Below are positions 1 through 64,000 of a stretch of DNA of 64,000 bases, one piece after another. Below the pieces are notes generated by a model, which saw only the letters and a list, made by a program, of their open reading frames with translations, did not search any database and was not told the DNA's origin. The position numbers were made by a program, and so were the translations under genes. The DNA is from Shinella zoogloeoides (GTDB lineage Bacteria > Pseudomonadota > Alphaproteobacteria > Rhizobiales > Rhizobiaceae). Location: positions 806,001 through 870,000 of the forward strand of contig NZ_CP131131.1 of NCBI RefSeq assembly GCF_033705735.1, in the 5' to 3' direction. Each line of letters opens with the position of its first letter. The stretch's first letter is position 1.

Positions 1-856
1 GCATGACGCGCAGGCGTTCGACGGCATAGATGACGAGGCAGACGACGAGGAACAGCACGAAGTAGATGAACCAGAACTTGTAGTCTGCGCTGTAGGTGAT
101 GCCGAAATAGTCGTGCAGCGGCACGCCGCCCTGCTTGGCCGTGCGGGTGAATTCGAGGCCGAGGAGTGTCGGCGGCGGTACGGGCGCGCCGTTCGGGCCG
201 CCGGTGAAGTCCAGCCAGTTGTTCAGCACGAGACGGATGATCTCGCCGAAGCCGAGGGTGACGATGGCGAGATAGTCGCCATGCATCTTGAGCACGGGAA
301 AGGCGAGCACCATGCCGCAGAACCCGGCGAGGAACGGCGCGATGACGAGCGCGCTCCAGAAGCCGAGGCCGAGATATTGCGCGCCGAGTGCCAGAAGATA
401 GGCCCCGACCGCATAGAAGGCGACGAAGCCGAGATCGAGCAGGCCGGCAAGGCCGACGACGATGTTGAGCCCGAGGCCGAGCAGGCAGTAGATCAACGCG
501 AGGATCGCGATGCCGAGGAAATATTTGTCGGCGAAGAAAGGAAGGGCGAGCCCGGCAAGGAAGATCAGCCCGAGGATGAGGACGGGCGACTTCTCCTTGC
601 CCGTCATGACCGTGACGCCGCTGCCGCTGCTGGCGGCCCTGCCGGCGACCTTCCGGCCCAGGGCCGTCATGCCGACCAGCGACAGCGCGATGCGGCCGGC
701 GGTGACGATGGCGGCCAGCAGCACGGCGCGCGTCAGCTCGTTGCGGAAGGAAAAGCCTTCCAGCACCAAGCCGGAGATCGGGCCGAAGAGGATGAGCGAG
801 ACGGTGAAGGTGAGGAGCGCCTGTTTGGCGAGGGTGAGGAAGCGGTTCTGTTCCAT
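1..856 (-). CDS. livM: Branched-chain amino acid ABC transporter permease LivM (partial)
   Basis: Inner-membrane permease of a high-affinity leucine/isoleucine/valine (LIV-I type) importer. The start codon is at 856; about 285 N-terminal residues are in the window and the C-terminus runs off the left edge. The visible part has the long N-terminal extension typical of LivM, then the conserved stretch LGLGLNIVVGLAGLLDLGFVAFYAVGAY that I recognise from this family (shown here only as its hallmark GLAGLLDLG core), followed by repeated hydrophobic segments. It begins 10 bases after livH ends, in the same operon. The ATPases livG and livF are expected beyond the left edge. The substrate within the LIV/amide class cannot be fixed from sequence. 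Confidence 0.93.
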   Translation of the reverse strand, partial: MEQNRFLTLAKQALLTFTVSLILFGPISGLVLEGFSFRNELTRAVLLAAIVTAGRIALSLVGMTALGRKVAGRAASSGSGVTVMTGKEKSPVLILGLIFLAGLALPFFADKYFLGIAILALIYCLLGLGLNIVVGLAGLLDLGFVAFYAVGAYLLALGAQYLGLGFWSALVIAPFLAGFCGMVLAFPVLKMHGDYLAIVTLGFGEIIRLVLNNWLDFTGGPNGAPVPPPTLLGLEFTRTAKQGGVPLHDYFGITYSADYKFWFIYFVLFLVVCLVIYAVERLRVM

Positions 857-866
857 GGTCCTGCCC

Positions 867-1784
<918 letters not shown>

Positions 1785-1816
1785 ACGTGAACCCCCTGAA
1801 TTTCGGGCACGGTGAG

Positions 1817-1842
1817 GCCGGCCGGATGGTGTTCCGGCCGGC
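1817..1842 (-). other. Intercistronic hairpin between livK and livH
   Basis: GCCGGCCGGA at 1817-1826 and TCCGGCCGGC at 1833-1842 form a perfect 10-bp stem with a 6-base loop. It starts 10 bases past the livK stop codon in the direction of transcription. No T-run follows on the minus strand, so it is not a standard terminator. In binding-protein operons such stems usually protect the 3' end of the abundant binding-protein message or attenuate read-through into the permease genes. Confidence 0.7.
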
Positions 1843-1851
1843 GATGCCGCC

Positions 1852-2964
1852 TTACTTGACGAGGACCGGATTTCCCTGGTCGTCGAAATCGTAGAAGACG
1901 AACTGGAAGTCCTTGATGTCGCCCTTCTCGTCCCAGGTGATCTTGCCGATGGCGGAATCGACCGTGTTGCTGCGCAGCCAGTCCGTCTGGGCCTTGATGT
2001 CCGCGCCGGCCTTGAGCGCGCCGACGACGGCCTGCGCATTCGCATAGCCGTAGAGCGTGTAGTTGGCCGGGGCGACGCCCGCTGCCTTCAGCGCATCCTG
2101 AACGCCCTTGGTGGACGGGTCGGCGAGCGGATCGGGCGTTGCCGAATAATAGACGTCCTTCAGGTTGGCTGGGCCGCCGGCAGCCGCGATCAGTTCCTTC
2201 TGCGCGAAGGAGTCGCCGCTGATGAAGACGACGTCGAGGCCCTGTTCGCGGATCTGGCGGATCAGCGGGCCGCCTTCGGGAATGAGGCCGCCGAAATAGA
2301 CGGCGTTCGCGCCCGTGCTCTTGATCTTGGTGACGAGCGCGTTGAAGTCGCGTTCGCCGCGCGTCAGCCCCTCGTAGAGAACCGGCTCGATGCCGCGCGC
2401 CTGAATGGTCTTCTTGACGGCGTCCACGAGGCCCTGGCCATAGGTGTCCTTGTCATGGATCAGGGCGATCTTGTCGCGCTTCAGCGTGTCGAGGATGAAG
2501 CCGCCGGCGACGACCGCCTGCTGGTCGTCACGGCCGCAGCCGCGGAACACGGTTTCGAGGCCGCGCTCGGTCACCGTGGGATTGGTGGAGGCCGGCGCCA
2601 TTTCGAGGATGCCGGCGTCGTTGTAGATCTCGGAGGCGGGGATCGTGCTCGAGGAGCAGAAGTGGCCGATCACGGCCTGCACCTTGTCCTGGTCGACGAA
2701 GCGGTTGGCGACGGCAACGGCCTGCTTCGGCTCGCAGGCGTCGTCGCCCTTGACCAGCTCGATCTGCTTGCCGTCGATGCCGCCGGCGGCGTTCACTTCG
2801 TTCACATAGGCGGAGACGCCCGCAAAGACCTGCTCGCCGAACGTGGCGTTCGCGCCGGTATAGGGACCGGCGACGCCGATCTTGACCGTGTCGGCGAAGG
2901 CCGGGGCGAGAAACAGGGTGGAGGCGATGGCAGTCGCCGCCAGGATTTTCGAAATCTGGATCAT
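1852..2964 (-). CDS. livK: Branched-chain amino acid ABC transporter substrate-binding protein
   Basis: Periplasmic LIV-type binding protein, 370 residues with the start at 2964, which follows an AGAGGGAAG ribosome-binding site. A Sec signal peptide (MIQISKILAATAIASTLF, cleavage near AFA-DT) precedes the mature fold. The mature start VKIGVAGPYTGANATFG and the motif ELVKGDDACEPKQAVAVAN are family hallmarks, including the disulfide-region cysteine in DDAC. It is the first gene of the operon livK-livH-livM. The exact ligand (leucine, LIV, or an amide) cannot be told from the sequence. Confidence 0.95.
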   Translation of the reverse strand: MIQISKILAATAIASTLFLAPAFADTVKIGVAGPYTGANATFGEQVFAGVSAYVNEVNAAGGIDGKQIELVKGDDACEPKQAVAVANRFVDQDKVQAVIGHFCSSSTIPASEIYNDAGILEMAPASTNPTVTERGLETVFRGCGRDDQQAVVAGGFILDTLKRDKIALIHDKDTYGQGLVDAVKKTIQARGIEPVLYEGLTRGERDFNALVTKIKSTGANAVYFGGLIPEGGPLIRQIREQGLDVVFISGDSFAQKELIAAAGGPANLKDVYYSATPDPLADPSTKGVQDALKAAGVAPANYTLYGYANAQAVVGALKAGADIKAQTDWLRSNTVDSAIGKITWDEKGDIKDFQFVFYDFDDQGNPVLVK

Positions 2965-3176
2965 GGGCTTCCCTCTGGTTAAGCCGTTAAACTCTTCAGT
3001 GGGATACGGTTCGCTCCGCATCTGTTGTTGTCACAGGGGCGAGCGCAGGCGTTTTCTTCTGCGCTCGTCCTTGCAGTTTTTTGGCCACTGAAAAGAGTAT
3101 AGGGGCTGCCCACGCGCCGGAGTGCGTAAGAAATTCCGTCGATCGACAAGCTATCCTTGATGCGTCGATGGCGTCT
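2965..3176 (-). promoter_or_regulatory. livK: Upstream region of the liv operon
   Basis: A 212-base gap between the surE stop codon and livK, with both genes on the minus strand. It must carry the livK promoter because no open frame is convincing here. It is relatively AT-rich around 3055-3110, with a TTTTTTGG run near 3075. I did not find a clear operator motif. Confidence 0.35.
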
Positions 3177-3938
3177 TCATGAGCCGAAGAGCGATACGAG
3201 GCTGTGGTTGGTCTCGTAGTCCGTCATGTCGATGCGCAGAGCCGAGACGGAGGGCGCCTTCAGCGCCAGCGCCTCGGCATCGCTGCCGACCTCGTATTCC
3301 GCCATGTCATGCACGGAATGGATCCAGTAATAGGGGAACTTCCGGCCATCCAGCCGCTGTTCGACCTGGTAGCCGTGGGCGCGCTTGCCCTGCGAGACGA
3401 CGCGTACCGCCTGGAGCTCCTCGTCGCGGCAGTTCGGGAAATTGATGTTGTAGAAGACGCCTTCCTTGCGCGGCAGGGAGAGCAGCTTGCGGATGATGGC
3501 CGGGGCGTTCTTGCGGCTGATGTCCCAGTTGAAGACGCGCTCGCCATCGACGAAGTCGTAATGCTGCGAGAGCGCGATCGAAGGCACGCCGAACAGCGTG
3601 CCTTCGATCGTGCCGCCGATCGTGCCGGAATAGATGATGTCGTCGGCGATGTTGGCGCCGGAATTGACGCCGGAGAGAATGAGATCGGGCGGTTCGGGCA
3701 GAAGGTCGCGCACGCCGACGATCACGCAGTCGGCGGGCGTTCCGGTAACGGAATAGCGTTTGTCACCGTATTTGCGCACGCGTAGCGGCTCAAGCTGGGT
3801 CAGCGAATGGGCAAGGCCGCTGCGGTCCGTTTCCGGCGCCACGGACCAGATGTCGTCGGACAGCGTGTGGGCGATCTCCTCGAGCACACGGAAGCCGTCG
3901 GCGTGGATGCTGTCGTCGTTGGTAAGCAGAATTCTCAT
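3177..3938 (-). CDS. surE: 5'/3'-nucleotidase SurE
   Basis: Metal-dependent phosphatase that removes phosphate from nucleoside 5'- or 3'-monophosphates and, in some homologues, short polyphosphate. At 253 residues it is the same length as the E. coli enzyme. The N-terminal MRILLTNDDSI carries the paired metal-binding aspartates, and SGVNSGANIADDIIYSGT is the family signature with the metal-binding asparagine. It is the last gene of a minus-strand operon, 44 bases behind an ABC permease, rather than beside pcm or serS where housekeeping surE usually lies. It is therefore likely a paralogue serving whatever the importer brings in. Its substrate is inferred only. Confidence 0.92.
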   Translation of the reverse strand: MRILLTNDDSIHADGFRVLEEIAHTLSDDIWSVAPETDRSGLAHSLTQLEPLRVRKYGDKRYSVTGTPADCVIVGVRDLLPEPPDLILSGVNSGANIADDIIYSGTIGGTIEGTLFGVPSIALSQHYDFVDGERVFNWDISRKNAPAIIRKLLSLPRKEGVFYNINFPNCRDEELQAVRVVSQGKRAHGYQVEQRLDGRKFPYYWIHSVHDMAEYEVGSDAEALALKAPSVSALRIDMTDYETNHSLVSLFGS

Positions 3939-3982
3939 GTCATGTCTCGCAAATGAGGTTTTGGATGTTGAAGGGGCGGGCG

Positions 3983-5659
3983 TCAGCGGGCTTTCGGCCG
4001 GCCGACGAGGGCGAGGATGGCGTGCATGACGAGCGTCGCGGCGAGCACCGTCGCCATGATGCAGACGGAGAAGGCCGCCGCCTGCGTGCTCTTGCCGCCT
4101 TGGTCGAGCCGCATGACCGTCACCGCCGCGACCGTCATGGACGGCGTGACGAGGAAGATGACGGCCGAGAGCGTGACCATCGCCCGCATGAACAGGAAGA
4201 AGAACACCGAGACGAGCGTCGGCGTCATCACCGGCATGACGGCATCGCGCAGTGCATGGAGATTGCTGCCGCCCATGCAGGTGACGGTTTCCTCGAGGCT
4301 CTTCGGTACGGCGCGGATGCCCGTCACCATCGTGAGGAAGCCCTGGGAGTGGTAGTGGTAGAAATTGCAGATCGCGATGAGGAAGGCCGAGCCGTAGAGC
4401 GCGCCGAGCATCGAGCCCGATACGTTGAAGGACAGGACATAGGACAGGCCCAATACCAGTCCGGGTACGCCGACCGGTACGATCGCCAGGAAGTAGACCA
4501 CGCGCGCCGCGACCGGCCCCAGCCGGCGCTGGGCGAGCGCCAGCAGGAAGAGCGAAAGTGTCCCGATGGCTGCGGTCTCAAGGGAGATGAGCAGCGTCGA
4601 CCAGAGAGAATCGTAGCCGCCCGCCATGGAGATGTCGTAGTTCGCCAGCGTGAAGTCGAGCCGATAGGGCCAGAGCTTCACGAAGCTGGCGTAGACGACG
4701 GTGGCGACCACCGCAAAGACCACGAGGCCGATCGCATGGACGACGAGGCCGAGCGGCAGGTCGCGCAACGGCACGTAGTCCTGTGCAACAGGCACCGCGC
4801 TTTCCGACGAGCCGCCGAACTGGCGTTGATTGGCGACCCGCTGGATGTAGATGGCAAGCAGCGTCGGCAGCAGCAGCATGATGCCGACGACGGCGCCCAT
4901 GTTGAAGTTCATCTGGCCGACGACCTGGGTGTAGATCTCCATGGCCAGCACCTGGAACGAGCCGCCGATGACGGCGGCATTGCCGAAGTCCGTGACGGAG
5001 ACCGTGAAGACGACGAAGGCGGCGCTGATCAGGCCGAACTTGGCCGAAGGGAAGGTGATGTCGACGAAGCGCCGCCAGCGTGACGCGCCAAGCAGGAGGG
5101 CAGCGTCGTAGGGACGGGCGTCGGACCGGCGCAGCGAGGTCTCGAGGATCATCACCGCCTGCGGCAGGGCATACATGCAGTTGGCGATCAGCAGACCCCA
5201 GAAGCCGTAGATCTGAATGTCGAGATGCAGATACTTGTTGATGAGCCCGTTGCGGCCGAAGAGGAAGATCAGGCCGAGCGCCTGCACCAGCGAGGGAGCG
5301 AGCAGCGGCAGGATCAGGATGATGCGGATCAGCCGCTTGCCGGGGATCTTCGTACGCTGGAGCATGAAGGCGATGGCGAAGCCGAGCACCACGCAGACGA
5401 GCGTGGTGACGCCGCCGATCAGCAGGCTGTTGCCGATCACGCGGGGGATATGGGCGAGCTGGAAGACGCCGGCATAATTGCCGAACCCGAGCGAGCCGTC
5501 GCCTTCTGTGAGGCTGCGCCCGACGATCTGCGACAGCGGATAGAGAAAGAAGAGGGCGAGTGCGGCGAGCGGCACCACCAGGCAAGCAAGGAAGAACAGC
5601 CGGTCCGGATTGGCGTGCCGTCTGGATCGTGCCCTGGGCAGGAAGGGGAGAGCCGTCAT
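3983..5659 (-). CDS. ABC transporter permease, fused double-domain (phosphonate/iron-type)
   Basis: Inner-membrane permease of 558 residues with two fused BPD_transp_1-like halves, about 12 membrane segments in all. Each half has an EAA-type loop (around DAALLLGASRWRRF and LEETVTCMGGSNLHALRD). This fused layout is seen in the AfuB/FbpB iron permeases and in the putative 2-aminoethylphosphonate permease family; length and neighbours favour the second. Its start overlaps the end of the ATPase gene by 4 bases, so translation is coupled. It sits in the operon IMPase-SBP-ATPase-permease-surE. Confidence 0.88.
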   Translation of the reverse strand: MTALPFLPRARSRRHANPDRLFFLACLVVPLAALALFFLYPLSQIVGRSLTEGDGSLGFGNYAGVFQLAHIPRVIGNSLLIGGVTTLVCVVLGFAIAFMLQRTKIPGKRLIRIILILPLLAPSLVQALGLIFLFGRNGLINKYLHLDIQIYGFWGLLIANCMYALPQAVMILETSLRRSDARPYDAALLLGASRWRRFVDITFPSAKFGLISAAFVVFTVSVTDFGNAAVIGGSFQVLAMEIYTQVVGQMNFNMGAVVGIMLLLPTLLAIYIQRVANQRQFGGSSESAVPVAQDYVPLRDLPLGLVVHAIGLVVFAVVATVVYASFVKLWPYRLDFTLANYDISMAGGYDSLWSTLLISLETAAIGTLSLFLLALAQRRLGPVAARVVYFLAIVPVGVPGLVLGLSYVLSFNVSGSMLGALYGSAFLIAICNFYHYHSQGFLTMVTGIRAVPKSLEETVTCMGGSNLHALRDAVMPVMTPTLVSVFFFLFMRAMVTLSAVIFLVTPSMTVAAVTVMRLDQGGKSTQAAAFSVCIMATVLAATLVMHAILALVGRPKAR

Positions 5660-6663
5660 GGTGCCACCCAGTGGCCGCGGCCGTCGTGAAGGGAAAGGGA
5701 GACCCGTTCGCCCGGCACGAACCGCTGGCCGAGGCGCAGATCGCTGGTGATCGCCCGGCCCCGCCAGTCGAGCCGCACGTGGCTGACATTCCCGAGGAAG
5801 GCCACATCCTCGACGATGGCCTCACCCGCGGGGTCGGCGGTCAGCACAAGCTCCTCGGGGCGCACCACGAGGAGCGAACCGCCGATGACACCGTCCTGTT
5901 GCACGGCGGAGAGCCTTTCACCGAACAGCGTGCCGGCTTCCTCGGTATCGAAGAAATTGCTGGTGCCGATGAAGCTCGCCACGAATTTCGTGCGCGGGCG
6001 GAAATAGAGATCGTGCGGCGTGCCGACCTGCTCGATGCGGCCGTGGTTCATGCACACCACCTTGTCGGCCATGCTGAGCGCTTCTTCCTGATCGTGCGTG
6101 ACCATGATCGTCGGAATTTTCAACCGCCGCTGCAGATCGCGGATTTCGCCGCGGATATCGAGACGCACGCGGGCGTCGAGCGCCGATAGCGGCTCGTCCA
6201 GCAGCAGAAGCGATGGCGCGACAGCCAGCGCTCGGGCGATCGCGACGCGCTGCTGCTGGCCGCCGGAAAGTTCGTGCGGATAGCGGCCGATCAGGTCGGG
6301 GAAGCGGATAAGGTCGAGCAGGGCGCGTACCTGTTTTTCTATCTCGGCCTTCGGTACGCCGCGGATCTTCAGGCCATAGCCGATGTTCTCGCCGACCGTC
6401 ATGTTGGGGAACAGCGAATAGGACTGGAAGACGATCCCGAAATTGCGGTTGCGCACGTCGATCGTGTTGAGGTCGCGGCCATCGAAGCGGATCTCTCCGT
6501 CGGCATAGCTTTCAAGCCCCGCGACGATGCGCAGGAGGGTCGTCTTGCCGCAACCGCTCGGGCCGAGCAGACAGACGAACTCGTCGCTGCCCGCATGCAC
6601 ATTGATGTCGTCGAGCGCAAGAAAGGAACCATATTTCTTGTGCAGGTGGCTGATATCCAGCAT
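5656..6663 (-). CDS. ABC transporter ATP-binding protein (PotA/PhnT-like)
   Basis: Cytoplasmic ATPase of 335 residues for the importer in this operon. Walker A is GPSGCGKTT, the Q-loop is in FQSYSLFPN, the signature is LSGGQQQR, Walker B is LLLLDEPLSALD and the switch histidine is in TMVTHDQEEAL. A C-terminal TOBE-like domain follows (about residue 240 on), as in the CUT1/PotA/FbpC class. The start at 6663 (MLDISHLHKKYG) follows GGAGATA; an in-frame upstream start adds 14 residues without family support. It overlaps the permease gene by 4 bases. Confidence 0.93.
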   Translation of the reverse strand: MLDISHLHKKYGSFLALDDINVHAGSDEFVCLLGPSGCGKTTLLRIVAGLESYADGEIRFDGRDLNTIDVRNRNFGIVFQSYSLFPNMTVGENIGYGLKIRGVPKAEIEKQVRALLDLIRFPDLIGRYPHELSGGQQQRVAIARALAVAPSLLLLDEPLSALDARVRLDIRGEIRDLQRRLKIPTIMVTHDQEEALSMADKVVCMNHGRIEQVGTPHDLYFRPRTKFVASFIGTSNFFDTEEAGTLFGERLSAVQQDGVIGGSLLVVRPEELVLTADPAGEAIVEDVAFLGNVSHVRLDWRGRAITSDLRLGQRFVPGERVSLSLHDGRGHWVAP

Positions 6664-6687
6664 GAGGTATCTCCACGGAAGGGAGGC

Positions 6688-6703
6688 GCCCGCCTGAGCG
6701 GGC
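6688..6703 (-). other. Intercistronic hairpin after the binding-protein gene
   Basis: GCCCGC (6688-6693), loop CTGA, GCGGGC (6698-6703) form a compact 6-bp GC stem directly after the substrate-binding-protein stop codon and before the ATPase ribosome-binding site. No T-run follows. The position matches the stems after the other two binding-protein genes in this window. Confidence 0.45.
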
Positions 6704-6718
6704 ACCGGGCGAGGACGA

Positions 6719-7738
6719 CTAACGACCGGTTGTTTCCGACCAGCGAGCCAGAATCTGCTCGCGATCGCGCGCCATCGCGGCGAAATCCATCTTCGAGAGC
6801 CTGCTGGAAATGTCTGCGGGGAAACCGGCTTCTTTCGCCGCTTCCGACTGTGCCGTGCCGGGAATGGTGGTGACGGGCTTCAGGGAGGCGTAGATGCCGA
6901 GCGGGCTCGGCGTCAGCATCCAGTCGAGGAACTTCTTGCCGTCGTCGGGGTTCTTCGCGCCCTTGAGGAGACCGATGCCGGAAATCTCGAAGCCGACCCA
7001 ATCGCCCGGAAGCACGGTTTCGACGGGATAACCTTCATTGACCGCCTGGATCGCCGGCACTTCATAGCTGACGCCGATGGCGAATTCGCCGGCCTGCGCC
7101 ATGCGGCAGGGGCGCGAACCGGAACTGGTGAACTGTGCGATGTTCTTCGTCAGGCGGCCAATCAGATCCCAACCCTTTTCTTCGCCGAGACCGTAGATGA
7201 GCGCCGTGATGTTGACGAAACCGACGCCTGAGGAGACCGGGTCCGGCATCACCACCTCGCCCTTGTACTTCGGGTCGGCAAGTTCTTCCCAGGATTTGGG
7301 AACGGGCAGGCCGAGGGTCGCCAGCCGATCGGTATTGGCGCAGAATACCTCGACATAGCCTGCCAGCGAGAACCAGCGGTTTTCCGGATCACGGAACTGG
7401 GCCGGCACCTTGTCGACACCCTTGACCGCATAGGGTTCGAACATGGCCTCGATGGTCGGGTTCATGATGTTGGTGACGGGCAGACTGAGCACGACGTCGG
7501 CCTGAGGATTGCCCGCTTCGGCAATGAGACGGGCTGTCAGATTACCCGTCGACAGGCGCAGCACGTTGATCTTGACATCCGGGAGCTCCTCCTTCGCTTT
7601 CTCGACGAAAAGGTTGATCTCCTCTTCCTCGAGTGCCGAGTAGACCGTGATCTCGCCCGCCATGGCTTGCTGGAGGAAGGCCGCGCCTGCGAAGAGCGCG
7701 GTAGCGGCGATTTTCTTTGTACGCTTCCAGTATGTCAT
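6719..7738 (-). CDS. ABC transporter substrate-binding protein, 2-aminoethylphosphonate-like family
   Basis: Periplasmic family-1 solute-binding protein, 339 residues, start at 7738 behind AAGGGGA. The signal peptide ends near QQAMA-GE. The mature protein opens ITVYSALEEEE and contains STGNLTARLIAEAGNPQADVV, VMPDPVSSGVGF and FTSSGSRPCRMAQAGE (each shown as a family hallmark). From memory, these match the PhnS2-type binding proteins annotated for 2-aminoethylphosphonate more closely than FbpA-type ferric proteins; the paired tyrosines of ferric binding proteins are not obvious. No phosphonate catabolic gene lies nearby, so the ligand may be another phosphorylated compound. Confidence 0.85.
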   Translation of the reverse strand: MTYWKRTKKIAATALFAGAAFLQQAMAGEITVYSALEEEEINLFVEKAKEELPDVKINVLRLSTGNLTARLIAEAGNPQADVVLSLPVTNIMNPTIEAMFEPYAVKGVDKVPAQFRDPENRWFSLAGYVEVFCANTDRLATLGLPVPKSWEELADPKYKGEVVMPDPVSSGVGFVNITALIYGLGEEKGWDLIGRLTKNIAQFTSSGSRPCRMAQAGEFAIGVSYEVPAIQAVNEGYPVETVLPGDWVGFEISGIGLLKGAKNPDDGKKFLDWMLTPSPLGIYASLKPVTTIPGTAQSEAAKEAGFPADISSRLSKMDFAAMARDREQILARWSETTGR

Positions 7739-7794
7739 GTCATTCCCCTTCTTGTGATGGATCATGTGTTCTCGGCGCGTCGGGAGGGTTGCGT

Positions 7795-8604
7795 TCACGC
7801 CGCGCATTCCGCCGCACGGCATTCGGCGATGATGGCGAGCGCTTCGCGGTGGCGGTCCGGATCGCCGGCGCCGAGCAGGTTTCCGGAGCTTTCCAATGTC
7901 AGCGGCAGGCCCCGCCAGTCCGTGACTATGCCGCCGGCGCCTTCGACAATGGGGCGGAAGGGAGCGAAATCGTGGACCTTCTGGCCACCGTCGAGCGCGA
8001 GGTCGGTGCGCCCTTCGGCAAGGATCCCGTAGTTGAGGCAGGATCCGCCGTAGACGCGGGCGCCGGTCGCCTCGCGCAGGGCGTCAAGCACCGGCCGTCC
8101 GCCCGGTGGCAGGTAATCCTGATTGCTGTTCGTCAGGATGGCCGAGGAGAGGGCGCTGCAGGAGCGTACCTTCACCGGTCGTCCATTCTTCACCGTCTGG
8201 CGACCAACCGCTCCGATCCATCGCGCGCCGATGGCGGGAATGTCGATGACGCCAAGGGACGGCACCCCATCGATGGCCAGGGCAATGAGCGTCCCGTAGA
8301 CCGGCATGCCGGCGATAAGCTGGGCGGTGCCGTCCACCGGGTCGAGCACCCAGATGTGGCTTGCGCCCCCATTCTCGGTCCCATCCTCCTCGCCGATGAT
8401 GCCGTGAGCCGGAAAGCGATCGGCGATGAGGGTGCGCATCCGCCGTTCGATCTCAAGATCGATCTGGGTCACGAGGCTGCGGTCGGGCTTTACCTCTACC
8501 GCCAGCGTGGAATCGATTGCCTTGACGAGGATGCCATGGGCGACATCCGCCAGTTCCACGGCCAGTTCCAGATGGCCGTCCAAAACATGCTTATCCCGTC
8601 CCAT
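7795..8604 (-). CDS. Inositol monophosphatase family phosphatase (HisN-like)
   Basis: Mg2+-dependent, lithium-sensitive-type phosphomonoesterase of 269 residues. Visible motifs are GEEDG (metal ligands, about residue 71), WVLDPVDGT (metal and phosphate binding, about residue 86) and HDFAPFRPIVEGAGG (C-terminal metal aspartate, about residue 215; the usual W-D-x-A-P has become H-D-F-A-P). The family covers inositol-1-phosphatase, histidinol-phosphatase, fructose-1,6-bisphosphatase-like and nucleotide 3'-phosphatases; the last motif leans towards HisN-like enzymes. It is the first gene of the operon, with GGAG before the start at 8604, directly ahead of the importer, implying that it works on the imported compound or a derivative. 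Confidence 0.9.
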   Translation of the reverse strand: MGRDKHVLDGHLELAVELADVAHGILVKAIDSTLAVEVKPDRSLVTQIDLEIERRMRTLIADRFPAHGIIGEEDGTENGGASHIWVLDPVDGTAQLIAGMPVYGTLIALAIDGVPSLGVIDIPAIGARWIGAVGRQTVKNGRPVKVRSCSALSSAILTNSNQDYLPPGGRPVLDALREATGARVYGGSCLNYGILAEGRTDLALDGGQKVHDFAPFRPIVEGAGGIVTDWRGLPLTLESSGNLLGAGDPDRHREALAIIAECRAAECAA

Positions 8605-8855
8605 TTAATCTCCACGGACCGGCAAGGGGCGTGAGCGGCAGCGCACGCCTCCAGGAAGGTTGAAATGTCTTCGGAGAGCTCTGTTCGTCGTGCAGCCGGT
8701 TCCGCAGCGGATCGGCCGTTGGAGTGAAGTCGTATCGCGATTTCGCGGATGTGGCAATATGTGGGCGTGTGCGAAATTGTGGTTTTATGGATTTTTTTGG
8801 ACTTGAGGCAAAATGTGGGTTTCTATATTGGTGCTGAGAAGCGGAGTTTCTGAGC
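8605..8855. promoter_or_regulatory. Divergent promoter region with TGTGG repeats (putative DeoR operator)
   Basis: The 251-base region between the phosphatase/importer operon and the deoR-type gene turns AT-rich from 8740 on. It holds four same-orientation TGTGG cores at 8750, 8760, 8778 and 8814. Three are extended: CAATATGTGGGCGT (8755-8768), GAAATTGTGGTTTT (8773-8786) and CAAAATGTGGGTTT (8809-8822). DeoR-family repressors commonly bind direct repeats in such divergent regions, so this is the likely operator for both directions. Confidence 0.5.
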
Positions 8856-9641
8856 ATGTGGCAGGAAGAACGGCAGCAGAAAATTCGGACACTTCTGGCC
8901 GCCTATGGTCAGGTTTCCGCTGATCGCGTCGCCGAGGAATGCGGTGTGTCGCGTGAGACCATCCGGCGTGATTTCGTGGAGATGGAGGCGGCGGGCGAGT
9001 TGAAGCGGCTGCGTGGCGGCGCCGTGCCGGTTACGCCTGAAGATCCTGCTTTCGACGTGCGCATCACGCAGCGGCTCAAGGAAAAAAGAGCGATCTGCGT
9101 GCGCGCGCTCTCCCTCCTGCACGACGGGCAGACGATCTTCATGGATGGCGGTTCGACGCTCTCCATCATGGCCGAGGAGATTGCCGGGCGATCGGGGCTG
9201 AGAGACCTGACGATCATCACCAACTCGCTCGAGATCGCCATGACGCTCGCCGAAAAGCCGGATGAGCCGTCCCGGGGGTTCAGGGTCGTCCTTTTGGGCG
9301 GGGACGTGAAACACAATCCGATCGAGACATACGGGCCTGCGACCATCAACGAGATACAGCGCTTCCGTGCAGACGTCTCGATCATATCGCCCTGGGGAAT
9401 TGATTTGCGGGGCGGGGCCATGGACCACTATGCGCACAGCGCCGAGGTGGCCCGGGCCATGACGGACAACGCCGCCACCCGGATCATCCTGGCTGATCAC
9501 TCCAAGGTGGGTGTTGCCGCAAGGGTGGCCTTTTGCGCGATCGAAGACATCGACTATCTGGTGGTCGATCCGAAGGCGCGGACAATTCCGGCCTTCGGTG
9601 CGTTTGCCGGTGCGGTGCCCGGCCTGATCGTCGCTGAGTGA
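8856..9641 (+). CDS. DeoR/GlpR family transcriptional regulator
   Basis: Cytoplasmic repressor of 261 residues. The N-terminal winged HTH (about residues 5-60: ERQQKIRTLLAAYGQVSADRVAEE then VSRETIRRDF, given as its two halves) is typical DeoR. The C-terminal DeoRC sugar-phosphate-sensing domain follows, with DGGSTL and the ILADHSKVG motif near residue 210. This family senses phosphorylated sugars or related phosphate esters, which fits the two phosphatases in the divergent operon. GCGGAG precedes the ATG. It ends 30 bases before the convergent gntR-type gene. Confidence 0.92.
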   Translation: MWQEERQQKIRTLLAAYGQVSADRVAEECGVSRETIRRDFVEMEAAGELKRLRGGAVPVTPEDPAFDVRITQRLKEKRAICVRALSLLHDGQTIFMDGGSTLSIMAEEIAGRSGLRDLTIITNSLEIAMTLAEKPDEPSRGFRVVLLGGDVKHNPIETYGPATINEIQRFRADVSIISPWGIDLRGGAMDHYAHSAEVARAMTDNAATRIILADHSKVGVAARVAFCAIEDIDYLVVDPKARTIPAFGAFAGAVPGLIVAE

Positions 9642-9671
9642 CGCCCGTTCCCTGGCTGAGCCAGAAGAGAT

Positions 9672-10403
9672 TTACCCCTTCGTTTTCATGTCCGCCGGTT
9701 CCGCCAGCAAGGCGCGGTAGCGATTGAGGCTTTCCTCCAGATGCGCGGCAAGGGCCTGTTTCGCGGCCCTGGCATCGCCTTGCGTGATCGCCGCGAGAAT
9801 GGCGGCGTGCTCCTTGTTGATCTTCTTCAAATAGGCATTGTAGGAGCGGCCGGACTGGCTGTGCTTCAGCACGAGATCGAAATTGATCTCGCCCATGACG
9901 GCTTCCAGGAAGCGCGGAAAATGCGGGTTGCGCGTCGCCCTGGCGATGGCGAGATGGAATTCGAAATCAGCGCGTGCCTCGATCTCGGCATTGTCGGTGT
10001 CGAGGTTCTCGATATGGTCGAAGGCGCGGGCGATCTCGGCGAGCGCTTCGGGCGTGCGCCGCTGGGCGGCAAGCGCCACCGACTGCATCTCGACGCCAAG
10101 CCGCAATTCCAGGATCTGCATGGCCGAACGGATATCGTCGATCCGGCTGATTTCGAAATTCAGCGTTCTCGCGTCCTTTTCCGTCACATACACGCCGGCG
10201 CCCTGACGGGCGGTGACACGGCCCGCAACCTTCAGCGAGGTCAGGGCTTCGCGGATGACGGTGCGGGAAACGCCGAATTCCTCGCAGAGCTGGGCGCTGG
10301 ACGGGATTTTTTCGCCTGGCGCATAGAGGCCGGAATCGATGCGTTCGACAAGTTTGGCGACGACGATTTCAGCGAGATTGCCGCGCTGCGTGATGACCGA
10401 CAT
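9672..10403 (-). CDS. GntR family regulator, FadR/FCD subclass
   Basis: DNA-binding regulator of 243 residues: N-terminal winged HTH (about 8-75, with PSSAQLCEEFGVSRTVIREAL) and a C-terminal all-helical FCD ligand domain (about 95-225) with the metal-type residues D/H in DFEFHLAIARATRN and a further HxxI near residue 195. FCD regulators respond to small organic acids such as lactate, glycolate or sugar acids. It lies 34 bases behind the YdiJ-type dehydrogenase gene on the same strand, so the two probably form one transcript divergent from two dehydrogenases. It most likely controls that divergent region. Confidence 0.92.
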   Translation of the reverse strand: MSVITQRGNLAEIVVAKLVERIDSGLYAPGEKIPSSAQLCEEFGVSRTVIREALTSLKVAGRVTARQGAGVYVTEKDARTLNFEISRIDDIRSAMQILELRLGVEMQSVALAAQRRTPEALAEIARAFDHIENLDTDNAEIEARADFEFHLAIARATRNPHFPRFLEAVMGEINFDLVLKHSQSGRSYNAYLKKINKEHAAILAAITQGDARAAKQALAAHLEESLNRYRALLAEPADMKTKG

Positions 10404-10437
10404 ATCGATACAGCCTCTGGGTTATTCCTGGCATTTA

Positions 10438-13400
10438 TCATACATCATACGTGGTATCTCTGCGGGAAGGAAGGCCAGGATTCCGTTGCAGAATGGTGCG
10501 GATGGCTTGAAGCGGGTGGGGAAGGCTGAGGCCGTCTATCGCCTTGGCCTGCGACCGGCAGGAATAGCCCGTCGCCATCACCATATCCGCAGCCCCGGTG
10601 GCGGCAAGCGCGGGTTGCCAGCTCATACCATAGAGCGTTTCCGATATTCCGCGGTTGCGCACCTCATGGCCGAATGTGCCCGCCATGCCGCAACAGCCTG
10701 TTTCGCCGACAAGCAGGTCCACGCCCAGTTTTTTAAATACGGCCTGCCACTGCCCGATGGCGGCCGGCGCGTTGGTGCGCTCCGTGCAATGGGCCATGAG
10801 CCGGTAGCTCCCTTGCTCATGAAGGGTGGACGAGGGGAGCCGGTCGAGCACGGTGGCCAGCCATTCCTGCGGCAAGAGAATGCGCGCCCGCAGGCCGGTG
10901 CCGGCATATTCGCTTCGAAAGGCAAGTGTCATGGACGGATCGATGCCGACGAGGGTTGCGCCGGCTTGCGCAAGCCGGTCCAACGCGGCGGCGGTGCGGC
11001 GTGCAGTCCTTTCGAAGGCGCCCAGATAACCATGGACGTGCAATGCCTTGCCGTTGACCAGCGGCGGCGCGATGAGCGGGGAAAAGCCGAGCAGCCGCGC
11101 CACTTCGATGGCGTCGAGAAGCACCTGCGGATCGAAGTGCTCGGTAAAGGCGTCCGGCACGAAAACGATGGTGTTCGCCAGAGCCGCTGCGTCGAGACGG
11201 GCCAGTTCTGCCGGTGTGGCGACGGGCATGTTCTGCCGGGCAAGCGCCCGCCGCGCCGATAGCGGTGGGAGAACGGGCAGCGCCGTAAGGCCCGCGCGAC
11301 GCATGGCGGCCTGCCCAGAAGACGAACTGATGACGGCATTATAGAGCGGCCGCATTCGCGCCATCCCCGGCAAGGTGGTTTCGATGGCGGCGACGAGCGG
11401 ATCTTTCAAAGGACGAAGATAGCGCTGGTAGTAGAGCGCGAGGAACTTGGCGCGAAATGCCGGCACGCTGACCTTGACGGGGCATTGCCCGGCACAGGCC
11501 TTGCAGGCAAGGCACGTATCCATTGCCGCGCGCACCTCATGGGAGAAATCGTTGCGATTGGCGGGATTGAGGCTGTTCCAGAGGCGGCCGGCGAAGCCGA
11601 ACGGGTTTCGCCGCGTGGCTTCCCGGCGCGGATCGACGCCTTTTTCCCCAAGCTGCCGCAGCCACTCGCGCATCAGCGAAGCGCGGCCCTTTGGCGAGAA
11701 GCGCCGGTCGCGCGTCGCCTTGTAGGAAGGACACATCAGCGTGTCCGCATCGAAATCGAAGCAGGCGCCGTTGCCGTTGCAATAGGCGGCGTTACCGAAG
11801 GTGGCGCGAATCTCGTCGCCTATGCTGCGGTCTATCGTGCCCCGCAGCGGAATCTCGTCGATTTTCGGCAGCGCCCTGCTTGCCGCCGCGACGATCTTGC
11901 CGGGGTTGAGCTGGCCGAGCGGGTCGAAGGCCGCCTTGATCTCCTGCAGGCGCGGATAGAGCGGCCCGAAAAACTCGGGCACATATTCCGAGCGCACACC
12001 TTTGCCATGTTCGCCCCAGAGGACGCCGCCATATTTGCGTGTCAAGGCCACGACGGCATCGCTGATCCGGCGAACGAGCGCAGCGTGCTCGGGGCGGGTG
12101 AGGTCGAGCGCCGGGCGCACGTGGAGCACCCCGGCATCGACATGGCCGAACATGCCGTAGGTGAGGTTCTCTCCGTCGAGTAGCGCCCGGAATTCCCGGA
12201 TATAGGCGGCAAGGTTTTCCGGCGGGACCGCGGTATCTTCCACGAAAGGAACCGGCCGTACCGGACCTTCGACATTGCCGAGCAGGCCGACTGCCCGCTT
12301 GCGCATCGCCCAGACGGCCTCGATCTCGGCCTTGCCATGGGTCGTCGTAAAACCCTTGCGGCCGGGAAAGGGATTGGCTTTCAGCGCCGCGGTCACGGCC
12401 GAGAGTTTCTCAGCCAGCTCCTGCGGCGTATCCGCGAGAATCTCGGCGATATTGATGCCGTTCGCGGCGCCATCCGCATCGTCGGGAAAGAAGGTCGCAA
12501 TGCGGGGCCAGATGATGTCGCCCTTGGCCAGCCGCAGCACCGTCTCGTCGATCGTTTCAACCGAGGCGACGTTGAGCGCGACGAGATTGCGTGCATCCTC
12601 GAGCGCCGCATTGAAATTGTCGTAGCGGATGTTGACAAGCGCCGCGTGCGCCGGAAGCGGCAGCAGATTGAGTTCAGCCTCGGCAATCATCGCCAGCGTG
12701 CCTTCGGAGCCGCACAACACCGCGTTGAGATCGAATCCGCCGTCTTTCCGGACCAGATGGGCGAGGTCGTAGCCTGTCATGAAGCGGTTGAGTTTCGGAA
12801 AGATGCGCTCGATATCGTCGCGGTCGTCGGCGGCGATGCGGGCAAGCGTGCGATGAATGTCGCCGATGCGGTCGCGCCGCATCTGCAGTGCCCGCAATTC
12901 CTCCTGGCATACCGGCCGGGAGGAAAAATCGGTGCCGTCCGTCAGGATGACACGCAGCCCCAGAACATGATTGCTTGTCTTGCCGTAGAGGCAAGACCCC
13001 TGGCCGCACGCATCCGTCGAAACCATGCCGCCGATCGTCGCCCGGTTCGAGGTGGAGAGTTCGGGAGCAAAGAACAGTCCATGCGGTGCGAGCGCCTTGT
13101 TGAGCTGGTCCTTGACGACGCCGGCCTCCACCCGCGCGACCCGGCGAACCGGATCGATCTCGAGGATGCGGTTCATGTGGCGCGAGCAATCGACGACGAT
13201 GCCCGTTGTCAGCGACTGGCCGTTGGTGCCGGTACCGCCGCCGCGCGGGGTGATCGCAACGCTCGAAAATTCCGGGCGGGCAAGCGCCCTGGCAATGCGC
13301 TTCAGGTCATCGACGTCCTTCGGAAAGAGGATCGCGGCTGGTTCGACCTGGTAGATGGAATTGTCGGTGGCGAAAACGGTCCTGTCCGCCGCCCCCTGTC

Positions 13401-13494
13401 CGATATCGCCCTTGAAGCCCGAGCCGGCGAGGTGTTGCACGAAGCCCTCGCTGAGGGAGGGCGCGCGCTGTGCGGAGGTCAGACGGGGAATCAT
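10438..13494 (-). CDS. ydiJ: FAD-binding and 4Fe-4S dehydrogenase, YdiJ-type (D-2-hydroxyglutarate dehydrogenase)
   Basis: Large flavoprotein of 1018 residues, the same length as E. coli YdiJ. The N-terminal FAD_binding_4 domain has PRGGGTGTNGQSL (about 83-95) and ELSTSNRATIGGM. Then come a FAD-linked oxidase C domain and a C-terminal Fe-S region with CLACKACAGQCPVKV (about residue 660) and the CCG motif GETGCCGMAGTFGHE typical of GlpC/LldE-like proteins. YdiJ oxidises D-2-hydroxyglutarate and passes electrons to the respiratory chain. Near-identity of the motif context with E. coli YdiJ (recalled) supports orthology, but a GntR regulator and two dehydrogenases beside it leave open another D-2-hydroxyacid substrate. 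Confidence 0.9.
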   Translation of the reverse strand: MIPRLTSAQRAPSLSEGFVQHLAGSGFKGDIGQGAADRTVFATDNSIYQVEPAAILFPKDVDDLKRIARALARPEFSSVAITPRGGGTGTNGQSLTTGIVVDCSRHMNRILEIDPVRRVARVEAGVVKDQLNKALAPHGLFFAPELSTSNRATIGGMVSTDACGQGSCLYGKTSNHVLGLRVILTDGTDFSSRPVCQEELRALQMRRDRIGDIHRTLARIAADDRDDIERIFPKLNRFMTGYDLAHLVRKDGGFDLNAVLCGSEGTLAMIAEAELNLLPLPAHAALVNIRYDNFNAALEDARNLVALNVASVETIDETVLRLAKGDIIWPRIATFFPDDADGAANGINIAEILADTPQELAEKLSAVTAALKANPFPGRKGFTTTHGKAEIEAVWAMRKRAVGLLGNVEGPVRPVPFVEDTAVPPENLAAYIREFRALLDGENLTYGMFGHVDAGVLHVRPALDLTRPEHAALVRRISDAVVALTRKYGGVLWGEHGKGVRSEYVPEFFGPLYPRLQEIKAAFDPLGQLNPGKIVAAASRALPKIDEIPLRGTIDRSIGDEIRATFGNAAYCNGNGACFDFDADTLMCPSYKATRDRRFSPKGRASLMREWLRQLGEKGVDPRREATRRNPFGFAGRLWNSLNPANRNDFSHEVRAAMDTCLACKACAGQCPVKVSVPAFRAKFLALYYQRYLRPLKDPLVAAIETTLPGMARMRPLYNAVISSSSGQAAMRRAGLTALPVLPPLSARRALARQNMPVATPAELARLDAAALANTIVFVPDAFTEHFDPQVLLDAIEVARLLGFSPLIAPPLVNGKALHVHGYLGAFERTARRTAAALDRLAQAGATLVGIDPSMTLAFRSEYAGTGLRARILLPQEWLATVLDRLPSSTLHEQGSYRLMAHCTERTNAPAAIGQWQAVFKKLGVDLLVGETGCCGMAGTFGHEVRNRGISETLYGMSWQPALAATGAADMVMATGYSCRSQAKAIDGLSLPHPLQAIRTILQRNPGLPSRRDTTYDV

Positions 13495-13528
13495 GGAGAG
13501 TCCAAAAAACGAGCTTGCGCTTCCTAAA

Positions 13529-13547
13529 ACTTATCATATAAGTGATA
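13529..13547. promoter_or_regulatory. Palindromic operator candidate for the GntR regulator
   Basis: ACTTAT-CAT-ATAAGT (13529-13543) is a perfect 6-bp inverted repeat, and overlapping it TATCA-N6-TGATA (13532-13547) is another. It sits in the 98-base divergent gap between the ydiJ-type gene and the first short-chain dehydrogenase, 34 bases before the former. FCD-type GntR regulators bind short AT-rich palindromes, so this is the best candidate site. Confidence 0.5.
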
Positions 13548-13592
13548 GCACACCAATGTAACGGCGCAACCCGAAATCACGAGGTCGTAAGC

Positions 13593-14342
13593 ATGAAGAA
13601 CCAGTCCGTTGTCATCGTCGGCGGCGCCTCGGGCCTTGGGCTCACTGCCGCCAAGCTGATGGTCGCGCAGGGCGCTGCGAAAATTGGCCTGATCGATCGC
13701 AATGAAGCGCTGCTTGCTTCGTCCGCCGCGGCGCTGGAGGCGCTCGGCGCTGAAGTGGCCACGGCTGTTGCCGACATCTCCCGTGCCGAGACGGCCCATG
13801 GCGGCTTCGAGTCGGTCGCGGCCAGGCTCGGCCGCGTCCATGCGCTGGTCAACAGCGCGGCCATCTATCCGCGCAAGCCTATCCTCGAAATCACCGACGA
13901 GGACTGGGATCTTGAAAACGCCATCAACGTCAAGGGCACCTATCATATGATGGTTGCCGCGGTGCGTCATATGCGCCAGTTCGTCAGTGCGCCCGAGGTG
14001 ACCGGCCGCATCGTCAATGTCACGTCGGTCGATGCCTTCAAGGCGCATCCGCAGAATGCCCACTATGCCGCAACGAAGGCTGCCGTGGTAAGCCTGACGA
14101 AGTCCTTCGCGCAGGAATGCGCCAGCGACCAGATCCTTGTGAACTCGGTCGCCCCGGCCGGCTTTGCCACCGACCGCGCCAAGGAACTCGGATTCCTGCC
14201 GGAACTCGCGAAGGCCAGCGCGCTCGGCCGTGCAGCCGAGCCGGTCGAGATGGCCGAATGGATCGTCATGATGGCGTCGAGCCGGAATACTTATGCGACC
14301 GGCGAAAACGTCGTCATCAGCGGGGGCTACATCTATGTCTGA
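13593..14342 (+). CDS. Short-chain dehydrogenase/reductase (SDR), NAD-type
   Basis: Soluble oxidoreductase of 249 residues. The cofactor motif [10 protein letters not shown] opens the Rossmann fold, and an Asp at the end of strand 2 (LIDRNE) suggests NAD rather than NADP. The catalytic Ser is in NVTSVDAF (about 150) and Tyr/Lys in HYAATKAA (about 162-166). The usual NNAG is NSAA. The start at 13593 follows GAGGT; an upstream in-frame ATG adds 17 residues that do not fit the fold. It overlaps the next SDR gene by 8 bases. It probably oxidises a hydroxyl of the compound that also feeds the divergent dehydrogenase. Confidence 0.9.
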
Positions 14343-15078
14343 CGCCTACCGCACTGCCGTCGTCACCGGCGCCACCAGCGGTATCGGCAAGGCGATCGTG
14401 CCGATGCTACGCGCCCGCGGCCTCACGGTCTATGCCGTCGGCCGCAACGAGGCGCAGCTCGCCGAACTTGCCGATGCGACCGGCGCGCTTCCGGTGCAAG
14501 CCGACGTCCGGGATGCCGCGCGGATCGCGGCGGCCCTTGAGGGCGTCGAGGTCGATGTGCTCGTCAATAATGCCGGTATCCTTTCGACTCGCGCCGCCTT
14601 CCAGGACATCGATCCGGCCGAGATCGACGCGATGATCGACGTCAATCTCAAGGCGCCGTTGCACCTGACGCGCACCGTGCTTCCGGGCATGGTGGCGCGC
14701 AAGCGCGGTCACCTCATCTATATCGGCTCCAGCGGCGGGCAGGCGCCCTATCCGAACATGGGTGCTTACGGTGCTTCGAAAGCGGGGCTCAGCCTCTTCT
14801 GCGACAACCTGCGCTGCGATTTGCTTGGGACGTCCGTGCGGGTCAGCGAGATCGTGCCCGGCCGCGTGCAGACGGACCTCTATCGTACATCCATCGCCAA
14901 CAACCAGGCGCAGGCCGTGCTTTATGACGGCTACCGGCCGATCCAGCCGGAGCATATCGCCCGCATCGTCAGCGACGTCATCGCATTGCCCGTCTATGTG
15001 GATGTGGCACGCGTCGAGGTGTTTCCGACCGATCAGGCGACCGGCGGGGGAACGATGGTGAAGTTCGACGCGCAGTGA
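14335..15078 (+). CDS. Short-chain dehydrogenase, YdfG-like 3-hydroxy acid dehydrogenase
   Basis: Soluble SDR of 247 residues starting at an ATG inside the end of the previous gene. TGATSGIG is the cofactor motif and an Arg after strand 2 (AVGRNE) suggests NADP. It has NNAG (VLVNNAGI), a catalytic Ser in IGSSGGQ and YGASK. The C-terminal part, with [15 protein letters not shown] then [13 protein letters not shown], resembles E. coli YdfG, which oxidises serine and 3-hydroxy acids. The tight overlap with the first SDR points to consecutive steps. A ribosome-binding site is not distinct because the start lies in coding sequence. Confidence 0.88.
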
Positions 15079-15099
15079 CATCCGTCGGAAGGAGAGGCC

Positions 15100-15291
15100 A
15101 TGGTCGACAAGACTTGTGAGGAAAGGCTCCGGCCGGACCTCGTTCGCAACTATCGTCCCGTCGCGATCCGTTCCGTGGTCGCGGCGCATGCGATGCTTCC
15201 GAAGACACGCCCGGACGCCAATGCCGAACCTCCGGCACCTGTCTCGGGCTTTGCCCTTCCGGCCGGTTTCCACGATCCCCTTGAGGATTGA
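15100..15291 (+). CDS. Small hypothetical protein (63 aa)
   Basis: An open frame 21 bases behind the second SDR with a very strong ribosome-binding site (GGAAGGAGAGG, 4 bases before ATG), which is the main reason to call it. The product is basic in its first half (NYRPVAIRSVVAAH) and proline-rich in its second, with no signal peptide, membrane segment or known motif. Its position suggests it is the third gene of the SDR operon. I do not recognise a family. Confidence 0.55.
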   Translation: MVDKTCEERLRPDLVRNYRPVAIRSVVAAHAMLPKTRPDANAEPPAPVSGFALPAGFHDPLED

Positions 15292-15589
15292 GATTTGACG
15301 CCGACGGCGGGACGTTCTCGTCCTTGCGCGGCAGATTCCCGCTTCGGATTGTAAAAGAAAATCGCATAGTCGATGCCGCGAGGCGATCATTGCCGCCATC
15401 ACTTCACCGGAGCACAGCACGCAGCGGGAATATAGCAAGATACGCTTGGTGCCGTTCAGCGGGCACGCCCTCCGACGCCGTGCCGGATGAAAATCGGCGG
15501 CAGGTCGACATTTTTCAGCGAACCTCATCGCCGGTCTTCTCATTACTCTTGCAGGCACTCGTTCTGAAGAAGCACAGGAGAAGGCTGAT
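15292..15589. other. Intergenic region, nothing assigned
   Basis: 298 bases between the small SDR-operon gene and the DUF72 gene. No open frame here has a credible start and codon pattern, and I see no repeat. The stretch 15335-15370 is AT-rich (TTGTAAAAGAAAATC) and could hold the promoter of the downstream gene or an operon end. Confidence 0.3.
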
Positions 15590-16312
15590 TTGCCGATCGT
15601 TGCGACCGCCGCATGGTCGATCCCGAAGAAACTGGCTCACCTGTTTGCCCGGGAGGGAAGCGGTCTCACCAGATATGCATCCATGTTCGACGGTGTGGAG
15701 ATCAACTCGACTTTCTACTATCGGCACAAGACATCGACCTTCGCGCGGTGGGCCGAATCCGTGCCGGACCGCTTCCGGTTCTCGTTGAAGATTCCCAGAG
15801 AGATCAGCCATAGTCGCGCGATGAGGGAGATCGCCGGGCCATTCGATGCTTTCCTCGAAGATATCGCCCCGCTCGGTGAAAAACGCGGTCCCCTGCTGTG
15901 CCAGCTTCCGCCCTCGCTGACGTTCGATGCCGACAAGTTCGAGATAGCATTCAGGGCAATGCGAGATGCCGATACGGGGCCGATCGTCATCGAGGTGCGC
16001 CACAGGAGCTGGGCGTCCGACGAGGCATTGGATCTGCTTGAGAGATACGCGATCGATCGGGTTCTCGCCGATCCGGCGCTGGTGTGGCCGGCAGAGGGTT
16101 TCGCCGACCCGCCGCGATATGTTCGCCTCCACGGCAAGCCGAAGGTTTATTATTCGAGCTATACGGAGGAAGAGATAAGGTCGTTCCGGAACCTTGCGGC
16201 GCCCGATGGCTGGTGCGTCTTCGACAATACCGCCTCCGGAGCCGCGATCGAAAATGCACTGACGATGCTCGGGCGGCCCCTGCGGCCTGCGGAGACGAGA
16301 GTTCTCCGGTGA
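15590..16312 (+). CDS. DUF72 family protein
   Basis: Soluble protein of 240 residues of the YecE/DUF72 TIM-barrel-like family, whose biochemical role is not established. Hallmarks are FDGVEINSTFYY (about 25-36), FRFSLKIPREISH, GPLLCQLPPSL and VIEVRHRSW. I chose the TTG at 15590 because AGGAGAAGG lies 5-6 bases upstream and no in-frame ATG exists near this point; the product then lacks the first strand or two seen in some longer homologues. It is a single gene with no obvious operon partner. Confidence 0.85.
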   Translation: MPIVATAAWSIPKKLAHLFAREGSGLTRYASMFDGVEINSTFYYRHKTSTFARWAESVPDRFRFSLKIPREISHSRAMREIAGPFDAFLEDIAPLGEKRGPLLCQLPPSLTFDADKFEIAFRAMRDADTGPIVIEVRHRSWASDEALDLLERYAIDRVLADPALVWPAEGFADPPRYVRLHGKPKVYYSSYTEEEIRSFRNLAAPDGWCVFDNTASGAAIENALTMLGRPLRPAETRVLR

Positions 16313-16328
16313 ATATGCGTCTGCCTTC

Positions 16329-16511
16329 TCAGCGGCGCATTTTAGCCGGGACCTCCTCGTCGGGTACGGGAGTGACATCAGGCGCTTCTTCAGGGATGAC
16401 ATCAGGGCCCGGTTCTTCAATCGGGCGCTCGGGAATATCGGGCAAGGAATCCGGCGTTTCTTCCGGTGGAACCTCCACCGGCTTCTTCGGGTCTTTGGGA
16501 TCGATGAGCAT
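16329..16511 (-). CDS. Small acidic proline-rich protein (60 aa)
   Basis: Starts MLIDPKDPKKPVEVPPEE and is almost wholly Pro, Glu and Asp, so it is likely disordered and soluble. The start at 16511 follows a perfect GGAGG; a longer in-frame start at 16535 has no ribosome-binding site. An EcfG-like promoter (GGAAC-N16-GGTT) lies just upstream, which would put it in the alphaproteobacterial general stress response. No known domain is visible. Confidence 0.6.
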   Translation of the reverse strand: MLIDPKDPKKPVEVPPEETPDSLPDIPERPIEEPGPDVIPEEAPDVTPVPDEEVPAKMRR

Positions 16512-16535
16512 GGCGGCCTCCGGTTCATGTCGCAA

Positions 16536-16560
16536 AACCCGCCTTTCCCGACATTGTTCC
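16536..16560 (-). promoter_or_regulatory. EcfG-like (general stress sigma factor) promoter
   Basis: On the minus strand, GGAAC (16556-16560) and GGTT (16536-16539) are separated by exactly 16 bases, close to the EcfG consensus GGAAC-N16/17-CGTT with one mismatch in the -10. The predicted start of transcription falls about 18 bases before the 16511 start codon, leaving just enough leader for the GGAGG site. Confidence 0.4.
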
Positions 16561-16654
16561 GGCCGGTCATGGGCAGCGTCAGCCTTGCGCGGTCATTGAA
16601 ACCCTGCGGTCCCGCCCTAATCTTCAGACGTGTCAAACGCTAAAGGAGCTGTTC

Positions 16655-17113
16655 ATGGGCATTTTCAGCCGCATTAAGGAAAAACTTTTCGGTGGTTCGG
16701 CGGAGCAGCCGGAGCGGACCGTGACGGCGGGCGCCGGCAGCCCTGCAAGCGCCGATATGGCTGGGACGGCAGGCACCAATTCGAAGCTTGGCGACGAAGT
16801 CACTGCAACGCTCTCGGGTGCGCATTCCGAATCCGGCGTCTCGAAGCAGGCCGGGTCGGTCGACGTCGCGGCCGTCATGGATGCGGCGGTGAAGAAGAAC
16901 GGACAGAAACTCGACTGGCGTCGCTCGATCGTCGATATGATGAAGGCGCTCGATCTGGATTCAAGCCTGTCGGCACGCAAGGAACTTGCAGACGAGCTGG
17001 GCTATACGGGAGACAAGAACGATTCGGCGACCATGAATGTCTGGCTTCACAAGGCGCTCATGAAGGCGCTGGCCGACAATGGAGGAAAGGTGCCGGCTGA
17101 GTTGCTTGATTGA
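16655..17113 (+). CDS. DUF3597 domain-containing protein
   Basis: 152 residues. The N-terminus MGIFSRIKEKLFG is followed by a low-complexity Ala/Gly/Ser linker (about 15-65). The C-terminal DUF3597 domain (about 66-150) is very well conserved, with LDWRRSIVDMMKALDLDSS and ELADELGYTGD and ending NGGKVPAELLD. No enzymatic motif is visible and the family's role is unknown; homologues are often near stress genes. AAGGAG precedes the start by 8 bases. It is flanked by the two small Pro-rich genes, both on the opposite strand. Confidence 0.9.
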   Translation: MGIFSRIKEKLFGGSAEQPERTVTAGAGSPASADMAGTAGTNSKLGDEVTATLSGAHSESGVSKQAGSVDVAAVMDAAVKKNGQKLDWRRSIVDMMKALDLDSSLSARKELADELGYTGDKNDSATMNVWLHKALMKALADNGGKVPAELLD

Positions 17114-17217
17114 GTAACCGCCGATCCTCTGCCTCTGCCTCTGTCATCGTCAGGGCCAGCGCCCTGGCGATGAATTGACGCCGGGAACGGAACATAGGAC
17201 CGACGCGATCAGCGGCA

Positions 17218-17454
17218 TCACGATGCCGAAGCCGATTTTGTCGGGTGCCGCGGCGCCTCGGTGTTGATGCGGGTCTTGTTCTCCGTTAGCGGCAAAACCT
17301 CCGGTTTGGGACGGCTTTCGGCCGAGAATTTGTGCGGCCGCGGCGGTTTCCGGTCGGATGCCGCAATGGGTGTTCCGTTGGGAACGCTGCCCGGGTGAGG
17401 GTCCTCGACCTCGGTGGCGGATGCTTGCGATGCCGTGTTCTTCGGATCAACCAT
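17218..17454 (-). CDS. Small hypothetical Pro/Lys-rich protein (78 aa)
   Basis: The open frame begins at an ATG 6 bases after AGGAGATG, a strong ribosome-binding site. The product (MVDPKNTASQASATEVEDPHP...) is hydrophilic, proline- and lysine-rich and probably disordered, like its neighbour at 16329-16511. A weak EcfG-like arrangement, GGAAC-N17-CATT, lies upstream (17480-17505 on the minus strand). No family recognised. Confidence 0.5.
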   Translation of the reverse strand: MVDPKNTASQASATEVEDPHPGSVPNGTPIAASDRKPPRPHKFSAESRPKPEVLPLTENKTRINTEAPRHPTKSASAS

Positions 17455-17599
17455 GGATGCATCTCCTCTTTTCGAGGTAAATGCGCGCGCGGCTCCCGAG
17501 GTTCCGGGAAGGGGTATTTCGGCGGCGCAGGGATGCGCCGGAGTGGAGCCTCACGCCCAATGCCGGATCCGGCCATTGTCCGTTGGTTTCAGTCCGGAT

Positions 17600-18856
17600 C
17601 TATCGAATGTCGGGACGTTCACTTCTGTCCGGCGCATCGAGCGCATCGATCTTGCGCAACTGCGGGAACATCCATGCCCATAGCACCGAGACGGCCAGAG
17701 TGCCGACGCCGCCGATGACGACGGCCGGTACGACGCCGATGAAATGCGTCATGACGCCTGCGCGGAATTCGCCGAGTTCGTTGGATGCCCCGATGAAGAC
17801 GGAGTTGACGGCATTGACGCGACCGCGCACCTCATCGGGCGTCCAGAGCGCCATCAGGGTCTCGCGCACATAGACCGAGATCATGTCGCCGGCGCCCATG
17901 AAGGCGAGCGCCACGATCGAGAGCCAGGGCGTTTGCGACAGGCCGAAAACCATCGTGGCGAGGCCGAACACGGCGACGCCGACGAACATCTTGATCCCGG
18001 AACCGTGCCGGATCGGAAACGTCGCCAGGAAGATCGCCATGGCGATTGCGCCGACGCCGGGAGCGGCGCGCAGGAGGCCGAGGCCCAGCGGCCCGAGAAC
18101 CAGGATGTCGGATGCGAAGATCGGCATCAGCGCGACGGCGCCGCCGAGCAGCACCGCGAAGAGGTCGAGCGAGATCGCGCCGAGCACGACCTTCTCGAAG
18201 CGGATGAACTTGAAGCCGGCAAGGATATAGGTCCAGCTTGTCGGCTCGCCTACCTTGCGCTGGGCGGGCTTGGGAATGAGGAAGACCAGCACGGTGGCCG
18301 CGGCCATGAAGGCGAGGGCGACCGAATAGGCGACCGTGGGATCGAGCCCATAGAGCAGGCCGCCCGTCATGGGGCCGACGATCGAGGCCGTCTGCCAGGA
18401 CGAGGCATTCCACGCGAAGGAGTTGGCGAGGTCCTTTTCCGGCACGAGATTGGGCGAAAGCGACTGCACTGCCGGTCCCATGAAGGCGCGCTCAATGCCG
18501 AAGATCACGAGAATGACGAAGACCGGGACGGGCGCGAAAGTGCCGGTAACGGTGAGCAGCAGCAGCGCGGCGGCGCAGAAGGCGCTGATGGCGAGGCAGA
18601 TCGAGACGATGGAGCGCCTGCTGTAGCGATCGGTCACGGAACCGGTGACAAGGATGAGCAGCAGCGAAGGCAGGAACTGCACCAGCCCGATCATGCCGAG
18701 CAGGAAGGCGCTTCTGGTGACTTCATACATCTGCCAGCCTACGGCGACCGAGATGATCTGGATCGCAAAGGCGGCGAGAAAACGGGCGAAGAAGAACTGG
18801 GCGTAGGAACGATGCCGGAAGGCGGCAAAGCGGTCGCCCGCCGATGTGATTTGCAT
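17600..18856 (-). CDS. MFS transporter, EntS/MFS_3-like exporter
   Basis: Inner-membrane major facilitator of 418 residues with 12 predicted membrane segments. The start MQITSAGDRFAAFRHRSYAQFF is typical of the EntS-like/DHA3 class, in which the first helix follows a short charged N-terminus. Loop 2-3 carries the motif-A variant GSVTDRYSRRS, and SLSPNLVPEKDLANSFAW is typical of this subclass. A longer in-frame start exists at 18955, but its extra 33 residues look like random frame. The substrate cannot be told; members export enterobactin or drugs. A 198-base gap separates it from the tetR-type gene upstream. Confidence 0.88.
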   Translation of the reverse strand: MQITSAGDRFAAFRHRSYAQFFFARFLAAFAIQIISVAVGWQMYEVTRSAFLLGMIGLVQFLPSLLLILVTGSVTDRYSRRSIVSICLAISAFCAAALLLLTVTGTFAPVPVFVILVIFGIERAFMGPAVQSLSPNLVPEKDLANSFAWNASSWQTASIVGPMTGGLLYGLDPTVAYSVALAFMAAATVLVFLIPKPAQRKVGEPTSWTYILAGFKFIRFEKVVLGAISLDLFAVLLGGAVALMPIFASDILVLGPLGLGLLRAAPGVGAIAMAIFLATFPIRHGSGIKMFVGVAVFGLATMVFGLSQTPWLSIVALAFMGAGDMISVYVRETLMALWTPDEVRGRVNAVNSVFIGASNELGEFRAGVMTHFIGVVPAVVIGGVGTLAVSVLWAWMFPQLRKIDALDAPDRSERPDIR

Positions 18857-19054
18857 GAAAGGCTCTTGTGGGAAGGAGCAGTGGCCCGCTGATCGTAGAG
18901 CACGCGCCCGACTGTCGGTCGTGGGATAAGAAGCCGGGAAACGAATATTTGTCAACGGGAAACAGCCGCGCCGGGGAGGCCGGGCTTGATCGGCGCGCCG
19001 CTGCCGATCACAGGTCTCGTGCTGTCCGAGCCACCGTTGGTGCGGTATGCCGGA

Positions 19055-19723
19055 TCACGCCTCCGGCGCCGGCGGCGTGCCGGTGCCGTGGACGAAGATG
19101 CGGATGCAGCGGCGCATGTAGTCCTTGCGCGCGTTAAGGCCGGGCCATTCGGCGCCCGTGCCGGTTTTCGTCACGACGGCGCCGAAGATCATGTCCATGA
19201 GGATGGTCGCGGCGCTCATCGTGTCGTCCGTGAAAAGCCGCCCGGCCTGCTTCTCGCCCTCCATCCACTCGGCCAGCAGCGCATGCGCCCGCCGGCCGCC
19301 GAGCCGCATCATCATCTCGCCGACTTCCGGATAGCGCGCCGCCTCCACGACGGTGAGGTTGAGGAATGCTTCCCGCGCCCTATCCTCCTCCTCGCCGATA
19401 TCGACCTGGAAGATTCGTTCGAGCGCGTCGGAAAGGCCGAGGTGCCGGTAGTCGCCGGGAAGCGCCAGCATGCTGGTGCGGTGCTGCTCGATGATCGCGC
19501 CCAGGAGGTCGGTCTTGGAGGGGAAGAGTTCGTAGAGCGTGCGCTTGGAGACACGGCAATGGGTGGCGACCTCGCTCATCGTCGTCTTGCCGTAGCCCTG
19601 CGCCAGGATGAGCCAGCGCGTCGCCTCGATGATCCGCGCGCGCTGCTCGGCGGGCGTCGCGAGCCGCGGGCGGCCGCGCGTCCTGCGCTTGGCGGGAAGG
19701 GAAGGGGCAGGCGTTTCGGGCAT
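19055..19723 (-). CDS. TetR family repressor of the divergent RND pump
   Basis: 222 residues with a basic N-terminal tail (KRRTRGRPRLATPAEQRARI) and a TetR HTH (about 25-72: TMSEVATHCRVSKRTLYELFPSK), then a helical ligand domain. The start at 19723 follows GGAAA; an upstream ATG at 19741 has no ribosome-binding site, and the longer open frame beyond it is not coding. It is divergent from the RND adaptor gene, with a palindrome between them, the classic AcrR/MexR-like arrangement, so it most likely represses the pump and itself. Confidence 0.9.
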   Translation of the reverse strand: MPETPAPSLPAKRRTRGRPRLATPAEQRARIIEATRWLILAQGYGKTTMSEVATHCRVSKRTLYELFPSKTDLLGAIIEQHRTSMLALPGDYRHLGLSDALERIFQVDIGEEEDRAREAFLNLTVVEAARYPEVGEMMMRLGGRRAHALLAEWMEGEKQAGRLFTDDTMSAATILMDMIFGAVVTKTGTGAEWPGLNARKDYMRRCIRIFVHGTGTPPAPEA

Positions 19724-19741
19724 GGGATTTCCGTGGAGCAT

Positions 19742-19834
19742 TGACAATGTCGATATCGGGATATTAATGGTACCAATGAGTTTTGTAAATATGACAAGCG
19801 GGCAGGATGATCTGCCGCTACCGGAAAAGGGTGC
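19742..19834. promoter_or_regulatory. TetR operator / divergent promoter of RND efflux operon
   Basis: The gap between tetR and the adaptor gene is AT-rich compared with its flanks. It contains the perfect palindrome TGGTACCA (19768-19775) inside AATGGTACCAAT, and further small symmetric elements GACAATGTC (19743-19751) and CGATATCG just upstream. These overlap the likely promoters of both genes and are the best candidates for TetR binding. Confidence 0.5.
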
Positions 19835-21055
19835 ATGATGCGCGAGAGACTCCTGCGGATCGGCCTTGTGGCCGCCGGCCTCCTTCTGGCCGCCTGCTCG
19901 GACCAGAGCAGCGGGAACGCCCCGGCCGGCGGCGGCGCCATGCCCGCCGCGGAGGTAGGCTTCGTGGTGCTGAAGGCGCAGTCCGTGCCGCGCCATGCCC
20001 AGCTCTCCGGCCGCGTCGTCGCGCATGCCACGGCGGAGATCCGCCCGCAGATCGACGGCATCATCCAGAGCATCGATTTCCGCGAGGGCCGCAAGGTCGA
20101 TGCCGGCGACGTGCTCTTCAAGGTGCGCGACGCGAAATTCAGCGCGGCCTATGCGGCGGCCGCCGCGTCCCTGTCGCGCGCCGAGGCGAGCCAGCAATCC
20201 GCGCAGGCCGCCTTCGACCGGAACGCGCGGCTGCAATCGCAGAGCGCGGTGAGCCAGCAGGCGCTGGACGAGGCGACGGCGGCGCTGCTTCAGGCGAAGG
20301 CCGACGTGGAGGCGGCGAAGGCCAGCCTGGAGACCGCGCGCATCGACCTCGACAACACGACGATCAAGGCGCCGATCGCCGGCATCATCGGCATGGCGGG
20401 CGTCAGCGTCGGCTCGCTCGTCACCCAGAACCAGACGGATGCGCTGGCGACGATCCGCCAGATCGATCCCGTCAATGTCGACCTCGTCGATACCAGCGCC
20501 AATCTCCTGAAAATCCGCCAGGATGTCGAGGCCGGACGCCTCGGCCGCGACGGCGAGGGCGCGCCGAGCGTGCGGCTGACGCTGGAGAACGGCGCGGACT
20601 ACGATGAGACCGGCACGATCTCGCTGGCGACGGTGAATGTCAGCGAAAGCACCGGCACCTTCACCCTGCGCGCCAGCTTCCCCAATCCCCGGCGCGTGCT
20701 GCTGCCGGGCATGTTCGTGCGCGCCTCCGTCGATCTCGGCAGTATGCCGAACGCCTTCCTGGTGCCCCAGCGCGCTGTGCAGCGCAGCGGCACGGGCGAG
20801 CCCGTGGCCTATGTCGTCTCCGCCGACGGCAAGGCGGAGCAGCGCACGCTGACGACCCTCGGCACGTCCGGCAACGACTGGATCGTGACGGAGGGGCTGA
20901 AGGACGGCGAGCGCCTGATCGTCGACGGCTTCCAGAAGATCTCCGCGGGCGCCGCCGTGACGCCGGTGGAAGCGGTCATCGACGAGGATGGCGTGGTGAA
21001 GCAGTCGCTCGCCGGCCCCGCCCAGGCTGACGATGCGTCGGGAGCTTCGAAATGA
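19835..21055 (+). CDS. RND efflux periplasmic adaptor (AcrA/MexA-like lipoprotein)
   Basis: Membrane-fusion protein of 406 residues. The signal peptide ends in the lipobox LLAAC (Cys near residue 24), so it is anchored in the inner membrane by lipid. Then come the barrel-sandwich half (RPQIDGIIQSIDFREG, about 72-88), a coiled-coil hairpin rich in Ala/Gln (about 105-175), the second lipoyl half (DNTTIKAPIAGIIG) and beta-barrel and membrane-proximal domains. Two ATGs sit in tandem at 19835 and 19838; either may be used. It overlaps the RND pump gene by 4 bases. No outer-membrane channel gene is present. Confidence 0.94.
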   Translation: MMRERLLRIGLVAAGLLLAACSDQSSGNAPAGGGAMPAAEVGFVVLKAQSVPRHAQLSGRVVAHATAEIRPQIDGIIQSIDFREGRKVDAGDVLFKVRDAKFSAAYAAAAASLSRAEASQQSAQAAFDRNARLQSQSAVSQQALDEATAALLQAKADVEAAKASLETARIDLDNTTIKAPIAGIIGMAGVSVGSLVTQNQTDALATIRQIDPVNVDLVDTSANLLKIRQDVEAGRLGRDGEGAPSVRLTLENGADYDETGTISLATVNVSESTGTFTLRASFPNPRRVLLPGMFVRASVDLGSMPNAFLVPQRAVQRSGTGEPVAYVVSADGKAEQRTLTTLGTSGNDWIVTEGLKDGERLIVDGFQKISAGAAVTPVEAVIDEDGVVKQSLAGPAQADDASGASK

Positions 21056-24000
21056 CGGAAGGTCTGCGGCGCAATGCCCTGGCGAGCTTCTTCATCGCTC
21101 GCCCCGTCTTCGCCATCGTGCTCGCCATCGCCACGCTTCTGTCGGGCGTGATGGGCATCTATTCGCTCTCGATCTCGCAATATCCCGATGTCGCGCCCGT
21201 CACCGTGCGCATCGGCGCGTCCTATTCCGGCGCCACCGCTGAAGCCGTGGAAAACTCGGTCACCACTAAGATCGAAAGCGCGATGACCGGCCTCGACGGC
21301 CTGCTCTACATGGAATCCTCCTCGAATACCGGCTCGGCCTCCATCTCACTCACCTTCGCCAGCGGCACGGATGCGGAACTGGCGCAGGTCGAGGTGCAGA
21401 ATAAGCTGGCGCGCGTCGAATCCCAGCTTCCCGAGGCCGTGCAGGATGCCGGCGTCAGCGTGTCCCGCTCGCCTTCCGGCATCCTGATGATCGGCAACAT
21501 CATCTCGCGGGACGGCCGCTACACCTCCTCTGAGCTCTCCGACATCATGTCGAGCAGCATCGAGGAGCGCATCGAGCGGCTCGACGGCGTCGGCTCGGTG
21601 CAGTCCTTCGGCAGCGGCTATGCCATGCGCGTCTGGCTCGACCCGGACCAGATGCAGAAATACCAGCTCGTCCCCTCGGACGTCACCACGGCCATCAAGG
21701 CGCAGAACGCGCAGGTCGCCGCCGGCTCCATCGGCGCGACGCCCGTGGTGCGCGGCCAGCAGCTGAAGGCGAGCATCGTCGCGCAGACGCAGATGACCTC
21801 CGCCGAGGAATTCCGCAAGATCATCCTCAAGACGGCGAAGGACGGCTCCGTCGTGCGCCTCGGCGACGTGGCGCGCGTCGAGATCGGGCTGGAAAGCTAC
21901 GGCCAGAGCTCGACCTTCAACGGCATGCCGGCCGCCGGCTTCGGCGTGCAGCTCGCCAGCGGCGCGAATGCCATCACCACGGCCGCGGCCGTGCATACGG
22001 AACTCGACGGTCTCGCGGGCTCGCTGCCCGAGGGCGTCGAGATCGCTTATTCCTACGAGACGACGCCCTTCGTGGAACTCTCCATCGAGAAGGTGGTCGA
22101 GACGCTGATCGAGGCCATCGTGCTCGTCTTCCTCGTGCTTCTGCTCTTCCTCCAGAACCTGCGGGCGACGCTCATTCCGATGATCGCGGTGCCCGTCGTG
22201 CTGCTCGGCACCTTCGGGGTGCTCGCGGCCTTCGGCTATTCCATCAACATGCTGACCATGTTCGCCATGGTGCTCGCCATCGGCCTCCTCGTCGACGACG
22301 CGATCGTCGTGGTGGAGAATGTCGAGCGCGTCATGTCGGAGGAGGGGCTTTCCGCCCGCGAGGCGACGGAGAAGTCGATGGGCGAGATCACCGGTGCGCT
22401 GATCGGCGTCGCGCTGGTGCTCACCGCCGTCTTCATTCCCATGGCCTTCTTCTCGGGCTCGGTCGGTGTCATCTACCGGCAGTTCTCCATCACCATCGCC
22501 AGCGCCATGCTGCTCTCCGTCCTCGTCGCGATCGTCCTGACGCCGGCGCTCTGCGCCATGCTGCTGAAGCCCACCCATGGCGGGCTGGCGGCGCGCATCT
22601 TCGGCGGCTTCAACCGGGGCGTCGAAAAGACGACGCGCGGCTATGTGCGGGCGGTGGGCGGCATCGTCGCAAGGCCGCTGCGCATGCTCGTGGTGTTCGC
22701 CGCGCTGCTGGCCGGCGCCGGCTGGGTCTATACGCAGCTTCCCTCCTCCTTCCTGCCGGAGGAGGACCAGGGCGTGCTGATGACGCAGATCACCCTGCCG
22801 GCCGGCGCCAATGCCGCCCGCACGCAGGCCGTCATCGACATGGTCGAGGACTATTTCCTCAATGACGAGAAGGACGCGGTGCAGAGCGTCTTCATGACGC
22901 TCGGCTTCGGCTTCGGCGGCAGCGGCGAGAACGCGGCGATGGCCTTCGTGCGCCTCAAGGACTTCGATGCGCGCAAGGATGCCTCGCTCTCCGCCTCCGC
23001 CATATCGCAACGCGCCTCGGCGCATTTCCGCAAGATCCGCGATGCGGAGGTCTTCGTGCTCGCCCCGCCGGCCATTCAGGGGCTGGGGCAGAGCAACGGC
23101 TTCTCCATGTATCTGGAGGACACCGGCAACCGGGGACGCGACGCGCTGACGGCGGCCAGCAACCGGCTTGCCGACCTTGCGCAGGCGGACGATACGGTCG
23201 GCAATGTGCGCGGCAATACCCGCACGCTGGAAAGCCAGCTCAAGATCGAGGTCGACCAGGAGAAGGCCGGCGCGCTCGGCATCGACCTCAGCGGCATCAA
23301 CGGGCTGATCTCCACGGCCTTTGCTGGCAGCAACGTCAACGACTTCGTCTATAACGGCGAGATCAAGCCGGTCTATGTGCAGGCCGACGCGCCCTTCCGC
23401 ATGCAGCCGGAGGATGTCGAGCGCTGGTATGCCCGCAACGGCGACGGCGAGATGGTGCCGTTCTCCGCCTTCGCCACGACCAAGTGGATCCAGGGCTCGC
23501 CCTCGCTCTCCCGCTTCAACGGGACGCCGGCCATCTCCATGAACGGCGCGGCGCAGGCCGGCGCCAGCTCCGGCGATGCGATGGACCGCATGGAGGCGCT
23601 CGTCTCCGGCCTCGACGGCGGCTACAGCGCGGCCTGGTCCGGCCTTTCCTACCAGGAAAGGCTCGCCGGATCGCAGGAGGCGATGCTCTATGCCGTCTCG
23701 CTGCTCGTCGTGTTCCTCTGCCTTGCCGCGCTCTACGAAAGCTGGTCCATTCCGCTCTCCGTCCTGCTCGCCGTGCCTGTCGGCGTGCTCGGCGCGCTGG
23801 TGGCGGCCTGGGCCTTCGACCAGTCGAACGACGTCTATTTCAAGGTGGGCCTGCTGACGACCATCGGCCTGACGGCCAAGAACGCCATCCTCATCGTCGA
23901 ATTCGCCAAGGACCTGCGGGATGAGGGCCGGAGCGCCGTCGACGCCGTGCTGGAGGCCGCGCGCATGCGTCTCCGGCCGATCGTCATGACGTCGCTCGCC

Positions 24001-24165
24001 TTCATCCTCGGCGTCCTGCCGCTCGCCTTCGCGACGGGCGCGAGCTCGGCGGCGCAGAACGCCATCGGCATCGGCGTGATGGGCGGCATGATCGCCGCGA
24101 CCGTGCTCGGCATCTTCTTCGTGCCGCTGCTCTTCGTGGTTATCGCGGGCCGGCGAAAAGCCTAG
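21052..24165 (+). CDS. RND multidrug efflux transporter (HAE-1, AcrB-like)
   Basis: Inner-membrane proton/drug antiporter of 1037 residues, the usual HAE-1 length. Twelve membrane segments and two large periplasmic loops are evident. The proton-relay aspartates are in GLLVDDAIVVVENVER (about 405-420) and the partner lysine is in GLTAKNAILIVEFAKD (about 943). The N-terminus FFIARPVFAIVLAI is diagnostic. It forms a tripartite pump with the adaptor encoded upstream and presumably a TolC-like channel encoded elsewhere. Confidence 0.96.
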   Translation: MTEGLRRNALASFFIARPVFAIVLAIATLLSGVMGIYSLSISQYPDVAPVTVRIGASYSGATAEAVENSVTTKIESAMTGLDGLLYMESSSNTGSASISLTFASGTDAELAQVEVQNKLARVESQLPEAVQDAGVSVSRSPSGILMIGNIISRDGRYTSSELSDIMSSSIEERIERLDGVGSVQSFGSGYAMRVWLDPDQMQKYQLVPSDVTTAIKAQNAQVAAGSIGATPVVRGQQLKASIVAQTQMTSAEEFRKIILKTAKDGSVVRLGDVARVEIGLESYGQSSTFNGMPAAGFGVQLASGANAITTAAAVHTELDGLAGSLPEGVEIAYSYETTPFVELSIEKVVETLIEAIVLVFLVLLLFLQNLRATLIPMIAVPVVLLGTFGVLAAFGYSINMLTMFAMVLAIGLLVDDAIVVVENVERVMSEEGLSAREATEKSMGEITGALIGVALVLTAVFIPMAFFSGSVGVIYRQFSITIASAMLLSVLVAIVLTPALCAMLLKPTHGGLAARIFGGFNRGVEKTTRGYVRAVGGIVARPLRMLVVFAALLAGAGWVYTQLPSSFLPEEDQGVLMTQITLPAGANAARTQAVIDMVEDYFLNDEKDAVQSVFMTLGFGFGGSGENAAMAFVRLKDFDARKDASLSASAISQRASAHFRKIRDAEVFVLAPPAIQGLGQSNGFSMYLEDTGNRGRDALTAASNRLADLAQADDTVGNVRGNTRTLESQLKIEVDQEKAGALGIDLSGINGLISTAFAGSNVNDFVYNGEIKPVYVQADAPFRMQPEDVERWYARNGDGEMVPFSAFATTKWIQGSPSLSRFNGTPAISMNGAAQAGASSGDAMDRMEALVSGLDGGYSAAWSGLSYQERLAGSQEAMLYAVSLLVVFLCLAALYESWSIPLSVLLAVPVGVLGALVAAWAFDQSNDVYFKVGLLTTIGLTAKNAILIVEFAKDLRDEGRSAVDAVLEAARMRLRPIVMTSLAFILGVLPLAFATGASSAAQNAIGIGVMGGMIAATVLGIFFVPLLFVVIAGRRKA

Positions 24166-24476
24166 CGGTGGCGCCATAGGGCGCTGCCCGCAGAGAAAAT
24201 CCTGCCTTTCGGACCAGACGGGGCCGTTCCGGTTGACGAGCGGAACGGCGATAGCCTTGCCGTATTCGGCTCACGAGCGGTCGTGGCCACGCCTTCGGGA
24301 ATTCGGCAGGGCGACGCCGGGAAAGGTGCGCGGCTGGGCGATTACCTGTTCAGTGCAAATTTTTTGTCTTTATAGCGCATTTAATTCCGTTTGCCTTCCT
24401 GTTTCCCGCTGTCCAGACTCGCCGAAAGCAACGCATGGCGGAGGTGAGGCGGTCCGCCGGAGGAAAGGTGGAAGCG
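24166..24476 (+). promoter_or_regulatory. Intergenic region ahead of ctaD
   Basis: 311 bases. The first part contains a weak stem (GCGCC-ATAG-GGCGC near 24187-24203) that could end the RND transcript. At 24355-24400 the sequence is AT-rich (AATTTTTTGTCTTTATAGCGC) and probably carries the ctaD promoter. No FNR/FixK box (TTGAT-N4-ATCAA) was found. The open frame running through it is not coding. Confidence 0.35.
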
Positions 24477-26072
24477 ATGTCCGAGACGATCACGCACGAA
24501 GTCGAGCACCGGCCGGGCCTTGCGGCCCGCTGGCTGTTCTCCACCAATCACAAGGACATCGGCACGCTCTATCTCGTCCTTTCCATGCTGTCGGGCATTC
24601 TGGGCACCGGCCTTTCCGTGGCGCTGCGCATGGAGTTGCAGGAGCCGGGCCTGCAGCTCTTCTCCGATCCCGGCATCTTCAACGTCGTCGTCAGCGCGCA
24701 CGGGCTGGTGATGATCTTCTTCGTCATCATGCCGGCGTTGATCGGCGGCTTCGGCAACTGGTTCATCCCGATCATGATCGGCGCGCCGGACATGGCCTTC
24801 CCGCGCATGAACAACGTCTCGCTCTGGCTGCTCGTCGCCTCGCTCGTCCTGTTCGTGCTGTCGCTGTTCGTGCCGGGAGCGACCGGGGTGAACGGCCATG
24901 GCGGCGGCTGGACGCTCTATCCGCCCTATTCGACCGAGGGCCAGCCGGGGCCGGCGGTCGATTTCGTCATCCTGTCGATTCATCTGTCCGGCGCCTCGTC
25001 GATCCTCGGGGCGATCAACTTCATCACCACGATCCTCAACATGCGCGCGCCGGGCATGACTTTGCACAAGATGCCGCTCTTCGCCTGGGCGATGCTCGTC
25101 ACCGCCTTCATGCTGCTCTTCTCGCTGCCGGTGCTGGCCGGCGCCGTCACCATGCTGCTCACCGACCGCAATTTCGGCACGACCTTCTTCCAGCCGGCGA
25201 GCGGCGGCGATCCGATCCTCTACCAGCACCTGTTCTGGTTCTTCGGCCATCCCGAGGTCTACATCATGATCCTGCCGGCCTTCGGCATCGTCAGCCATGT
25301 GATCTCGACCTTCTCCAGAAAGCCCATCTTCGGTTATCTCGGCATGGCCTATGCCATGGTGGCGATCAGCGCCATCGGCTTCGTCGTCTGGGCGCATCAC
25401 ATGTTCACGGTCGGGCTGTCGCTGGATTCGCAGCGCTACTTCGCCTTCGCCTCGATGGTCATCGCCGTGCCGACGGGCATCAAGGTCTTCTCGTGGCTGG
25501 CGACCATGTGGGGCGGGTCGATCCGCTTCGCCACGCCCATGCTCTGGGCCATGGGCTTCGTCCTGCTCTTCACCATCGGCGGCGTCACCGGCGTGGTGCT
25601 CGCCAATCCCGGTGTCGACCGGGCCTTGCACGACACCTATTACGTCATCGCGCATTTCCATTACGTGCTGTCGCTCGGCGCGGCCTTCGCCATCTTCGCC
25701 GCCTGGTACTACTGGTTCCCGAAGATGAGCGGCTACCGGATGAGCGAAACGTTGGGAAGGCTGCATTTCTGGCTGACCTTCGTCGGCGTCAACCTCGTCT
25801 TCTTCCCGCAGCATTTCCTCGGGCTTGCCGGCATGCCGCGCCGCTATGCCGACTATCCCGACGCCTTCGCCGGCTGGAACTTCGTCTCCTCGGTCGGCTC
25901 CTACATCTCCGCCGCCGGCCTTGTCGTCTTCTTCATTGCCGTGGCGGAAGCCTTTGCGAGAAAGCGCGTCGCCGGCGACAATCCCTGGGGCGAAGGGGCG
26001 ACGACGCTCGAATGGACGCTCTCCTCGCCGCCGCCCTTCCACCAGTTTACTGCGCTGCCGCTGATCGAATAG
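24477..26072 (+). CDS. ctaD: Cytochrome c oxidase subunit I, aa3-type (solitary copy)
   Basis: Catalytic subunit of haem-copper oxidase, 531 residues, 12 membrane segments. The A1-type motif GHPEVY carries the proton-gating Glu and the His-Tyr of the active site. The CuB histidines are in WAHHMFTVG, the haem a3/a histidines in HFHYVLSLG, and the low-spin haem a ligand in [11 protein letters not shown]. The D-channel Asp is in [12 protein letters not shown]. The start at 24477 ([13 protein letters not shown]) follows GGAGGAAAGG. Unlike standard loci it has no ctaC, ctaE, ctaB or ctaG beside it. It ends 5 bases before the convergent araC-type gene. Confidence 0.95.
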
Positions 26073-26077
26073 GGCGC

Positions 26078-27082
26078 CTAGGCGGGGCTACGCTTCACCG
26101 CCGTCGGCACGATGCCGAAGCGGCGGCGGAAGGCGGTGGCGAAGTTGGCGGCGCTGGTATAGCCGGCGATGCCGCTCGCCTCCTGCACGCTGGCCTCGCC
26201 GGTGGCGAGCGCAGCATAGGCCCGCTCCAGCCGGACGTTGCGCACATGGTCGAAGACGCTGCGGCCCTCGGCGGCGCGAAACAGGCGCTGCAGGCCGCTG
26301 GCGCTGATGCCGGCCTCGCGCGCGATGGTCTCCACGCTGAGCGGTTCGGCGGCGCGCGCGGCGATGAAATCCTTGGCGCGCTGGAGGCAGGTCATGTCGT
26401 GCCGGGTCAGCAGGCCGCCGCCCGCCTCGCGCCGGTCCGCCCGCAGCGCCGCCGCCATGGTCTCGGCCACCAGTTCGACGGCGCGGCCTTCGAGATAGAG
26501 GTCGCGCAGCTCGGGAATGAGCGGGGAGGGGCTGAAGATCTGCCGCACCAGCTCCACCATGCGCGGCGTCAGCGTCCAGCGGTATTCCGCAAGATGGTCG
26601 CGCAACAGCCGCGTGCCGCCCTTGGTATCGGCGACGGCTTCGAGCACGTCGCGATGCAGCCATTCCGGCGTGGCCGAAACCACGAGATGGCGCAGGTGCT
26701 GGCGCCCGCGCGAGGCGCGCGCGAAGCTTTCCGGGCAGGCATTCATGATCGCGACCCCGCGTGCCGCGCCGCGGTTCGCCTGGAAGGCGAAATGGCGGTC
26801 GCCGATGGAAAGATCGACGCTACCTTCGAGGAAGAAGATGCAGGAAAGCTCCTCGGGAAGCTGCGATGTGGCCGTGAAGGGCCGCTCCTCGATGGCGTCG
26901 CTGGCATGCAGCACGAGGCCCCGCCGCAGCTCGCGGTGCAGGAATGCGCCCTTCATCAAGGTATCGTCCGGCGTCAGCCGGTCGTCCGGGCTGTCGAAGG
27001 CGATGCCGGCATGGCGCATGAAGTCGCGCACGCGCAGGCGTCCGTCATTCGTCTTCAGTCCGGCTCCGCCTTCGGCTGCCAT
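26078..27082 (-). CDS. AraC family regulator of the adjacent siderophore-uptake genes
   Basis: 334 residues with the start at 27082 (AAGGATCGG upstream); an in-frame start at 27157 is possible but its extra 25 residues look noncoding. The C-terminal AraC DNA-binding domain (about 235-330) has two HTHs, AGISASGLQRLFRAAEG and IAGYTSAANFATAFRRRFG. The N-terminal ligand part is of the PchR/YbtA-like type, which senses ferric siderophores in the cytoplasm. It is divergent from the TonB receptor gene, supporting a role as its activator. Confidence 0.87.
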   Translation of the reverse strand: MAAEGGAGLKTNDGRLRVRDFMRHAGIAFDSPDDRLTPDDTLMKGAFLHRELRRGLVLHASDAIEERPFTATSQLPEELSCIFFLEGSVDLSIGDRHFAFQANRGAARGVAIMNACPESFARASRGRQHLRHLVVSATPEWLHRDVLEAVADTKGGTRLLRDHLAEYRWTLTPRMVELVRQIFSPSPLIPELRDLYLEGRAVELVAETMAAALRADRREAGGGLLTRHDMTCLQRAKDFIAARAAEPLSVETIAREAGISASGLQRLFRAAEGRSVFDHVRNVRLERAYAALATGEASVQEASGIAGYTSAANFATAFRRRFGIVPTAVKRSPA

Positions 27083-27244
27083 GTCCGATCCTTCGATATC
27101 CGCCGTCCCGTGCGTCGCAACGTGACCCGCGGGCCTTAGCGAACCGTCACGCCCCATGACGATTTACCGGTGCGCAAAGGCTTTTGCGTGTCGCGCAAAG
27201 GAACCGACATTGTCGGCCGTGCGATTGTTGCCCTAAGGAATACA

Positions 27245-27272
27245 TTAACTTGATTTAAGTGGTCAAGTTTAA
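27245..27272. promoter_or_regulatory. RirA-type iron-responsive operator (IRO)
   Basis: ACTTGA-N9-TCAAGT at 27248-27268 is a perfect 6-bp inverted repeat containing exactly TGA-N9-TCA, the IRO consensus described for the rhizobial iron repressor RirA. The outer arms extend the symmetry (TTAACTTGA against TCAAGTTTAA). It lies 30 bases before the start codon of the TonB-dependent receptor, where a bound repressor would block transcription under iron sufficiency. Confidence 0.7.
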
Positions 27273-27298
27273 GGCAAGGTATAGCTGTCAGGGCGGCG

Positions 27299-29548
27299 AT
27301 GATGAATTCGGCATACGGAACGGAAATGGATGCGGCGGGAATGGCATGGCGGGCGGCCTGGCGAAAGCGCCTCTGGCTCGCCTCGACCGTGCTGCTTGCC
27401 GTGACCGCGGCGGGCGGCCATGCGCTGGCGCAGGATGCCGGCGCGACCACGCTGGAGACCGTCACCGTCGACGGCGGCAAGGAGACCGGCCGCGGCCCGG
27501 ACAAGGGCATCGTCGCCAAGACCAGCCGCAGCGCCTCGAAGACCACGACCTCGCTGCGCGAGACGCCGCAGGCCGTGAGCGTGGTGACGCGCGATGAAAT
27601 CGACGCACGCGGCGCCAATTCCGTGCGCGAGGCGCTTCGTTACACGCCGGGCGTCCTCGCGGAGGCCAATGGCGACGACGTTCGCGGCGGCTGGATGTGG
27701 ATCCGCGGCTACAACGCCTATTCCAGGCTCTGGCTCGACGGTCTCGCCCAGGCGGGCGATCCCGACGGCTACGCCTCCTGGCCGATCAATTCCTACGCGC
27801 TGGAGCGCGTCGAGGTGATCAAGGGGCCGGCCTCGGTGCTCTACGGGCAGACCGTGCCCGGCGGGCTGGTCAACCAGGTCAGCAAGCGGCCGCAGACCAC
27901 CGCCCATAACGAGGTCGAGGTGACGACATCCTCGCTCGGCGGCATCCAGACCTCGGCCGACTTCACGGGGCCCCTCGGCAGTGACGGCGACTGGTCTTAC
28001 CGTCTCGTCGGGCAGGGGCGGGATCTCGGCAGCCAGATCGACAAGGAGCGCAACCGGCAGCTCATGCTGTCGCCGAGCCTCACCTGGTCGCCCGACGAGG
28101 ATACCTCGCTCACCCTTTACGGCCTCTACCAGAAGGTGAACCCGAAGAATTTCAGCGGGCGCTTCTATCCTGCATTCGGCACGCTGATCCCCAATCCCGC
28201 CGGGCAGATCCCGACCGACACCCATATGGGCGACTATCTCTCCAATGCGAACGAGTTCGACGCCAATCTCTATACGGCCGGCTACGAGTTCTCGCATAAT
28301 TTCAACGAGAGCCTGACGTTCCGGCAGAACCTCAGATACAGCTATGCCGATCAGAACATGTTCCTGGCGGTCGTCAATCCGGCCTTCACATGGCCGTCGA
28401 ACCCGCCCTCGGGCACCACGCTTGGACGGGTCGTCTCGGCATCCGACGACACGCTGTCGTCCATCGACATCGACAACCAGCTCGAGGCGCGCTTCGAGAC
28501 CGGCGCGCTCGACCATACGATGCTGTTCGGCCTCGAATATTTCCACATCCGGTCCGACCGGCATTTCGGCTCGGCGGCCATCGCCGGGCAGGATTATCTC
28601 CATCCGGTCTATGGCGGCACCTATCCCTTCCCGGCATGGACGACCTCCAGGCTCTCAACGCAGGATCAGGTCGGCGTCTATGCCCAGGACCAGATCCGCT
28701 ACGACAACTGGCTGGCGACGCTCGGCCTTCGCTACGATCATTCCGAGATCACGACGACCGACCGCCTGAAGAACGTGACCTACGAGAACAAGGACAGCGC
28801 GCTTTCGGGCCGCGCGGGCCTTGCCTATCTCTTCGACAACGGCCTGACGCCCTATGCGAGCTTCTCCACGGCGTTCCTGCCGACCATCGGCGCAGACGTG
28901 AACGGCGATCCCTACGAGGCGCAGCAGTCGCGGCAGTTCGAGGTCGGCGTCAAGTACGAGCCGGAAGGCGGGCGCGGCATGATCGGCGTTTCGCTCTACG
29001 ACCTGAAGCTCGACAATGCGCTGACGCCAGTCTACAGCGGCACGGGCGCGACGCTCGGCAATATCCAGACCGGTGAGCAGCGCATCCGCGGCGTCGAGAT
29101 CGAGGGCAAGTACGAGCTGACGCCGGAACTGGACCTGATCGCCTCCTACGCCTATTCCGATTCCAAGGTGCTCGCGACGAATATCGCGACTCAGGTGGGC
29201 AAGGACATGCTCCGCGTGCCGACGCATCAGGGCGCTCTCTGGGTGCAGTACCGGCCGGAATGGGCCGAGGGCCTTGCGTTGAATGCCGGTGTGCGCGCCA
29301 TGTCGTCCTACCATACCGACACGACCTATCTCGACTCGCTCGAAATCCCCGGCCTTGCGCTGGTGGATATTGGTGCGCAATACGATCTAGGCGCCCTGAA
29401 CAAGGATTTTGCCGGAACGACCTTCCGCGTCAACGTCTCCAACCTGTTCAACAGAACCCATGTCGTCCAGTGCACCAATGCCACGGGCGGAAGCTGCAAC
29501 TACGGGCCGGGCCGGACCATCACGGCAAGCCTGAAATTCGAATGGTGA
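27299..29548 (+). CDS. TonB-dependent ferric-siderophore receptor (FhuA/FoxA-like)
   Basis: Outer-membrane receptor of 749 residues. A long signal peptide ends near HALA-QD. The TonB box region (ETVTV, about 51) is followed by a plug domain starting TTTSLRETPQAVSVVTRDE with RGYNAYSRLWLDGL and VLYGQTVPGGLVN, and a 22-strand barrel closing with TASLKFEW. A cysteine pair near the C-terminus (CTNATGGSC) matches the FhuA/FoxA hydroxamate-receptor class. Tandem ATGs lie at 27299 and 27302 behind AGGGCGG. It overlaps the binding-protein gene by 7 bases. Regulation is by the upstream IRO and probably the divergent AraC protein. Confidence 0.94.
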   Translation: MMNSAYGTEMDAAGMAWRAAWRKRLWLASTVLLAVTAAGGHALAQDAGATTLETVTVDGGKETGRGPDKGIVAKTSRSASKTTTSLRETPQAVSVVTRDEIDARGANSVREALRYTPGVLAEANGDDVRGGWMWIRGYNAYSRLWLDGLAQAGDPDGYASWPINSYALERVEVIKGPASVLYGQTVPGGLVNQVSKRPQTTAHNEVEVTTSSLGGIQTSADFTGPLGSDGDWSYRLVGQGRDLGSQIDKERNRQLMLSPSLTWSPDEDTSLTLYGLYQKVNPKNFSGRFYPAFGTLIPNPAGQIPTDTHMGDYLSNANEFDANLYTAGYEFSHNFNESLTFRQNLRYSYADQNMFLAVVNPAFTWPSNPPSGTTLGRVVSASDDTLSSIDIDNQLEARFETGALDHTMLFGLEYFHIRSDRHFGSAAIAGQDYLHPVYGGTYPFPAWTTSRLSTQDQVGVYAQDQIRYDNWLATLGLRYDHSEITTTDRLKNVTYENKDSALSGRAGLAYLFDNGLTPYASFSTAFLPTIGADVNGDPYEAQQSRQFEVGVKYEPEGGRGMIGVSLYDLKLDNALTPVYSGTGATLGNIQTGEQRIRGVEIEGKYELTPELDLIASYAYSDSKVLATNIATQVGKDMLRVPTHQGALWVQYRPEWAEGLALNAGVRAMSSYHTDTTYLDSLEIPGLALVDIGAQYDLGALNKDFAGTTFRVNVSNLFNRTHVVQCTNATGGSCNYGPGRTITASLKFEW

Positions 29549-30714
29549 CGCGATTGGCGACAGCGCGACCGAACGCGACGGGAAGGGCTGGCGGCACGCC
29601 GCCGGCCTTCCGTCTCCTGCACTGGATGCTGGCGGTGGCTGCCTTCCTCATGGCCCTCGCGCTTCCGGCCGAAGGGCGGGCGGAAATCGTGCTGTCGGAT
29701 GCCGCCGGCCGCGAGGTGCGCCTTGCCGCGCCCGCGCGCCGCATCGTCACGAACGAAAGCCTCATCCTCATCTCGCTCGCTCTCGTCGATGCGGATCCCG
29801 TTTCGCGCCTTGCCGGCTGGGCCGCGCCCCAGCGCATCGACCGCGGCATGTACGACGCCTATCGCCGCCGCTTCCCGGCCATCGACGCCATTCCGGCGGT
29901 CGGAAGCGTGCTGCCGGGCAAGACCTCGACGGAGGCGATCCTTTCCGTCAAGCCGGACCTCTTCGTCGTGTCGATCTGGGAAACCGGCTGGACGGAGATC
30001 GTCGCCACGCTGGAGGCGGCGGGCGTACCCGTCATCTTCCTCGACGGGCCGGTGAACGACGGCAAGGGCCCGGCGGAAACGACGGCCTTTTCCGTCGCGC
30101 TGCTGGCGAAGGCCGTTGGGCAGGAGGCGAAAGGCGAGGCCTTCGGCGATTTCCTGCGCACCCGCTACAAGCGCATCACGGATCGCACGGCGGCGCTGGA
30201 GCCGGTTTCGGTGCTTGTCGACGCCCATGCCGGCGCGACCTGCTGCTCGACGCCGGGCAAGGGCAACCGCATGACGGAATATCTGCGGCTTGCCGGCGGA
30301 AGGAGCATCGGCGCCGACGTGCCCGGCTATGACGGACAGCTCAGCCCCGAATATGTCATCGGCACGGATCCGACGGTCTATATCGCGACCGGCGGCCCGC
30401 ATCTTGTCGCCCAGGGCGGCCTCGTCCTCGGCGGCGGCATTTCCGAGGCGGCCGCGCAGGCATCCTTCGCCGACATTCTCGGCAAGGGCATGCGAGAGGC
30501 GCTGACGGCCGTGCACGAGGGCAGGGCTCATGCCGTCTCGCACCAGCTTTCCATCTCGGTGCTCAACATCCTCATCTTCGAGTGCTTCGCCAAATGGATG
30601 CATCCCGACCGCTTCGCGGATGTCGATCCCGCCGAGACGCTCGCCGAGATCAATGCCCGTTTCCTGGCGGTGCCGCTCGAAGGCACGTTCTGGATCGACT
30701 ACAAGCCGCAGTAA
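29542..30714 (+). CDS. Iron-siderophore ABC transporter substrate-binding protein (FepB/BtuF-like)
   Basis: Periplasmic binding protein of 390 residues with an unusually long N-terminal leader (hydrophobic core LLHWMLAVAAFLMALALP, cleavage near GRA-EI). The mature part begins IVLSDAAGREVRLAAPARRIV, the standard opening of class III (TroA-fold) siderophore-binding proteins, and includes KPDLFVVS and an Fe-siderophore-like C-terminal helix. It starts within the last codons of the receptor gene, so the two are translationally coupled. No FecCD permease or ATPase gene follows; those must be supplied elsewhere. Confidence 0.88.
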   Translation: MVTRLATARPNATGRAGGTPPAFRLLHWMLAVAAFLMALALPAEGRAEIVLSDAAGREVRLAAPARRIVTNESLILISLALVDADPVSRLAGWAAPQRIDRGMYDAYRRRFPAIDAIPAVGSVLPGKTSTEAILSVKPDLFVVSIWETGWTEIVATLEAAGVPVIFLDGPVNDGKGPAETTAFSVALLAKAVGQEAKGEAFGDFLRTRYKRITDRTAALEPVSVLVDAHAGATCCSTPGKGNRMTEYLRLAGGRSIGADVPGYDGQLSPEYVIGTDPTVYIATGGPHLVAQGGLVLGGGISEAAAQASFADILGKGMREALTAVHEGRAHAVSHQLSISVLNILIFECFAKWMHPDRFADVDPAETLAEINARFLAVPLEGTFWIDYKPQ

Positions 30715-30724
30715 GGACGAGAAC

Positions 30725-31804
30725 ATGCAAGCCAGGCAATATACCGCACAGGCCCGGATCGCGCTCAGCAATCCCGGCCCCGTCATCGCGGACTTCTGCG
30801 CGCACATGGTTGAGCACAATGCGGTGGTGAGCGAGGGCCCGGAGGGCCCAGAGCTGCGGCTCGGCGCCATTCGCGCCCGCTTCTCGCGCGACGGCGACGC
30901 GACGCTGGTCGATGTCGCCGCGCCCGATCTCGAAGGGCTCTATCTTGCCCGCATGTCCGTCGCCTCGCATATCCTGGAATTTGCCGGCGACGATCCGCCG
31001 GTCATCGCCTGGACGGGCGACGGCGGCGAGATCGCCCGCCCGCCGAACTTCCAGATCCTTGAGGTCATAGGCTGTCGCACGCTCACCCCGCATATGCGCC
31101 GGCTGACGCTGGCCGGCGAGAACGTCGCGCGTTTCGCCGGCCTCGATGCACTGCACCTCAACCTCATGGTCCAGCGCCCGGAGGCGGCAAGGCCGCAATG
31201 GCCGCGGGTCGGCGCCAACGGGATGATCGAATGGGAGGAGCCGGACCTGCGCCCGCTGATGCGCAAGTACACGGTCCGCTCGCTCGACCTTGCCGCCGGA
31301 ACGCTCGATATCGATTTCGTGTTGCACGAGGACGCCGGGCCGGGCTCGGATTTCGCCGCGCGGGCGGCGGTCGGCGATTTGGTCGGCGTGGTCGGCCCCG
31401 GTGGCGGCGGCCTCGCTGCGGCGGACTGGTATCTCTTCGCCGGGGACGAGACGGCCCTGCCGGCCATCGCCCGCATGCTGGAAGCCCTGCCGGCGGAAGC
31501 ACGCGGCCATGCATTCCTGGAGGTCGCCGACGCGGCCGAGGTGCAGCCGCTTGCCGCCCCGCCCGGCATCGCGGTCGCGTGGCTGATGCGCGATGGCAAG
31601 GCAGCCGGCACCACGACCCTGCTCATCGACGCGGTTCGCGCCACCGCCTTTCCGGCGGAAGGCGAAAAGGTCTATCTCTGGGCCGGCTGCGAATTCGAAG
31701 CTTTCCGCGCGATCCGTGCCTTCGCCCGCCAGGAAAAGGCGCTCACCGGCGACGAGCACCTCGTCGTCTCCTACTGGCGCCGCGGAACGGTCGAGGGCGC
31801 CTAG
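30725..31804 (+). CDS. Siderophore-interacting protein with N-terminal DUF2218 domain
   Basis: Cytoplasmic flavoprotein of 359 residues, ferric-siderophore reductase type (ViuB/YqjH). Residues 1-95 form a DUF2218-like domain (ADFCAHMVEHN to VASHILEFA). The FAD-binding SIP domain (about 110-240) has MRKYTVRSLD (the RxYTxR flavin motif), and the C-terminal SIP domain has YLFAGDETALPAIARML and ends ISYWRRG-like (VVSYWRRG). It would release iron from the siderophore imported by the receptor. AAGGACG precedes the ATG, 10 bases after the binding-protein gene. The two-domain fusion replaces what are usually separate proteins. Confidence 0.9.
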   Translation: MQARQYTAQARIALSNPGPVIADFCAHMVEHNAVVSEGPEGPELRLGAIRARFSRDGDATLVDVAAPDLEGLYLARMSVASHILEFAGDDPPVIAWTGDGGEIARPPNFQILEVIGCRTLTPHMRRLTLAGENVARFAGLDALHLNLMVQRPEAARPQWPRVGANGMIEWEEPDLRPLMRKYTVRSLDLAAGTLDIDFVLHEDAGPGSDFAARAAVGDLVGVVGPGGGGLAAADWYLFAGDETALPAIARMLEALPAEARGHAFLEVADAAEVQPLAAPPGIAVAWLMRDGKAAGTTTLLIDAVRATAFPAEGEKVYLWAGCEFEAFRAIRAFARQEKALTGDEHLVVSYWRRGTVEGA

Positions 31805-31841
31805 GCTGTGCGCTGCTCGCTGCTGCAAGGATGCCGGTCGA

Positions 31842-32816
31842 TCAAGGCTTGGAAGTTGCTTTCCGTGCCTTTTCAATCTGCCTCGCCAGAATACACATCA
31901 ACTCGAACATGATGGTCGCGCCGGCGATGGAGGTCATGCCGGCAAGGTCGAACGGCGGTGAAACCTCCACGACATCGGCGCCGACGAGGTTGAGGCCGTC
32001 GAGCAGCCGGACCATCTGCTGCGCTTCCCGCGTCGTGAAGCCACCGATTTCCGGTGTGCCGGTCCCGGGAGCCATCGACGGATCGATCGCGTCGATGTCG
32101 AATGTCACATAGGTCGGGTTCTGGCCGACTATCTCGCGCGCTTCGGCCATGACGTCCTCGACGCCGCGGCCCACGAATTCCTCCATATAGATAATGCGAA
32201 TTCCCTGGGCGATGGCCCAGTCATGCTCGTCCGGGGCATAAACCGAACCGCGAATTCCGATCTGGACGATGCGGCGCGGATCGAGAAGTCCCTCCTCGAT
32301 CGCACGTCGGAAAGGGGTGCCATGCGTGTAGGGATTGTTTCCGAAATAGGTGTCGTTCGTATCGGAATGAGCGTCGAACTGGATGAGCCCGACCTGCTTC
32401 TGCCTTGCGACTGCGCGCAGGATAGGCAGGGTGGTCAAATGATCGCCGCCGACGCACAGGGGAAGCGCCCCGGCGCTGACGATTTCGGCAACGCCTTCCT
32501 CGATCAGCCGGAGGGCGTCCAGCAGATCGATCGGGTTGACCGCAAGGTCACCGATATCGGCGATGTTGGCGACGCGAAATGGCTCCGTCTTGAAGACGTG
32601 GTGGGTGCTGCGCATCAGGCTGGATTGGTTGCGGACCTCCCGAGGGCCATGGCGCGCGCCGGCCCGGTTGGTCGTTCCACCATCCCAGGGAATGCCGGCC
32701 AGAGCAATGTCGAGGCCCTTCGGAGAGGGAACTGCAGGCAGCCGCATGAATGTCGCGTGACCGGCAAACCGGGGTACCTTTGCGGCATCTACAGGTTGAT
32801 GGAACGTCTCGCTCAT
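31842..32816 (-). CDS. Ureohydrolase, agmatinase/guanidinobutyrase family
   Basis: Mn2+-dependent hydrolase of 324 residues releasing urea from agmatine or another guanidino compound. Metal motifs are GGDH (about 128), FDAHSDTND (about 150-158) and FDIDAIDPSMAPGTGTPE (about 238-255). GIPWDGGTTNRAGARHGP is a family signature. GGAGGAAG precedes the start at 32816. It is a single gene with no adc or puu gene beside it; the window's polyamine-type importer lies 25 kb away. Agmatinase, guanidinobutyrase and guanidinopropionase cannot be separated by eye. Confidence 0.9.
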   Translation of the reverse strand: MSETFHQPVDAAKVPRFAGHATFMRLPAVPSPKGLDIALAGIPWDGGTTNRAGARHGPREVRNQSSLMRSTHHVFKTEPFRVANIADIGDLAVNPIDLLDALRLIEEGVAEIVSAGALPLCVGGDHLTTLPILRAVARQKQVGLIQFDAHSDTNDTYFGNNPYTHGTPFRRAIEEGLLDPRRIVQIGIRGSVYAPDEHDWAIAQGIRIIYMEEFVGRGVEDVMAEAREIVGQNPTYVTFDIDAIDPSMAPGTGTPEIGGFTTREAQQMVRLLDGLNLVGADVVEVSPPFDLAGMTSIAGATIMFELMCILARQIEKARKATSKP

Positions 32817-33218
32817 TCAGGCTTCCTCCCCGAGATCAAGAAAAAACCCGCACGACGGGACCTGCCCGTCATGGGGAATCGATATCAGGCTACCTTTGAG
32901 ACCGTACCAGTCAATCACCGAAATGGGCCCGCCTGATTCCGCAACGGTGGCCGTCTGAGCCGCTCGGTGTCAGCCCGTGACGGATCGTAGACGAAACCGT
33001 ATTTGCGCGCGATTTCCTCGCGCGGCTGCAGGAAGATGCGGCTGCAATGCCTCTTGCTTGCAGATGAACTCATATGGAGCCGGTGTCCGGAGTTGCAGGC
33101 GCCAGCAATGTAGCGGGATGTAGGCTTCTATGGCGGGCTGGTGTTTCCGGAATGACATACTGCTGTTACCCTCGATCCGAGTGACGGCTCGCGGATAATG
33201 GTAGCAGAGGACGAGGCA
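32817..33218. other. 402-base gap with possible gene remnant
   Basis: No convincing gene. On the minus strand two overlapping frames look protein-like in part: 32970-33158 (62 codons, MSFRKHQPAIEAYIPLH...) and 32915-33073 (52 codons, with a stretch LQPREEIARKYGFVYDPS). Neither has a good ribosome-binding site, and the plausible segments lie in different frames, as a frameshifted remnant would. The left end (32817-32870) must hold the ureohydrolase promoter, and the right end that of the secreted-protein gene. Confidence 0.25.
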
Positions 33219-33794
33219 ATGACAGCAGCAAGGTTCGTGTCGGTCTTCCTCGTTCTGATTCTTATGGCGGTCCCTGCCGGGGCCCAGGTCGTCGACTTCC
33301 TCGGCATACCGGGGCCGATCGATCTCGACGGGACGTCATACGAGCTGGCATGGAGTTCCCGGCCATCGGAAAATTACAGCAAACAGGAATATGTCCCGGC
33401 GGGCCAATCCGTCGAACAATACCACCAGATGCTTCTGGTTGAACGTGTGACAGGTGACGCCAAGGTCATCGATGTCGTCAAAAGCCAGATCGAGATGCTG
33501 CGAGAGCGGAAGAATACCGACCCTCTCGCCCATTTCGAAATTCTGCAAAAAAATGCTCTCGGCGAAGTGGCGCTCGACTTCCTGGTCAGCACCAGGGATC
33601 CGAAGGGGGAGTATATTGTCGAATGGAACCTGTATCGCTATGTGCCGACAAAGTCCGGCGTCCTGCTGTTCGCCGTGAGCCACCGGGCTTACGGAAATGA
33701 CAATACAAAAGTGTTTCTCGGCCGCCTGAAGCAGTTGCGGGCTGGGCAGACACGGGCGTTGCTGGAAGCATCCCTGCCGGAACCGAAGAATTAG
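33219..33794 (+). CDS. Secreted protein of unknown function (191 aa)
   Basis: The start at 33219 follows GAGGACGAGG; an in-frame ATG 21 bases upstream is less favoured. A clear Sec signal peptide (ARFVSVFLVLILMAVPAGA-QV) implies export to the periplasm. The mature part is a mixed alpha/beta domain of about 165 residues with no cysteines and no motif I recognise; YKQEYVPAGQSVEQY-like text (actual: SKQEYVPAGQSVEQYHQM) and a repeated hydrophobic pattern suggest a compact globular fold. It stands alone between promoters. Confidence 0.7.
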   Translation: MTAARFVSVFLVLILMAVPAGAQVVDFLGIPGPIDLDGTSYELAWSSRPSENYSKQEYVPAGQSVEQYHQMLLVERVTGDAKVIDVVKSQIEMLRERKNTDPLAHFEILQKNALGEVALDFLVSTRDPKGEYIVEWNLYRYVPTKSGVLLFAVSHRAYGNDNTKVFLGRLKQLRAGQTRALLEASLPEPKN

Positions 33795-33899
33795 CCTTTC
33801 GATATCCCAGGCCGCGGATGTCCCTGCCGACCACCTAGGCGGCTGCGTCCGATCAAATGCTCGCCCGCGTCGACGGTTTCTCCGGCCACTGGAGCGGCG

Positions 33900-34532
33900 T
33901 CATTCCCCGTGTGGCGGCATCGTGTCTTTCGCCTCTCCGCTCCTGAAAACCGGCGGCGATGTTCCCTCCCAGCTCTTTGCGAGCGGTCCGGCGGCGAGCG
34001 CGAGGAGATCGATGGCGCGCGCCGCGAGATGGTCGACGACCTCCGCGAGGGATTGCGGCAGGTGGTAGAAGGCCGGAACGGGTGGCATGACGATCGCGCC
34101 CATCTCGGTGACGGCGCACATGTTACGCAGGTGGCCGAGATGAAGCGGCGTCTCGCGCGCGAGCAGGATCAGGCGGCGACGTTCCTTCAATTGCACGTCG
34201 GCCGCGCGCGCAAGCAGGGTGTCGGTGCGGCCGGTGGCGACAGCCGAAAGCGTCTGCATGGAGCAGGGCGCGATCACCATGCCGCTGACCGGAAAGGAGC
34301 CGCTGGCGATCGATGCGCCGATATCGCCATTCGGGTGATGGCAGCGGACGAGGGGCAGGAGGCTTTCCATCGCATCCGGTCCGCATTCCAGATCGAGCGT
34401 GCGCCGCGCCGCGTCGGAGACGACGAGATGGATCTCGACATGTGGCAGGGCTGAAAGCCGCTCGACGATCCGCACGCCGAGCGCTGCGCCCGAAGCGCCG
34501 GAAATGCCGACCACGACGCGCTCGTTTCTCAT
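33900..34532 (-). CDS. ubiX: Flavin prenyltransferase UbiX
   Basis: Makes prenylated FMN, the cofactor of UbiD, from FMN and dimethylallyl phosphate. 210 residues with the start at 34532. The N-terminus VVVGISGASGAALGVRI is the UbiX/Pad1 flavin-binding signature, and GMVIAPCSMQTLSAVATG, RRLILLARETPLH and AIVMPPVPAFYHLP are conserved active-site stretches (given here as separate hallmarks). It overlaps the ubiD stop codon by 4 bases, so cofactor and apoenzyme are coupled. The C-terminal 20 residues (after LAKSWEG) are an unconserved tail. Confidence 0.94.
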   Translation of the reverse strand: MRNERVVVGISGASGAALGVRIVERLSALPHVEIHLVVSDAARRTLDLECGPDAMESLLPLVRCHHPNGDIGASIASGSFPVSGMVIAPCSMQTLSAVATGRTDTLLARAADVQLKERRRLILLARETPLHLGHLRNMCAVTEMGAIVMPPVPAFYHLPQSLAEVVDHLAARAIDLLALAAGPLAKSWEGTSPPVFRSGEAKDTMPPHGE

Positions 34533-36040
34533 GCGCTCGCACCATCGAGACCGAGGGAGGCCCAGAGGCCGTCGATCCGTGCGGTGACGTCCGGAGCCAT
34601 GGCGAGCACCCGGCCCCATTCGCGGTCGGTCTCCGCGCCGATCTTGGTCGTGGCGTCCAGTCCGAGCTTGCTGCCGAGGCCGCTTTGCGGCGAGGCGAAG
34701 TCGAGATAGTCGATGGGTGTATTCTCCACGACCATCAGGTCGCGGCCGGCGTCGAAGCGGGTGGACAGCGCCCAGATCACGTCCGGCCAGGATCTCACGT
34801 CGATATCGTCGTCCACGGCGACGATCAGCTTGGTGTAGCTGAACTGCGGCAGCATGGACCAGAGGCCCATCATCACCCGCCGCGCCTGGCCGGGATAGCG
34901 CTTGTCGATGGAGACCACCATGGCGCGATAGGAGCAGGCTTCGGGTGGCAGCCACAGGTCGCGGATTTCCGGGAACTGACGCTTTACCAGCGGTACGAAG
35001 AGCGCGTTCATCGCCTCGCCGAGCCGGGAAGGTTCGTCCGGCGGCCGGCCGGTATAGGTGGAAAGGTAGAGCGGGTTGCGGCGCATCGTGATCGCCGAGA
35101 GCGTCATTACCGGAAAGGGCTCGACGGCATTGTAGTAGCCCGTATGGTCGCCATAGGGGCCTTCGTCGGCCGCCTCGGTGGCCGAGACGGTGCCTTCGAG
35201 CACGATCTCCGCACTGGCCGGCACGGGCAGCGGAACGGTCACGCCGCCCGCCGTCTCCTGCCTGCGGCCGCCGAGCACGCCGGCGAAGGAGAGTTCGCTC
35301 ATGCCGTCCGGCAGAGGCATGACGGCCGAGAGAATGGTGGCCGGGTCCGCGCCGATCGCCACCGCCACCGGCATGTCGCGGCCGCGTTCCTTCCAAAGCC
35401 GGTGATGCCGCGCCCCGCCGCGATGCGCCAGCCAGCGCATGACCAGCCGGTTCCGTCCGAGTTTCTGCATGCGGTAGATGCCGACATTCACGTCCGCCGG
35501 ATCGTCCGGCGCGCAGGTGATGACGAGCGGCCAGGTGATGAGCGGCGCGGGCTCGCCCGGCCAGCAGGTCTGGATCGGCAACCGTCCGAGATCGACATCG
35601 CCGTTCCGCCAGACGATCTCCTGGCAGGGCGGATGCCGCGTCTTGCGCGGGTTCATCGAAAGGGCCGCCTTCAGGTGCGGCAGCTTTTCCCAGGCATCGC
35701 GCAGCGAGCGGGGTGGCCTCGGATCGCGCAGATCCGCGAGGAAGGCCGCAAGGCGCGGCAGGCCGCCCGTCTCCAGCCCGAAGCCCCATTCGATGCGCTC
35801 GCGCGTACCGAAGAGATTGGCAAGGAGGGGGATGGGCTGGATATTGCCCGCGGCATCGACCGGCTGCTCGAAGAGCAGCGCAGGTCCTTCCTCGGCCAAT
35901 ACGCGGCGGTGGATCTCCGTGATCTCGTGGATCAGCGAGACCGGCTCGCGGATGCGCACCAACTGCGCGCGCCGCTCGAGCAGGGCGACGAAATCCTGAA
36001 GGCCATCGAAGCGGCGAGGAATGGGGGCATCGGCTTTCAT
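34529..36040 (-). CDS. ubiD: 4-hydroxy-3-polyprenylbenzoate decarboxylase UbiD
   Basis: prFMN-dependent decarboxylase of ubiquinone synthesis, 503 residues, close to E. coli UbiD (497). The whole length resembles that enzyme: NVGIYRMQ (with the conserved Arg), WLAHRGGARHH, DEGPYGDHTGYYNAVE (with the catalytic acidic residues), YPGQARRVMMGLWSMLPQF, and the C-terminal SKLGLDATTKIGAETDREWG (each as a hallmark). The start at 36040 aligns with the family N-terminus; the frame is open further upstream. It is divergent from ubiT-ubiU-ubiV and coupled to ubiX. Confidence 0.94.
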   Translation of the reverse strand: MKADAPIPRRFDGLQDFVALLERRAQLVRIREPVSLIHEITEIHRRVLAEEGPALLFEQPVDAAGNIQPIPLLANLFGTRERIEWGFGLETGGLPRLAAFLADLRDPRPPRSLRDAWEKLPHLKAALSMNPRKTRHPPCQEIVWRNGDVDLGRLPIQTCWPGEPAPLITWPLVITCAPDDPADVNVGIYRMQKLGRNRLVMRWLAHRGGARHHRLWKERGRDMPVAVAIGADPATILSAVMPLPDGMSELSFAGVLGGRRQETAGGVTVPLPVPASAEIVLEGTVSATEAADEGPYGDHTGYYNAVEPFPVMTLSAITMRRNPLYLSTYTGRPPDEPSRLGEAMNALFVPLVKRQFPEIRDLWLPPEACSYRAMVVSIDKRYPGQARRVMMGLWSMLPQFSYTKLIVAVDDDIDVRSWPDVIWALSTRFDAGRDLMVVENTPIDYLDFASPQSGLGSKLGLDATTKIGAETDREWGRVLAMAPDVTARIDGLWASLGLDGASA

Positions 36041-36149
36041 GGGATGCGATTGCCGGGAAAAAACGTTCCGGTCTTTGTGCTGGCGCAAATTCGCGCCGGG
36101 CAAGGCTTCCTAGGTTCCGGCCGTTCGTTTTTTCGCAAGGGCCGCTTTC
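36041..36149. promoter_or_regulatory. Divergent promoter region ubiD / ubiT
   Basis: 109 bases between the two ubiquinone operons. It contains GGCGC-AAATTC-GCGCC (36082-36097), an interrupted palindrome that could be an operator. I looked for a TTGAT-N4-ATCAA anaerobox, expected for oxygen-responsive control, and did not see one. Confidence 0.35.
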
Positions 36150-36656
36150 ATGACGTCGCTACCGCCGCTTCTCGCAAGACAGGTCGATCTTATGCCGGTC
36201 TGGCTGGTGGAGCGGGTGGCGCGCGGGCTCTTTTTGAGCGTGCTGAAGACGCATCCCGATCTCTTCGAGCGGCTCGGCGACTATTGCGGGACCCGCTACG
36301 GCTTTTCCCCGACCGACCTGCCATTGCATTTCATCGTCGTGCCGACGACGCGCACGCTGGCGGTCTCGCGCGGTGCGCCGCCCCTTGCCGATGCGCGTAT
36401 CGAAGGGCCGCTGGTGCTGCTGCTTGGCCTGCTCGAAGGGCGCTGCGATGCGGACGCCCTGTTCTTTTCGCGCGATCTTGCCGTCACCGGCGACATGGAG
36501 GCGATGCTGGCGCTACGCAACGCGCTCGATGACAGCGCCATCGATCTGCCCGACGAACTCGGCGCACTGGCGGGGCCGCTCTCGCCGCTGGTCATCGGCG
36601 CGGCGCGCTTTATCCGCAGCCGGGCGCTCGAAGGAAAGGATGCGACATGGAACTGA
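36150..36656 (+). CDS. ubiT: Ubiquinone biosynthesis accessory factor UbiT (SCP2 domain)
   Basis: 168 residues, a single SCP2 sterol-carrier-like domain that binds hydrophobic ubiquinone intermediates in the oxygen-independent pathway. Visible hallmarks are the N-terminal hydrophobic helix LVERVARGLFLSVLKTHPDLF, then LPLHFIVVP and LFFSRDLAVTGDMEAMLALRNALDD (the SCP2 lipid-cavity strand and helix, shown as hallmarks). It overlaps ubiU by 10 bases. In E. coli the orthologue YhbT stands next to YhbU/YhbV, as here. Confidence 0.92.
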   Translation: MTSLPPLLARQVDLMPVWLVERVARGLFLSVLKTHPDLFERLGDYCGTRYGFSPTDLPLHFIVVPTTRTLAVSRGAPPLADARIEGPLVLLLGLLEGRCDADALFFSRDLAVTGDMEAMLALRNALDDSAIDLPDELGALAGPLSPLVIGAARFIRSRALEGKDATWN

Positions 36657-37624
36657 TCTGCCCGGCCGGCACGCCCGCCGCCTTTCGCGAGGCGGTGGAG
36701 GCGGGGGCCGATGCCGTCTATTGCGGCTTCCGCGACGAGACCAATGCCCGCAATTTCCCCGGTCTCAATTTCAGCCGTGTGGAGATGCGCCAGTCGATCG
36801 CGCTCGCGCGTTCGAGGCGTGTCTCGACCTTCGTGGCGCTCAATACCTTCATGCGCGCCGGCGATGAGGCGCTTTGGTATCGGGCGGCAGACGATGCGGT
36901 GGCGGCGGGTGCGGATGCGCTGATCCTCGCCGATTTCGGCCTGATGGCCTATGTGGCGGAGAAATATCCCGAGCAGCGGCTGCACGTCTCCGTGCAAGCC
37001 TCCGCCTCCAATCCGGATGCCATCCGCTTCCTCGTCGAGGCTTTCGGCGCGAAGCGCGTGGTGCTGCCGCGCGTGCTCACCGTGCAGGACATCGCCCGGC
37101 TGACACGCGGAATTGACTGCGAGGTGGAGGTCTTCGCCTTCGGCGGGCTTTGCGTTATGGCGGAAGGGCGCTGTTCGCTTTCCTCCTATGCCACCGGCAA
37201 ATCGCCGAACATGAACGGGGTTTGCTCGCCGGCAAGCCACGTGCGCTACCGGCAGGACGGCGCGGACCTCGTCTCGGAACTCGGCGACTATACGATCAAT
37301 CGTTTCGGTCCCGGCGAAGCCTCCGGCTATCCGACGCTCTGCAAGGGCCGTTTCGAGATCGGCGACGTCGAGGGCTACGCCTTCGAGGACCCGGTCTCGC
37401 TCGACGTGATCGATGAAATCGACGCGCTGCGGAGGGCGGGCGTTACCGCGCTCAAGATCGAGGGCCGCCAGCGTGGCAAGGCCTATGTGGCGGAGGTCGT
37501 CTCCTCCATGAAGCATGCGCTCCAGGCCGAGCCGGCAGAGCGGGCCGCGCTCGTCGCCCGACTGCGAATGATGAGCGAGGGTCAGCGGACGACCACGGGT
37601 GCCTATGACAAGCGCTGGCGATAG
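36647..37624 (+). CDS. ubiU: Oxygen-independent ubiquinone hydroxylase subunit UbiU (U32 family)
   Basis: 325 residues of the U32 peptidase-like family. With UbiV it hydroxylates ubiquinone precursors without O2. The four Fe-S ligand cysteines are at residues 169, 176, 193 and 232 by my count from the start at 36647, in GLCVMAEGRC, NGVCSPA and TLCKGRF. These are the same numbers I recall for E. coli UbiU. The opening MELICPAGTPAAFREAVEAGADAVYCG is family-typical. It is between ubiT and ubiV in one operon. Confidence 0.95.
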   Translation: MELICPAGTPAAFREAVEAGADAVYCGFRDETNARNFPGLNFSRVEMRQSIALARSRRVSTFVALNTFMRAGDEALWYRAADDAVAAGADALILADFGLMAYVAEKYPEQRLHVSVQASASNPDAIRFLVEAFGAKRVVLPRVLTVQDIARLTRGIDCEVEVFAFGGLCVMAEGRCSLSSYATGKSPNMNGVCSPASHVRYRQDGADLVSELGDYTINRFGPGEASGYPTLCKGRFEIGDVEGYAFEDPVSLDVIDEIDALRRAGVTALKIEGRQRGKAYVAEVVSSMKHALQAEPAERAALVARLRMMSEGQRTTTGAYDKRWR

Positions 37625-37634
37625 GAGAAGGCAC

Positions 37635-38570
37635 ATGACGACGACAGCCAAGCCGGCGCTGAGCCTCGGGCCGGTCTATTTCCTCTGGGACGGGCCGAAG
37701 TGGCGGGATTTCTATTTCCGCATCGCCGACGAGGCGCCGGTGGAGCATGTGACGCTGGGCGAGACGGTCTGTTCCAAGCGCCAGCATTTCAGCGAGCCGC
37801 ATGTCGCCGAGGTGGTCGAACGGCTGGAGGCTGCCGGAAAAAGGGTGACGCTCTCGACTCTCGCCATGGTGACGCTGGAGCGGGAGAGCCGGCACGTGCG
37901 CGATCTGATCCGCGACAGCGTCCATTCGGTAGAGGCGAACGACCTTTCGGCGATCGGCCTCCTCAAGGGACGGCCGCATTCGATCGGGCCGCTGGTCAAC
38001 GTCTACAACGCGGCAACAGCGCGAGTGCTCGCCGCGCGCGGGGCCGAGAACATCTGCCTGCCGCCGGAACTGCCGGCAGGTTCCATCCTGCGGATTCTGG
38101 AGGACATGCCAGGCTTCTCCTTCGAGATATTCGCCTTCGGCCGCATGCCGCTTGCGATTTCCGCGCGCTGCGCCCATGCCCGCTCCAAGGGGCTGACGAA
38201 GGACAATTGCCAGTTCATCTGCGGCGAGGAGCCGGATGGCCTTCCGCTGCGCACCCTCGACCGGCAGTCCTTCCTGGTGCTGAACGGTGTGCAGACCCTT
38301 TCGAACAGTTGCGCGATGCTGGGCGACGATCTGGCGCCGCTGGTGGAGGCCGGCCTGTCGCGCATCAGGCTCTCGCCGCAGGATTGCGACATGGTGCGGG
38401 TGGCGGAAGTGTTCCGCGCCATGCTTGATGGCGAGATGGCGGGCGAGGAAGCAATTGCTCACCTGCAGCAGGTCTATCCCGGCATTCCCTTTTCGAATGG
38501 CTTCCTGCACGCGCGGGAAGGAGCGGCCTGGGTTGCGCGAGGGCGCGCGGCATCGCTCGGACATGCGTGA
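37635..38570 (+). CDS. ubiV: Oxygen-independent ubiquinone hydroxylase subunit UbiV (U32 family)
   Basis: Partner of UbiU, 311 residues, start at 37635 behind AGGAGAAGG and 10 bases after ubiU. Four cysteines at about 46, 179, 192 and 196 (GETVCSKR, SARCAHAR, DNCQFICGEE) keep the C-X12-C-X3-C spacing of the E. coli [4Fe-4S] site. GPVYFLWDG and EANDLSAIGLL are further UbiV features. An in-frame start 36 bases upstream lies inside ubiU and is rejected. It is the last gene of the ubiTUV operon. Confidence 0.94.
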   Translation: MTTTAKPALSLGPVYFLWDGPKWRDFYFRIADEAPVEHVTLGETVCSKRQHFSEPHVAEVVERLEAAGKRVTLSTLAMVTLERESRHVRDLIRDSVHSVEANDLSAIGLLKGRPHSIGPLVNVYNAATARVLAARGAENICLPPELPAGSILRILEDMPGFSFEIFAFGRMPLAISARCAHARSKGLTKDNCQFICGEEPDGLPLRTLDRQSFLVLNGVQTLSNSCAMLGDDLAPLVEAGLSRIRLSPQDCDMVRVAEVFRAMLDGEMAGEEAIAHLQQVYPGIPFSNGFLHAREGAAWVARGRAASLGHA

Positions 38571-38862
38571 CGGAGCGCGGTTGAAAAGCGGCGGGTGGCG
38601 CCCGCCTACCGGGGGCATGTGATCCAGGAAAATCGACGGCGGCGCGGATTTCCTTCCTGGGCAGGCTATCGAGAATGCCGCCGCGCAAGTTCGTGAGGGA
38701 TTGAGCTAGGCTCGTTCCGTCCGTTGCTTGCCGGTCTCAACGCCGTTGACCGCATCGGTGCTTCCCCTTGAAGGGCGGTCCGGGTAATAGACAGGGCGCA
38801 ACCTCTTGTCGAACCTCGGTGGGCGGCGCCCGGCCTGTGCTCGACAGCGCCGGAATCGTAAA
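38571..38862 (+). other. Intergenic region ubiV-bioR
   Basis: About 290 bases without a credible gene. The first 60 bases contain GC-rich symmetric stretches (GGCGGG-TGGCG-CCCGCC near 38590-38606) that may end the ubi transcript. The remainder leads into the BioR box directly before bioR. I see no other structure. Confidence 0.3.
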
Positions 38863-38872
38863 TTATCTATAA
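38863..38872. promoter_or_regulatory. BioR box before bioR
   Basis: TTATCTATAA is an exact BioR operator and ends three bases before the bioR start codon. It supports negative autoregulation. The overlapping TATAAA could be a -10 element. Confidence 0.8.
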
Positions 38873-38875
38873 AAA

Positions 38876-39544
38876 ATGACCGTAAGCGCCGAAGACACCA
38901 TCGCCAACCGCATCAGCCGCGTTCTCGCAGAACGTATCATCACCGGCGCACTGGAGCCGGGAAGCAAGCTCAGGCAGGACCATATCGCCGAGGAATTCGG
39001 CACCAGCCATGTGCCGGTGCGGGAGGCGTTCCGGCGGCTCGAGGCGCAGGGACTGGCCGTGAGCGAGGCGCGCCGGGGCGTTCGGGTCGCATCGTTCTCG
39101 CTTGCCGAGGTGCAGGAGGTCGCCCTGATGCGCTCCGTGCTGGAAGGGCTGGCCCTGCGCATGGCGGCGCCGCATCTCACGCCGTTCCTGCTGGATCGGG
39201 CGGAAGCGGTCGCGCAGGCCTGCGATGCCGCCACGGGCATCGAGGAATGGGACGAGGCCAACCGCGCCTTCCACAAGCTGCTGCTTTCCCCCTGCAACAT
39301 GCCGCGGCTGCTGGCCGAGATCGACAACCTGCATGCGGCGGGCTCGCGTTTCCTGTTTGCAACGAGCCGCGCCGGCTGGACGCCGCGCGTCGATACGGAC
39401 CACCGCGCCATCCTCGATCACCTCCGGCAGGGCAAGGTCGATCAGGCCGTCATCGCGCTCGAACGGCATGTGAAAAGAATCGGCGAAAAACCGGTTCGTT
39501 ATGCCTCCGGCAAGACGGGCGCCGCATTCGCGCTCGAAGGCTGA
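38876..39544 (+). CDS. bioR: Biotin metabolism repressor BioR (GntR/FCD family)
   Basis: 222 residues: a winged HTH (about 10-75, with LRQDHIAEEFGTSHVPVREAFRRLEAQGLAVSE as the DNA-reading part, of which GTSHVPVREAF is diagnostic) and an FCD domain. BioR represses biotin genes in alphaproteobacteria that lack the BirA-type repressor function. BioR boxes at its own start and before bioB confirm the identity. No Shine-Dalgarno sequence precedes the ATG at 38876 because the operator occupies that space; no alternative start exists that keeps the HTH. Confidence 0.93.
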   Translation: MTVSAEDTIANRISRVLAERIITGALEPGSKLRQDHIAEEFGTSHVPVREAFRRLEAQGLAVSEARRGVRVASFSLAEVQEVALMRSVLEGLALRMAAPHLTPFLLDRAEAVAQACDAATGIEEWDEANRAFHKLLLSPCNMPRLLAEIDNLHAAGSRFLFATSRAGWTPRVDTDHRAILDHLRQGKVDQAVIALERHVKRIGEKPVRYASGKTGAAFALEG

Positions 39545-39689
39545 TTCAATCGCCGCTTTCCGGCCTGGTGCCGGCTGAGACTTCCGCGGGCTGACGCCCG
39601 GCGGGACGATGAAGCATGCCGTTCTCCTCGCTGTTCCGGGTTTTCGATCCCTGTCTAAAAAGGGGTTGCCATCGCTTGCCCGTTTCTGA

Positions 39690-39719
39690 TTATAGATAAA
39701 ATCATGATTCTATCTATTT
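39690..39719. promoter_or_regulatory. BioR box(es) before bioB
   Basis: TTATAGATAA at 39690-39699 is an exact (inverse-orientation) BioR operator 41 bases before the bioB start. A second, degenerate copy, CTATCTATTT at 39710-39719, matches seven of ten positions. Together they would cover the bioBFDAZ promoter. Confidence 0.8.
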
Positions 39720-39739
39720 GGAGGCGAGAAGGGCTCTCG

Positions 39740-40744
39740 ATGATGCGGGAAATCGAACATCCGAAGGAATTTGCAGGAGCGCATCCGTCTCCCGATGCGT
39801 GCTGCACCGTCGAGGAAGCGGAATTTATCTATAATCTTCCGTTCAATGATCTTCTCTTTCGTGCCCAGCAGGTTCACCGCGAGCACTTCGATCCCAATGC
39901 GATCCAGATGAGCCGTCTTCTGTCCATCAAGACCGGCGGCTGCGCCGAGGATTGCGGCTATTGCAGCCAGTCGGCCCATTCTCCGACCGGGCTCAAGGCT
40001 TCGAAGCTGATGGAGGTCGAACGCGTGCTGGCCGAGGCGCAAAAGGCCCGTGATGGCGGCGCGACCCGCTATTGCATGGGGGCGGCCTGGCGCAGCCCGA
40101 AGGACCGCGACATGGAGACGATCGTGCGCATGGTCGAGGGGGTGAGGGCGCTCGGCATGGAAACCTGCATGACGCTCGGCATGCTGACGCCCGCGCAATC
40201 GGCAAGGCTCGCCGAAGCCGGCCTCGACTATTACAACCACAATATCGATACGTCCGAACGCTACTATTCCGAGATCATCACCACCCGCAGCTTCGCGGAC
40301 AGGCTGGAGACGCTGTCGAATGTCCGCGAGGCCGGGATCAAGGTCTGCGCGGGCGGCATCCTTGGTATGGGCGAGACGGCAAGTGACCGTATCGCCATGC
40401 TGGTGACGCTGGCCAATCTGCCGGCCCCGCCGGAGAGCGTGCCGATCAACATGCTGATCCCGATTCCCGGAACGAAGCTGGCGAATACCGCTCCCGTCGA
40501 TCCCATCGAATTCGTGCGCATCGTCGCGCTGGCGCGGATCCTGATGCCGGCTTCCCATGTGCGCCTGTCCGCCGGCCGCACCGATATGAGTGACGAGACG
40601 CAGGCCCTCTGTTTCCTGGCAGGGGCCAATTCCATCTTCGTGGGCGAGACGCTGCTGACGGCGGAAAATCCCGGCGAGGATCATGACGCGGCGCTCTTCC
40701 GCCGGCTCGGCCTGAAGCCGATGGAGCGGGAGCTCGCCCTTTGA
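39740..40744 (+). CDS. bioB: Biotin synthase BioB
   Basis: Radical SAM enzyme that inserts sulfur into dethiobiotin, the last step of biotin synthesis. 334 residues from the ATG at 39740 (a second ATG follows at once; AGAAGGG is upstream). The radical-SAM cluster motif is [13 protein letters not shown] (CxxxCxxC), and the [2Fe-2S] ligands lie in [16 protein letters not shown] and the Arg/Cys region later on; YYNHNIDTS and LSAGRTDMS are further signatures. Codons for [12 protein letters not shown] near residue 30 contain a third BioR box. It overlaps bioF by 4 bases. Confidence 0.97.
39825..39834. promoter_or_regulatory. BioR box inside the bioB coding sequence
   Basis: TTATCTATAA, an exact BioR box, lies within bioB at codons 29-32 (Phe-Ile-Tyr-Asn), 126 bases after the upstream box. 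The local codons TTT ATC TAT AAT CTT are AT-rich against the surrounding GC-rich use. Confidence 0.5.
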
Positions 40745-41874
40745 GCGCGCCGGCCTTCGCCCGCCACGAAGCCACGCTCGCCGGCCTGCGGCGCAAGGGC
40801 CGTCTGCGCGCGCTGCTGCCTCGGCAAGGCGTGGACTTCGCCTCCAACGACTATCTCGGCCTTGCCGATGCGCCGCGCCTGAAGGCGGCGATATCGGCCG
40901 CGATGGAAAGGGGCGTACCGGTGGGGGCGGGCGGCTCGCGGCTGCTGCGCGGCAATCATCCCGAGCACGAGGCGCTCGAAAGGGAGGCCGCGTCCTTTTT
41001 CGGAGCCGGCAAAGCGCTCTATTTCGGCAGCGGCTATGCCGCGAACACCGCGCTTTTCTCTACCCTGCCGCAGCGCGGAGACCTGATCGTCCATGATGCA
41101 CTGATCCATGCGAGCGTGCATGAAGGCATCGCGGCAGGCAGGGCCGGGGCGGTCGCCGTGCGGCACAACGATGTCGAGGCTTTCGACCGGGCGATTTCGG
41201 ACTGGCGAAGGGCCGGCGGAAGGGGGCAGCCGTGGATCGCTGTCGAAAGTCTCTATTCCATGGACGGGGACCGGGCGGCGCTGGGAGCGCTTGCAGAAAT
41301 CGCCGAGCGGCACGAGGGGTTCCTCGTCGTCGATGAGGCGCATGCGACAGGCGTCCTCGGTCCTGGCGGACGCGGCCTTGCCGCCGGCCGCGCCAATGTC
41401 CTGACGCTGCATACCTGCGGCAAAGCGCTGGGGCTCTCCGGTGCGTTGCTCGGATTGCCGACCGTGCTTGCCGACTATCTGGTCAACCGGGCGCGCAACT
41501 TCATCTATTCGACCGCGCCCTCTCCCCTTGTCGCCGCCGGCGTGCGCGAGGCGTTGCGGATGCTGGCCGACGAGCCGGAGCGTCGTGCCCGGCTGGCGAG
41601 CCTGACGGAGCTTGCCGGCGAGTGCCTGCGCTCCTGGCTCGGCATGGATGCCAGCGGCTCGCAGATCCTCCCCGTCAGGATCGGGGACAATGCCCGCGCG
41701 CTGAGGATCGCTGAACACATGCGCGAGGACGGCTTCGACATCCGGGCGATCCGGCCGCCGACGGTGCCGGAGGGGACGGCGCGGCTTCGGATCTCCATCA
41801 CGCTGAATGTCGATGAGGGACAGATATCGGACATGTTCGAACGGCTCGCGGCCGTCATGGCGAGGGAAACGTGA
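40741..41874 (+). CDS. bioF: 8-amino-7-oxononanoate synthase BioF
   Basis: PLP enzyme condensing pimeloyl-ACP with alanine, 377 residues. [16 protein letters not shown] is the opening of the alpha-oxoamine synthase fold; [11 protein letters not shown] carries the PLP-nitrogen Asp; HTCGKALG contains the PLP Lys; and FIYSTAPSP closes the site. The start is a TTG at 40741 overlapping the bioB stop (TTGA), which implies translational coupling. It is 4 bases into bioD's start region at its end. Confidence 0.95.
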
Positions 41875-42509
41875 TGGCTGCGCGCTTCGTTATATCCGGC
41901 ACCGATACCGGCATCGGCAAGACCGTCTTTTCCGCGGCGCTGGCCGTCGCCCTGAACGGGTGCTACTGGAAGCCGGTGCAATCCGGCCTCGACGGCGAGA
42001 CGGACAGCGAAACGGTTGCCCGGCTCGGCGTGCCGCGCGAACGGATCCTGCCGGAGGCCTATCGTCTTTCGGCGCCTGCCTCGCCGCACCTCTCGGCCCG
42101 GCTGGACGGCGTGTCGATCGCGCCGTCGCGGCTCGTGCCGCCGCAAACGGACGGTCCGCTGGTGATCGAAGGCGCGGGCGGCTTGCTGGTGCCGCTTTCC
42201 GAACATCTGCTCTTCGCCGATATCTTTTCGCGCTGGCAGCTTCCCGTCATCCTGTGCGCCCGCACGTCCCTCGGCACGATCAACCACACGCTTCTCTCGC
42301 TCGAAGCGATGCAGAGCCGCGGCATTCCGGTCTTCGGCGTGGCCTTCATCGGCGAGGAAAATCCCGAGACGCAGCGCATCATCGCCGAGTTCGGCGGCGT
42401 CCGGTCGCTTGGCCGGCTTCCGGTGCTTGTGCGCGTCACGGCCGAAGCGCTCCGCCGGGCCTTTCTGGACAATTTCGATCCGATGGTTTTCCAGGGAGAA
42501 CCCGCATGA
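41874..42509 (+). CDS. bioD: Dethiobiotin synthetase BioD
   Basis: ATP-dependent ligase closing the ureido ring of dethiobiotin, 211 residues. The P-loop [15 protein letters not shown] is at the N-terminus, YWKPVQSG follows as the substrate lysine region, and [12 protein letters not shown] is the Mg/ATP signature. I chose the ATG at 41874, which shares its A with the bioF TGA; a GTG three bases earlier would add one residue. It is followed by bioA, overlapping by 4 bases. Confidence 0.95.
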
Positions 42510-43774
42510 ACCGCTCGCCCGTCTGGCATCCCTTCACCCAGCATGCGCTCGAGCCGCCGATGACGCGCATCGTCTCGACCGAAGGCGCCTATCTGATCGA
42601 TGAAGACGGCAACCGGATCCTCGATCTCATCTCGTCCTGGTGGGTCGTTACCCACGGTCATCGGCATCCCCGGATCGTCGAGGCGATCCGCGAGGCGGCG
42701 CAATCCCTCGACCAGGTCATCTTCGCCGAGTTCTCGCACATGCCTGCCGAGCGGCTGGCGGCCGAACTGATCGAGATCGCGCCTCCCGGCCTGCGGCATG
42801 TGTTCTATTCCGACAGCGGCTCGACCTCGGTCGAGGTGGCGCTGAAGATGGCGCTCGGCTCTTTCCACAATACCGGGCAGGCGCGTGACCGCATCGTCGT
42901 GATGGAGCATGGCTATCACGGCGATACGATCGGCACCATGGCGGCCGGTGAACGTGGCGTCTTCAACGCCGCCTATGCGCCGCTGCTTTTCGAGGTCGAC
43001 CGGCTGCCTTTTCCCCAAGCGGGCCGGCAGCAGCGGACGCTCGACATGTTCGAGGCGGTCTGCCGCACCGGCCGCGTGGCGGCCTTGCTGATCGAGCCGC
43101 TGGTGCTCGGGGCGGGCGGCATGAAAATCTACGCCGCCGAGGTGCTTGCCGGGCTGGCGGAGATCGCGCGGCGCTACGGGTGCCTGTTCATCGCCGACGA
43201 GGTGATGACGGGCTGGGGGCGGACGGGAACGCTGTTCGCCTGTGAGCAAGCCGGCATCCGCCCGGATATCCTCTGCACGTCCAAGGGCTTGACGGGCGGG
43301 GCGCTGCCGCTCGCGGCGACGCTTTGCAACGAAGCGGTCTTCGAGGCGCATTTTTCGGCCGACCGGCGCAAGACGTTCTTCCACTCCAGCTCCTACACCG
43401 CAAATCCCATCGCCTGCGCGGCTGCGATTGCCAATCTGGAGATCTGGCGCAGCGAGGCCGTGGAAGAGCGAATCTCCCGGCTGGCGGGACTGCACCGGCG
43501 GCACCTCGCGCGGTTCGAAGGGGACGGGCGTTTTACCGGCGTCCGGCAGATCGGGACGATCGCGGCCCTCGACCTTGCCGTACCGGAAGGCGGTTATCTC
43601 GCCGATGCCGGGCCGAGGATGCGCAGGCTGTTTCGCGAGCGCGGGCTGCTTGTCCGTCCGCTCGGCAACGTGATCTATCTCATGCCGCCCTATTGCGTGA
43701 CCGAAGGCGAGATCGACCGCGCCTACGACGCCATCGACGAGGTGGCCTCCCTCGTTCTCGGAAAGCCGCGATGA
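42506..43774 (+). CDS. bioA: Adenosylmethionine-8-amino-7-oxononanoate aminotransferase BioA
   Basis: Class III PLP aminotransferase using SAM as amino donor, 422 residues. VWHPFTQH and [13 protein letters not shown] are BioA-specific; [16 protein letters not shown] binds PLP phosphate; [14 protein letters not shown] contains the PLP Asp; and CTSKGLTGG contains the PLP Lys. The long frame running through this area from 41807 is open upstream, but GGGAGAAC and the 4-base overlap with bioD fix the start at 42506. Confidence 0.96.
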
Positions 43775-44760
43775 GGCCCGGCCTATCTTCGCGCATGATC
43801 GGGTTCGGGCATGCGGTGCCGGCCCGTTGCGTCGGCAATGCGGAGATCGAAAGCCGGCTCGGCCTCGAAGCGGGCTGGATAGAGCGCCGGACGGGCATTC
43901 GCACGCGCCATTGGGCGGGGGACGGCGAGACGCTGAGCGGGCTTGCGGAGGCGGCCGCGCGTATGGCGCTGGACGACGCGGGGGCCGCGCCGGAGGATAT
44001 CGCGCTGGTCCTGCTTGCGACGTCCACGCCCGATCACCTGCTGCCGCCGTCCGCACCGCTCATCGCACACCGGCTGGGTCTTCGCGGCGCCGGCGCCATC
44101 GATCTTGCGGGCGCCTGTTCGGGCTTCCTCTATGCGCTGGCGCTGGCCGACGGGTTCGTGCGCGCGCAGGGGCGCAAGGTGCTCGTGGTCGCGGCCAATA
44201 TTCTGAGCCGGCGCATCAACACGTGCGAGCGGGCAAGCGCGGTCCTCTTCGCCGACGCCGCCGGCGCGGTGGTGCTCGCACCGTGCGACGATCCGAAACG
44301 GGGCGTCGTTTCGGCTGAACTTGTATCGGATGGAAGCGGATACGACCTCATCCACATCCCCGCCGGCGGCGGCAATCGTCCCTTCGCGCCGGATATCCCG
44401 GCCGAGGCGTTCCTGATGACGATGCACGACGGCCGGGAAGTGTTTACCCGCGCCGTCGCGCTGATGACCGGCACCTCGCAGCGCGCATTGGCGCAGGCGG
44501 GGATAGACGCGGCGGCTGTGAGCCGCTTCGTTCCGCATCAGGCCAATGCGCGGATGTTCGATGCGGTGGCGGCCAATCTCGGCATCGCACCGGAAAAGAC
44601 CGTGCGGACCATCGGCGACTTCGGCAATTCCTCTGCCGCCACCATCCCGCTCTCGCTTTCCATTGTGCATCGCCAAAAAGTATTCGCGGATGGGGAAATA
44701 TTGCTCCTGACCGCCGCGGGTGCCGGGCTGGCCGGCGGAGCGGCGGTTGTCGTCATGTAG
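43771..44760 (+). CDS. bioZ: 3-oxoacyl-ACP synthase III-like protein BioZ
   Basis: Thiolase-fold condensing enzyme of 329 residues that in Agrobacterium and Brucella makes the pimeloyl precursor from glutaryl-CoA/ACP. The catalytic triad is Cys in [13 protein letters not shown], His in [10 protein letters not shown] and Asn in [27 protein letters not shown] is the FabH-like N-terminal motif. It overlaps bioA by 4 bases as last gene of bioBFDAZ, the arrangement specific to alphaproteobacteria that lack BioC/BioH. A fatty-acid FabH role is unlikely given the context. Confidence 0.94.
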
Positions 44761-45012
44761 GCGTTTGCTGCCCGTAACAGGTGCCGTTGAGGAGGAATGA
44801 ATCTTGCGGCTGGCATCGAACTATGCCGCCTGGAGCTTTGATCGTAGGGTATCTGCGGCAAACCGCGCGCGGTGAAGAAAACAGCCGATGCGAAACTTAA
44901 TCCGCTGTCATGTCGGATTCTCACTGCCTCGTTCGTCTTAACTGCATCGGGCAGCGGCAAGCACGTCGCCACGACAGAACGAACCGATGAAACCGAACCA
45001 CAGGAGAACACC

Positions 45013-45456
45013 ATGCCCAGCACGATCCGCCTGCACCGCGTCATCGCCACCAAGCCCGGGAAGCTCTATCGCGCGTTCCTCGAACCGGACGCGGTTGCAA
45101 GCTGGCTTCCGCCATACGGGTTTCTCTGCACCGTCCACGAGCTGGATGCGAAGGTCGGCGGCCGTCACAGGATGTCGTTCCGGAATTTCACGACGGGCGA
45201 AAGCCACGCCTTCGGCGGCACCTATCTGGAGCTCGTCCCCGGGGAGCGTCTCGTCTACACTGATGGTTTCGACGATCCCAACCTTCCGGGTGAGATGAAG
45301 GTGACGGTGAGCCTGAAGGCCGTATCGGTTGGCACGGAAGTGAACATCGAGCAGCAGGGTGTGCCGGATATCATCCCCGCCGAAGCCTGCTATCTCGGCT
45401 GGCAGGATTCGCTGGACAAGCTTGCGAAACTCGTCGTGCCGGAGATCGAACAGTAG
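45013..45456 (+). CDS. SRPBCC/AHSA1-domain protein
   Basis: Soluble protein of 147 residues from the ATG at 45013, which follows CAGGAGAAC; the frame is open upstream to 44872 but that part is not family-like. An Activator-of-Hsp90-homology (START-like) fold is indicated by ATKPGKLYRAFLEPDAVASWLPP at the N-terminus, GGRHRMSFRNF and GTYLELVPGERLVYTD in the middle, and a C-terminal helix beginning GWQDSLDKLAKLV. Members bind small hydrophobic ligands; no specific role can be assigned. A 252-base gap separates it from bioZ. Confidence 0.87.
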   Translation: MPSTIRLHRVIATKPGKLYRAFLEPDAVASWLPPYGFLCTVHELDAKVGGRHRMSFRNFTTGESHAFGGTYLELVPGERLVYTDGFDDPNLPGEMKVTVSLKAVSVGTEVNIEQQGVPDIIPAEACYLGWQDSLDKLAKLVVPEIEQ

Positions 45457-45686
45457 GCACGGGGTAAATGGCCGGAGAGCATGACGGCGCCCTGGACGAC
45501 GCCGGAGACGAAGCCGTGCCCGCGGCGGGCGTTTTGACAGTGGCCGCGAACCCGTCGTGCCGTGTCTTCACGCTTTTGCGAAACGGTGCCGAACCGGCTT
45601 GACGGAATGATCCATCGGATTAGTAAGGCTGGCATAGGATAACATCCCGCCATCGCCCAAGCGGCCATTCCATCCGAAAGTTCCCC

Positions 45687-47153
45687 ATGACGGAAAGAAC
45701 ATCTCATCGCGGCCTCGTCGTCGTTGCGATCATGGCCAGCATGGCGATGATCGCCATCGAGGCGACGATCGTTTCGACGGCAATGCCGCAGATCGCCGCG
45801 CAACTCGGTCAGATCAATCTCTATTCCTGGGTCTTCTCGGCATTTCTCCTGACGCAGACGGCGACGACCGTGGTGTTCGGAAAGCTTGCGGACATCTATG
45901 GCCGCAAGCCCATGATCCTCATCGGTATCGCGATATTCCTGCTGGCCTCGGTGCTTGCGGGCTTTGCCTGGTCGATGCCGTCGATGATCGCCTTCCGGCT
46001 GCTGCAGGGCGCCGGCGCCGGCGCCATTCAGCCCGTCGCCATGACTGTGGTCGCCGATCTGTTTCCGGGCAACCAGCGTGGCAAGGTTCAAGGTTATCTC
46101 GCCAGCGTATGGGCGCTGTCGGCCGTTGTCGGTCCCCTTCTCGGTAGCCTCATCATCCATAACCTTCCCTGGGCGTGGGTGTTCTGGATCAATGTGCCCG
46201 TGGGACTTTTCGCTGCGTCGACATTCTTCCTGTTCCTGCGGGAGGAGAAGCGAACCCGTGTTGTATCGATCGACGTGCTGGGCGCGAGCCTCTTTGCTGT
46301 TTCCATCTCGGCATTGATGATTGCCCTGACCGAGATGGAAAGTGCGATCTCGGGACAGGCCATCGGGGCGCTCGCCATATTCGCGGCCGCTCTCGGCGCC
46401 TTCATCTGGCAGGAACGGCGCGCGGAAGCGCCGATGATCGCGCCGGATCTCTGGCTGAAGCGTCCGATCGCATTCGCCAATCTCACCGTCTTCTTCGCAA
46501 GCATGGCGATCATGGGGCTGACGACCTTCCTGCCGATGTATGTCCAGACGGTGCTCAACCGCTCGCCTCTCGTTGCGGGCTTCGCACTGACCATGCTGCT
46601 TCTCGGCTGGCCTTGCGGCGCGACGATCGCCTCGCGCCAGTTCACACGCTTCGGCCTGCGGCCCCTTATGGTCACGGGCAGCCTGCTGATCCCGTTCGGC
46701 ACATTCCTTTTCATCCTGCTTCGGCCCACGAGTTCTGCTGTACTTGCTGGCGCCGGTTCGCTGATCATGGGGTTCGGGATGGGGCTGCTCAATATCAGCG
46801 CCCTGATCCTCACGCAGGAAAGCGTGGGCGCGAACGAGCGCGGCAGCGCCACCGCATCGAACGTGTTCTCGCGCAATCTCGGCAGCACGCTTGGCGCCGC
46901 CGTGCTCGGCGCGGTGCTGACCTACGGCCTCGCGCATGTCGCCAATGGCCAGGCGATCACGCCGGAACAGATTCGGGCGCTGCTGAATGGCACCGGCGCC
47001 GCAATCAGCGGCGTCGAAGAGGTCCGGCACGCCCTCCAGCACGCGCTGCATGCGACATTCATCGCCATGCTGCTGATCGCGGTCCTGATCATACCTGCGT
47101 GCCTGGCGGTGCCGTCAACGCAGCTCCACGGGCCGGCTCCGCAGGAGGCGTAG
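45687..47153 (+). CDS. MFS transporter, DHA2 (EmrB/QacA-like) drug exporter
   Basis: Inner-membrane exporter of 488 residues with 14 predicted membrane segments. Motif A is GKLADIYGRKPM, and motif D1-like AIEATIVSTAMPQI near the start and motif C-like SAVVGPLLGS identify the DHA2 subclass. The C-terminal part has a longer loop before the last helix (GVEEVRHALQHALHA). No adaptor gene accompanies it. It stands alone with its own upstream region (45457-45686, no clear operator), convergent with the methyltransferase. Confidence 0.9.
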   Translation: MTERTSHRGLVVVAIMASMAMIAIEATIVSTAMPQIAAQLGQINLYSWVFSAFLLTQTATTVVFGKLADIYGRKPMILIGIAIFLLASVLAGFAWSMPSMIAFRLLQGAGAGAIQPVAMTVVADLFPGNQRGKVQGYLASVWALSAVVGPLLGSLIIHNLPWAWVFWINVPVGLFAASTFFLFLREEKRTRVVSIDVLGASLFAVSISALMIALTEMESAISGQAIGALAIFAAALGAFIWQERRAEAPMIAPDLWLKRPIAFANLTVFFASMAIMGLTTFLPMYVQTVLNRSPLVAGFALTMLLLGWPCGATIASRQFTRFGLRPLMVTGSLLIPFGTFLFILLRPTSSAVLAGAGSLIMGFGMGLLNISALILTQESVGANERGSATASNVFSRNLGSTLGAAVLGAVLTYGLAHVANGQAITPEQIRALLNGTGAAISGVEEVRHALQHALHATFIAMLLIAVLIIPACLAVPSTQLHGPAPQEA

Positions 47154-47216
47154 CGCCGGGCGCATGGGTGCGGCCGAAGTCTTCCAATAGAGACGAACGA
47201 CCTCCCTGTGCCCGGA

Positions 47217-47963
47217 TCAGGCGAGGGTGCCGAGGGGAATGATTTCCTTCGCGCCGTTTTCCCAGGGATGGCCTTCCCAGTCGCCGAGCCATCGTTCGGC
47301 GCGCAGGCCGGTTTCGGCCAGAAGCGCCTCCAGTTCGGCCTTGTCCGGAAAGGCGATGCGGGAGGCCGCCGAGAGGCGCCGGCCGGTGGCGCGGATTTCA
47401 TAATGGGTCCCGTAGGTGACGACGCCGGTGGCGGCGTCGAAGGCGACGTCGTTCCAGGCGGCGACCTCGCCGAAGCGGGGATGGACGAGGGAGCGCATCG
47501 ACTCGTCCGGCCCCCATTCCTCCCATTCCCGGCAGGCGGGATTGCGGCTGTCGAAGACGAAGTGCCCGCCGGGCGCAAGATGTGCCGCGATGGTGGCAAG
47601 CACCGCCCGGCGATCCTCCCGCGTCAGGAAGACCTGAAAGGCATGTCCCGTGAGCATGACGAGTTCGAAGCGGCGGCCGAGCCGCACGGACCGTGCGTCG
47701 CCTTCCACGAAATCGACGCCGCCGGCGCCCGGCTTCGCCCGTGCGATATCCAGCATGGCCGGGGCGGGATCCACGCCGACGACCGTCCGTCCCTCGCAGA
47801 GCGCAACGGCCAGCTCACCCGTGCCGCAGCCCAGATCGAGCACGCTGCCGGCGTCCCGCGCGAGCGCCGTGCAGAAGGCAAGGTCCGGCGAGCGTTCCCA
47901 GCCGTTTTCGAGGTCGTAGAAATCGGCAAGGGCAGGGTCGTGGTAGAGGCGATCGTCGTCCAT
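47217..47963 (-). CDS. Class I SAM-dependent methyltransferase
   Basis: Soluble enzyme of 248 residues. SAM-binding motif I is VLDLGCGTGELA (about 41-52), an acidic residue after strand 2 is in VGVDPAP, and motif IV-like ELVMLTGHAFQVF follows. Substrate residues are not recognisable. The start at 47963 has TTTGGAGGAAGC directly before it; the frame is open further upstream but is interrupted by the lipoprotein gene's terminator. It closely follows that gene, separated by the terminator. Confidence 0.87.
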   Translation of the reverse strand: MDDDRLYHDPALADFYDLENGWERSPDLAFCTALARDAGSVLDLGCGTGELAVALCEGRTVVGVDPAPAMLDIARAKPGAGGVDFVEGDARSVRLGRRFELVMLTGHAFQVFLTREDRRAVLATIAAHLAPGGHFVFDSRNPACREWEEWGPDESMRSLVHPRFGEVAAWNDVAFDAATGVVTYGTHYEIRATGRRLSAASRIAFPDKAELEALLAETGLRAERWLGDWEGHPWENGAKEIIPLGTLA

Positions 47964-47970
47964 GCTTCCT

Positions 47971-48002
47971 CCAAACAAAAAGCCGCGCGTTTCCGCGCGG
48001 CT
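47971..48002 (-). terminator. Rho-independent terminator after the lipoprotein gene
   Basis: AGCCGCGCG (47981-47989), loop TTTC, CGCGCGGCT (47994-48002): a perfect 9-bp stem. Read on the minus strand it is followed by TTTTTGTTTGG, a T-tract. It lies 25 bases after the lipoprotein stop codon and just before the methyltransferase ribosome-binding site, so the methyltransferase must rely on read-through or a promoter of its own. Confidence 0.85.
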
Positions 48003-48027
48003 CCTGAATAGTCGGCTCAGCCGGCGG

Positions 48028-48372
48028 TTACTTCCCGTCGCCGGCGGCGTCGAGGACCTTTTCGCAGTGGGTCGGGCCGCCCTTCGGATCGACGCGGTCG
48101 CCGACGGCGCGGATGCTGGTGATCCGGTAGGCCTCGTTGACGGTGAGTTCCACCGTGCAGGACTTGCCCTTGGCAAAGCCGCCGCGCCACTTGTAGAGGG
48201 TCGTGCCGCCGGTGCCGGCCGTGTCCGAGATCGGCGGGCCATAGGCCGCGAAGAAGCTGCCGGCGGTCTTGCCGTTCCAGCGCGCCTGCAGCGGATTGGT
48301 CGGGACACTGACGGTGGTGCATGCGGTGAGGGCAAGCGCAACGCCTGCCAGAATTGCAACGCGGGAGTTCAT
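48028..48372 (-). CDS. Small lipoprotein of unknown function
   Basis: 114 residues from the ATG at 48372 (AGGA about 11 bases upstream; an ATG nine bases earlier is too near the AGGA). The signal peptide AILAGVALALTAC ends in a lipobox with Cys about residue 18. The mature domain has GKTAGSFFAAYGPPISD and a pair of cysteines (KSCTVEL, PTHCEKV) that could form a disulfide. The small beta-rich pattern recalls outer-membrane assembly lipoproteins of the SmpA/BamE-like type (LYKWRGG; NEAYRITSI), but I do not claim identity. Confidence 0.75.
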   Translation of the reverse strand: MNSRVAILAGVALALTACTTVSVPTNPLQARWNGKTAGSFFAAYGPPISDTAGTGGTTLYKWRGGFAKGKSCTVELTVNEAYRITSIRAVGDRVDPKGGPTHCEKVLDAAGDGK

Positions 48373-48573
48373 ATGTGCCATTTCCTTGGACGTCTTGCGG
48401 CCGCTTTCCGGCGATTCGGAACCGGATCCTCGATTTCGCCATAGCGCAGCACGCGCAAAAGGGGAATCGCCGCCGCGCGAACTTTGCAGCCATCCCCGTC
48501 GAACGGTCGCGGGACGTGCCGATTTGCAACAGTTCGTTCAGAGGCGGGCCCGGCAGTCGGCCGCCGCCGATGG

Positions 48574-49290
48574 TCAGCCCTTCCTGAGATGAGCCATGGC
48601 GGGATCTGCAACCACAACGATCGGGCTTCCGTCACGCACGTTCTCTGCGAGGTGGATGACGTCCTGATTGATCATACGGATGCAGCCGGATGACACGGCG
48701 CGGCCGATGGTCTGGAATTCCGGATTTCCGTGGATGCGATAGATCGTGTCCCGGTTGCCCTCGTGAATGTAAAGCGCGCGCGCTCCGAGAGGGTTTCTCA
48801 ATCCCGGGGCCATGCCGCCGTTCGCGATGCTGATCGGCTCAAGCTCCGGCTGGCGGGCCACCATCTCATCGGGAGGATTCCAGCGCGGCCATTCCCGCTT
48901 GTAGGCGATATGGCGGCCACGACCGGCCCAGGAAAAGCCGTCCCTGCCCACGCCAACCCCGTATCGTGTCGCTCGTCCGTTGGGCAGGACATGATAAAGG
49001 TACCGATTGGGCGTATCGACGATCACGGTCCCGACACTTTCACCGGTCGGGTATTCCACTTCGGTTCGCCACCATTTCCGATCGACCTTTGAAACATCGA
49101 CTGCCGGAATCGGAAACTTCTCACCCGGCATGGCGAAATACATGGGAGGTGTCGCCAGACGTGGCGTTTCCACCTGTGCGATCTCAGGCACCTGTCTCGC
49201 GGACGTGCAACCGGCCAGGGCGAACATGCCGGCTCCGGCGAGAAACGTGCGTCGTGCGATCAGGCCGGACGGTCGGCTCTGCGAATTCAA
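48574..49290 (-). CDS. L,D-transpeptidase (YkuD family)
   Basis: Periplasmic cell-wall enzyme of 238 residues forming 3-3 peptidoglycan cross-links or attaching proteins to peptidoglycan. The leader has a twin-arginine (ARRTFLAGAGMFALAGC) and a lipobox cysteine, so it is probably an exported lipoprotein. The YkuD domain (about 85-230) ends with the catalytic signature H-G-x-x-x-x-x-x-x-G-x-x-x-S-S-G-C-I-R-M (Cys about residue 207). The start is a TTG at 49290 behind GAGGA; no ATG fits. A CTTAAG-N5-CTTAAG box lies 51 bases upstream. Confidence 0.93.
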   Translation of the reverse strand: MNSQSRPSGLIARRTFLAGAGMFALAGCTSARQVPEIAQVETPRLATPPMYFAMPGEKFPIPAVDVSKVDRKWWRTEVEYPTGESVGTVIVDTPNRYLYHVLPNGRATRYGVGVGRDGFSWAGRGRHIAYKREWPRWNPPDEMVARQPELEPISIANGGMAPGLRNPLGARALYIHEGNRDTIYRIHGNPEFQTIGRAVSSGCIRMINQDVIHLAENVRDGSPIVVVADPAMAHLRKG

Positions 49291-49340
49291 ATCTATGTCC
49301 TCGTGCTGCTCATTCTGTATCCGCAGAACGCGGGAGCTAC

Positions 49341-49357
49341 CTTAAGCGCAGCTTAAG
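49341..49357. promoter_or_regulatory. PmrA/QseB-like response-regulator box before the L,D-transpeptidase
   Basis: CTTAAG (49341-49346), five bases CGCAG, CTTAAG (49352-49357). The half-sites are 11 bases apart, one helical turn, as OmpR-family PmrA/QseB regulators require. The same element occurs at 52767-52783 by the two-component genes. Confidence 0.65.
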
Positions 49358-49425
49358 AGGAGACCGCTCGGGCGACCCGCGCCCGAAGACCTGCAAGTCG
49401 GCTGTGGGGCGCGGCCGTCTGCGGG

Positions 49426-50034
49426 CTATCCTCTTGCCTTGGCGATGGCGTCCTTCAGCCCTTTTTCATCGAGGACGCCCGGAAAGAGCGCTGAGCCGAT
49501 GACGAAGGCGGGCGTGCCGGCGAAGTTGAAGGCGAGCGCCTGACTGTAGTTGCGATTGAGCAGTCCGGAGATCTTGGCATCGTGCTTGTTCACGGATGCC
49601 GTCACCTCCTTCATCGACAGGCCGGCGCCCGTCAGGCGCTTTTCGACTTCCTCGTGGGTCAGCTTCCCCTTGGTTTTCATCAAGGCTTCCATCGCGACTT
49701 CGTACTTGCCGATCTGCGCGGCTCCAAGCACTGCCTGAGCAGCGAAGATGGAGACATCGCCGAAGATCGGCCAGTCCTTCAGGACGAGCCGCACATTGCC
49801 GTCGGCTTTCACGACCTTCTCCACCATCGGATGCGCCTTCTTGCAGTAGGGGCACTGGTAATCGAAGTATTCGACGATGGTGACGTTTCCCCTGGGATTG
49901 CCGAGGACGGGGGCGTCCTTGTCGAAAAAGACCTCGTCCTTCGTTAGTTGCTGGGCAAGGGAGGGCTTCAGTCCGGTTGCGGCCGCTGCCGCGCTGGCAA
50001 GCGTCGTCGTCAAAATGGTTCTGCGGGTCAGCAT
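49426..50034 (-). CDS. DsbA-family periplasmic thiol-disulfide oxidoreductase
   Basis: 202 residues with the start at 50034 behind AAGGAGAT. A leader with RR (LTRRTILTTTLASAAAAATG) directs export. The thioredoxin-like domain has the active site CPYCKKAHP (about residue 62) and the cis-proline loop NFAGTPAFVIG (about 168). This form (DsbA/ScsC/BdbD-like, with TPAFVIG and an inserted helical domain) oxidises or isomerises exported proteins. It is the last gene of the operon dsbD-lgt/tlpA-dsbA, 52 bases after the fusion gene. Confidence 0.92.
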   Translation of the reverse strand: MLTRRTILTTTLASAAAAATGLKPSLAQQLTKDEVFFDKDAPVLGNPRGNVTIVEYFDYQCPYCKKAHPMVEKVVKADGNVRLVLKDWPIFGDVSIFAAQAVLGAAQIGKYEVAMEALMKTKGKLTHEEVEKRLTGAGLSMKEVTASVNKHDAKISGLLNRNYSQALAFNFAGTPAFVIGSALFPGVLDEKGLKDAIAKARG

Positions 50035-50086
50035 CGGGTATCTCCTTGTTCTAATCGAGGGCACCGGAAGAGGGGGAACGGGGCTT

Positions 50087-50911
50087 TCATTCTGTCGATG
50101 CCGTGGCGGAGGATGAAAGAGCGGCAAGTCTTTCGGAGAGCGCCTCGCGGGAAATCTCTCCGAGGTGGGATGCGGCAAGTGTGCCGTCCGGATTGATGAA
50201 CAGGGTGGCGGGCAGGCCCACCGCGCCATAGTGGCGCGAGAGATTGGCAAAGGGATCGAGAACGACCGTTTGAAGGTCGATGCCGGCCTGACGCAGATAG
50301 GCAGCGATAGCATCCCTGCCTTCACCCTGGTTGGCGAACAGGAAATCGACATGTGGATTGCTCCCGGCCATGTCGGCCATCATCGGCATCTCCCGCCGGC
50401 AGGGCGGACACCAGCTCGCCCAGAGATTGAGGACGGCGGGACGACCCCGGCGCTCCGCGACGGATATGGTTCCGCCTCTATCGAGCACCACATAGGAGGC
50501 TGCCGGTGCGCGGGGCGAAGCGTTTCCGTTGATCAGGCTGCCAAGAGCGATCCAGACGAAGAGACCGGCGGCAAGCGGCAGGATCGCCCAGGAGGTTATA
50601 TGTGGCGCCCTTCGCCACAGCAGCACAGTGGCGAGAAGAACGCCGATGAGGCCACCATGCCAGGAAAAGCCACCCTGCCAGATGGCGAGGACGCGCCACG
50701 GCTCCTGCCAGAAACTCGCCGCGTGGCCGAGGACATGCACTGCCCGTGCCCCCAGAATTCCAAGGAACGCCGCCGCTGTCGTCCAGGTGCCGAGCCTGTT
50801 GTCTATGCGGGCGGCGAGAAGCGAGCCGGCAAGCATGAAGACGACCATTCCGCCGATCGCCGAGAAGCGATCGGCGGAGAACGCGAAGGGACCTATTGCG
50901 AGGGCGTTCAT
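50087..50911 (-). CDS. Membrane protein: half-Lgt domain fused to TlpA-like thioredoxin
   Basis: 274 residues. The first ~140 form four to five membrane helices resembling the first half of prolipoprotein diacylglyceryl transferase: IWQGGFSWHGGLIG matches Lgt's HGGLIG motif, and WIALGSLINGN recalls its G-R-x-G-N-F-I-N-G motif without the essential Arg. The periplasmic C-terminal part (about 150-270) is a TlpA/ResA-like redoxin with WASWCPPCRREMP and a cis-Pro loop GLPATLFINPDG. It is therefore probably a membrane-anchored thiol reductase kept reduced by DsbD, whose gene it overlaps by 4 bases. Confidence 0.88.
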   Translation of the reverse strand: MNALAIGPFAFSADRFSAIGGMVVFMLAGSLLAARIDNRLGTWTTAAAFLGILGARAVHVLGHAASFWQEPWRVLAIWQGGFSWHGGLIGVLLATVLLWRRAPHITSWAILPLAAGLFVWIALGSLINGNASPRAPAASYVVLDRGGTISVAERRGRPAVLNLWASWCPPCRREMPMMADMAGSNPHVDFLFANQGEGRDAIAAYLRQAGIDLQTVVLDPFANLSRHYGAVGLPATLFINPDGTLAASHLGEISREALSERLAALSSSATASTE

Positions 50912-52716
50912 CGCATGGTGCCTTTCGCAGCCATGGCGGCATCCGCGAGCGAAGTCGCTGTAATCTCTCCGACAAGCCGGGTACCGGGTATCTCCTGCCT
51001 TTCGCGGTCGAAGAGGATCATCGTTGGCGGGCCGACGACTGCAAGCGAGCGCATGAGCGCGCCGGTGTCGGCATCAAGGGTACTGACATCGAGCCTTGCA
51101 AGGCGAATCCCGTCGAGGGCTGTCGCTACATCCGGCTCGGGCAGCACCGAGCGTTCGATCGCGCGGCAGGTCACGCACCAGTCCGCCGTGACATAAAGAA
51201 GGGCCGGCCGGTGTTCGGAGGCGGCGGCGCCAAGCAGGCCGGACAGCGTGTCGATGGAGCCGATCTTCGTGAAATCCGTCTTTTCGATAGCCGTCCGCGC
51301 GCCGCCGGCCGTACCCTTGAGCGGGCCGAGCGGGGTCAGCGGATCGGTCGCGCCGAGGCCGAACCCTGCCATGAGAAAACTGCCCCAAAGGAGGAAGACG
51401 AGGCTGGCCGAACGCAGGAGAACGCCATGTCCGCCCGAAGTCTGCGACCCTGCGAATGCACCTGCCTGGACGCCGAAAGTCAGCGCCAGCACGGCCCAGG
51501 GCAGGAGGATGAAACGCTCGGGAACGAGCGGGGTCGCAAGCCATATCGCCGTTGCGAGGAACAGAAAGCCGAAGGCGTACCGTACGTTTTCCATCCAGGC
51601 GCCGGCGCGTGGCAGCACCTTGCCGCCAAGCGTCGCCATGGCGATGAGCGGGAGACCCTTGCCGAGGCCAAGCGCGAAGAGCGCGAGAGCGCCGATGACG
51701 ACGTCTCCGGTCCGGGCGATATAGAGAAGGGCGCCCGCAAGCGGTGCGGTTACGCAGGGGCCGATGAGAAACGCGGAGGAAAAGCCGAGCATAGCGGCGC
51801 CGGCGGCAGAGCCGCCCTTCCGTTTGCCGCCGCTCAATCGATTGCCGATTCCTGCCGGAAGCCGGATATGAAACAGGCCGAAGCTGGAGAGCGCCAGCAG
51901 GACGAAGAGGGCGGCGACCGTGCCGACTGCGGCCGGCGATTGCAGCACCATCTGCAGGTTCCGGCCCGACCACGCGGCGGCGACGCCGACAAGTCCGAAG
52001 GCGGCAGCGAGCGTCAGCACATAGGATGAAGCCAGCACGAAGCCGCGTCCTGCCGTCAGTTCCTCCCTTTCGCGCGATAGCATGGCGGCGACAATCGGAT
52101 ACATCGGAAAGACGCAGGGTGTGAATGCCAGCAGCAGGCCGAAGCCGAGAAAGCCGGCAAGCAGCAGGAAAGGCCCGCCGCCGGTCAGAAGCCGGTCGAC
52201 CGCCGTCTCTCCGCCATTGTCGATGATGGAAAATCCGGTGTTCGCCTTCTGCGCCGGGTTCGCGTCCTCGGCCGGTGCAAGCGAAAAACCGCCTTCGGCC
52301 GGCATCCCGATCGTCATCGCCGCGACATCGATCATGCGTGTCGTCGGCGGATAGCACAGTCCGCCGTCCTGGCAGCCCTGATAGGTGACGCGAACGGTCG
52401 GAGGGGCGTCGAGGATCGATGCCGAAGCCGTTCGATAATAGACTTCGGTCGCGCCGAAATCCGGATCGTCCTTGACCTTGCCGGGTTCGGTGCGGAGTGT
52501 CAGCGGCCGGTTGTCCTCGTCTTTCGCGGAAAGGTAATCCCGGTACAGATAGTAACCGTCGGCGATTTTCCAGGTGATCGTGAGAGGGCCTGCCTCTTCC
52601 CTTGCAATTGAGGGTACGAAGGCGTCTTCCATCGGCAATGGCGCTTCAAAAGCCCATGCCGGCAGAATTGCCGCAATCAAGACCCAAACCGCTGCCAGGA
52701 GGCTTGCTTTCCGCAT
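50908..52716 (-). CDS. dsbD: Thiol:disulfide interchange protein DsbD
   Basis: Carries electrons from cytoplasmic thioredoxin to periplasmic oxidoreductases. 602 residues with all three domains: signal peptide and nDsbD immunoglobulin-like domain with its Cys pair in YQGCQDGGLCYPP (about 115-127); eight membrane segments with the redox cysteines in FTPCVFPMYP (about 205) and IGPCVTAPLAG (about 325); and cDsbD thioredoxin domain with ADWCVTCRAIE (about 510). It is first gene of the minus-strand operon, divergent from a two-component system, with a PmrA/QseB-like box in between. Confidence 0.96.
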   Translation of the reverse strand: MRKASLLAAVWVLIAAILPAWAFEAPLPMEDAFVPSIAREEAGPLTITWKIADGYYLYRDYLSAKDEDNRPLTLRTEPGKVKDDPDFGATEVYYRTASASILDAPPTVRVTYQGCQDGGLCYPPTTRMIDVAAMTIGMPAEGGFSLAPAEDANPAQKANTGFSIIDNGGETAVDRLLTGGGPFLLLAGFLGFGLLLAFTPCVFPMYPIVAAMLSREREELTAGRGFVLASSYVLTLAAAFGLVGVAAAWSGRNLQMVLQSPAAVGTVAALFVLLALSSFGLFHIRLPAGIGNRLSGGKRKGGSAAGAAMLGFSSAFLIGPCVTAPLAGALLYIARTGDVVIGALALFALGLGKGLPLIAMATLGGKVLPRAGAWMENVRYAFGFLFLATAIWLATPLVPERFILLPWAVLALTFGVQAGAFAGSQTSGGHGVLLRSASLVFLLWGSFLMAGFGLGATDPLTPLGPLKGTAGGARTAIEKTDFTKIGSIDTLSGLLGAAASEHRPALLYVTADWCVTCRAIERSVLPEPDVATALDGIRLARLDVSTLDADTGALMRSLAVVGPPTMILFDRERQEIPGTRLVGEITATSLADAAMAAKGTMR

Positions 52717-52766
52717 CGTTCTCGCGTCCTCGTCATTTGTCCCGGGCGGAGCGATCCGGTCGCCAG

Positions 52767-52783
52767 CTTAAGGCAGGCTTAAG
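52767..52783. promoter_or_regulatory. PmrA/QseB-like response-regulator box in the dsbD / response-regulator gap
   Basis: CTTAAG (52767-52772), GCAGG, CTTAAG (52778-52783) in the 111-base divergent gap, 45 bases before the response regulator start. Identical half-sites and spacing to 49341-49357. It is suited to autoregulation and to control of dsbD. Confidence 0.7.
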
Positions 52784-52827
52784 GTTCCCGGCTCAGGCGG
52801 AGGAAGGCAGCAACGCACGGAGGCTTG

Positions 52828-53490
52828 ATGCGTATCCTGGTGGTCGAAGACGATGCGGTCCTGCTCGATGGCCTGAAGGTCGGCCTCGGCCTTTCCGGCT
52901 TCACCGTCGACACTGTGGCAACGCTTGCCGATGCGACGGAGGCCCTTGCGGCGGACCGCTTCGATGCCGTCGTGCTCGATCGCATGCTGCCCGACGGTTC
53001 CGGCCTTGAAGTGCTGGCGTGCCTGCGGGAAAGGGGTGACCGGACGCCCGTCCTGCTCCTGACGGCGAAGGACGAAACGGCCGATCGCATCGACGGTCTG
53101 GATGCCGGCGCCGACGACTATCTCGGCAAGCCGTTCGACCTCGACGAGGTTGCCGCCCGGCTGCGCGCCATCACGCGCCGGTCGGAAGGTCGCGCACGGC
53201 CCGAATTGCGTTGTGGCACTATCGTTCTCGATCCGGCAGGGATGGCGGCGCGAAAGGCAGGTGAGCCCGTCCCGCTGTCGCGGCGCGAATTTTCCATCCT
53301 GCGCGCACTGATGGAGAGTCCGGGCATGATCCATTCGAAGCAGGCGCTGGAGCAACGCCTCTACGGCTGGCAGGAGGATGTGGAGAGCAATACGGTCGAG
53401 GTACATGTGCACAAGCTGCGCGCCAAGCTCGGCGCCGCCTCCATCGAGACCATCCGCGGTGTCGGCTATCGCATGGGCAAGTCCGAATGA
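52828..53490 (+). CDS. OmpR-family response regulator (QseB/PmrA-like)
   Basis: 220 residues. The receiver domain (1-115) has acidic pair EDD, phosphoacceptor Asp in VVLDRMLPDGSG (about 51), the Thr in LLLTAKDE and the Lys in LGKPFDLDE. The C-terminal winged-helix domain (about 130-215) has LSRREFSILRALM and SNTVEVHVHKLRAKLG then IRGVGYRMG, typical of the QseB/PmrA group. The ATG at 52828 follows GGAGG; a TTG three bases before it is also possible. It overlaps the kinase gene by 4 bases. Confidence 0.95.
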   Translation: MRILVVEDDAVLLDGLKVGLGLSGFTVDTVATLADATEALAADRFDAVVLDRMLPDGSGLEVLACLRERGDRTPVLLLTAKDETADRIDGLDAGADDYLGKPFDLDEVAARLRAITRRSEGRARPELRCGTIVLDPAGMAARKAGEPVPLSRREFSILRALMESPGMIHSKQALEQRLYGWQEDVESNTVEVHVHKLRAKLGAASIETIRGVGYRMGKSE

Positions 53491-54866
53491 GTTCCATCCG
53501 CCTCCGCCTCATCGTCATCCTTCTCGCCACGACCGGCGCCGTCTGGTGTTGTGCGGTGTTCTGGACCTATCTCAGCACGCAGCATCAGGTGGAACGCGTG
53601 CTCGACGCCAGGCTCACCGAGGCGGCGCGGATGGTCAGTTCGCTGATCACCGATCACCATATCGATGTCGCTGCCGCCGTGGAGGCCGCCACCGTTGGCG
53701 ATGTGCCGCCGGAATTCACGGTTGCGGAGGGGGATTACAACAGGCAGCTCTCCTGCCAGATCTGGTCGCTGCAGGGGCAGCTGGTCAGCCGTTCCGCCAG
53801 CGCGCCGGCGACCTCGCTGGCGGACCACGACAAGGGCTTTCGGGAGACGACCATAAAGGGCGAACGCTGGCGGGTCTATGCGGTGATCAATCCGACGCTC
53901 GGCGTGCGCGTCCTCGTCGGCGACAGCCTCGAAATGCGCGATCGGCTGGTGGGAGATGTCGTCAAGGGGCAACTGGTTCCGGCACTCGCCATCCTGCCGG
54001 TCCTTGCAGCCTTGCTGTGGCTCAGCGTCGACCGGGGGCTCGCGCCTCTCAACAGGATCGCGAGCGCGCTCTCCGGCCGTTCCGCCGACGAGCTTCATCC
54101 GGTCGGGGAGGCCGGCGCGCCGCGCGAGATCCGCCCGCTGCTGAGATCGCTCAACTCGCTTTTCGGCAGGGTCACGCAAGCGCGGGAGCGCGAAAGGACT
54201 TTCATCGCCTATGCCGCGCATGAATTGAAGACACCGCTCGCCGGTCTCAAGACCCAGGCCCAGGTCGCGCTCAGGAGCGATGATGCTGCTGTCCGTGAAA
54301 CCGCGCTCGGACATATTTCGACGAGCGTGGATCGCACCGGGCGCCTCGTCCGCCAGCTCATCGACATGGCCGCTGTCGATTCCGCAGAGGCCGATCGCGC
54401 GCGGGAAGCCATCGATGTCGCGGCGGCCATGCGTGAGGTTTCTGCCGATCTGGAAAACCTCGGTATCGCGCGGAACGTATCGGTCGACATCCACGCCGGC
54501 GTGACGGTTGGCCGGGCCAGTCTCAACCGCATGCTCCTGCATCTTGCGGTGAGAAACATCCTTGAAAATGCAATCCAGCATGCCCCGGCGGGCTCGCATG
54601 TCGACCTCATAGTCGAGCGCGATGGCACGAAGCTGCGGATCGAGGTCGTCGACCAGGGGGCGGGTATGACGCCGGCTCAATCGAGGCATCTCGTCGGGCG
54701 TTTCAACAGGGGCAGTCGTGGAGGCGAGGGAACCGGTCTCGGCCTTTCGATCGTTGAAATGGCAATCCAGAAGCTCGGCGGCGAACTTGCTTTCGATCAG
54801 CGTGCGAACGGCTTCGCCGTGCGGGTTTCCGTCCCCGCGGGCTGGCTGGCGGAACAGGCCCGGTGA
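53487..54866 (+). CDS. Sensor histidine kinase (QseC/PmrB-like)
   Basis: 459 residues. Two membrane helices (about 9-30 and 160-180) flank a periplasmic sensor domain of about 130 residues containing one Cys (RQLSCQIW). A HAMP segment follows, then the H-box FIAYAAHELKTPLAGL (His about residue 246) and the ATPase with N-box NILENAIQHAP, G1 DQGAGM and G2 GEGTGLGLSIV. It is the partner of the response regulator encoded just upstream. The signal is unknown; the genes around it suggest envelope redox or cell-wall stress. Confidence 0.95.
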   Translation: MSSIRLRLIVILLATTGAVWCCAVFWTYLSTQHQVERVLDARLTEAARMVSSLITDHHIDVAAAVEAATVGDVPPEFTVAEGDYNRQLSCQIWSLQGQLVSRSASAPATSLADHDKGFRETTIKGERWRVYAVINPTLGVRVLVGDSLEMRDRLVGDVVKGQLVPALAILPVLAALLWLSVDRGLAPLNRIASALSGRSADELHPVGEAGAPREIRPLLRSLNSLFGRVTQARERERTFIAYAAHELKTPLAGLKTQAQVALRSDDAAVRETALGHISTSVDRTGRLVRQLIDMAAVDSAEADRAREAIDVAAAMREVSADLENLGIARNVSVDIHAGVTVGRASLNRMLLHLAVRNILENAIQHAPAGSHVDLIVERDGTKLRIEVVDQGAGMTPAQSRHLVGRFNRGSRGGEGTGLGLSIVEMAIQKLGGELAFDQRANGFAVRVSVPAGWLAEQAR

Positions 54867-54870
54867 AGCC

Positions 54871-54913
54871 ATGGATCCCGGGATGGTGCGTGCTGCTCCA
54901 ACCCGGGACCCAT
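54871..54913. terminator. Imperfect hairpin between convergent kinase and aldehyde dehydrogenase genes
   Basis: ATGGATCCCGGGAT (54871-54884) pairs with AACCCGGGACCCAT (54900-54913), 12 of 14 positions complementary, with a 15-base loop. It sits in the 57-base gap between the two convergent stop codons. There is no T-run, so it would act as a weak bidirectional or factor-assisted end. Confidence 0.4.
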
Positions 54914-54923
54914 TATGCGGGCC

Positions 54924-56429
54924 TCAGTCGAGATTCACCCAGACCGATTTCGTCTGCGTGTACTGCGTCAGGGCTTCCAGGCATTTGTCGCGGCCGTTGC
55001 CGGTCTGCTTGTAGCCGCCCCAGATCGAGGTCATGTCGCCGTGGTCGAAGCAGTTGACCCAGACGACGCCGGCCTCGATGTCGCGGGCGAAGCGGTGTGC
55101 CTTGGAAATGTCGCGGGTCCAGACGGACGCGGCGAGACCATAGATGGAATCGTTGGCGATCTCGATGGCGTCGTCGATGCCCTCCACCGGAATGATCGCG
55201 GCGACCGGGCCGAAGATCTCCTCGCGGGCGATGCGCATGCCGTTGTCGACGCCCGTGAACAAGGTCGGCTCGACGAAGGCGCCTTTCGGGGATGAGGCGA
55301 GCGTGCCGCCGCCGAAGCGCAGCGCCGCCCCTTCCTTGCGGCCGATGTCGATGTAGCTCAACACGCGCTGCTGGTGCGAGGCGGTGACGAGTGGGCCGAT
55401 GGTCGTTGCGGGATCGAGCGGATCGCCGAGCACGAAGTTTTCCCGCGTGCGGGCCGTGAAGCGCTCGACGAAGTCGTCGTGGATGCGCTTTTCCACGAGG
55501 ATGCGCGAGCCCGCATTGCAGACCTCGCCCTGGTTGCCGTAGATGCCGTTGACGGCATAGGTGACGGCGGTGTCGAGGTCGTCATAATCGCCGAGGACGA
55601 TCTGGGGTGTCTTGCCGCCGCACTCGGTCGAGACGCGCTTCATGTTCGACTGGCCGGCATAGATCATCAGCAGCTTGCCGACCTCGGTGGAGCCGGTGAA
55701 GCCGATCTTGTCGACGTCGTTGTGCAGCGCCAGCGCCTTGCCGGCTTCCTCGCCAAGACCGTGCACCACGTTGAAGACGCCCGCCGGGCCGCCCGCCTCG
55801 ATGAAGAGTTCGGCGAGCAGGTTGGCCGAGAGCGGCGATTGCTCGGCCGGTTTCAGCACGACGGAATTGCCCGTCGCCAGCGCCGGGCCGAGCTTCCAGG
55901 CGGCCATCATCAGGGGATAGTTCCACGGCACGATGAGGCCGACGACGCCGAGCGGCTGGCGCAGGATGTAGTGCAGGGCATTGGCCGCCGTCGCCGTCAC
56001 CGCGCCCTCGATCTTGTCGATTGTCTCGGCGAAGAACTTCAGCGACGTGACGGAGCCGGGAATGTCGATGTTCATCATGTCCATGACCGGCTTGCCCATG
56101 TCGAGGCTGTCGAGCACGGCGAATTCCTCCGCATGCGCCTCGATGAGGGTGGAGAATTTTTCCAGCACGGCCATGCGGGCGCGCGGGTCCATGCGCGACC
56201 AGGCGCCGGAGCGGTAGGCCTTGCGGGCTACGGCGACGGCGCGGTCGATCTCCGCCGCCCCGCCGCGCGCCACCTCGGCGATGGTCGCCCCGGTCGCGGG
56301 ATTGATCGTCGGATAGGTCCGGCCGTCGGCGGAGGCGACATAGGCCCCGTCGATGAAGTGCTGTGTGCGGAATTTCAGGCCGCTTGCCTTGCTGCGCCAG
56401 AAATCGAGCGTGTAGGTCGAGGCATCCAT
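54924..56429 (-). CDS. Aldehyde dehydrogenase, PuuC/KauB-like
   Basis: NAD(P)+-dependent dehydrogenase of 501 residues, likely oxidising an aminoaldehyde from polyamine breakdown. IVPWNYPLMMAAWKLGPALATGN is the cofactor and Asn region; GFTGSTEVGK the Rossmann loop; STECGGKTPQIV contains the general-base Glu; and NQGEVCNAGSR the catalytic Cys (about 302). The start at 56429 follows AGGGAGAAC; an ATG six codons earlier is less likely. It lies 21 bases behind an ABC permease of the polyamine type, which points to 4-aminobutyraldehyde or gamma-glutamyl analogues as substrate. Confidence 0.92.
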   Translation of the reverse strand: MDASTYTLDFWRSKASGLKFRTQHFIDGAYVASADGRTYPTINPATGATIAEVARGGAAEIDRAVAVARKAYRSGAWSRMDPRARMAVLEKFSTLIEAHAEEFAVLDSLDMGKPVMDMMNIDIPGSVTSLKFFAETIDKIEGAVTATAANALHYILRQPLGVVGLIVPWNYPLMMAAWKLGPALATGNSVVLKPAEQSPLSANLLAELFIEAGGPAGVFNVVHGLGEEAGKALALHNDVDKIGFTGSTEVGKLLMIYAGQSNMKRVSTECGGKTPQIVLGDYDDLDTAVTYAVNGIYGNQGEVCNAGSRILVEKRIHDDFVERFTARTRENFVLGDPLDPATTIGPLVTASHQQRVLSYIDIGRKEGAALRFGGGTLASSPKGAFVEPTLFTGVDNGMRIAREEIFGPVAAIIPVEGIDDAIEIANDSIYGLAASVWTRDISKAHRFARDIEAGVVWVNCFDHGDMTSIWGGYKQTGNGRDKCLEALTQYTQTKSVWVNLD

Positions 56430-56450
56430 GCTTGTTCTCCCTTCCATGGA

Positions 56451-57239
56451 TCAGGATTGGTCGCGGTCGCGCAGGAGCGTGACCGAGAGGACGATGAGGA
56501 CGAAGGACACGGCGACGATCACCGTGCCGATGGCATTGATTTCGGGCGTGATGCCGCGCCGGAGCGTCGAATAAATGTAGATCGGCAGCGTCACCTCGCG
56601 GCCCGTCAGGAAATAGGTGACGGGGATTTCGTCGAAGGACAGTGTGAAGCAGAGCAGCGCCGAGCCGAGGATGGCGCTGCGGATGCCCGGCAGCGTGACA
56701 TGGCGGAAGGTCTCGAAGGGCGTCGCGCCGAGATCGGCGGAGGCTTCGAACTGGCGGCGGTTGATCTTGGCGAGGCGCGCCATGACCTGAGAGACGACGA
56801 CGCCGAGCAGCGCCGTCGCGTGGCCGATCACCACCGCCGTCAGGCTCTGCGGAATGCCGATCTGCTTGTAGAAGTTCAGCATGGCGATGCCGGTGACGAT
56901 GCCGGGCAGGCTGAGGGGCAGGAGGATGACGTTCTGGAACAGCCGCTTGCCGGGAAAGTCGTAGCGGTCGAGCGCGAGCGCCGCCGTCACGCCGATGACG
57001 ACGGAGAGCGCCGTCGCGAAGAGCGCGACCCACAGGCTGTTGGCGAGCGCCCGCAGCATCTGGCCGTTGGCGAGGAAGGCCTCGTACCAGTGCAGCGTGA
57101 AACCGGCGAGGGGGAAGGACGTCACCTTGCTGTCGTTGAAGGAGAACATCACGAGGATGACGATCGGCAGGTAGAGGAAGGCGAGCACGCCGAGGCTGAC
57201 GCCCACCATGCCCTTCTGCCACCATCTCAAGCGCAGCAT
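56451..57239 (-). CDS. ABC transporter permease (PotC/PotI-like)
   Basis: Inner-membrane permease of 262 residues with six predicted membrane segments and the EAA loop EASADLGATPFETFRHVTLP. The N-terminal FLYLPIVILVMFSFNDS and later LSFDEIPVTYFLTG are typical of the second permease of spermidine/putrescine importers. It begins 9 bases after the PotB-like gene ends. Confidence 0.93.
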   Translation of the reverse strand: MLRLRWWQKGMVGVSLGVLAFLYLPIVILVMFSFNDSKVTSFPLAGFTLHWYEAFLANGQMLRALANSLWVALFATALSVVIGVTAALALDRYDFPGKRLFQNVILLPLSLPGIVTGIAMLNFYKQIGIPQSLTAVVIGHATALLGVVVSQVMARLAKINRRQFEASADLGATPFETFRHVTLPGIRSAILGSALLCFTLSFDEIPVTYFLTGREVTLPIYIYSTLRRGITPEINAIGTVIVAVSFVLIVLSVTLLRDRDQS

Positions 57240-57248
57240 GGCGGCCTC

Positions 57249-58118
57249 CTAGGAAAGATCGACCCGGCCGGCCCGGTCGAGGCGGCTGGAGAGTTGCAGG
57301 AGGATCAGCACCAGCGCGAGCACGAGCGTCGCGAGCGCGGAACCGAGCGGCCAGTTGAGTGCGGCGCCGAATTGCGTCTGCAAAAGGTTCGCCACCATCG
57401 TCCCGTCCGGCCCGCCGACGAGCACGGGCGCGACGAAATCGCCGAAGGACAGGCAGAAGGTCATGGTCGCGCCGGCGACGACACCGCCGAGCGACAGCGG
57501 GAATATCACCCTCCAGAAAGTCATGAACGGGCCGACGCCGAGGTCTTCCGAGGCTTCGATCAGGCGGCGCGGAATGTTGTCGAGCACCGCGAAGAGCGGC
57601 ATGACCATGAAGGGCACGAAGATATAGACCAGCGTCACCACCATGGCGGTCTGGTTGTAGAGGAAGATGTCGAGCGGCGCCGAGACGATGCCGGTGGAGA
57701 CCAGCAGCGAGTTCAGCGCGCCGTCCGTGCCGAGGATGATCTTCCACGTATAGGCGCGCAGCAGGTAGGACACCCAGAGCGGCACGATCACCGACATGTA
57801 GAGAAGGTTGCGCAGCGCGCGCGAGCGGACGGTGAAGACGAGGAAATAGGCGAGCGGATAGCCGAGCAGCAGCGAGCAGAGCGTGACGGAAGCGGCGATC
57901 TTCAGCGTGCGCAGGATGACGGTCGTATATTGCGGGTCGGCGGCGATCTGCGCGTAGTTGCCGAACTGGAAATCCGGATAGAACAGCGGGAACTGCCGAG
58001 ACCAGAAGCCCACCGAGATCATGATCGCATAGGGCACGACCATCAGCAGCAGCACCCAGAAGAGCGGCAGCGAGAACAGGGCGGCAAAGCCGGGGAAAGT
58101 GCGGCGGGTGAGGTTCAT
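57249..58118 (-). CDS. ABC transporter permease (PotB/PotH-like)
   Basis: Inner-membrane permease of 289 residues. The EAA loop is EASEDLGVGPFMTFWRVIFP, and CLSFGDFVAPVLVGG is the segment conserved in the first permease of polyamine-type importers. An N-terminal helix and a periplasmic stretch with FYPDFQFGNYAQI precede the core, also typical. It overlaps the ATPase gene by 4 bases and precedes the PotC-like gene by 9. Confidence 0.93.
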   Translation of the reverse strand: MNLTRRTFPGFAALFSLPLFWVLLLMVVPYAIMISVGFWSRQFPLFYPDFQFGNYAQIAADPQYTTVILRTLKIAASVTLCSLLLGYPLAYFLVFTVRSRALRNLLYMSVIVPLWVSYLLRAYTWKIILGTDGALNSLLVSTGIVSAPLDIFLYNQTAMVVTLVYIFVPFMVMPLFAVLDNIPRRLIEASEDLGVGPFMTFWRVIFPLSLGGVVAGATMTFCLSFGDFVAPVLVGGPDGTMVANLLQTQFGAALNWPLGSALATLVLALVLILLQLSSRLDRAGRVDLS

Positions 58119-59206
58119 CGCCCACCCTCCGCTTCGAAGAGCAACACGTCGGCGGGGTCGATGCCGATCGTCACGCGATCACCGGGTGCAAGCTCCGCCG
58201 GGGCGGCCGTGCGTGGAAGCTCCGCGAAGATCGGCCTTTCGGCCCCTTCGGGCATGAGCTCGACCCGCAGCCGGTCGCCGTGGAACAGGCGCTCCATCAC
58301 GGTGCAGGCGAGCGTATTTTCCGCCCCGGCCGCCGTGACATGCAGGTGCTCGGCGCGGAGGCCGAGGCTGGCATGGCGGCCGGCGGCAAGGCTGGCGGCC
58401 TCGCCGCGCCGGCTGTGCAGCACCTGACCGCCCGCAAGCCGGAAAGCGCCGCCGCCGAGGGCCTCGGCATCCGCCAGGTTCGCGCCGCCGATGAAGTCAG
58501 CGACATAGGGGCTGGCGGGACGATCGTAGAGGTCCGTCGGCGAGCCGACTTGCGCGATGCGGCCCTCTTTCATGACTACGATGCGGTCGGAGAGGGCCAG
58601 CGCCTCGTTCTGGTCGTGCGTGACCATGAGGAAAGTGATGCCGAGCTCGCGGTGCAGGCGCTTCAGCTCCACCTGCATGCCTTCGCGCAATTTCACGTCG
58701 AGCGCCGAAAGCGGCTCGTCGAGCAGCAGCACGCGCGGGCGGCGGACGATGGCGCGTGCCATCGCCACGCGCTGGCGCTGGCCGCCCGAGAGGGCGCCGG
58801 GCCGCATGCCGGCCTTGCCCTCCAGCCCGACCATGGTCAGCGCCTCGGCGACGCGCCTGTCCTGCTCGGCCTTCGCCACGCGGCCGGATTTCACCGAAAG
58901 GCCGTAGCCGATATTCTCCGCCACGCTCATATGCGGAAACAGCGCATAGTCCTGGAAGACCGTGTTGACCGGCCGGCGATAGGGCGGGCTGTCCGTCACG
59001 TCCTGGCCGGCAATGGCGATGCGGCCGGCGCTCGCCTGCTCGAAGCCGCCGATCAGCCTGAGCGTCGTCGTCTTGCCGCAGCCCGAGGGGCCGAGCAGGG
59101 TCACGAACTCGCCCTCGGCAATCGCAAGGTCGGTCTCCTGGAGGGCGAGGAATGCGCCATATCGTTTCGCAACGCCGTCGAGCGTTACAATCGGGTTGGA
59201 GGTCAT
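58115..59206 (-). CDS. ABC transporter ATP-binding protein (PotA/PotG-like)
   Basis: 363 residues from the ATG at 59206 (GGGGAT upstream). Walker A GPSGCGKTT, Q-loop FQDYALFPH, signature LSGGQRQR, Walker B LLLDEPLSALD, switch His in MVTHDQNEAL. A C-terminal TOBE domain (about 270-350) follows as in PotA. An open frame extends 48 codons upstream across the hairpin and is not coding. It powers the two permeases encoded directly after it. Confidence 0.94.
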   Translation of the reverse strand: MTSNPIVTLDGVAKRYGAFLALQETDLAIAEGEFVTLLGPSGCGKTTTLRLIGGFEQASAGRIAIAGQDVTDSPPYRRPVNTVFQDYALFPHMSVAENIGYGLSVKSGRVAKAEQDRRVAEALTMVGLEGKAGMRPGALSGGQRQRVAMARAIVRRPRVLLLDEPLSALDVKLREGMQVELKRLHRELGITFLMVTHDQNEALALSDRIVVMKEGRIAQVGSPTDLYDRPASPYVADFIGGANLADAEALGGGAFRLAGGQVLHSRRGEAASLAAGRHASLGLRAEHLHVTAAGAENTLACTVMERLFHGDRLRVELMPEGAERPIFAELPRTAAPAELAPGDRVTIGIDPADVLLFEAEGGR

Positions 59207-59244
59207 CGGATCCCCGTGTCTGTTGAAATGTCTCGCGTGGGTGT

Positions 59245-59275
59245 CGGGAAGCGCCGCCTTGCGGGGCGCTTCCCG
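59245..59275 (-). other. Intercistronic hairpin between binding-protein and ATPase genes
   Basis: CGGGAAGCGCC (59245-59255) and GGCGCTTCCCG (59265-59275) form a perfect 11-bp stem with a 9-base loop, starting 9 bases after the binding-protein stop codon in the direction of transcription. No T-run follows. It is the third case in this window of a strong stem directly after a binding-protein gene. Confidence 0.7.
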
Positions 59276-59283
59276 CCGGGGCC

Positions 59284-60342
59284 TTACGGCGCGGCCTTCA
59301 CGGCGTTCCAGGTTTCCAGATACTTGTCGAGGCGGACGGGCTGCTGCCACATGACGAGGCTCTTGACGAACTCGACATTGTCGACCTGGCGATCCTTCTT
59401 CATCTGGTCATCCATGCAGCCCTGCACGGCCTTCGGATTGACCGGGAAATAGCCGGTGGACTGGGCGACGCCGCACTGGCCCTCGGGCGACTGCATGAAG
59501 CTCATGAACTTGTAGGCGCATTCCTCGTTCGGGGAGTCCTTCACCAGCATCATGGAGTCCATCCAGCCCTCGGCCTTTTCCTTCGGCGTGAACTCGACGA
59601 CCTCGAAGCCCTTCTTGAGGTTGTTGACGTCCTTGCTGGTCAGGCCCGTCCACGCGTTGGAGACATAGACCTCCTGGTTGGCCATCAGCTCCGTCAGCTC
59701 GCCCGCCGAGGCCCAGTATTTGCGGATCAGCGCCTTCTGCTCGATGAGCTTGGCCTTCACGGCTTCCAGCTGCTCGTCCGTAAGGTCGAAGATGTTGTCG
59801 TAGCCGAGATAGCGCGCCGTCCAGTAGAGCGCCGACTTGTCGTCCCAGAGCGAGACCTTGCCCTTGAGCGCGGGATCGAACAGGACGGAGATGGAATCCG
59901 GCTTGGTGGCCAGCTTGTCGGGGCGGTAGATCAGCGAGACGGAGCCCCAGATCAGCGGCACGGCCCAGGTCTCGCCATCGGCCACCACGTCGCTCTGCTT
60001 GGAGAATTCCGGATAGATGCCGTCGAAGCCTTCCACCCTGGCCGTGTCGATCGGCGCGACGAAGCCGGCCTGCCGCATCATCGGCACGGTATCGAGCGAG
60101 GGGCTGATGATGTCGTAGACGCCGCCGCCGGCGGCGAGCTTGGCGGCGAAGTCGTCGTTCGAGCCGACATAGGAGGCCGTCACCTTGCAGTCCGAGGCGG
60201 CCTCGAACTTGGAGATGAAGCCGTCAACCGCATAACCCTCCCAGGTCAGGTAGTTGAGCTCGCCGGCCTTCGCGACGAGGGTCTGTGGGATGAGGCTTGC
60301 GGCGGCAAGGGCGAGAATTGCGGATCTGCGCAGTAGAGACAT
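59284..60342 (-). CDS. Polyamine-type ABC transporter substrate-binding protein (PotD/PotF-like)
   Basis: Periplasmic binding protein of 352 residues with a signal peptide (LRRSAILALAAASLIPQTLVAKA). The mature start ELNYLTWEGYAVDGFISKFE and the segments AGGGVYDIISPSLD and VPLIWGSVSLIYRPD match spermidine/putrescine binding proteins, with Trp and acidic residues expected to line the amine site. Several cysteines (DCKV, EECAYK, GQCGVAQ, GCMDD) are present, more than usual. It is the first transporter gene, 28 bases after the AAA+ regulator gene. Confidence 0.91.
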   Translation of the reverse strand: MSLLRRSAILALAAASLIPQTLVAKAGELNYLTWEGYAVDGFISKFEAASDCKVTASYVGSNDDFAAKLAAGGGVYDIISPSLDTVPMMRQAGFVAPIDTARVEGFDGIYPEFSKQSDVVADGETWAVPLIWGSVSLIYRPDKLATKPDSISVLFDPALKGKVSLWDDKSALYWTARYLGYDNIFDLTDEQLEAVKAKLIEQKALIRKYWASAGELTELMANQEVYVSNAWTGLTSKDVNNLKKGFEVVEFTPKEKAEGWMDSMMLVKDSPNEECAYKFMSFMQSPEGQCGVAQSTGYFPVNPKAVQGCMDDQMKKDRQVDNVEFVKSLVMWQQPVRLDKYLETWNAVKAAP

Positions 60343-60370
60343 GTTTGTTCCCCTTCATGTCTTTGGTTGG

Positions 60371-61771
60371 TCATTTCGCCCGCTTTGTCTTTCGGACGAG
60401 GGTGGCGATATCGATTCCGAGCGCCTTGGCGGCGCCTCTCTTGCTTCCATGCTCTGCGATGGATTTTTCCAGGACCCAGCTTTCGAAGGCCTGCATCAGG
60501 TCCCGGAAGCTCTGCGGCGATGTCTCCCCATCGCCGACCGGGCGGGCAGGGGCAGGCCGTGACGAAGCCCCCTCGGCGACGATGAAATGCTCGGCGAGCG
60601 CCATGTCCTCGGCGCTCGCCGCGGCGCGCTCGAGGATATTCGTCAGCTCCCGCACATTGCCGGGAAAGGCATGGGCGGAAAGCTGTTTGGTGAAGGCCGC
60701 GGAAAGCTGCAGCGTCGGCGTACGGCCGGCATTGAGCCGCCGCAGCACGTTCTCGGTCAGCGCGGCGACCAGTTCCGGCTGGTCCCGCAGCGCCGGCAGC
60801 TCCAGCGTCACGACGGCGATGCGGTAATAGAGGTCGCGGCGGAAGGCGCCGCTCCCGATCAGGTCCGGCAGGTCGGCATTGGTGGCGGTGACGAGGCTGA
60901 TGCGCGCCTTGCGCCGCTGCATCGAGCCGAGGCGGCTGAAAGTCTGGCTTTCGAGAAAGGCGACGAGCTTCATCTGCGAGACGGGCGAAAGATCCGTCAC
61001 CTGGTCGAGGAAGAGCGTGCCGCCATCGGCCGCCTCCACGAAGCCGAGCTTGCCGCGCGTCGAGGTGTCAAGCGCCGAGCCCGGCTCGATGCCGAACATC
61101 TCCGCGTCGAACTGCGCGTCGCTCAGCATGCCGCAATTGACGTGGACGAAGGGCGGCGCATCGGAGGCGCCGGCCTTGCCGATGAAGCGGGCAAGCTCTG
61201 TCTTGCCCGTGCCGGTCTCGCCGGTCAGGAGCACGGCGCTGCCGCGCTCGATGGCGGTCGCGGCCCGGCGCGCAATGGTGCCGAGGCGCAGCGTGAGCAC
61301 GGGGCCGCCGCCGCCGGCTGCCGGCAGGGGCTCAGCCTCGAAGCGGAAATGATCGCTGCGCTCGTAGCCGCGGCTGTGCCGCCCGGTCTCGCGCATCGTC
61401 AGCAGCGCGCCATAGGCGCCGCCGTCGGGCGTGCGCAGGATGCCGATGGAGGCGGTGACGTTGCGCTGCGAATTGAGCGTGCCGGAAACCTCGGTACGCT
61501 TGAGCTGCCGCAGGGCGCTCGCGAGCTTCTGGACGAGGGGGCCGGCCGTCTTGGCGTGTTTCGCCAGGTCCGAGCCGACGAGGTCGCCGCGCGCGAGATT
61601 CAGCAGCAGTTCGAGCTTGCCGTTGACCAGCTTGATGGTGCCGTCCGTCTCCAGCAGCGCCACGCCATCGGGGAAGGCTTCGAGGAAGGCGCCGAACTGC
61701 GGCTCGTCGATGAAGGAGGGACGCAGGCGCCGCTGGCCGGATGTGGTGAGGTCGTTGGCGTAGAATTTCAT
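60371..61771 (-). CDS. Sigma-54-activator-like AAA+ regulator without GAFTGA
   Basis: 466 residues: PAS domain (about 25-130), AAA+ domain (about 165-385) and a Fis-type HTH at the C-terminus (AKALGIDIATLVRK). Walker A is LLTGETGTGKTELA, the Arg-finger region is RRDLYYRIAVVTLELPALR and sensor II is FPGNVREL. The GAFTGA loop that contacts sigma-54 is absent (EPGSALDTSTRGKLGF in its place), and Walker B reads GGTLFLDQ instead of GGTLFLDE. It therefore probably acts as a TyrR-like regulator with RNA polymerase sigma-70, perhaps non-hydrolysing. It overlaps the PAS gene by 4 bases. Confidence 0.85.
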   Translation of the reverse strand: MKFYANDLTTSGQRRLRPSFIDEPQFGAFLEAFPDGVALLETDGTIKLVNGKLELLLNLARGDLVGSDLAKHAKTAGPLVQKLASALRQLKRTEVSGTLNSQRNVTASIGILRTPDGGAYGALLTMRETGRHSRGYERSDHFRFEAEPLPAAGGGGPVLTLRLGTIARRAATAIERGSAVLLTGETGTGKTELARFIGKAGASDAPPFVHVNCGMLSDAQFDAEMFGIEPGSALDTSTRGKLGFVEAADGGTLFLDQVTDLSPVSQMKLVAFLESQTFSRLGSMQRRKARISLVTATNADLPDLIGSGAFRRDLYYRIAVVTLELPALRDQPELVAALTENVLRRLNAGRTPTLQLSAAFTKQLSAHAFPGNVRELTNILERAAASAEDMALAEHFIVAEGASSRPAPARPVGDGETSPQSFRDLMQAFESWVLEKSIAEHGSKRGAAKALGIDIATLVRKTKRAK

Positions 61772-62937
61772 GACGCGGCCTCCTGCAGAAGGCCGCGCGT
61801 CCTGCGGCGGCTCTTGCGCCGGGCGGTCAGCACGTAGCGGCGCATCTCGCCCTCGATGCGCGCGGCGCGGAAGCGCCAGACGTCACGGCTGGCATCGGCG
61901 GCGATGACGGCAAGGTCGCATTCGCCGTCGCTGTCCTCACCGGCAAGGGCCGCCTGCCGGAGCTTGTCGAGCGCGTTGCGCGTTTCGATGAACTGCTGCA
62001 ACGGTCGGCCGAGCACCTGCTCGGCGGTCCGTCCCCAGACGCTCTCGGCCGCCGGGTTGGTCGCCAGCAGGAGGCCGTCCTCGGAGATGACGAGGATCGG
62101 GTCCGGCGCGGCGCTCAGGATGTCCTGCATCGTGTCCGCCCGGTCGGCGAGCTGCTGTTCGCGCTGGCGGTGCGCCCCGATATCGCGCGTCGTGCCCCAG
62201 AGGCGCACGAGGAAGCCGTCCTTGATCGCGGCGCGGAAATCGTTCTCGACCAGCATCTCGCTGTCGTCGTGCCGGCGGTCGACGGCGGCGGCGCGGTCGA
62301 GACGGTAGCCGGAGCGCACGAGGTCGCGCACCATGCGGCGGTTGATCTCGGTTGCCGGAAAATAGCGCGAGACCGGCTGGATATTGAAATCGAGCCCTTC
62401 GGGCACCCGGTAGAGCCGGGCCATCGCCTCGTTGCAGGCGCGCCAGCGGCTCTGGTTGGAGAAGATGCGCTCGACGATCTCGTCCTCGGCGAGCGCCGTG
62501 TCGACCGGTTCGAGGAATTCGATGCACCAGCACGCTTCCGTCGCTGCGCCGATCATCTGCGAGAGGATTTCCACCCGCTCGGCGAGCTCCGGCCCGATGC
62601 CGAGCACGCTTTCCGGCAAGGGTTGCTTGATGACGGCGAGCCCGCGGCCCGGATCGGAGACCACGGTGGCGATCATGGGGATTTCGCTGTATTGCGGCGA
62701 ATTCACCCAGACGGCGAGCCCGGACACGAACGGCTGGCCGTCGCGGGCGACGCCGCGCAGCATCTGTGCCGAGGTGCTGCTGTAGATGCGCTCCAGCGGC
62801 ACGCTCTCGCCCTGCTGTAACGCGATGGCGAGCTCGCGCGCCTCCATCGCGTTGACGGCGCAGATGCGGCCGTCATGGTCGATCCAGTCGACCAGCAGGG
62901 CGTCGAGATTGGCGGTGCCCGGTACGTGTACTTTCAT
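61768..62937 (-). CDS. PAS-domain sensor protein, partner of the AAA+ regulator
   Basis: 389 residues, soluble. A C-terminal PAS fold (about 265-375: ILSAAPDPILVISEDGLLLATNPAAESVWGR as its opening, of which NPAAESVWG is diagnostic) is preceded by a PAS-like segment around 155-260 ending RLWGTTRDIGAHRQRE, as a PAC motif would. No kinase, cyclase, methyl-acceptor or DNA-binding domain is present. It is translationally coupled to the AAA+ gene (4-base overlap), so it probably controls that protein by direct contact. The signal and ligand are unknown. Confidence 0.75.
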   Translation of the reverse strand: MKVHVPGTANLDALLVDWIDHDGRICAVNAMEARELAIALQQGESVPLERIYSSTSAQMLRGVARDGQPFVSGLAVWVNSPQYSEIPMIATVVSDPGRGLAVIKQPLPESVLGIGPELAERVEILSQMIGAATEACWCIEFLEPVDTALAEDEIVERIFSNQSRWRACNEAMARLYRVPEGLDFNIQPVSRYFPATEINRRMVRDLVRSGYRLDRAAAVDRRHDDSEMLVENDFRAAIKDGFLVRLWGTTRDIGAHRQREQQLADRADTMQDILSAAPDPILVISEDGLLLATNPAAESVWGRTAEQVLGRPLQQFIETRNALDKLRQAALAGEDSDGECDLAVIAADASRDVWRFRAARIEGEMRRYVLTARRKSRRRTRGLLQEAAS

Positions 62938-63222
62938 TCCCCATTCCGATCCGAATGGCGATCCCCTTCATGGGGATCTGCACCAGAAGACATGCGCAAT
63001 CCCGCCACAATCGCAGGCGGAAGCAAGCCCTATTCGGAAGGAAGGCATGAAAACGCGCCGGAACTCCGCCCGGAATGCGCAAAACCGCATCACGTGCTGC
63101 GATGATGCGCAACAAAACGACCCAGGAGAACCGCTGCGTCGGTTTTTAACCGATCGAGCACGCACGAAGGACGATGGACGTCCTTCGTGCCGCCTGTGAT
63201 TTTTCGATGGTTGGCGGTCCGC
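62938..63222 (-). promoter_or_regulatory. Region ahead of the PAS gene with inverted repeats
   Basis: Two inverted repeats stand directly before the start codon: CCATTC-N6-GAATGG (62941-62958) and GATCCCC-TTCAT-GGGGATC (62960-62978). They could be operators or leader hairpins. The rest, up to the hairpin pair near 63140, holds no gene. A sigma-54 -24/-12 element was looked for and not found. Confidence 0.45.
63140..63190. terminator. Tandem hairpins after the RpiR-type gene
   Basis: CGGTT-TTT-AACCG (63140-63152) and a perfect 12-bp stem GCACGAAGGACG (63162-63173) / CGTCCTTCGTGC (63179-63190). They lie 33 bases after the stop codon of the RpiR-type gene. On the minus strand no long T-run follows the large stem, so termination would depend on both stems together. 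Confidence 0.5.
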
Positions 63223-63993
63223 CTAGGTCCGGGCCAGCAGCGTGAACAGCACGTCGAGGAGGACGTACATCGAGGCGCGGCCGGTCGGCACGATGAGGGG
63301 GTGGCTGGCGGCGCGATAGGCGTTGAGGTTGATGTTCTCGTCGGCGAGCGAGGCGACGACGGAGCCACCGGGCGCAATCGAGAGGATCCGCGCGCCGGCC
63401 TTCTTGGCGATCTCCATATTGGCGATGAGATAGCTCGTGCGGCCTGAGAAGGAGAGCACGAAGAGCACGTCCTGCGATGTAAGGCGCGGGGCGGATACCA
63501 TCTGGAGCGTCGGGTCGGCATAGGCGACGCTCGCCATGCCGAGCGAGGCGAGCCGATGCTGCGCCTCGCTGGCGAGAAAGCCGGACCCGCCATAGCCGTA
63601 GACATCGATGCGCCGCGCGGCGGCGAGCATGTCGACCGCGCGGCGCAATCCGTCGAGATCGAGGTCGAGGCGGGCTTCCCGCAGCGATTCGACCGCACGG
63701 TTGAAGATGTCGTCGACGAGGCCGGTGAACGGGTCGTCGCCGTTTTCCGCCGGGCTCGCCGGCGCCTGGCGCACGGCCAGCTGCTGGGCGAGCTTCAGGC
63801 GGAAATCCGGAAAGCCGTCGCAATCGAGCCGCCGGCAGAAGCGGATGATCGAAGGCTCGCTGACCTTGGCGATCCGCGCCGCATCGGTGATCGACCATGT
63901 GATGGCCGTGCTCGGCGTATCGAGGATCGCCTCGGCGATCCTGCGTTCGGCGGGCGTGAATTGCGACAGGGATTGCCTGATCAGATCGAGCAT
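63223..63993 (-). CDS. MurR/RpiR family transcriptional regulator
   Basis: 256 residues. The N-terminal HTH_6 domain (about 1-75) has FTPAERRIAEAIL and VSEPSIIRFCRRLDCDGFPDFRLKLAQ as its DNA-binding part (core PSIIRFCRRL). The C-terminal SIS phosphosugar-binding domain (about 110-250) has IDVYGYGGSGFLASEAQ and FVLSFSGRTSYLI. These regulators respond to phosphosugars such as N-acetylmuramate-6-phosphate or glucosamine-6-phosphate. The start at 63993 lies at the window edge, so upstream sequence was not checked and its target operon may be outside the window. Confidence 0.9.
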   Translation of the reverse strand: MLDLIRQSLSQFTPAERRIAEAILDTPSTAITWSITDAARIAKVSEPSIIRFCRRLDCDGFPDFRLKLAQQLAVRQAPASPAENGDDPFTGLVDDIFNRAVESLREARLDLDLDGLRRAVDMLAAARRIDVYGYGGSGFLASEAQHRLASLGMASVAYADPTLQMVSAPRLTSQDVLFVLSFSGRTSYLIANMEIAKKAGARILSIAPGGSVVASLADENINLNAYRAASHPLIVPTGRASMYVLLDVLFTLLART

Positions 63994-64000
63994 GGACCCC

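Follow-up and report, generated by a model that had tools for sequence, protein, structure and literature searches.

An importer operon with two phosphatases in Shinella zoogloeoides as a probable phosphomonoester uptake and dephosphorylation system

An operon of the soil bacterium Shinella zoogloeoides encodes an ABC importer together with two unrelated phosphatases, raising the question of which compound the importer brings into the cell. The window analyzed here is a 64-kb stretch of contig NZ_CP131131.1. Coordinates and family matches bear out the gene order described in the first-pass annotation, with a DeoR regulator divergent from genes for an inositol-monophosphatase-like enzyme (IMPase), a substrate-binding protein (SBP), an ATPase, a fused permease and SurE, as follows:

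3177..3938, minus strand: SurE 5'/3'-nucleotidase paralogue, the operon's final gene (PF01975)
3983..5659, minus strand: fused (double-domain) ABC permease (PF00528, two stretches)
5656..6663, minus strand: ABC ATPase (PF00005 and TOBE_2)
6719..7738, minus strand: SBP of the sub3 subfamily (PF13343/PF01547; PhnS2 below cut-off)
7795..8604, minus strand: IMPase-family phosphatase, HisN-like subfamily, operon gene 1 (PF00459, 154.5 bits)
8605..8855, no strand: DeoR-IMPase intergenic region with four WTGTGG motifs on the plus strand
8749..8763, plus strand: candidate DeoR operator, the 15-mer ATGTGGCAATATGTG, matched exactly twice in the genome
8856..9641, plus strand: divergent DeoR-family regulator (PF08220 and PF00455)

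The ATPase and permease genes overlap by 4 nt, and gaps of 56, 55 and 44 nt separate IMPase from SBP, SBP from ATPase and permease from SurE, respectively. The 212 nt between SurE and the next gene, of LivK type, contain a 16-pair hairpin (3034-3073), the T run of which is on the plus strand; terminator-like sites were as numerous in the scan as expected from shuffled sequence, and the promoter scan was likewise at chance level. The most likely start of the SBP is the ATG giving 6719-7738, the mechanically called reading frame extending to 7822, and the N-terminus resembles a signal peptide, pointing to a periplasmic protein. A counterpart locus, L011, encodes proteins 98-100% identical to those of the window, and dN is lower than dS for all six genes in this comparison (dN/dS values: SurE, 0.002/0.092; SBP, 0.005/0.059; DeoR, 0/0.047; IMPase, the weakest, 0.012/0.024), values that argue for strong purifying selection on SurE. 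The SurE protein exceeds the cut-offs of both of its models (NF001490, 309 against 233; TIGR00087, 201.4 against 135.1), placing it among the SurE equivalogs, and shares 56% identity with the product of a second surE gene elsewhere in the genome. The IMPase, one of 11 IMPase-family matches in the genome, falls outside the HisN histidinol-phosphatases (TIGR02067, 233.5 against a cut-off of 275.15); its translation contains the motifs GEE, DPVDGT and HDF.

The first-pass annotation had placed the transporter in a 2-aminoethylphosphonate (AEP)-like family, which holds insofar as PhnS2, PhnT2 and PhnU2 are the best-matching NCBIfam models, but all three proteins stay under the curated cut-offs (SBP, 306.8 bits against 392.75; ATPase, 398.4 against 457.7; permease, 485.5 against 593.25). 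Its statement that phn genes are absent was correct for the operon and its immediate neighbors. The genome does have phnX and phnY, so that an AEP importer as labeled could supply pathways encoded elsewhere, but each of these two genes already adjoins another SBP of AepX type that exceeds the PhnS2 cut-off, and the window SBP is 37-39% identical to the two AepX-type proteins. In a profile of the window SBP's relatives, members score 475-600 bits and AepX proteins at most 362 among the matches listed, leaving a gap between the two; the window SBP scores 545 in this profile, which includes that protein itself. By these sequence comparisons, the SBP and its relatives form a clade of their own, separate from AepX. 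Phosphonate genes were seen at 0 of 34 clade loci (0 of 27 after collapsing), as against 14 of 19 AepX loci. We therefore set AEP import aside as improbable, given the scores under the cut-offs, the lack of phn genes beside the operon and the true AepX-type loci elsewhere. Some sources label such SBPs as ferric iron binders, which we consider more improbable still and likewise set aside, as matches in sequence and fold are poorer than those to phosphate-ester binders and the neighboring genes encode phosphatases. By sequence and fold, the solved structures nearest the window SBP are the phosphate-ester binders AfuA, 8x1a and P5PA, with G6P/F6P and PLP as ligands. The earlier suspicion that the standard label may be wrong is thus supported by the AEP scores and the absence of phn genes, and the usual 'phosphonate' or 'iron' label is probably wrong.

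Gene neighborhoods across the clade were compared with those of AepX controls. A phosphate-ester enzyme lies beside the transporter at 18 of 19 loci of subgroup 1 (IMPase at 14, a phospho-lyase-like enzyme at 4), or 13 of 14 (p 3e-7) after loci were merged at 90% SBP identity, counting as a miss L182, which ends at a contig end and has no IMPase or phospho-lyase gene in the visible 9 kb upstream. Over the clade, an IMPase, phospho-lyase-like or HAD enzyme adjoins the transporter at 21 of 27 collapsed relatives compared to 1 of 19 AepX controls, which supports the claim of phosphate-ester import followed by intracellular dephosphorylation. Merging dropped 7 loci (an earlier count dropped only 3); L182 and L024, on a 3.3-kb contig, were outside the first neighbor count, and L016, an AepX-like locus with a HAD 38% alike, was outside the controls, its inclusion giving 2 of 20. 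Control L059 carries IMPase and DeoR genes, and GS-, ALDH- and Fe-ADH-like genes lie ~2 kb from the transporter at control L133, so that ethanolamine-type loci number 1 of 19 among the AepX controls. No phosphate-ester enzyme was seen at 6 of the 16 subgroup 2 loci, although one locus coded 'none', L130, has an aldehyde dehydrogenase gene ~2 kb away whose product is 36% like BetB. An IMPase is nearby at all five loci with more distant SBPs (L047, L050, L062, L063 and L065), which were kept outside the neighbor test.

Two near-identical Azospirillum loci of subgroup 1 have the arrangement IMPase-eutB-eutC, and at three loci the IMPase gene is accompanied by genes for GS-like, ALDH and Fe-ADH enzymes, a gamma-glutamyl-ethanolamide-type set. 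One subgroup 1 operon includes a phosphocholine-specific phospholipase C (947.5 bits, cut-off 580.25). The phospho-lyase-like enzymes, which resemble ethanolamine-phosphate phospho-lyase, score 344-361 bits against 6tor; with the PbfA model (cut-off 525), two of them score 199-201, as against 653-668 for two AepX controls. Because of the adjacent IMPase or phospho-lyase-like, eutBC and gamma-glutamyl-ethanolamide-type genes, subgroup 1 most likely imports O-phosphoethanolamine, a phospholipid head group. Among the matches listed, we found no report of an ABC importer for intact phosphoethanolamine in the open-access literature. A DNA scan of genome contigs yielded 6 loci, and a search of 394 genomes of one bacterial family yielded 9 clade loci, none of them in the window's subfamily.

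In the tree, the window SBP lies in a subfamily of 12 members (stem 1.0 change per site, support 100) nested inside subgroup 1 (support 99). The phosphate contacts T64-G65, S170-G171 and S206-G207, at positions taken from the AfuA (PMC4546632) and P5PA (PMC8427247) papers, are kept in 12 of 12 members, so that the phosphate loops are of AfuA/P5PA type; at the position corresponding to T150, 8 of 12 members have V. The remainder of the pocket differs. Ten positions are fixed differently in all 12 members, including W84, A87 and E253, which are near-invariant elsewhere; the window SBP carries W84L, G85S, A87P and E253S, replacing residues that do not vary in either subgroup 1 or 2 or in AepX, and the clade's pocket residues W84, A87, F/Y227 and E253 are L, P, V and S in the window. 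With these residues lost, the ligand of the neighboring proteins need not be that of the window SBP.

The window's own gene set is narrowly distributed. The five-gene order was expected to be conserved across relatives, and it is not: among 151 Rhizobiaceae genomes, the closest SBP found beyond the window's own genome shares 46% identity with it, and of 21 Shinella genomes only 2, which belong to a single species, have the window SBP. Association of the transporter with both phosphatases holds broadly for IMPase, but for SurE only within the narrow subfamily; SurE was not found at any other relative locus examined. Outside the species, equal contig sizes suggest that the SBP, IMPase and SurE occur together on one contig (78,179 bases), SBP and SurE on one (5,575 bases) and IMPase and SurE on one (100,865 bases).

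A paralogous DeoR|IMPase-transporter module (L047) lies ~61 kb from the operon in the same genome. The window IMPase and DeoR both group with this second module in trees (support 99 for each), and the IMPase stands apart from the IMPases of subgroup 1 (support 98). The SBP of the second module shares 43-48% identity with SBPs whose genes neighbor those for aminotransferases and PEP-mutase-family proteins. In P. pantotrophus, the second module ends in proline-racemase-family and Ldh genes, an ending that does not suggest phosphoserine. The WTGTGG motif occurs in the DeoR-IMPase gap at 8749, 8759, 8777 and 8813 on the plus strand, against 32 occurrences on both strands of the entire window, and ATGTGGCAATATGTG has only two exact copies in the 5.79-Mb genome, the other lying between the DeoR and IMPase genes of L047. 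On sequence grounds, the window represents a re-specialized mosaic branch, whose pocket has changed and whose DeoR and IMPase come from another module. We considered pocket convergence on phosphonoalanine-type SBPs and found it weak, as the subfamily and the second module's SBP have only S85 and E226 in common, and not E253S.

Taken together, the operon is in our judgment very likely devoted to phosphomonoester uptake and dephosphorylation, and its ligand is probably a small phosphomonoester bearing an amino group. An importer of AfuA/AepX type would bring the ester in intact; the cytoplasmic HisN-like IMPase would act first, with SurE as an accessory, freeing phosphate and the organic moiety; and the DeoR protein, sensing either the ester taken up or what is made from it, would control the divergent promoters. 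This combination of importer, cytoplasmic phosphatases and ester-sensing DeoR is the best explanation overall, held with moderate confidence; in it we infer that transport is inward and that dephosphorylation is cytoplasmic, and likewise the regulation and the ligand. The branch arose within subgroup 1, altered its pocket and carries the DeoR and IMPase of the second module. Given the changed pocket and a DeoR and IMPase from a phosphonoalanine-related module, the ligand is probably another amino phosphate, and O-phosphoserine is a tentative lead candidate followed by phosphoethanolamine; throughout, we infer which module carries which ligand.

Phosphoethanolamine was our first view of the window's own ligand and was lowered by the pocket comparison and the IMPase and DeoR trees. 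Import as in subgroup 1, with the pocket changes being mere tuning, would fit the nesting of the SBP, the identity to subgroup 1 proteins (permease 52-64%, DeoR 38-50%) and the retention of E251 and the phosphate-contact residues, but we regard it as unlikely, since the ten altered positions, W84, A87 and E253 among them, differ in all 12 subfamily members, the IMPase comes from outside the subgroup 1 IMPase clade and the genome lacks eutB, its best match to the GS-like enzyme reaching only 36%. Import of sugar or polyol phosphates, as by AfuA, is less likely again. AfuA and 8x1a are the closest solved structures; the subfamily has S, and AfuA and P5PA have G, at position 253, where the amino-phosph(on)ate-type SBPs compared here invariably have E; and DeoR proteins often sense sugar phosphates, a habit that would fit. 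Against this, the window SBP has V and P in place of H205 and D206 of AfuA, E229 alone being kept, and the clade is nearer to AepX than to AfuA-like SBPs. The first-pass preference for a nucleotide-like ligand, with SurE as the main enzyme, found no support and ranks slightly lower, although SurE exceeds its model cut-off, appears strongly constrained, differs from the second SurE of the genome and seems co-conserved with the SBP subfamily on a few contigs, and loss of W84 and F227 could widen the pocket. We set it aside because no nucleotide or nucleoside gene was found among the neighbors examined; relatives have IMPase, phospho-lyase-like or HAD enzymes in place, indicating amino-alcohol or amino-acid phosphates, and the closest characterized SBPs take far smaller esters.

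More speculatively, the clade now under AEP and iron labels may comprise importers that take up phospholipid head-group monoesters (O-phosphoethanolamine) intact, each with an interchangeable enzyme, whether IMPase, phospho-lyase or HAD; the window's branch would have been rebuilt for another amino phosphate, for example O-phosphoserine, through its altered pocket and a swap of regulator and phosphatase, with SurE added. If so, many SBPs called AEP or iron binders would be importers of biological phosphate esters, and direct phosphoethanolamine uptake would let bacteria draw P, N and C from dead membranes with no need for a phosphatase outside the cell. The window's branch also lends itself to testing whether the ligand of an ABC importer changed alongside an exchange of regulator and enzyme.

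Among known systems, the agrocinopine acc operon likewise unites a DeoR-type repressor, an ABC importer and an IMPase-like phosphatase, but its SBP cluster is not known to be related to that of the window and its ligand is a phosphodiester. AfuABC, a hexose/heptose-6-phosphate importer with a class II SBP, takes up intact phosphomonoesters (PMC4546632); AfuA and VcA0625 (8x1a) are the top structural matches of the window SBP, which retains their phosphate-contact loops, but only one of three AfuA residues is kept (H205, D206 and E229 are V227, P228 and E251), and the window importer comes with IMPase and SurE. P5PAB imports pyridoxal-5'-phosphate (PMC8427247), and its phosphate-ester SBP has the fold and conserved phosphate loops in common with that of the window, whereas the ring contact H203 is V here and the partner genes differ. 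AepXVW, the AEP importer of Murphy et al. 2021 (PMC8316502), is built from an SBP, an ATPase and a fused permease that belong to the superfamily of the window proteins, but the window proteins fall under every curated cut-off shown, in a separate clade without phn genes, and the SBP has lost W84 and the acidic E253. The phosphonoalanine pathway PalA/PalB proceeds by C-P hydrolysis (reviewed in PMC10574752), whereas ester hydrolysis is proposed here; the second module's SBP appears related to phosphonoalanine-type importer SBPs. In the phospholipid head-group catabolism of Phaeobacter, PhoX removes phosphate outside the cell, and intact head-group import is left open in the Discussion (PMC10132767, 2023), a gap that the clade would fill if our reading is correct. 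The downstream enzyme classes there, an ethanolamine gamma-glutamylase set and BetAB, match the neighbors of the window's relatives; phosphate removal is extracellular in Phaeobacter and would be intracellular in the system proposed here.

The five operon genes and the divergent DeoR gene were all found in the window by family and profile matches, and the near-identical Shinella zoogloeoides locus L011 carries all six at 98–100% identity. The sole other carrier among 21 Shinella genomes was one genome of the same species, and a substitution comparison between the window and L011 indicated that selective constraint acts on these genes. Across 151 Rhizobiaceae genomes, the best match to the substrate-binding protein (SBP) outside the window's own genome was only 46% identical. 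Downstream of SurE, beyond 212 nt and a hairpin, lies a Peripla_BP_6 gene (a branched-chain-amino-acid-type SBP; window 1852–2964, minus strand); L011 likewise carries such a gene after SurE. The genome encodes a second SurE, which shares 56% identity with the window's; among the best 120 of 1607 matches, the closest relatives of the window SurE are 61–87% identical and the bulk at most 58%. Outside the species, contigs of equal size suggest that SurE may be paired with the SBP and/or the IMPase:

SBP, IMPase and SurE matches: contigs of 78,179 bases
SBP and SurE matches: contigs of 5,575 bases
IMPase and SurE matches: contigs of 100,865 bases

SurE is a putative accessory phosphatase.

A clade profile (A2) built from eight SBPs, the window's among them, scored clade members at 475–600 bits and proteins like AepX, the 2-aminoethylphosphonate (2AEP) importer SBP, at no more than 362 bits, with nothing between 362 and 475 bits among the matches listed at E ≤ 1e-95. 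The clade was represented in 8 of 385 genomes at class level and in 4 of 398 at phylum level, counts that both include the window's own genome. Neighbours were mapped by tblastn against a reference set and by record annotation, and loci were collapsed at 90% SBP identity before Fisher tests. With p values that overstate independence because the loci are related by descent, a phosphate-ester enzyme adjoined 21 of 27 clade SBPs versus 1 of 19 AepX-like controls (an IMPase, at L059; p = 8e-7); subgroup 1 alone gave 13 of 13 (p = 4e-8), or 13 of 14 with L182 counted as a miss (p = 3e-7); and PhnX-, PhnY- or PbfA-type genes, labelled at control loci mostly by similarity to the window genome's own PhnX and PhnY, were present at 14 of 19 controls and at none of the clade loci counted (0 of 27; p = 5e-8). 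Three loci (L059, L133 and L016) run against this trend. At L059 (G135:C1:2330001–2350000), an AepX-branch SBP adjoins an IMPase and a DeoR, both placed within the subgroup 1 clades of their families, and no phosphonate gene was found at the locus; the same enzyme may have become coupled independently to a different SBP here. The class proposed in the first-pass annotation, uptake and dephosphorylation of a phosphate ester, is supported at the level of sequence, and its doubt about the standard transporter label was justified; its nucleotide-like ligand was not supported.

In subgroup 1, a partner enzyme was present in 18 of 19 loci (IMPase in 14, a class III aminotransferase-like protein in 4), none being visible at L182. 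The best solved structure for the aminotransferase-like proteins of L131, L015 and L152 was ethanolamine-phosphate phospho-lyase (6tor, 344–361 bits), and the L157 protein has the same accession as that of L152. Against the PbfA model (cut-off 525), L131 and L015 reach only 201 and 199, compared with 668 and 653 for the enzymes of the AepX controls L057 and L133. Two Azospirillum loci (L153 and L158) carry IMPase-eutB-eutC divergent from SBP-ATPase-permease-DeoR, and at L012, L125 and L126 an IMPase, a GS-like ligase, an aldehyde dehydrogenase and an Fe-ADH are consecutive, a composition matching the ethanolamine gamma-glutamylation set described in PMC10132767; as no curated model names these enzymes, we infer that assignment. 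The L015 operon includes a phosphocholine-specific phospholipase C (947.5 bits, cut-off 580.25). The subgroup 1 importer is found next to three different ethanolamine(-phosphate) modules: an IMPase plus EutBC, an IMPase plus the gamma-glutamyl set, and a phospho-lyase by itself. O-phosphoethanolamine, the ester analogue of the AepX ligand 2AEP, is the simplest substrate that all three would share and probably the subgroup 1 ligand. In the L015 MAG, the SBP gene (8001–8928) is seemingly divided between two reading frames, either through a sequencing error or because the gene is really broken. The importer, phospho-lyase-like gene and DeoR of the Klebsiella records L152 and L157 lie on plasmids typed conjugative, so the system can travel on mobile DNA. 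Among the 16 subgroup 2 loci, HAD enzymes were present in 8 and IMPase in 2, and a phosphate-ester enzyme was not found in 6; L053 encodes BetA (875.3, cut-off 732.1) and BetB (709.1, cut-off 668.6).

The window SBP belongs to a subfamily of 12 protein clusters (63–100% identity; next at most 57%, among the best 120 of 591 proteins). A quick tree method united these clusters with support 100, on a stem 1.0 change per site long, and placed them within subgroup 1 with support 99. Compared with 28 subgroup 1, 15 subgroup 2 and 8 AepX proteins, all 12 members carry W84L, G85S and E253S at positions fixed across that set, as well as A87P, where the set has A save for G in one subgroup 1 protein. 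Position 227 is V or G in the subfamily versus F or Y in subgroup 1, E226 is gained, and V replaces T172 in 8 of 12. The subfamily retains E251 and the residues at the phosphate-contact positions (T64, G65, S170, G171, S206 and G207). All the amino-phosph(on)ate-type SBPs compared have an acidic residue (E or D) at position 253, and AfuA and P5PA have G there; E253 may bind the amine. The window's branch has apparently changed ligand.

A paralogous module about 61 kb away (L047), ordered DeoR then IMPase-ATPase-permease-SBP, bears on what that ligand may be. In trees, the window IMPase groups with this second module (16 rows, support 99; 21 rows, support 97) and outside the separate group of subgroup 1 IMPases (14 rows, support 98), and the window DeoR groups with the module's DeoR (7 rows, support 99); the L047 DeoR and IMPase are 62% and 64% identical to the window's. 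The 15-mer ATGTGGCAATATGTG occurs exactly in the DeoR–IMPase gaps of both and nowhere else in the 5.79 Mb genome, which suggests that they may share regulation. The module also occurs in Roseateles, Shinella HZN7 and Paracoccus denitrificans, and a P. pantotrophus variant has a GntR gene in DeoR's place. Its SBP is 43–48% identical to SBPs whose neighbours are a PLP aminotransferase gene and a gene for either a PEP-mutase-family protein or phosphonopyruvate hydrolase, the gene set described for phosphonoalanine use in PMC10574752. Since the module's SBP resembles phosphonoalanine-type SBPs, the corresponding ester analogue, O-phosphoserine, is a lead for the second module's ligand and a weaker one for the window operon's.

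Just past the window, L047 (G000:C2:868001–888000) is a dense cluster of importers: an importer resembling AfuA together with an IMPase and an RpiR regulator of its own, the second module, and a phnY-AepX locus. Elsewhere in this genome, L050 (G000:C2:1045001–1062000) has two tandem SBPs with an HD..E motif like AfuA's, then a permease, ATPase, IMPase and another large, phosphatase-like protein, which had no NCBIfam match at E 1e-20 and is read as a metallophosphoesterase, making L050 a candidate second ester importer with two phosphatases.

The interest of the window system lies in the proposed head-group importer clade that it reveals and in the apparent ligand change; judged from its sequence, it is a predicted variant of intact phosphomonoester import of the AfuABC/P5PAB type.
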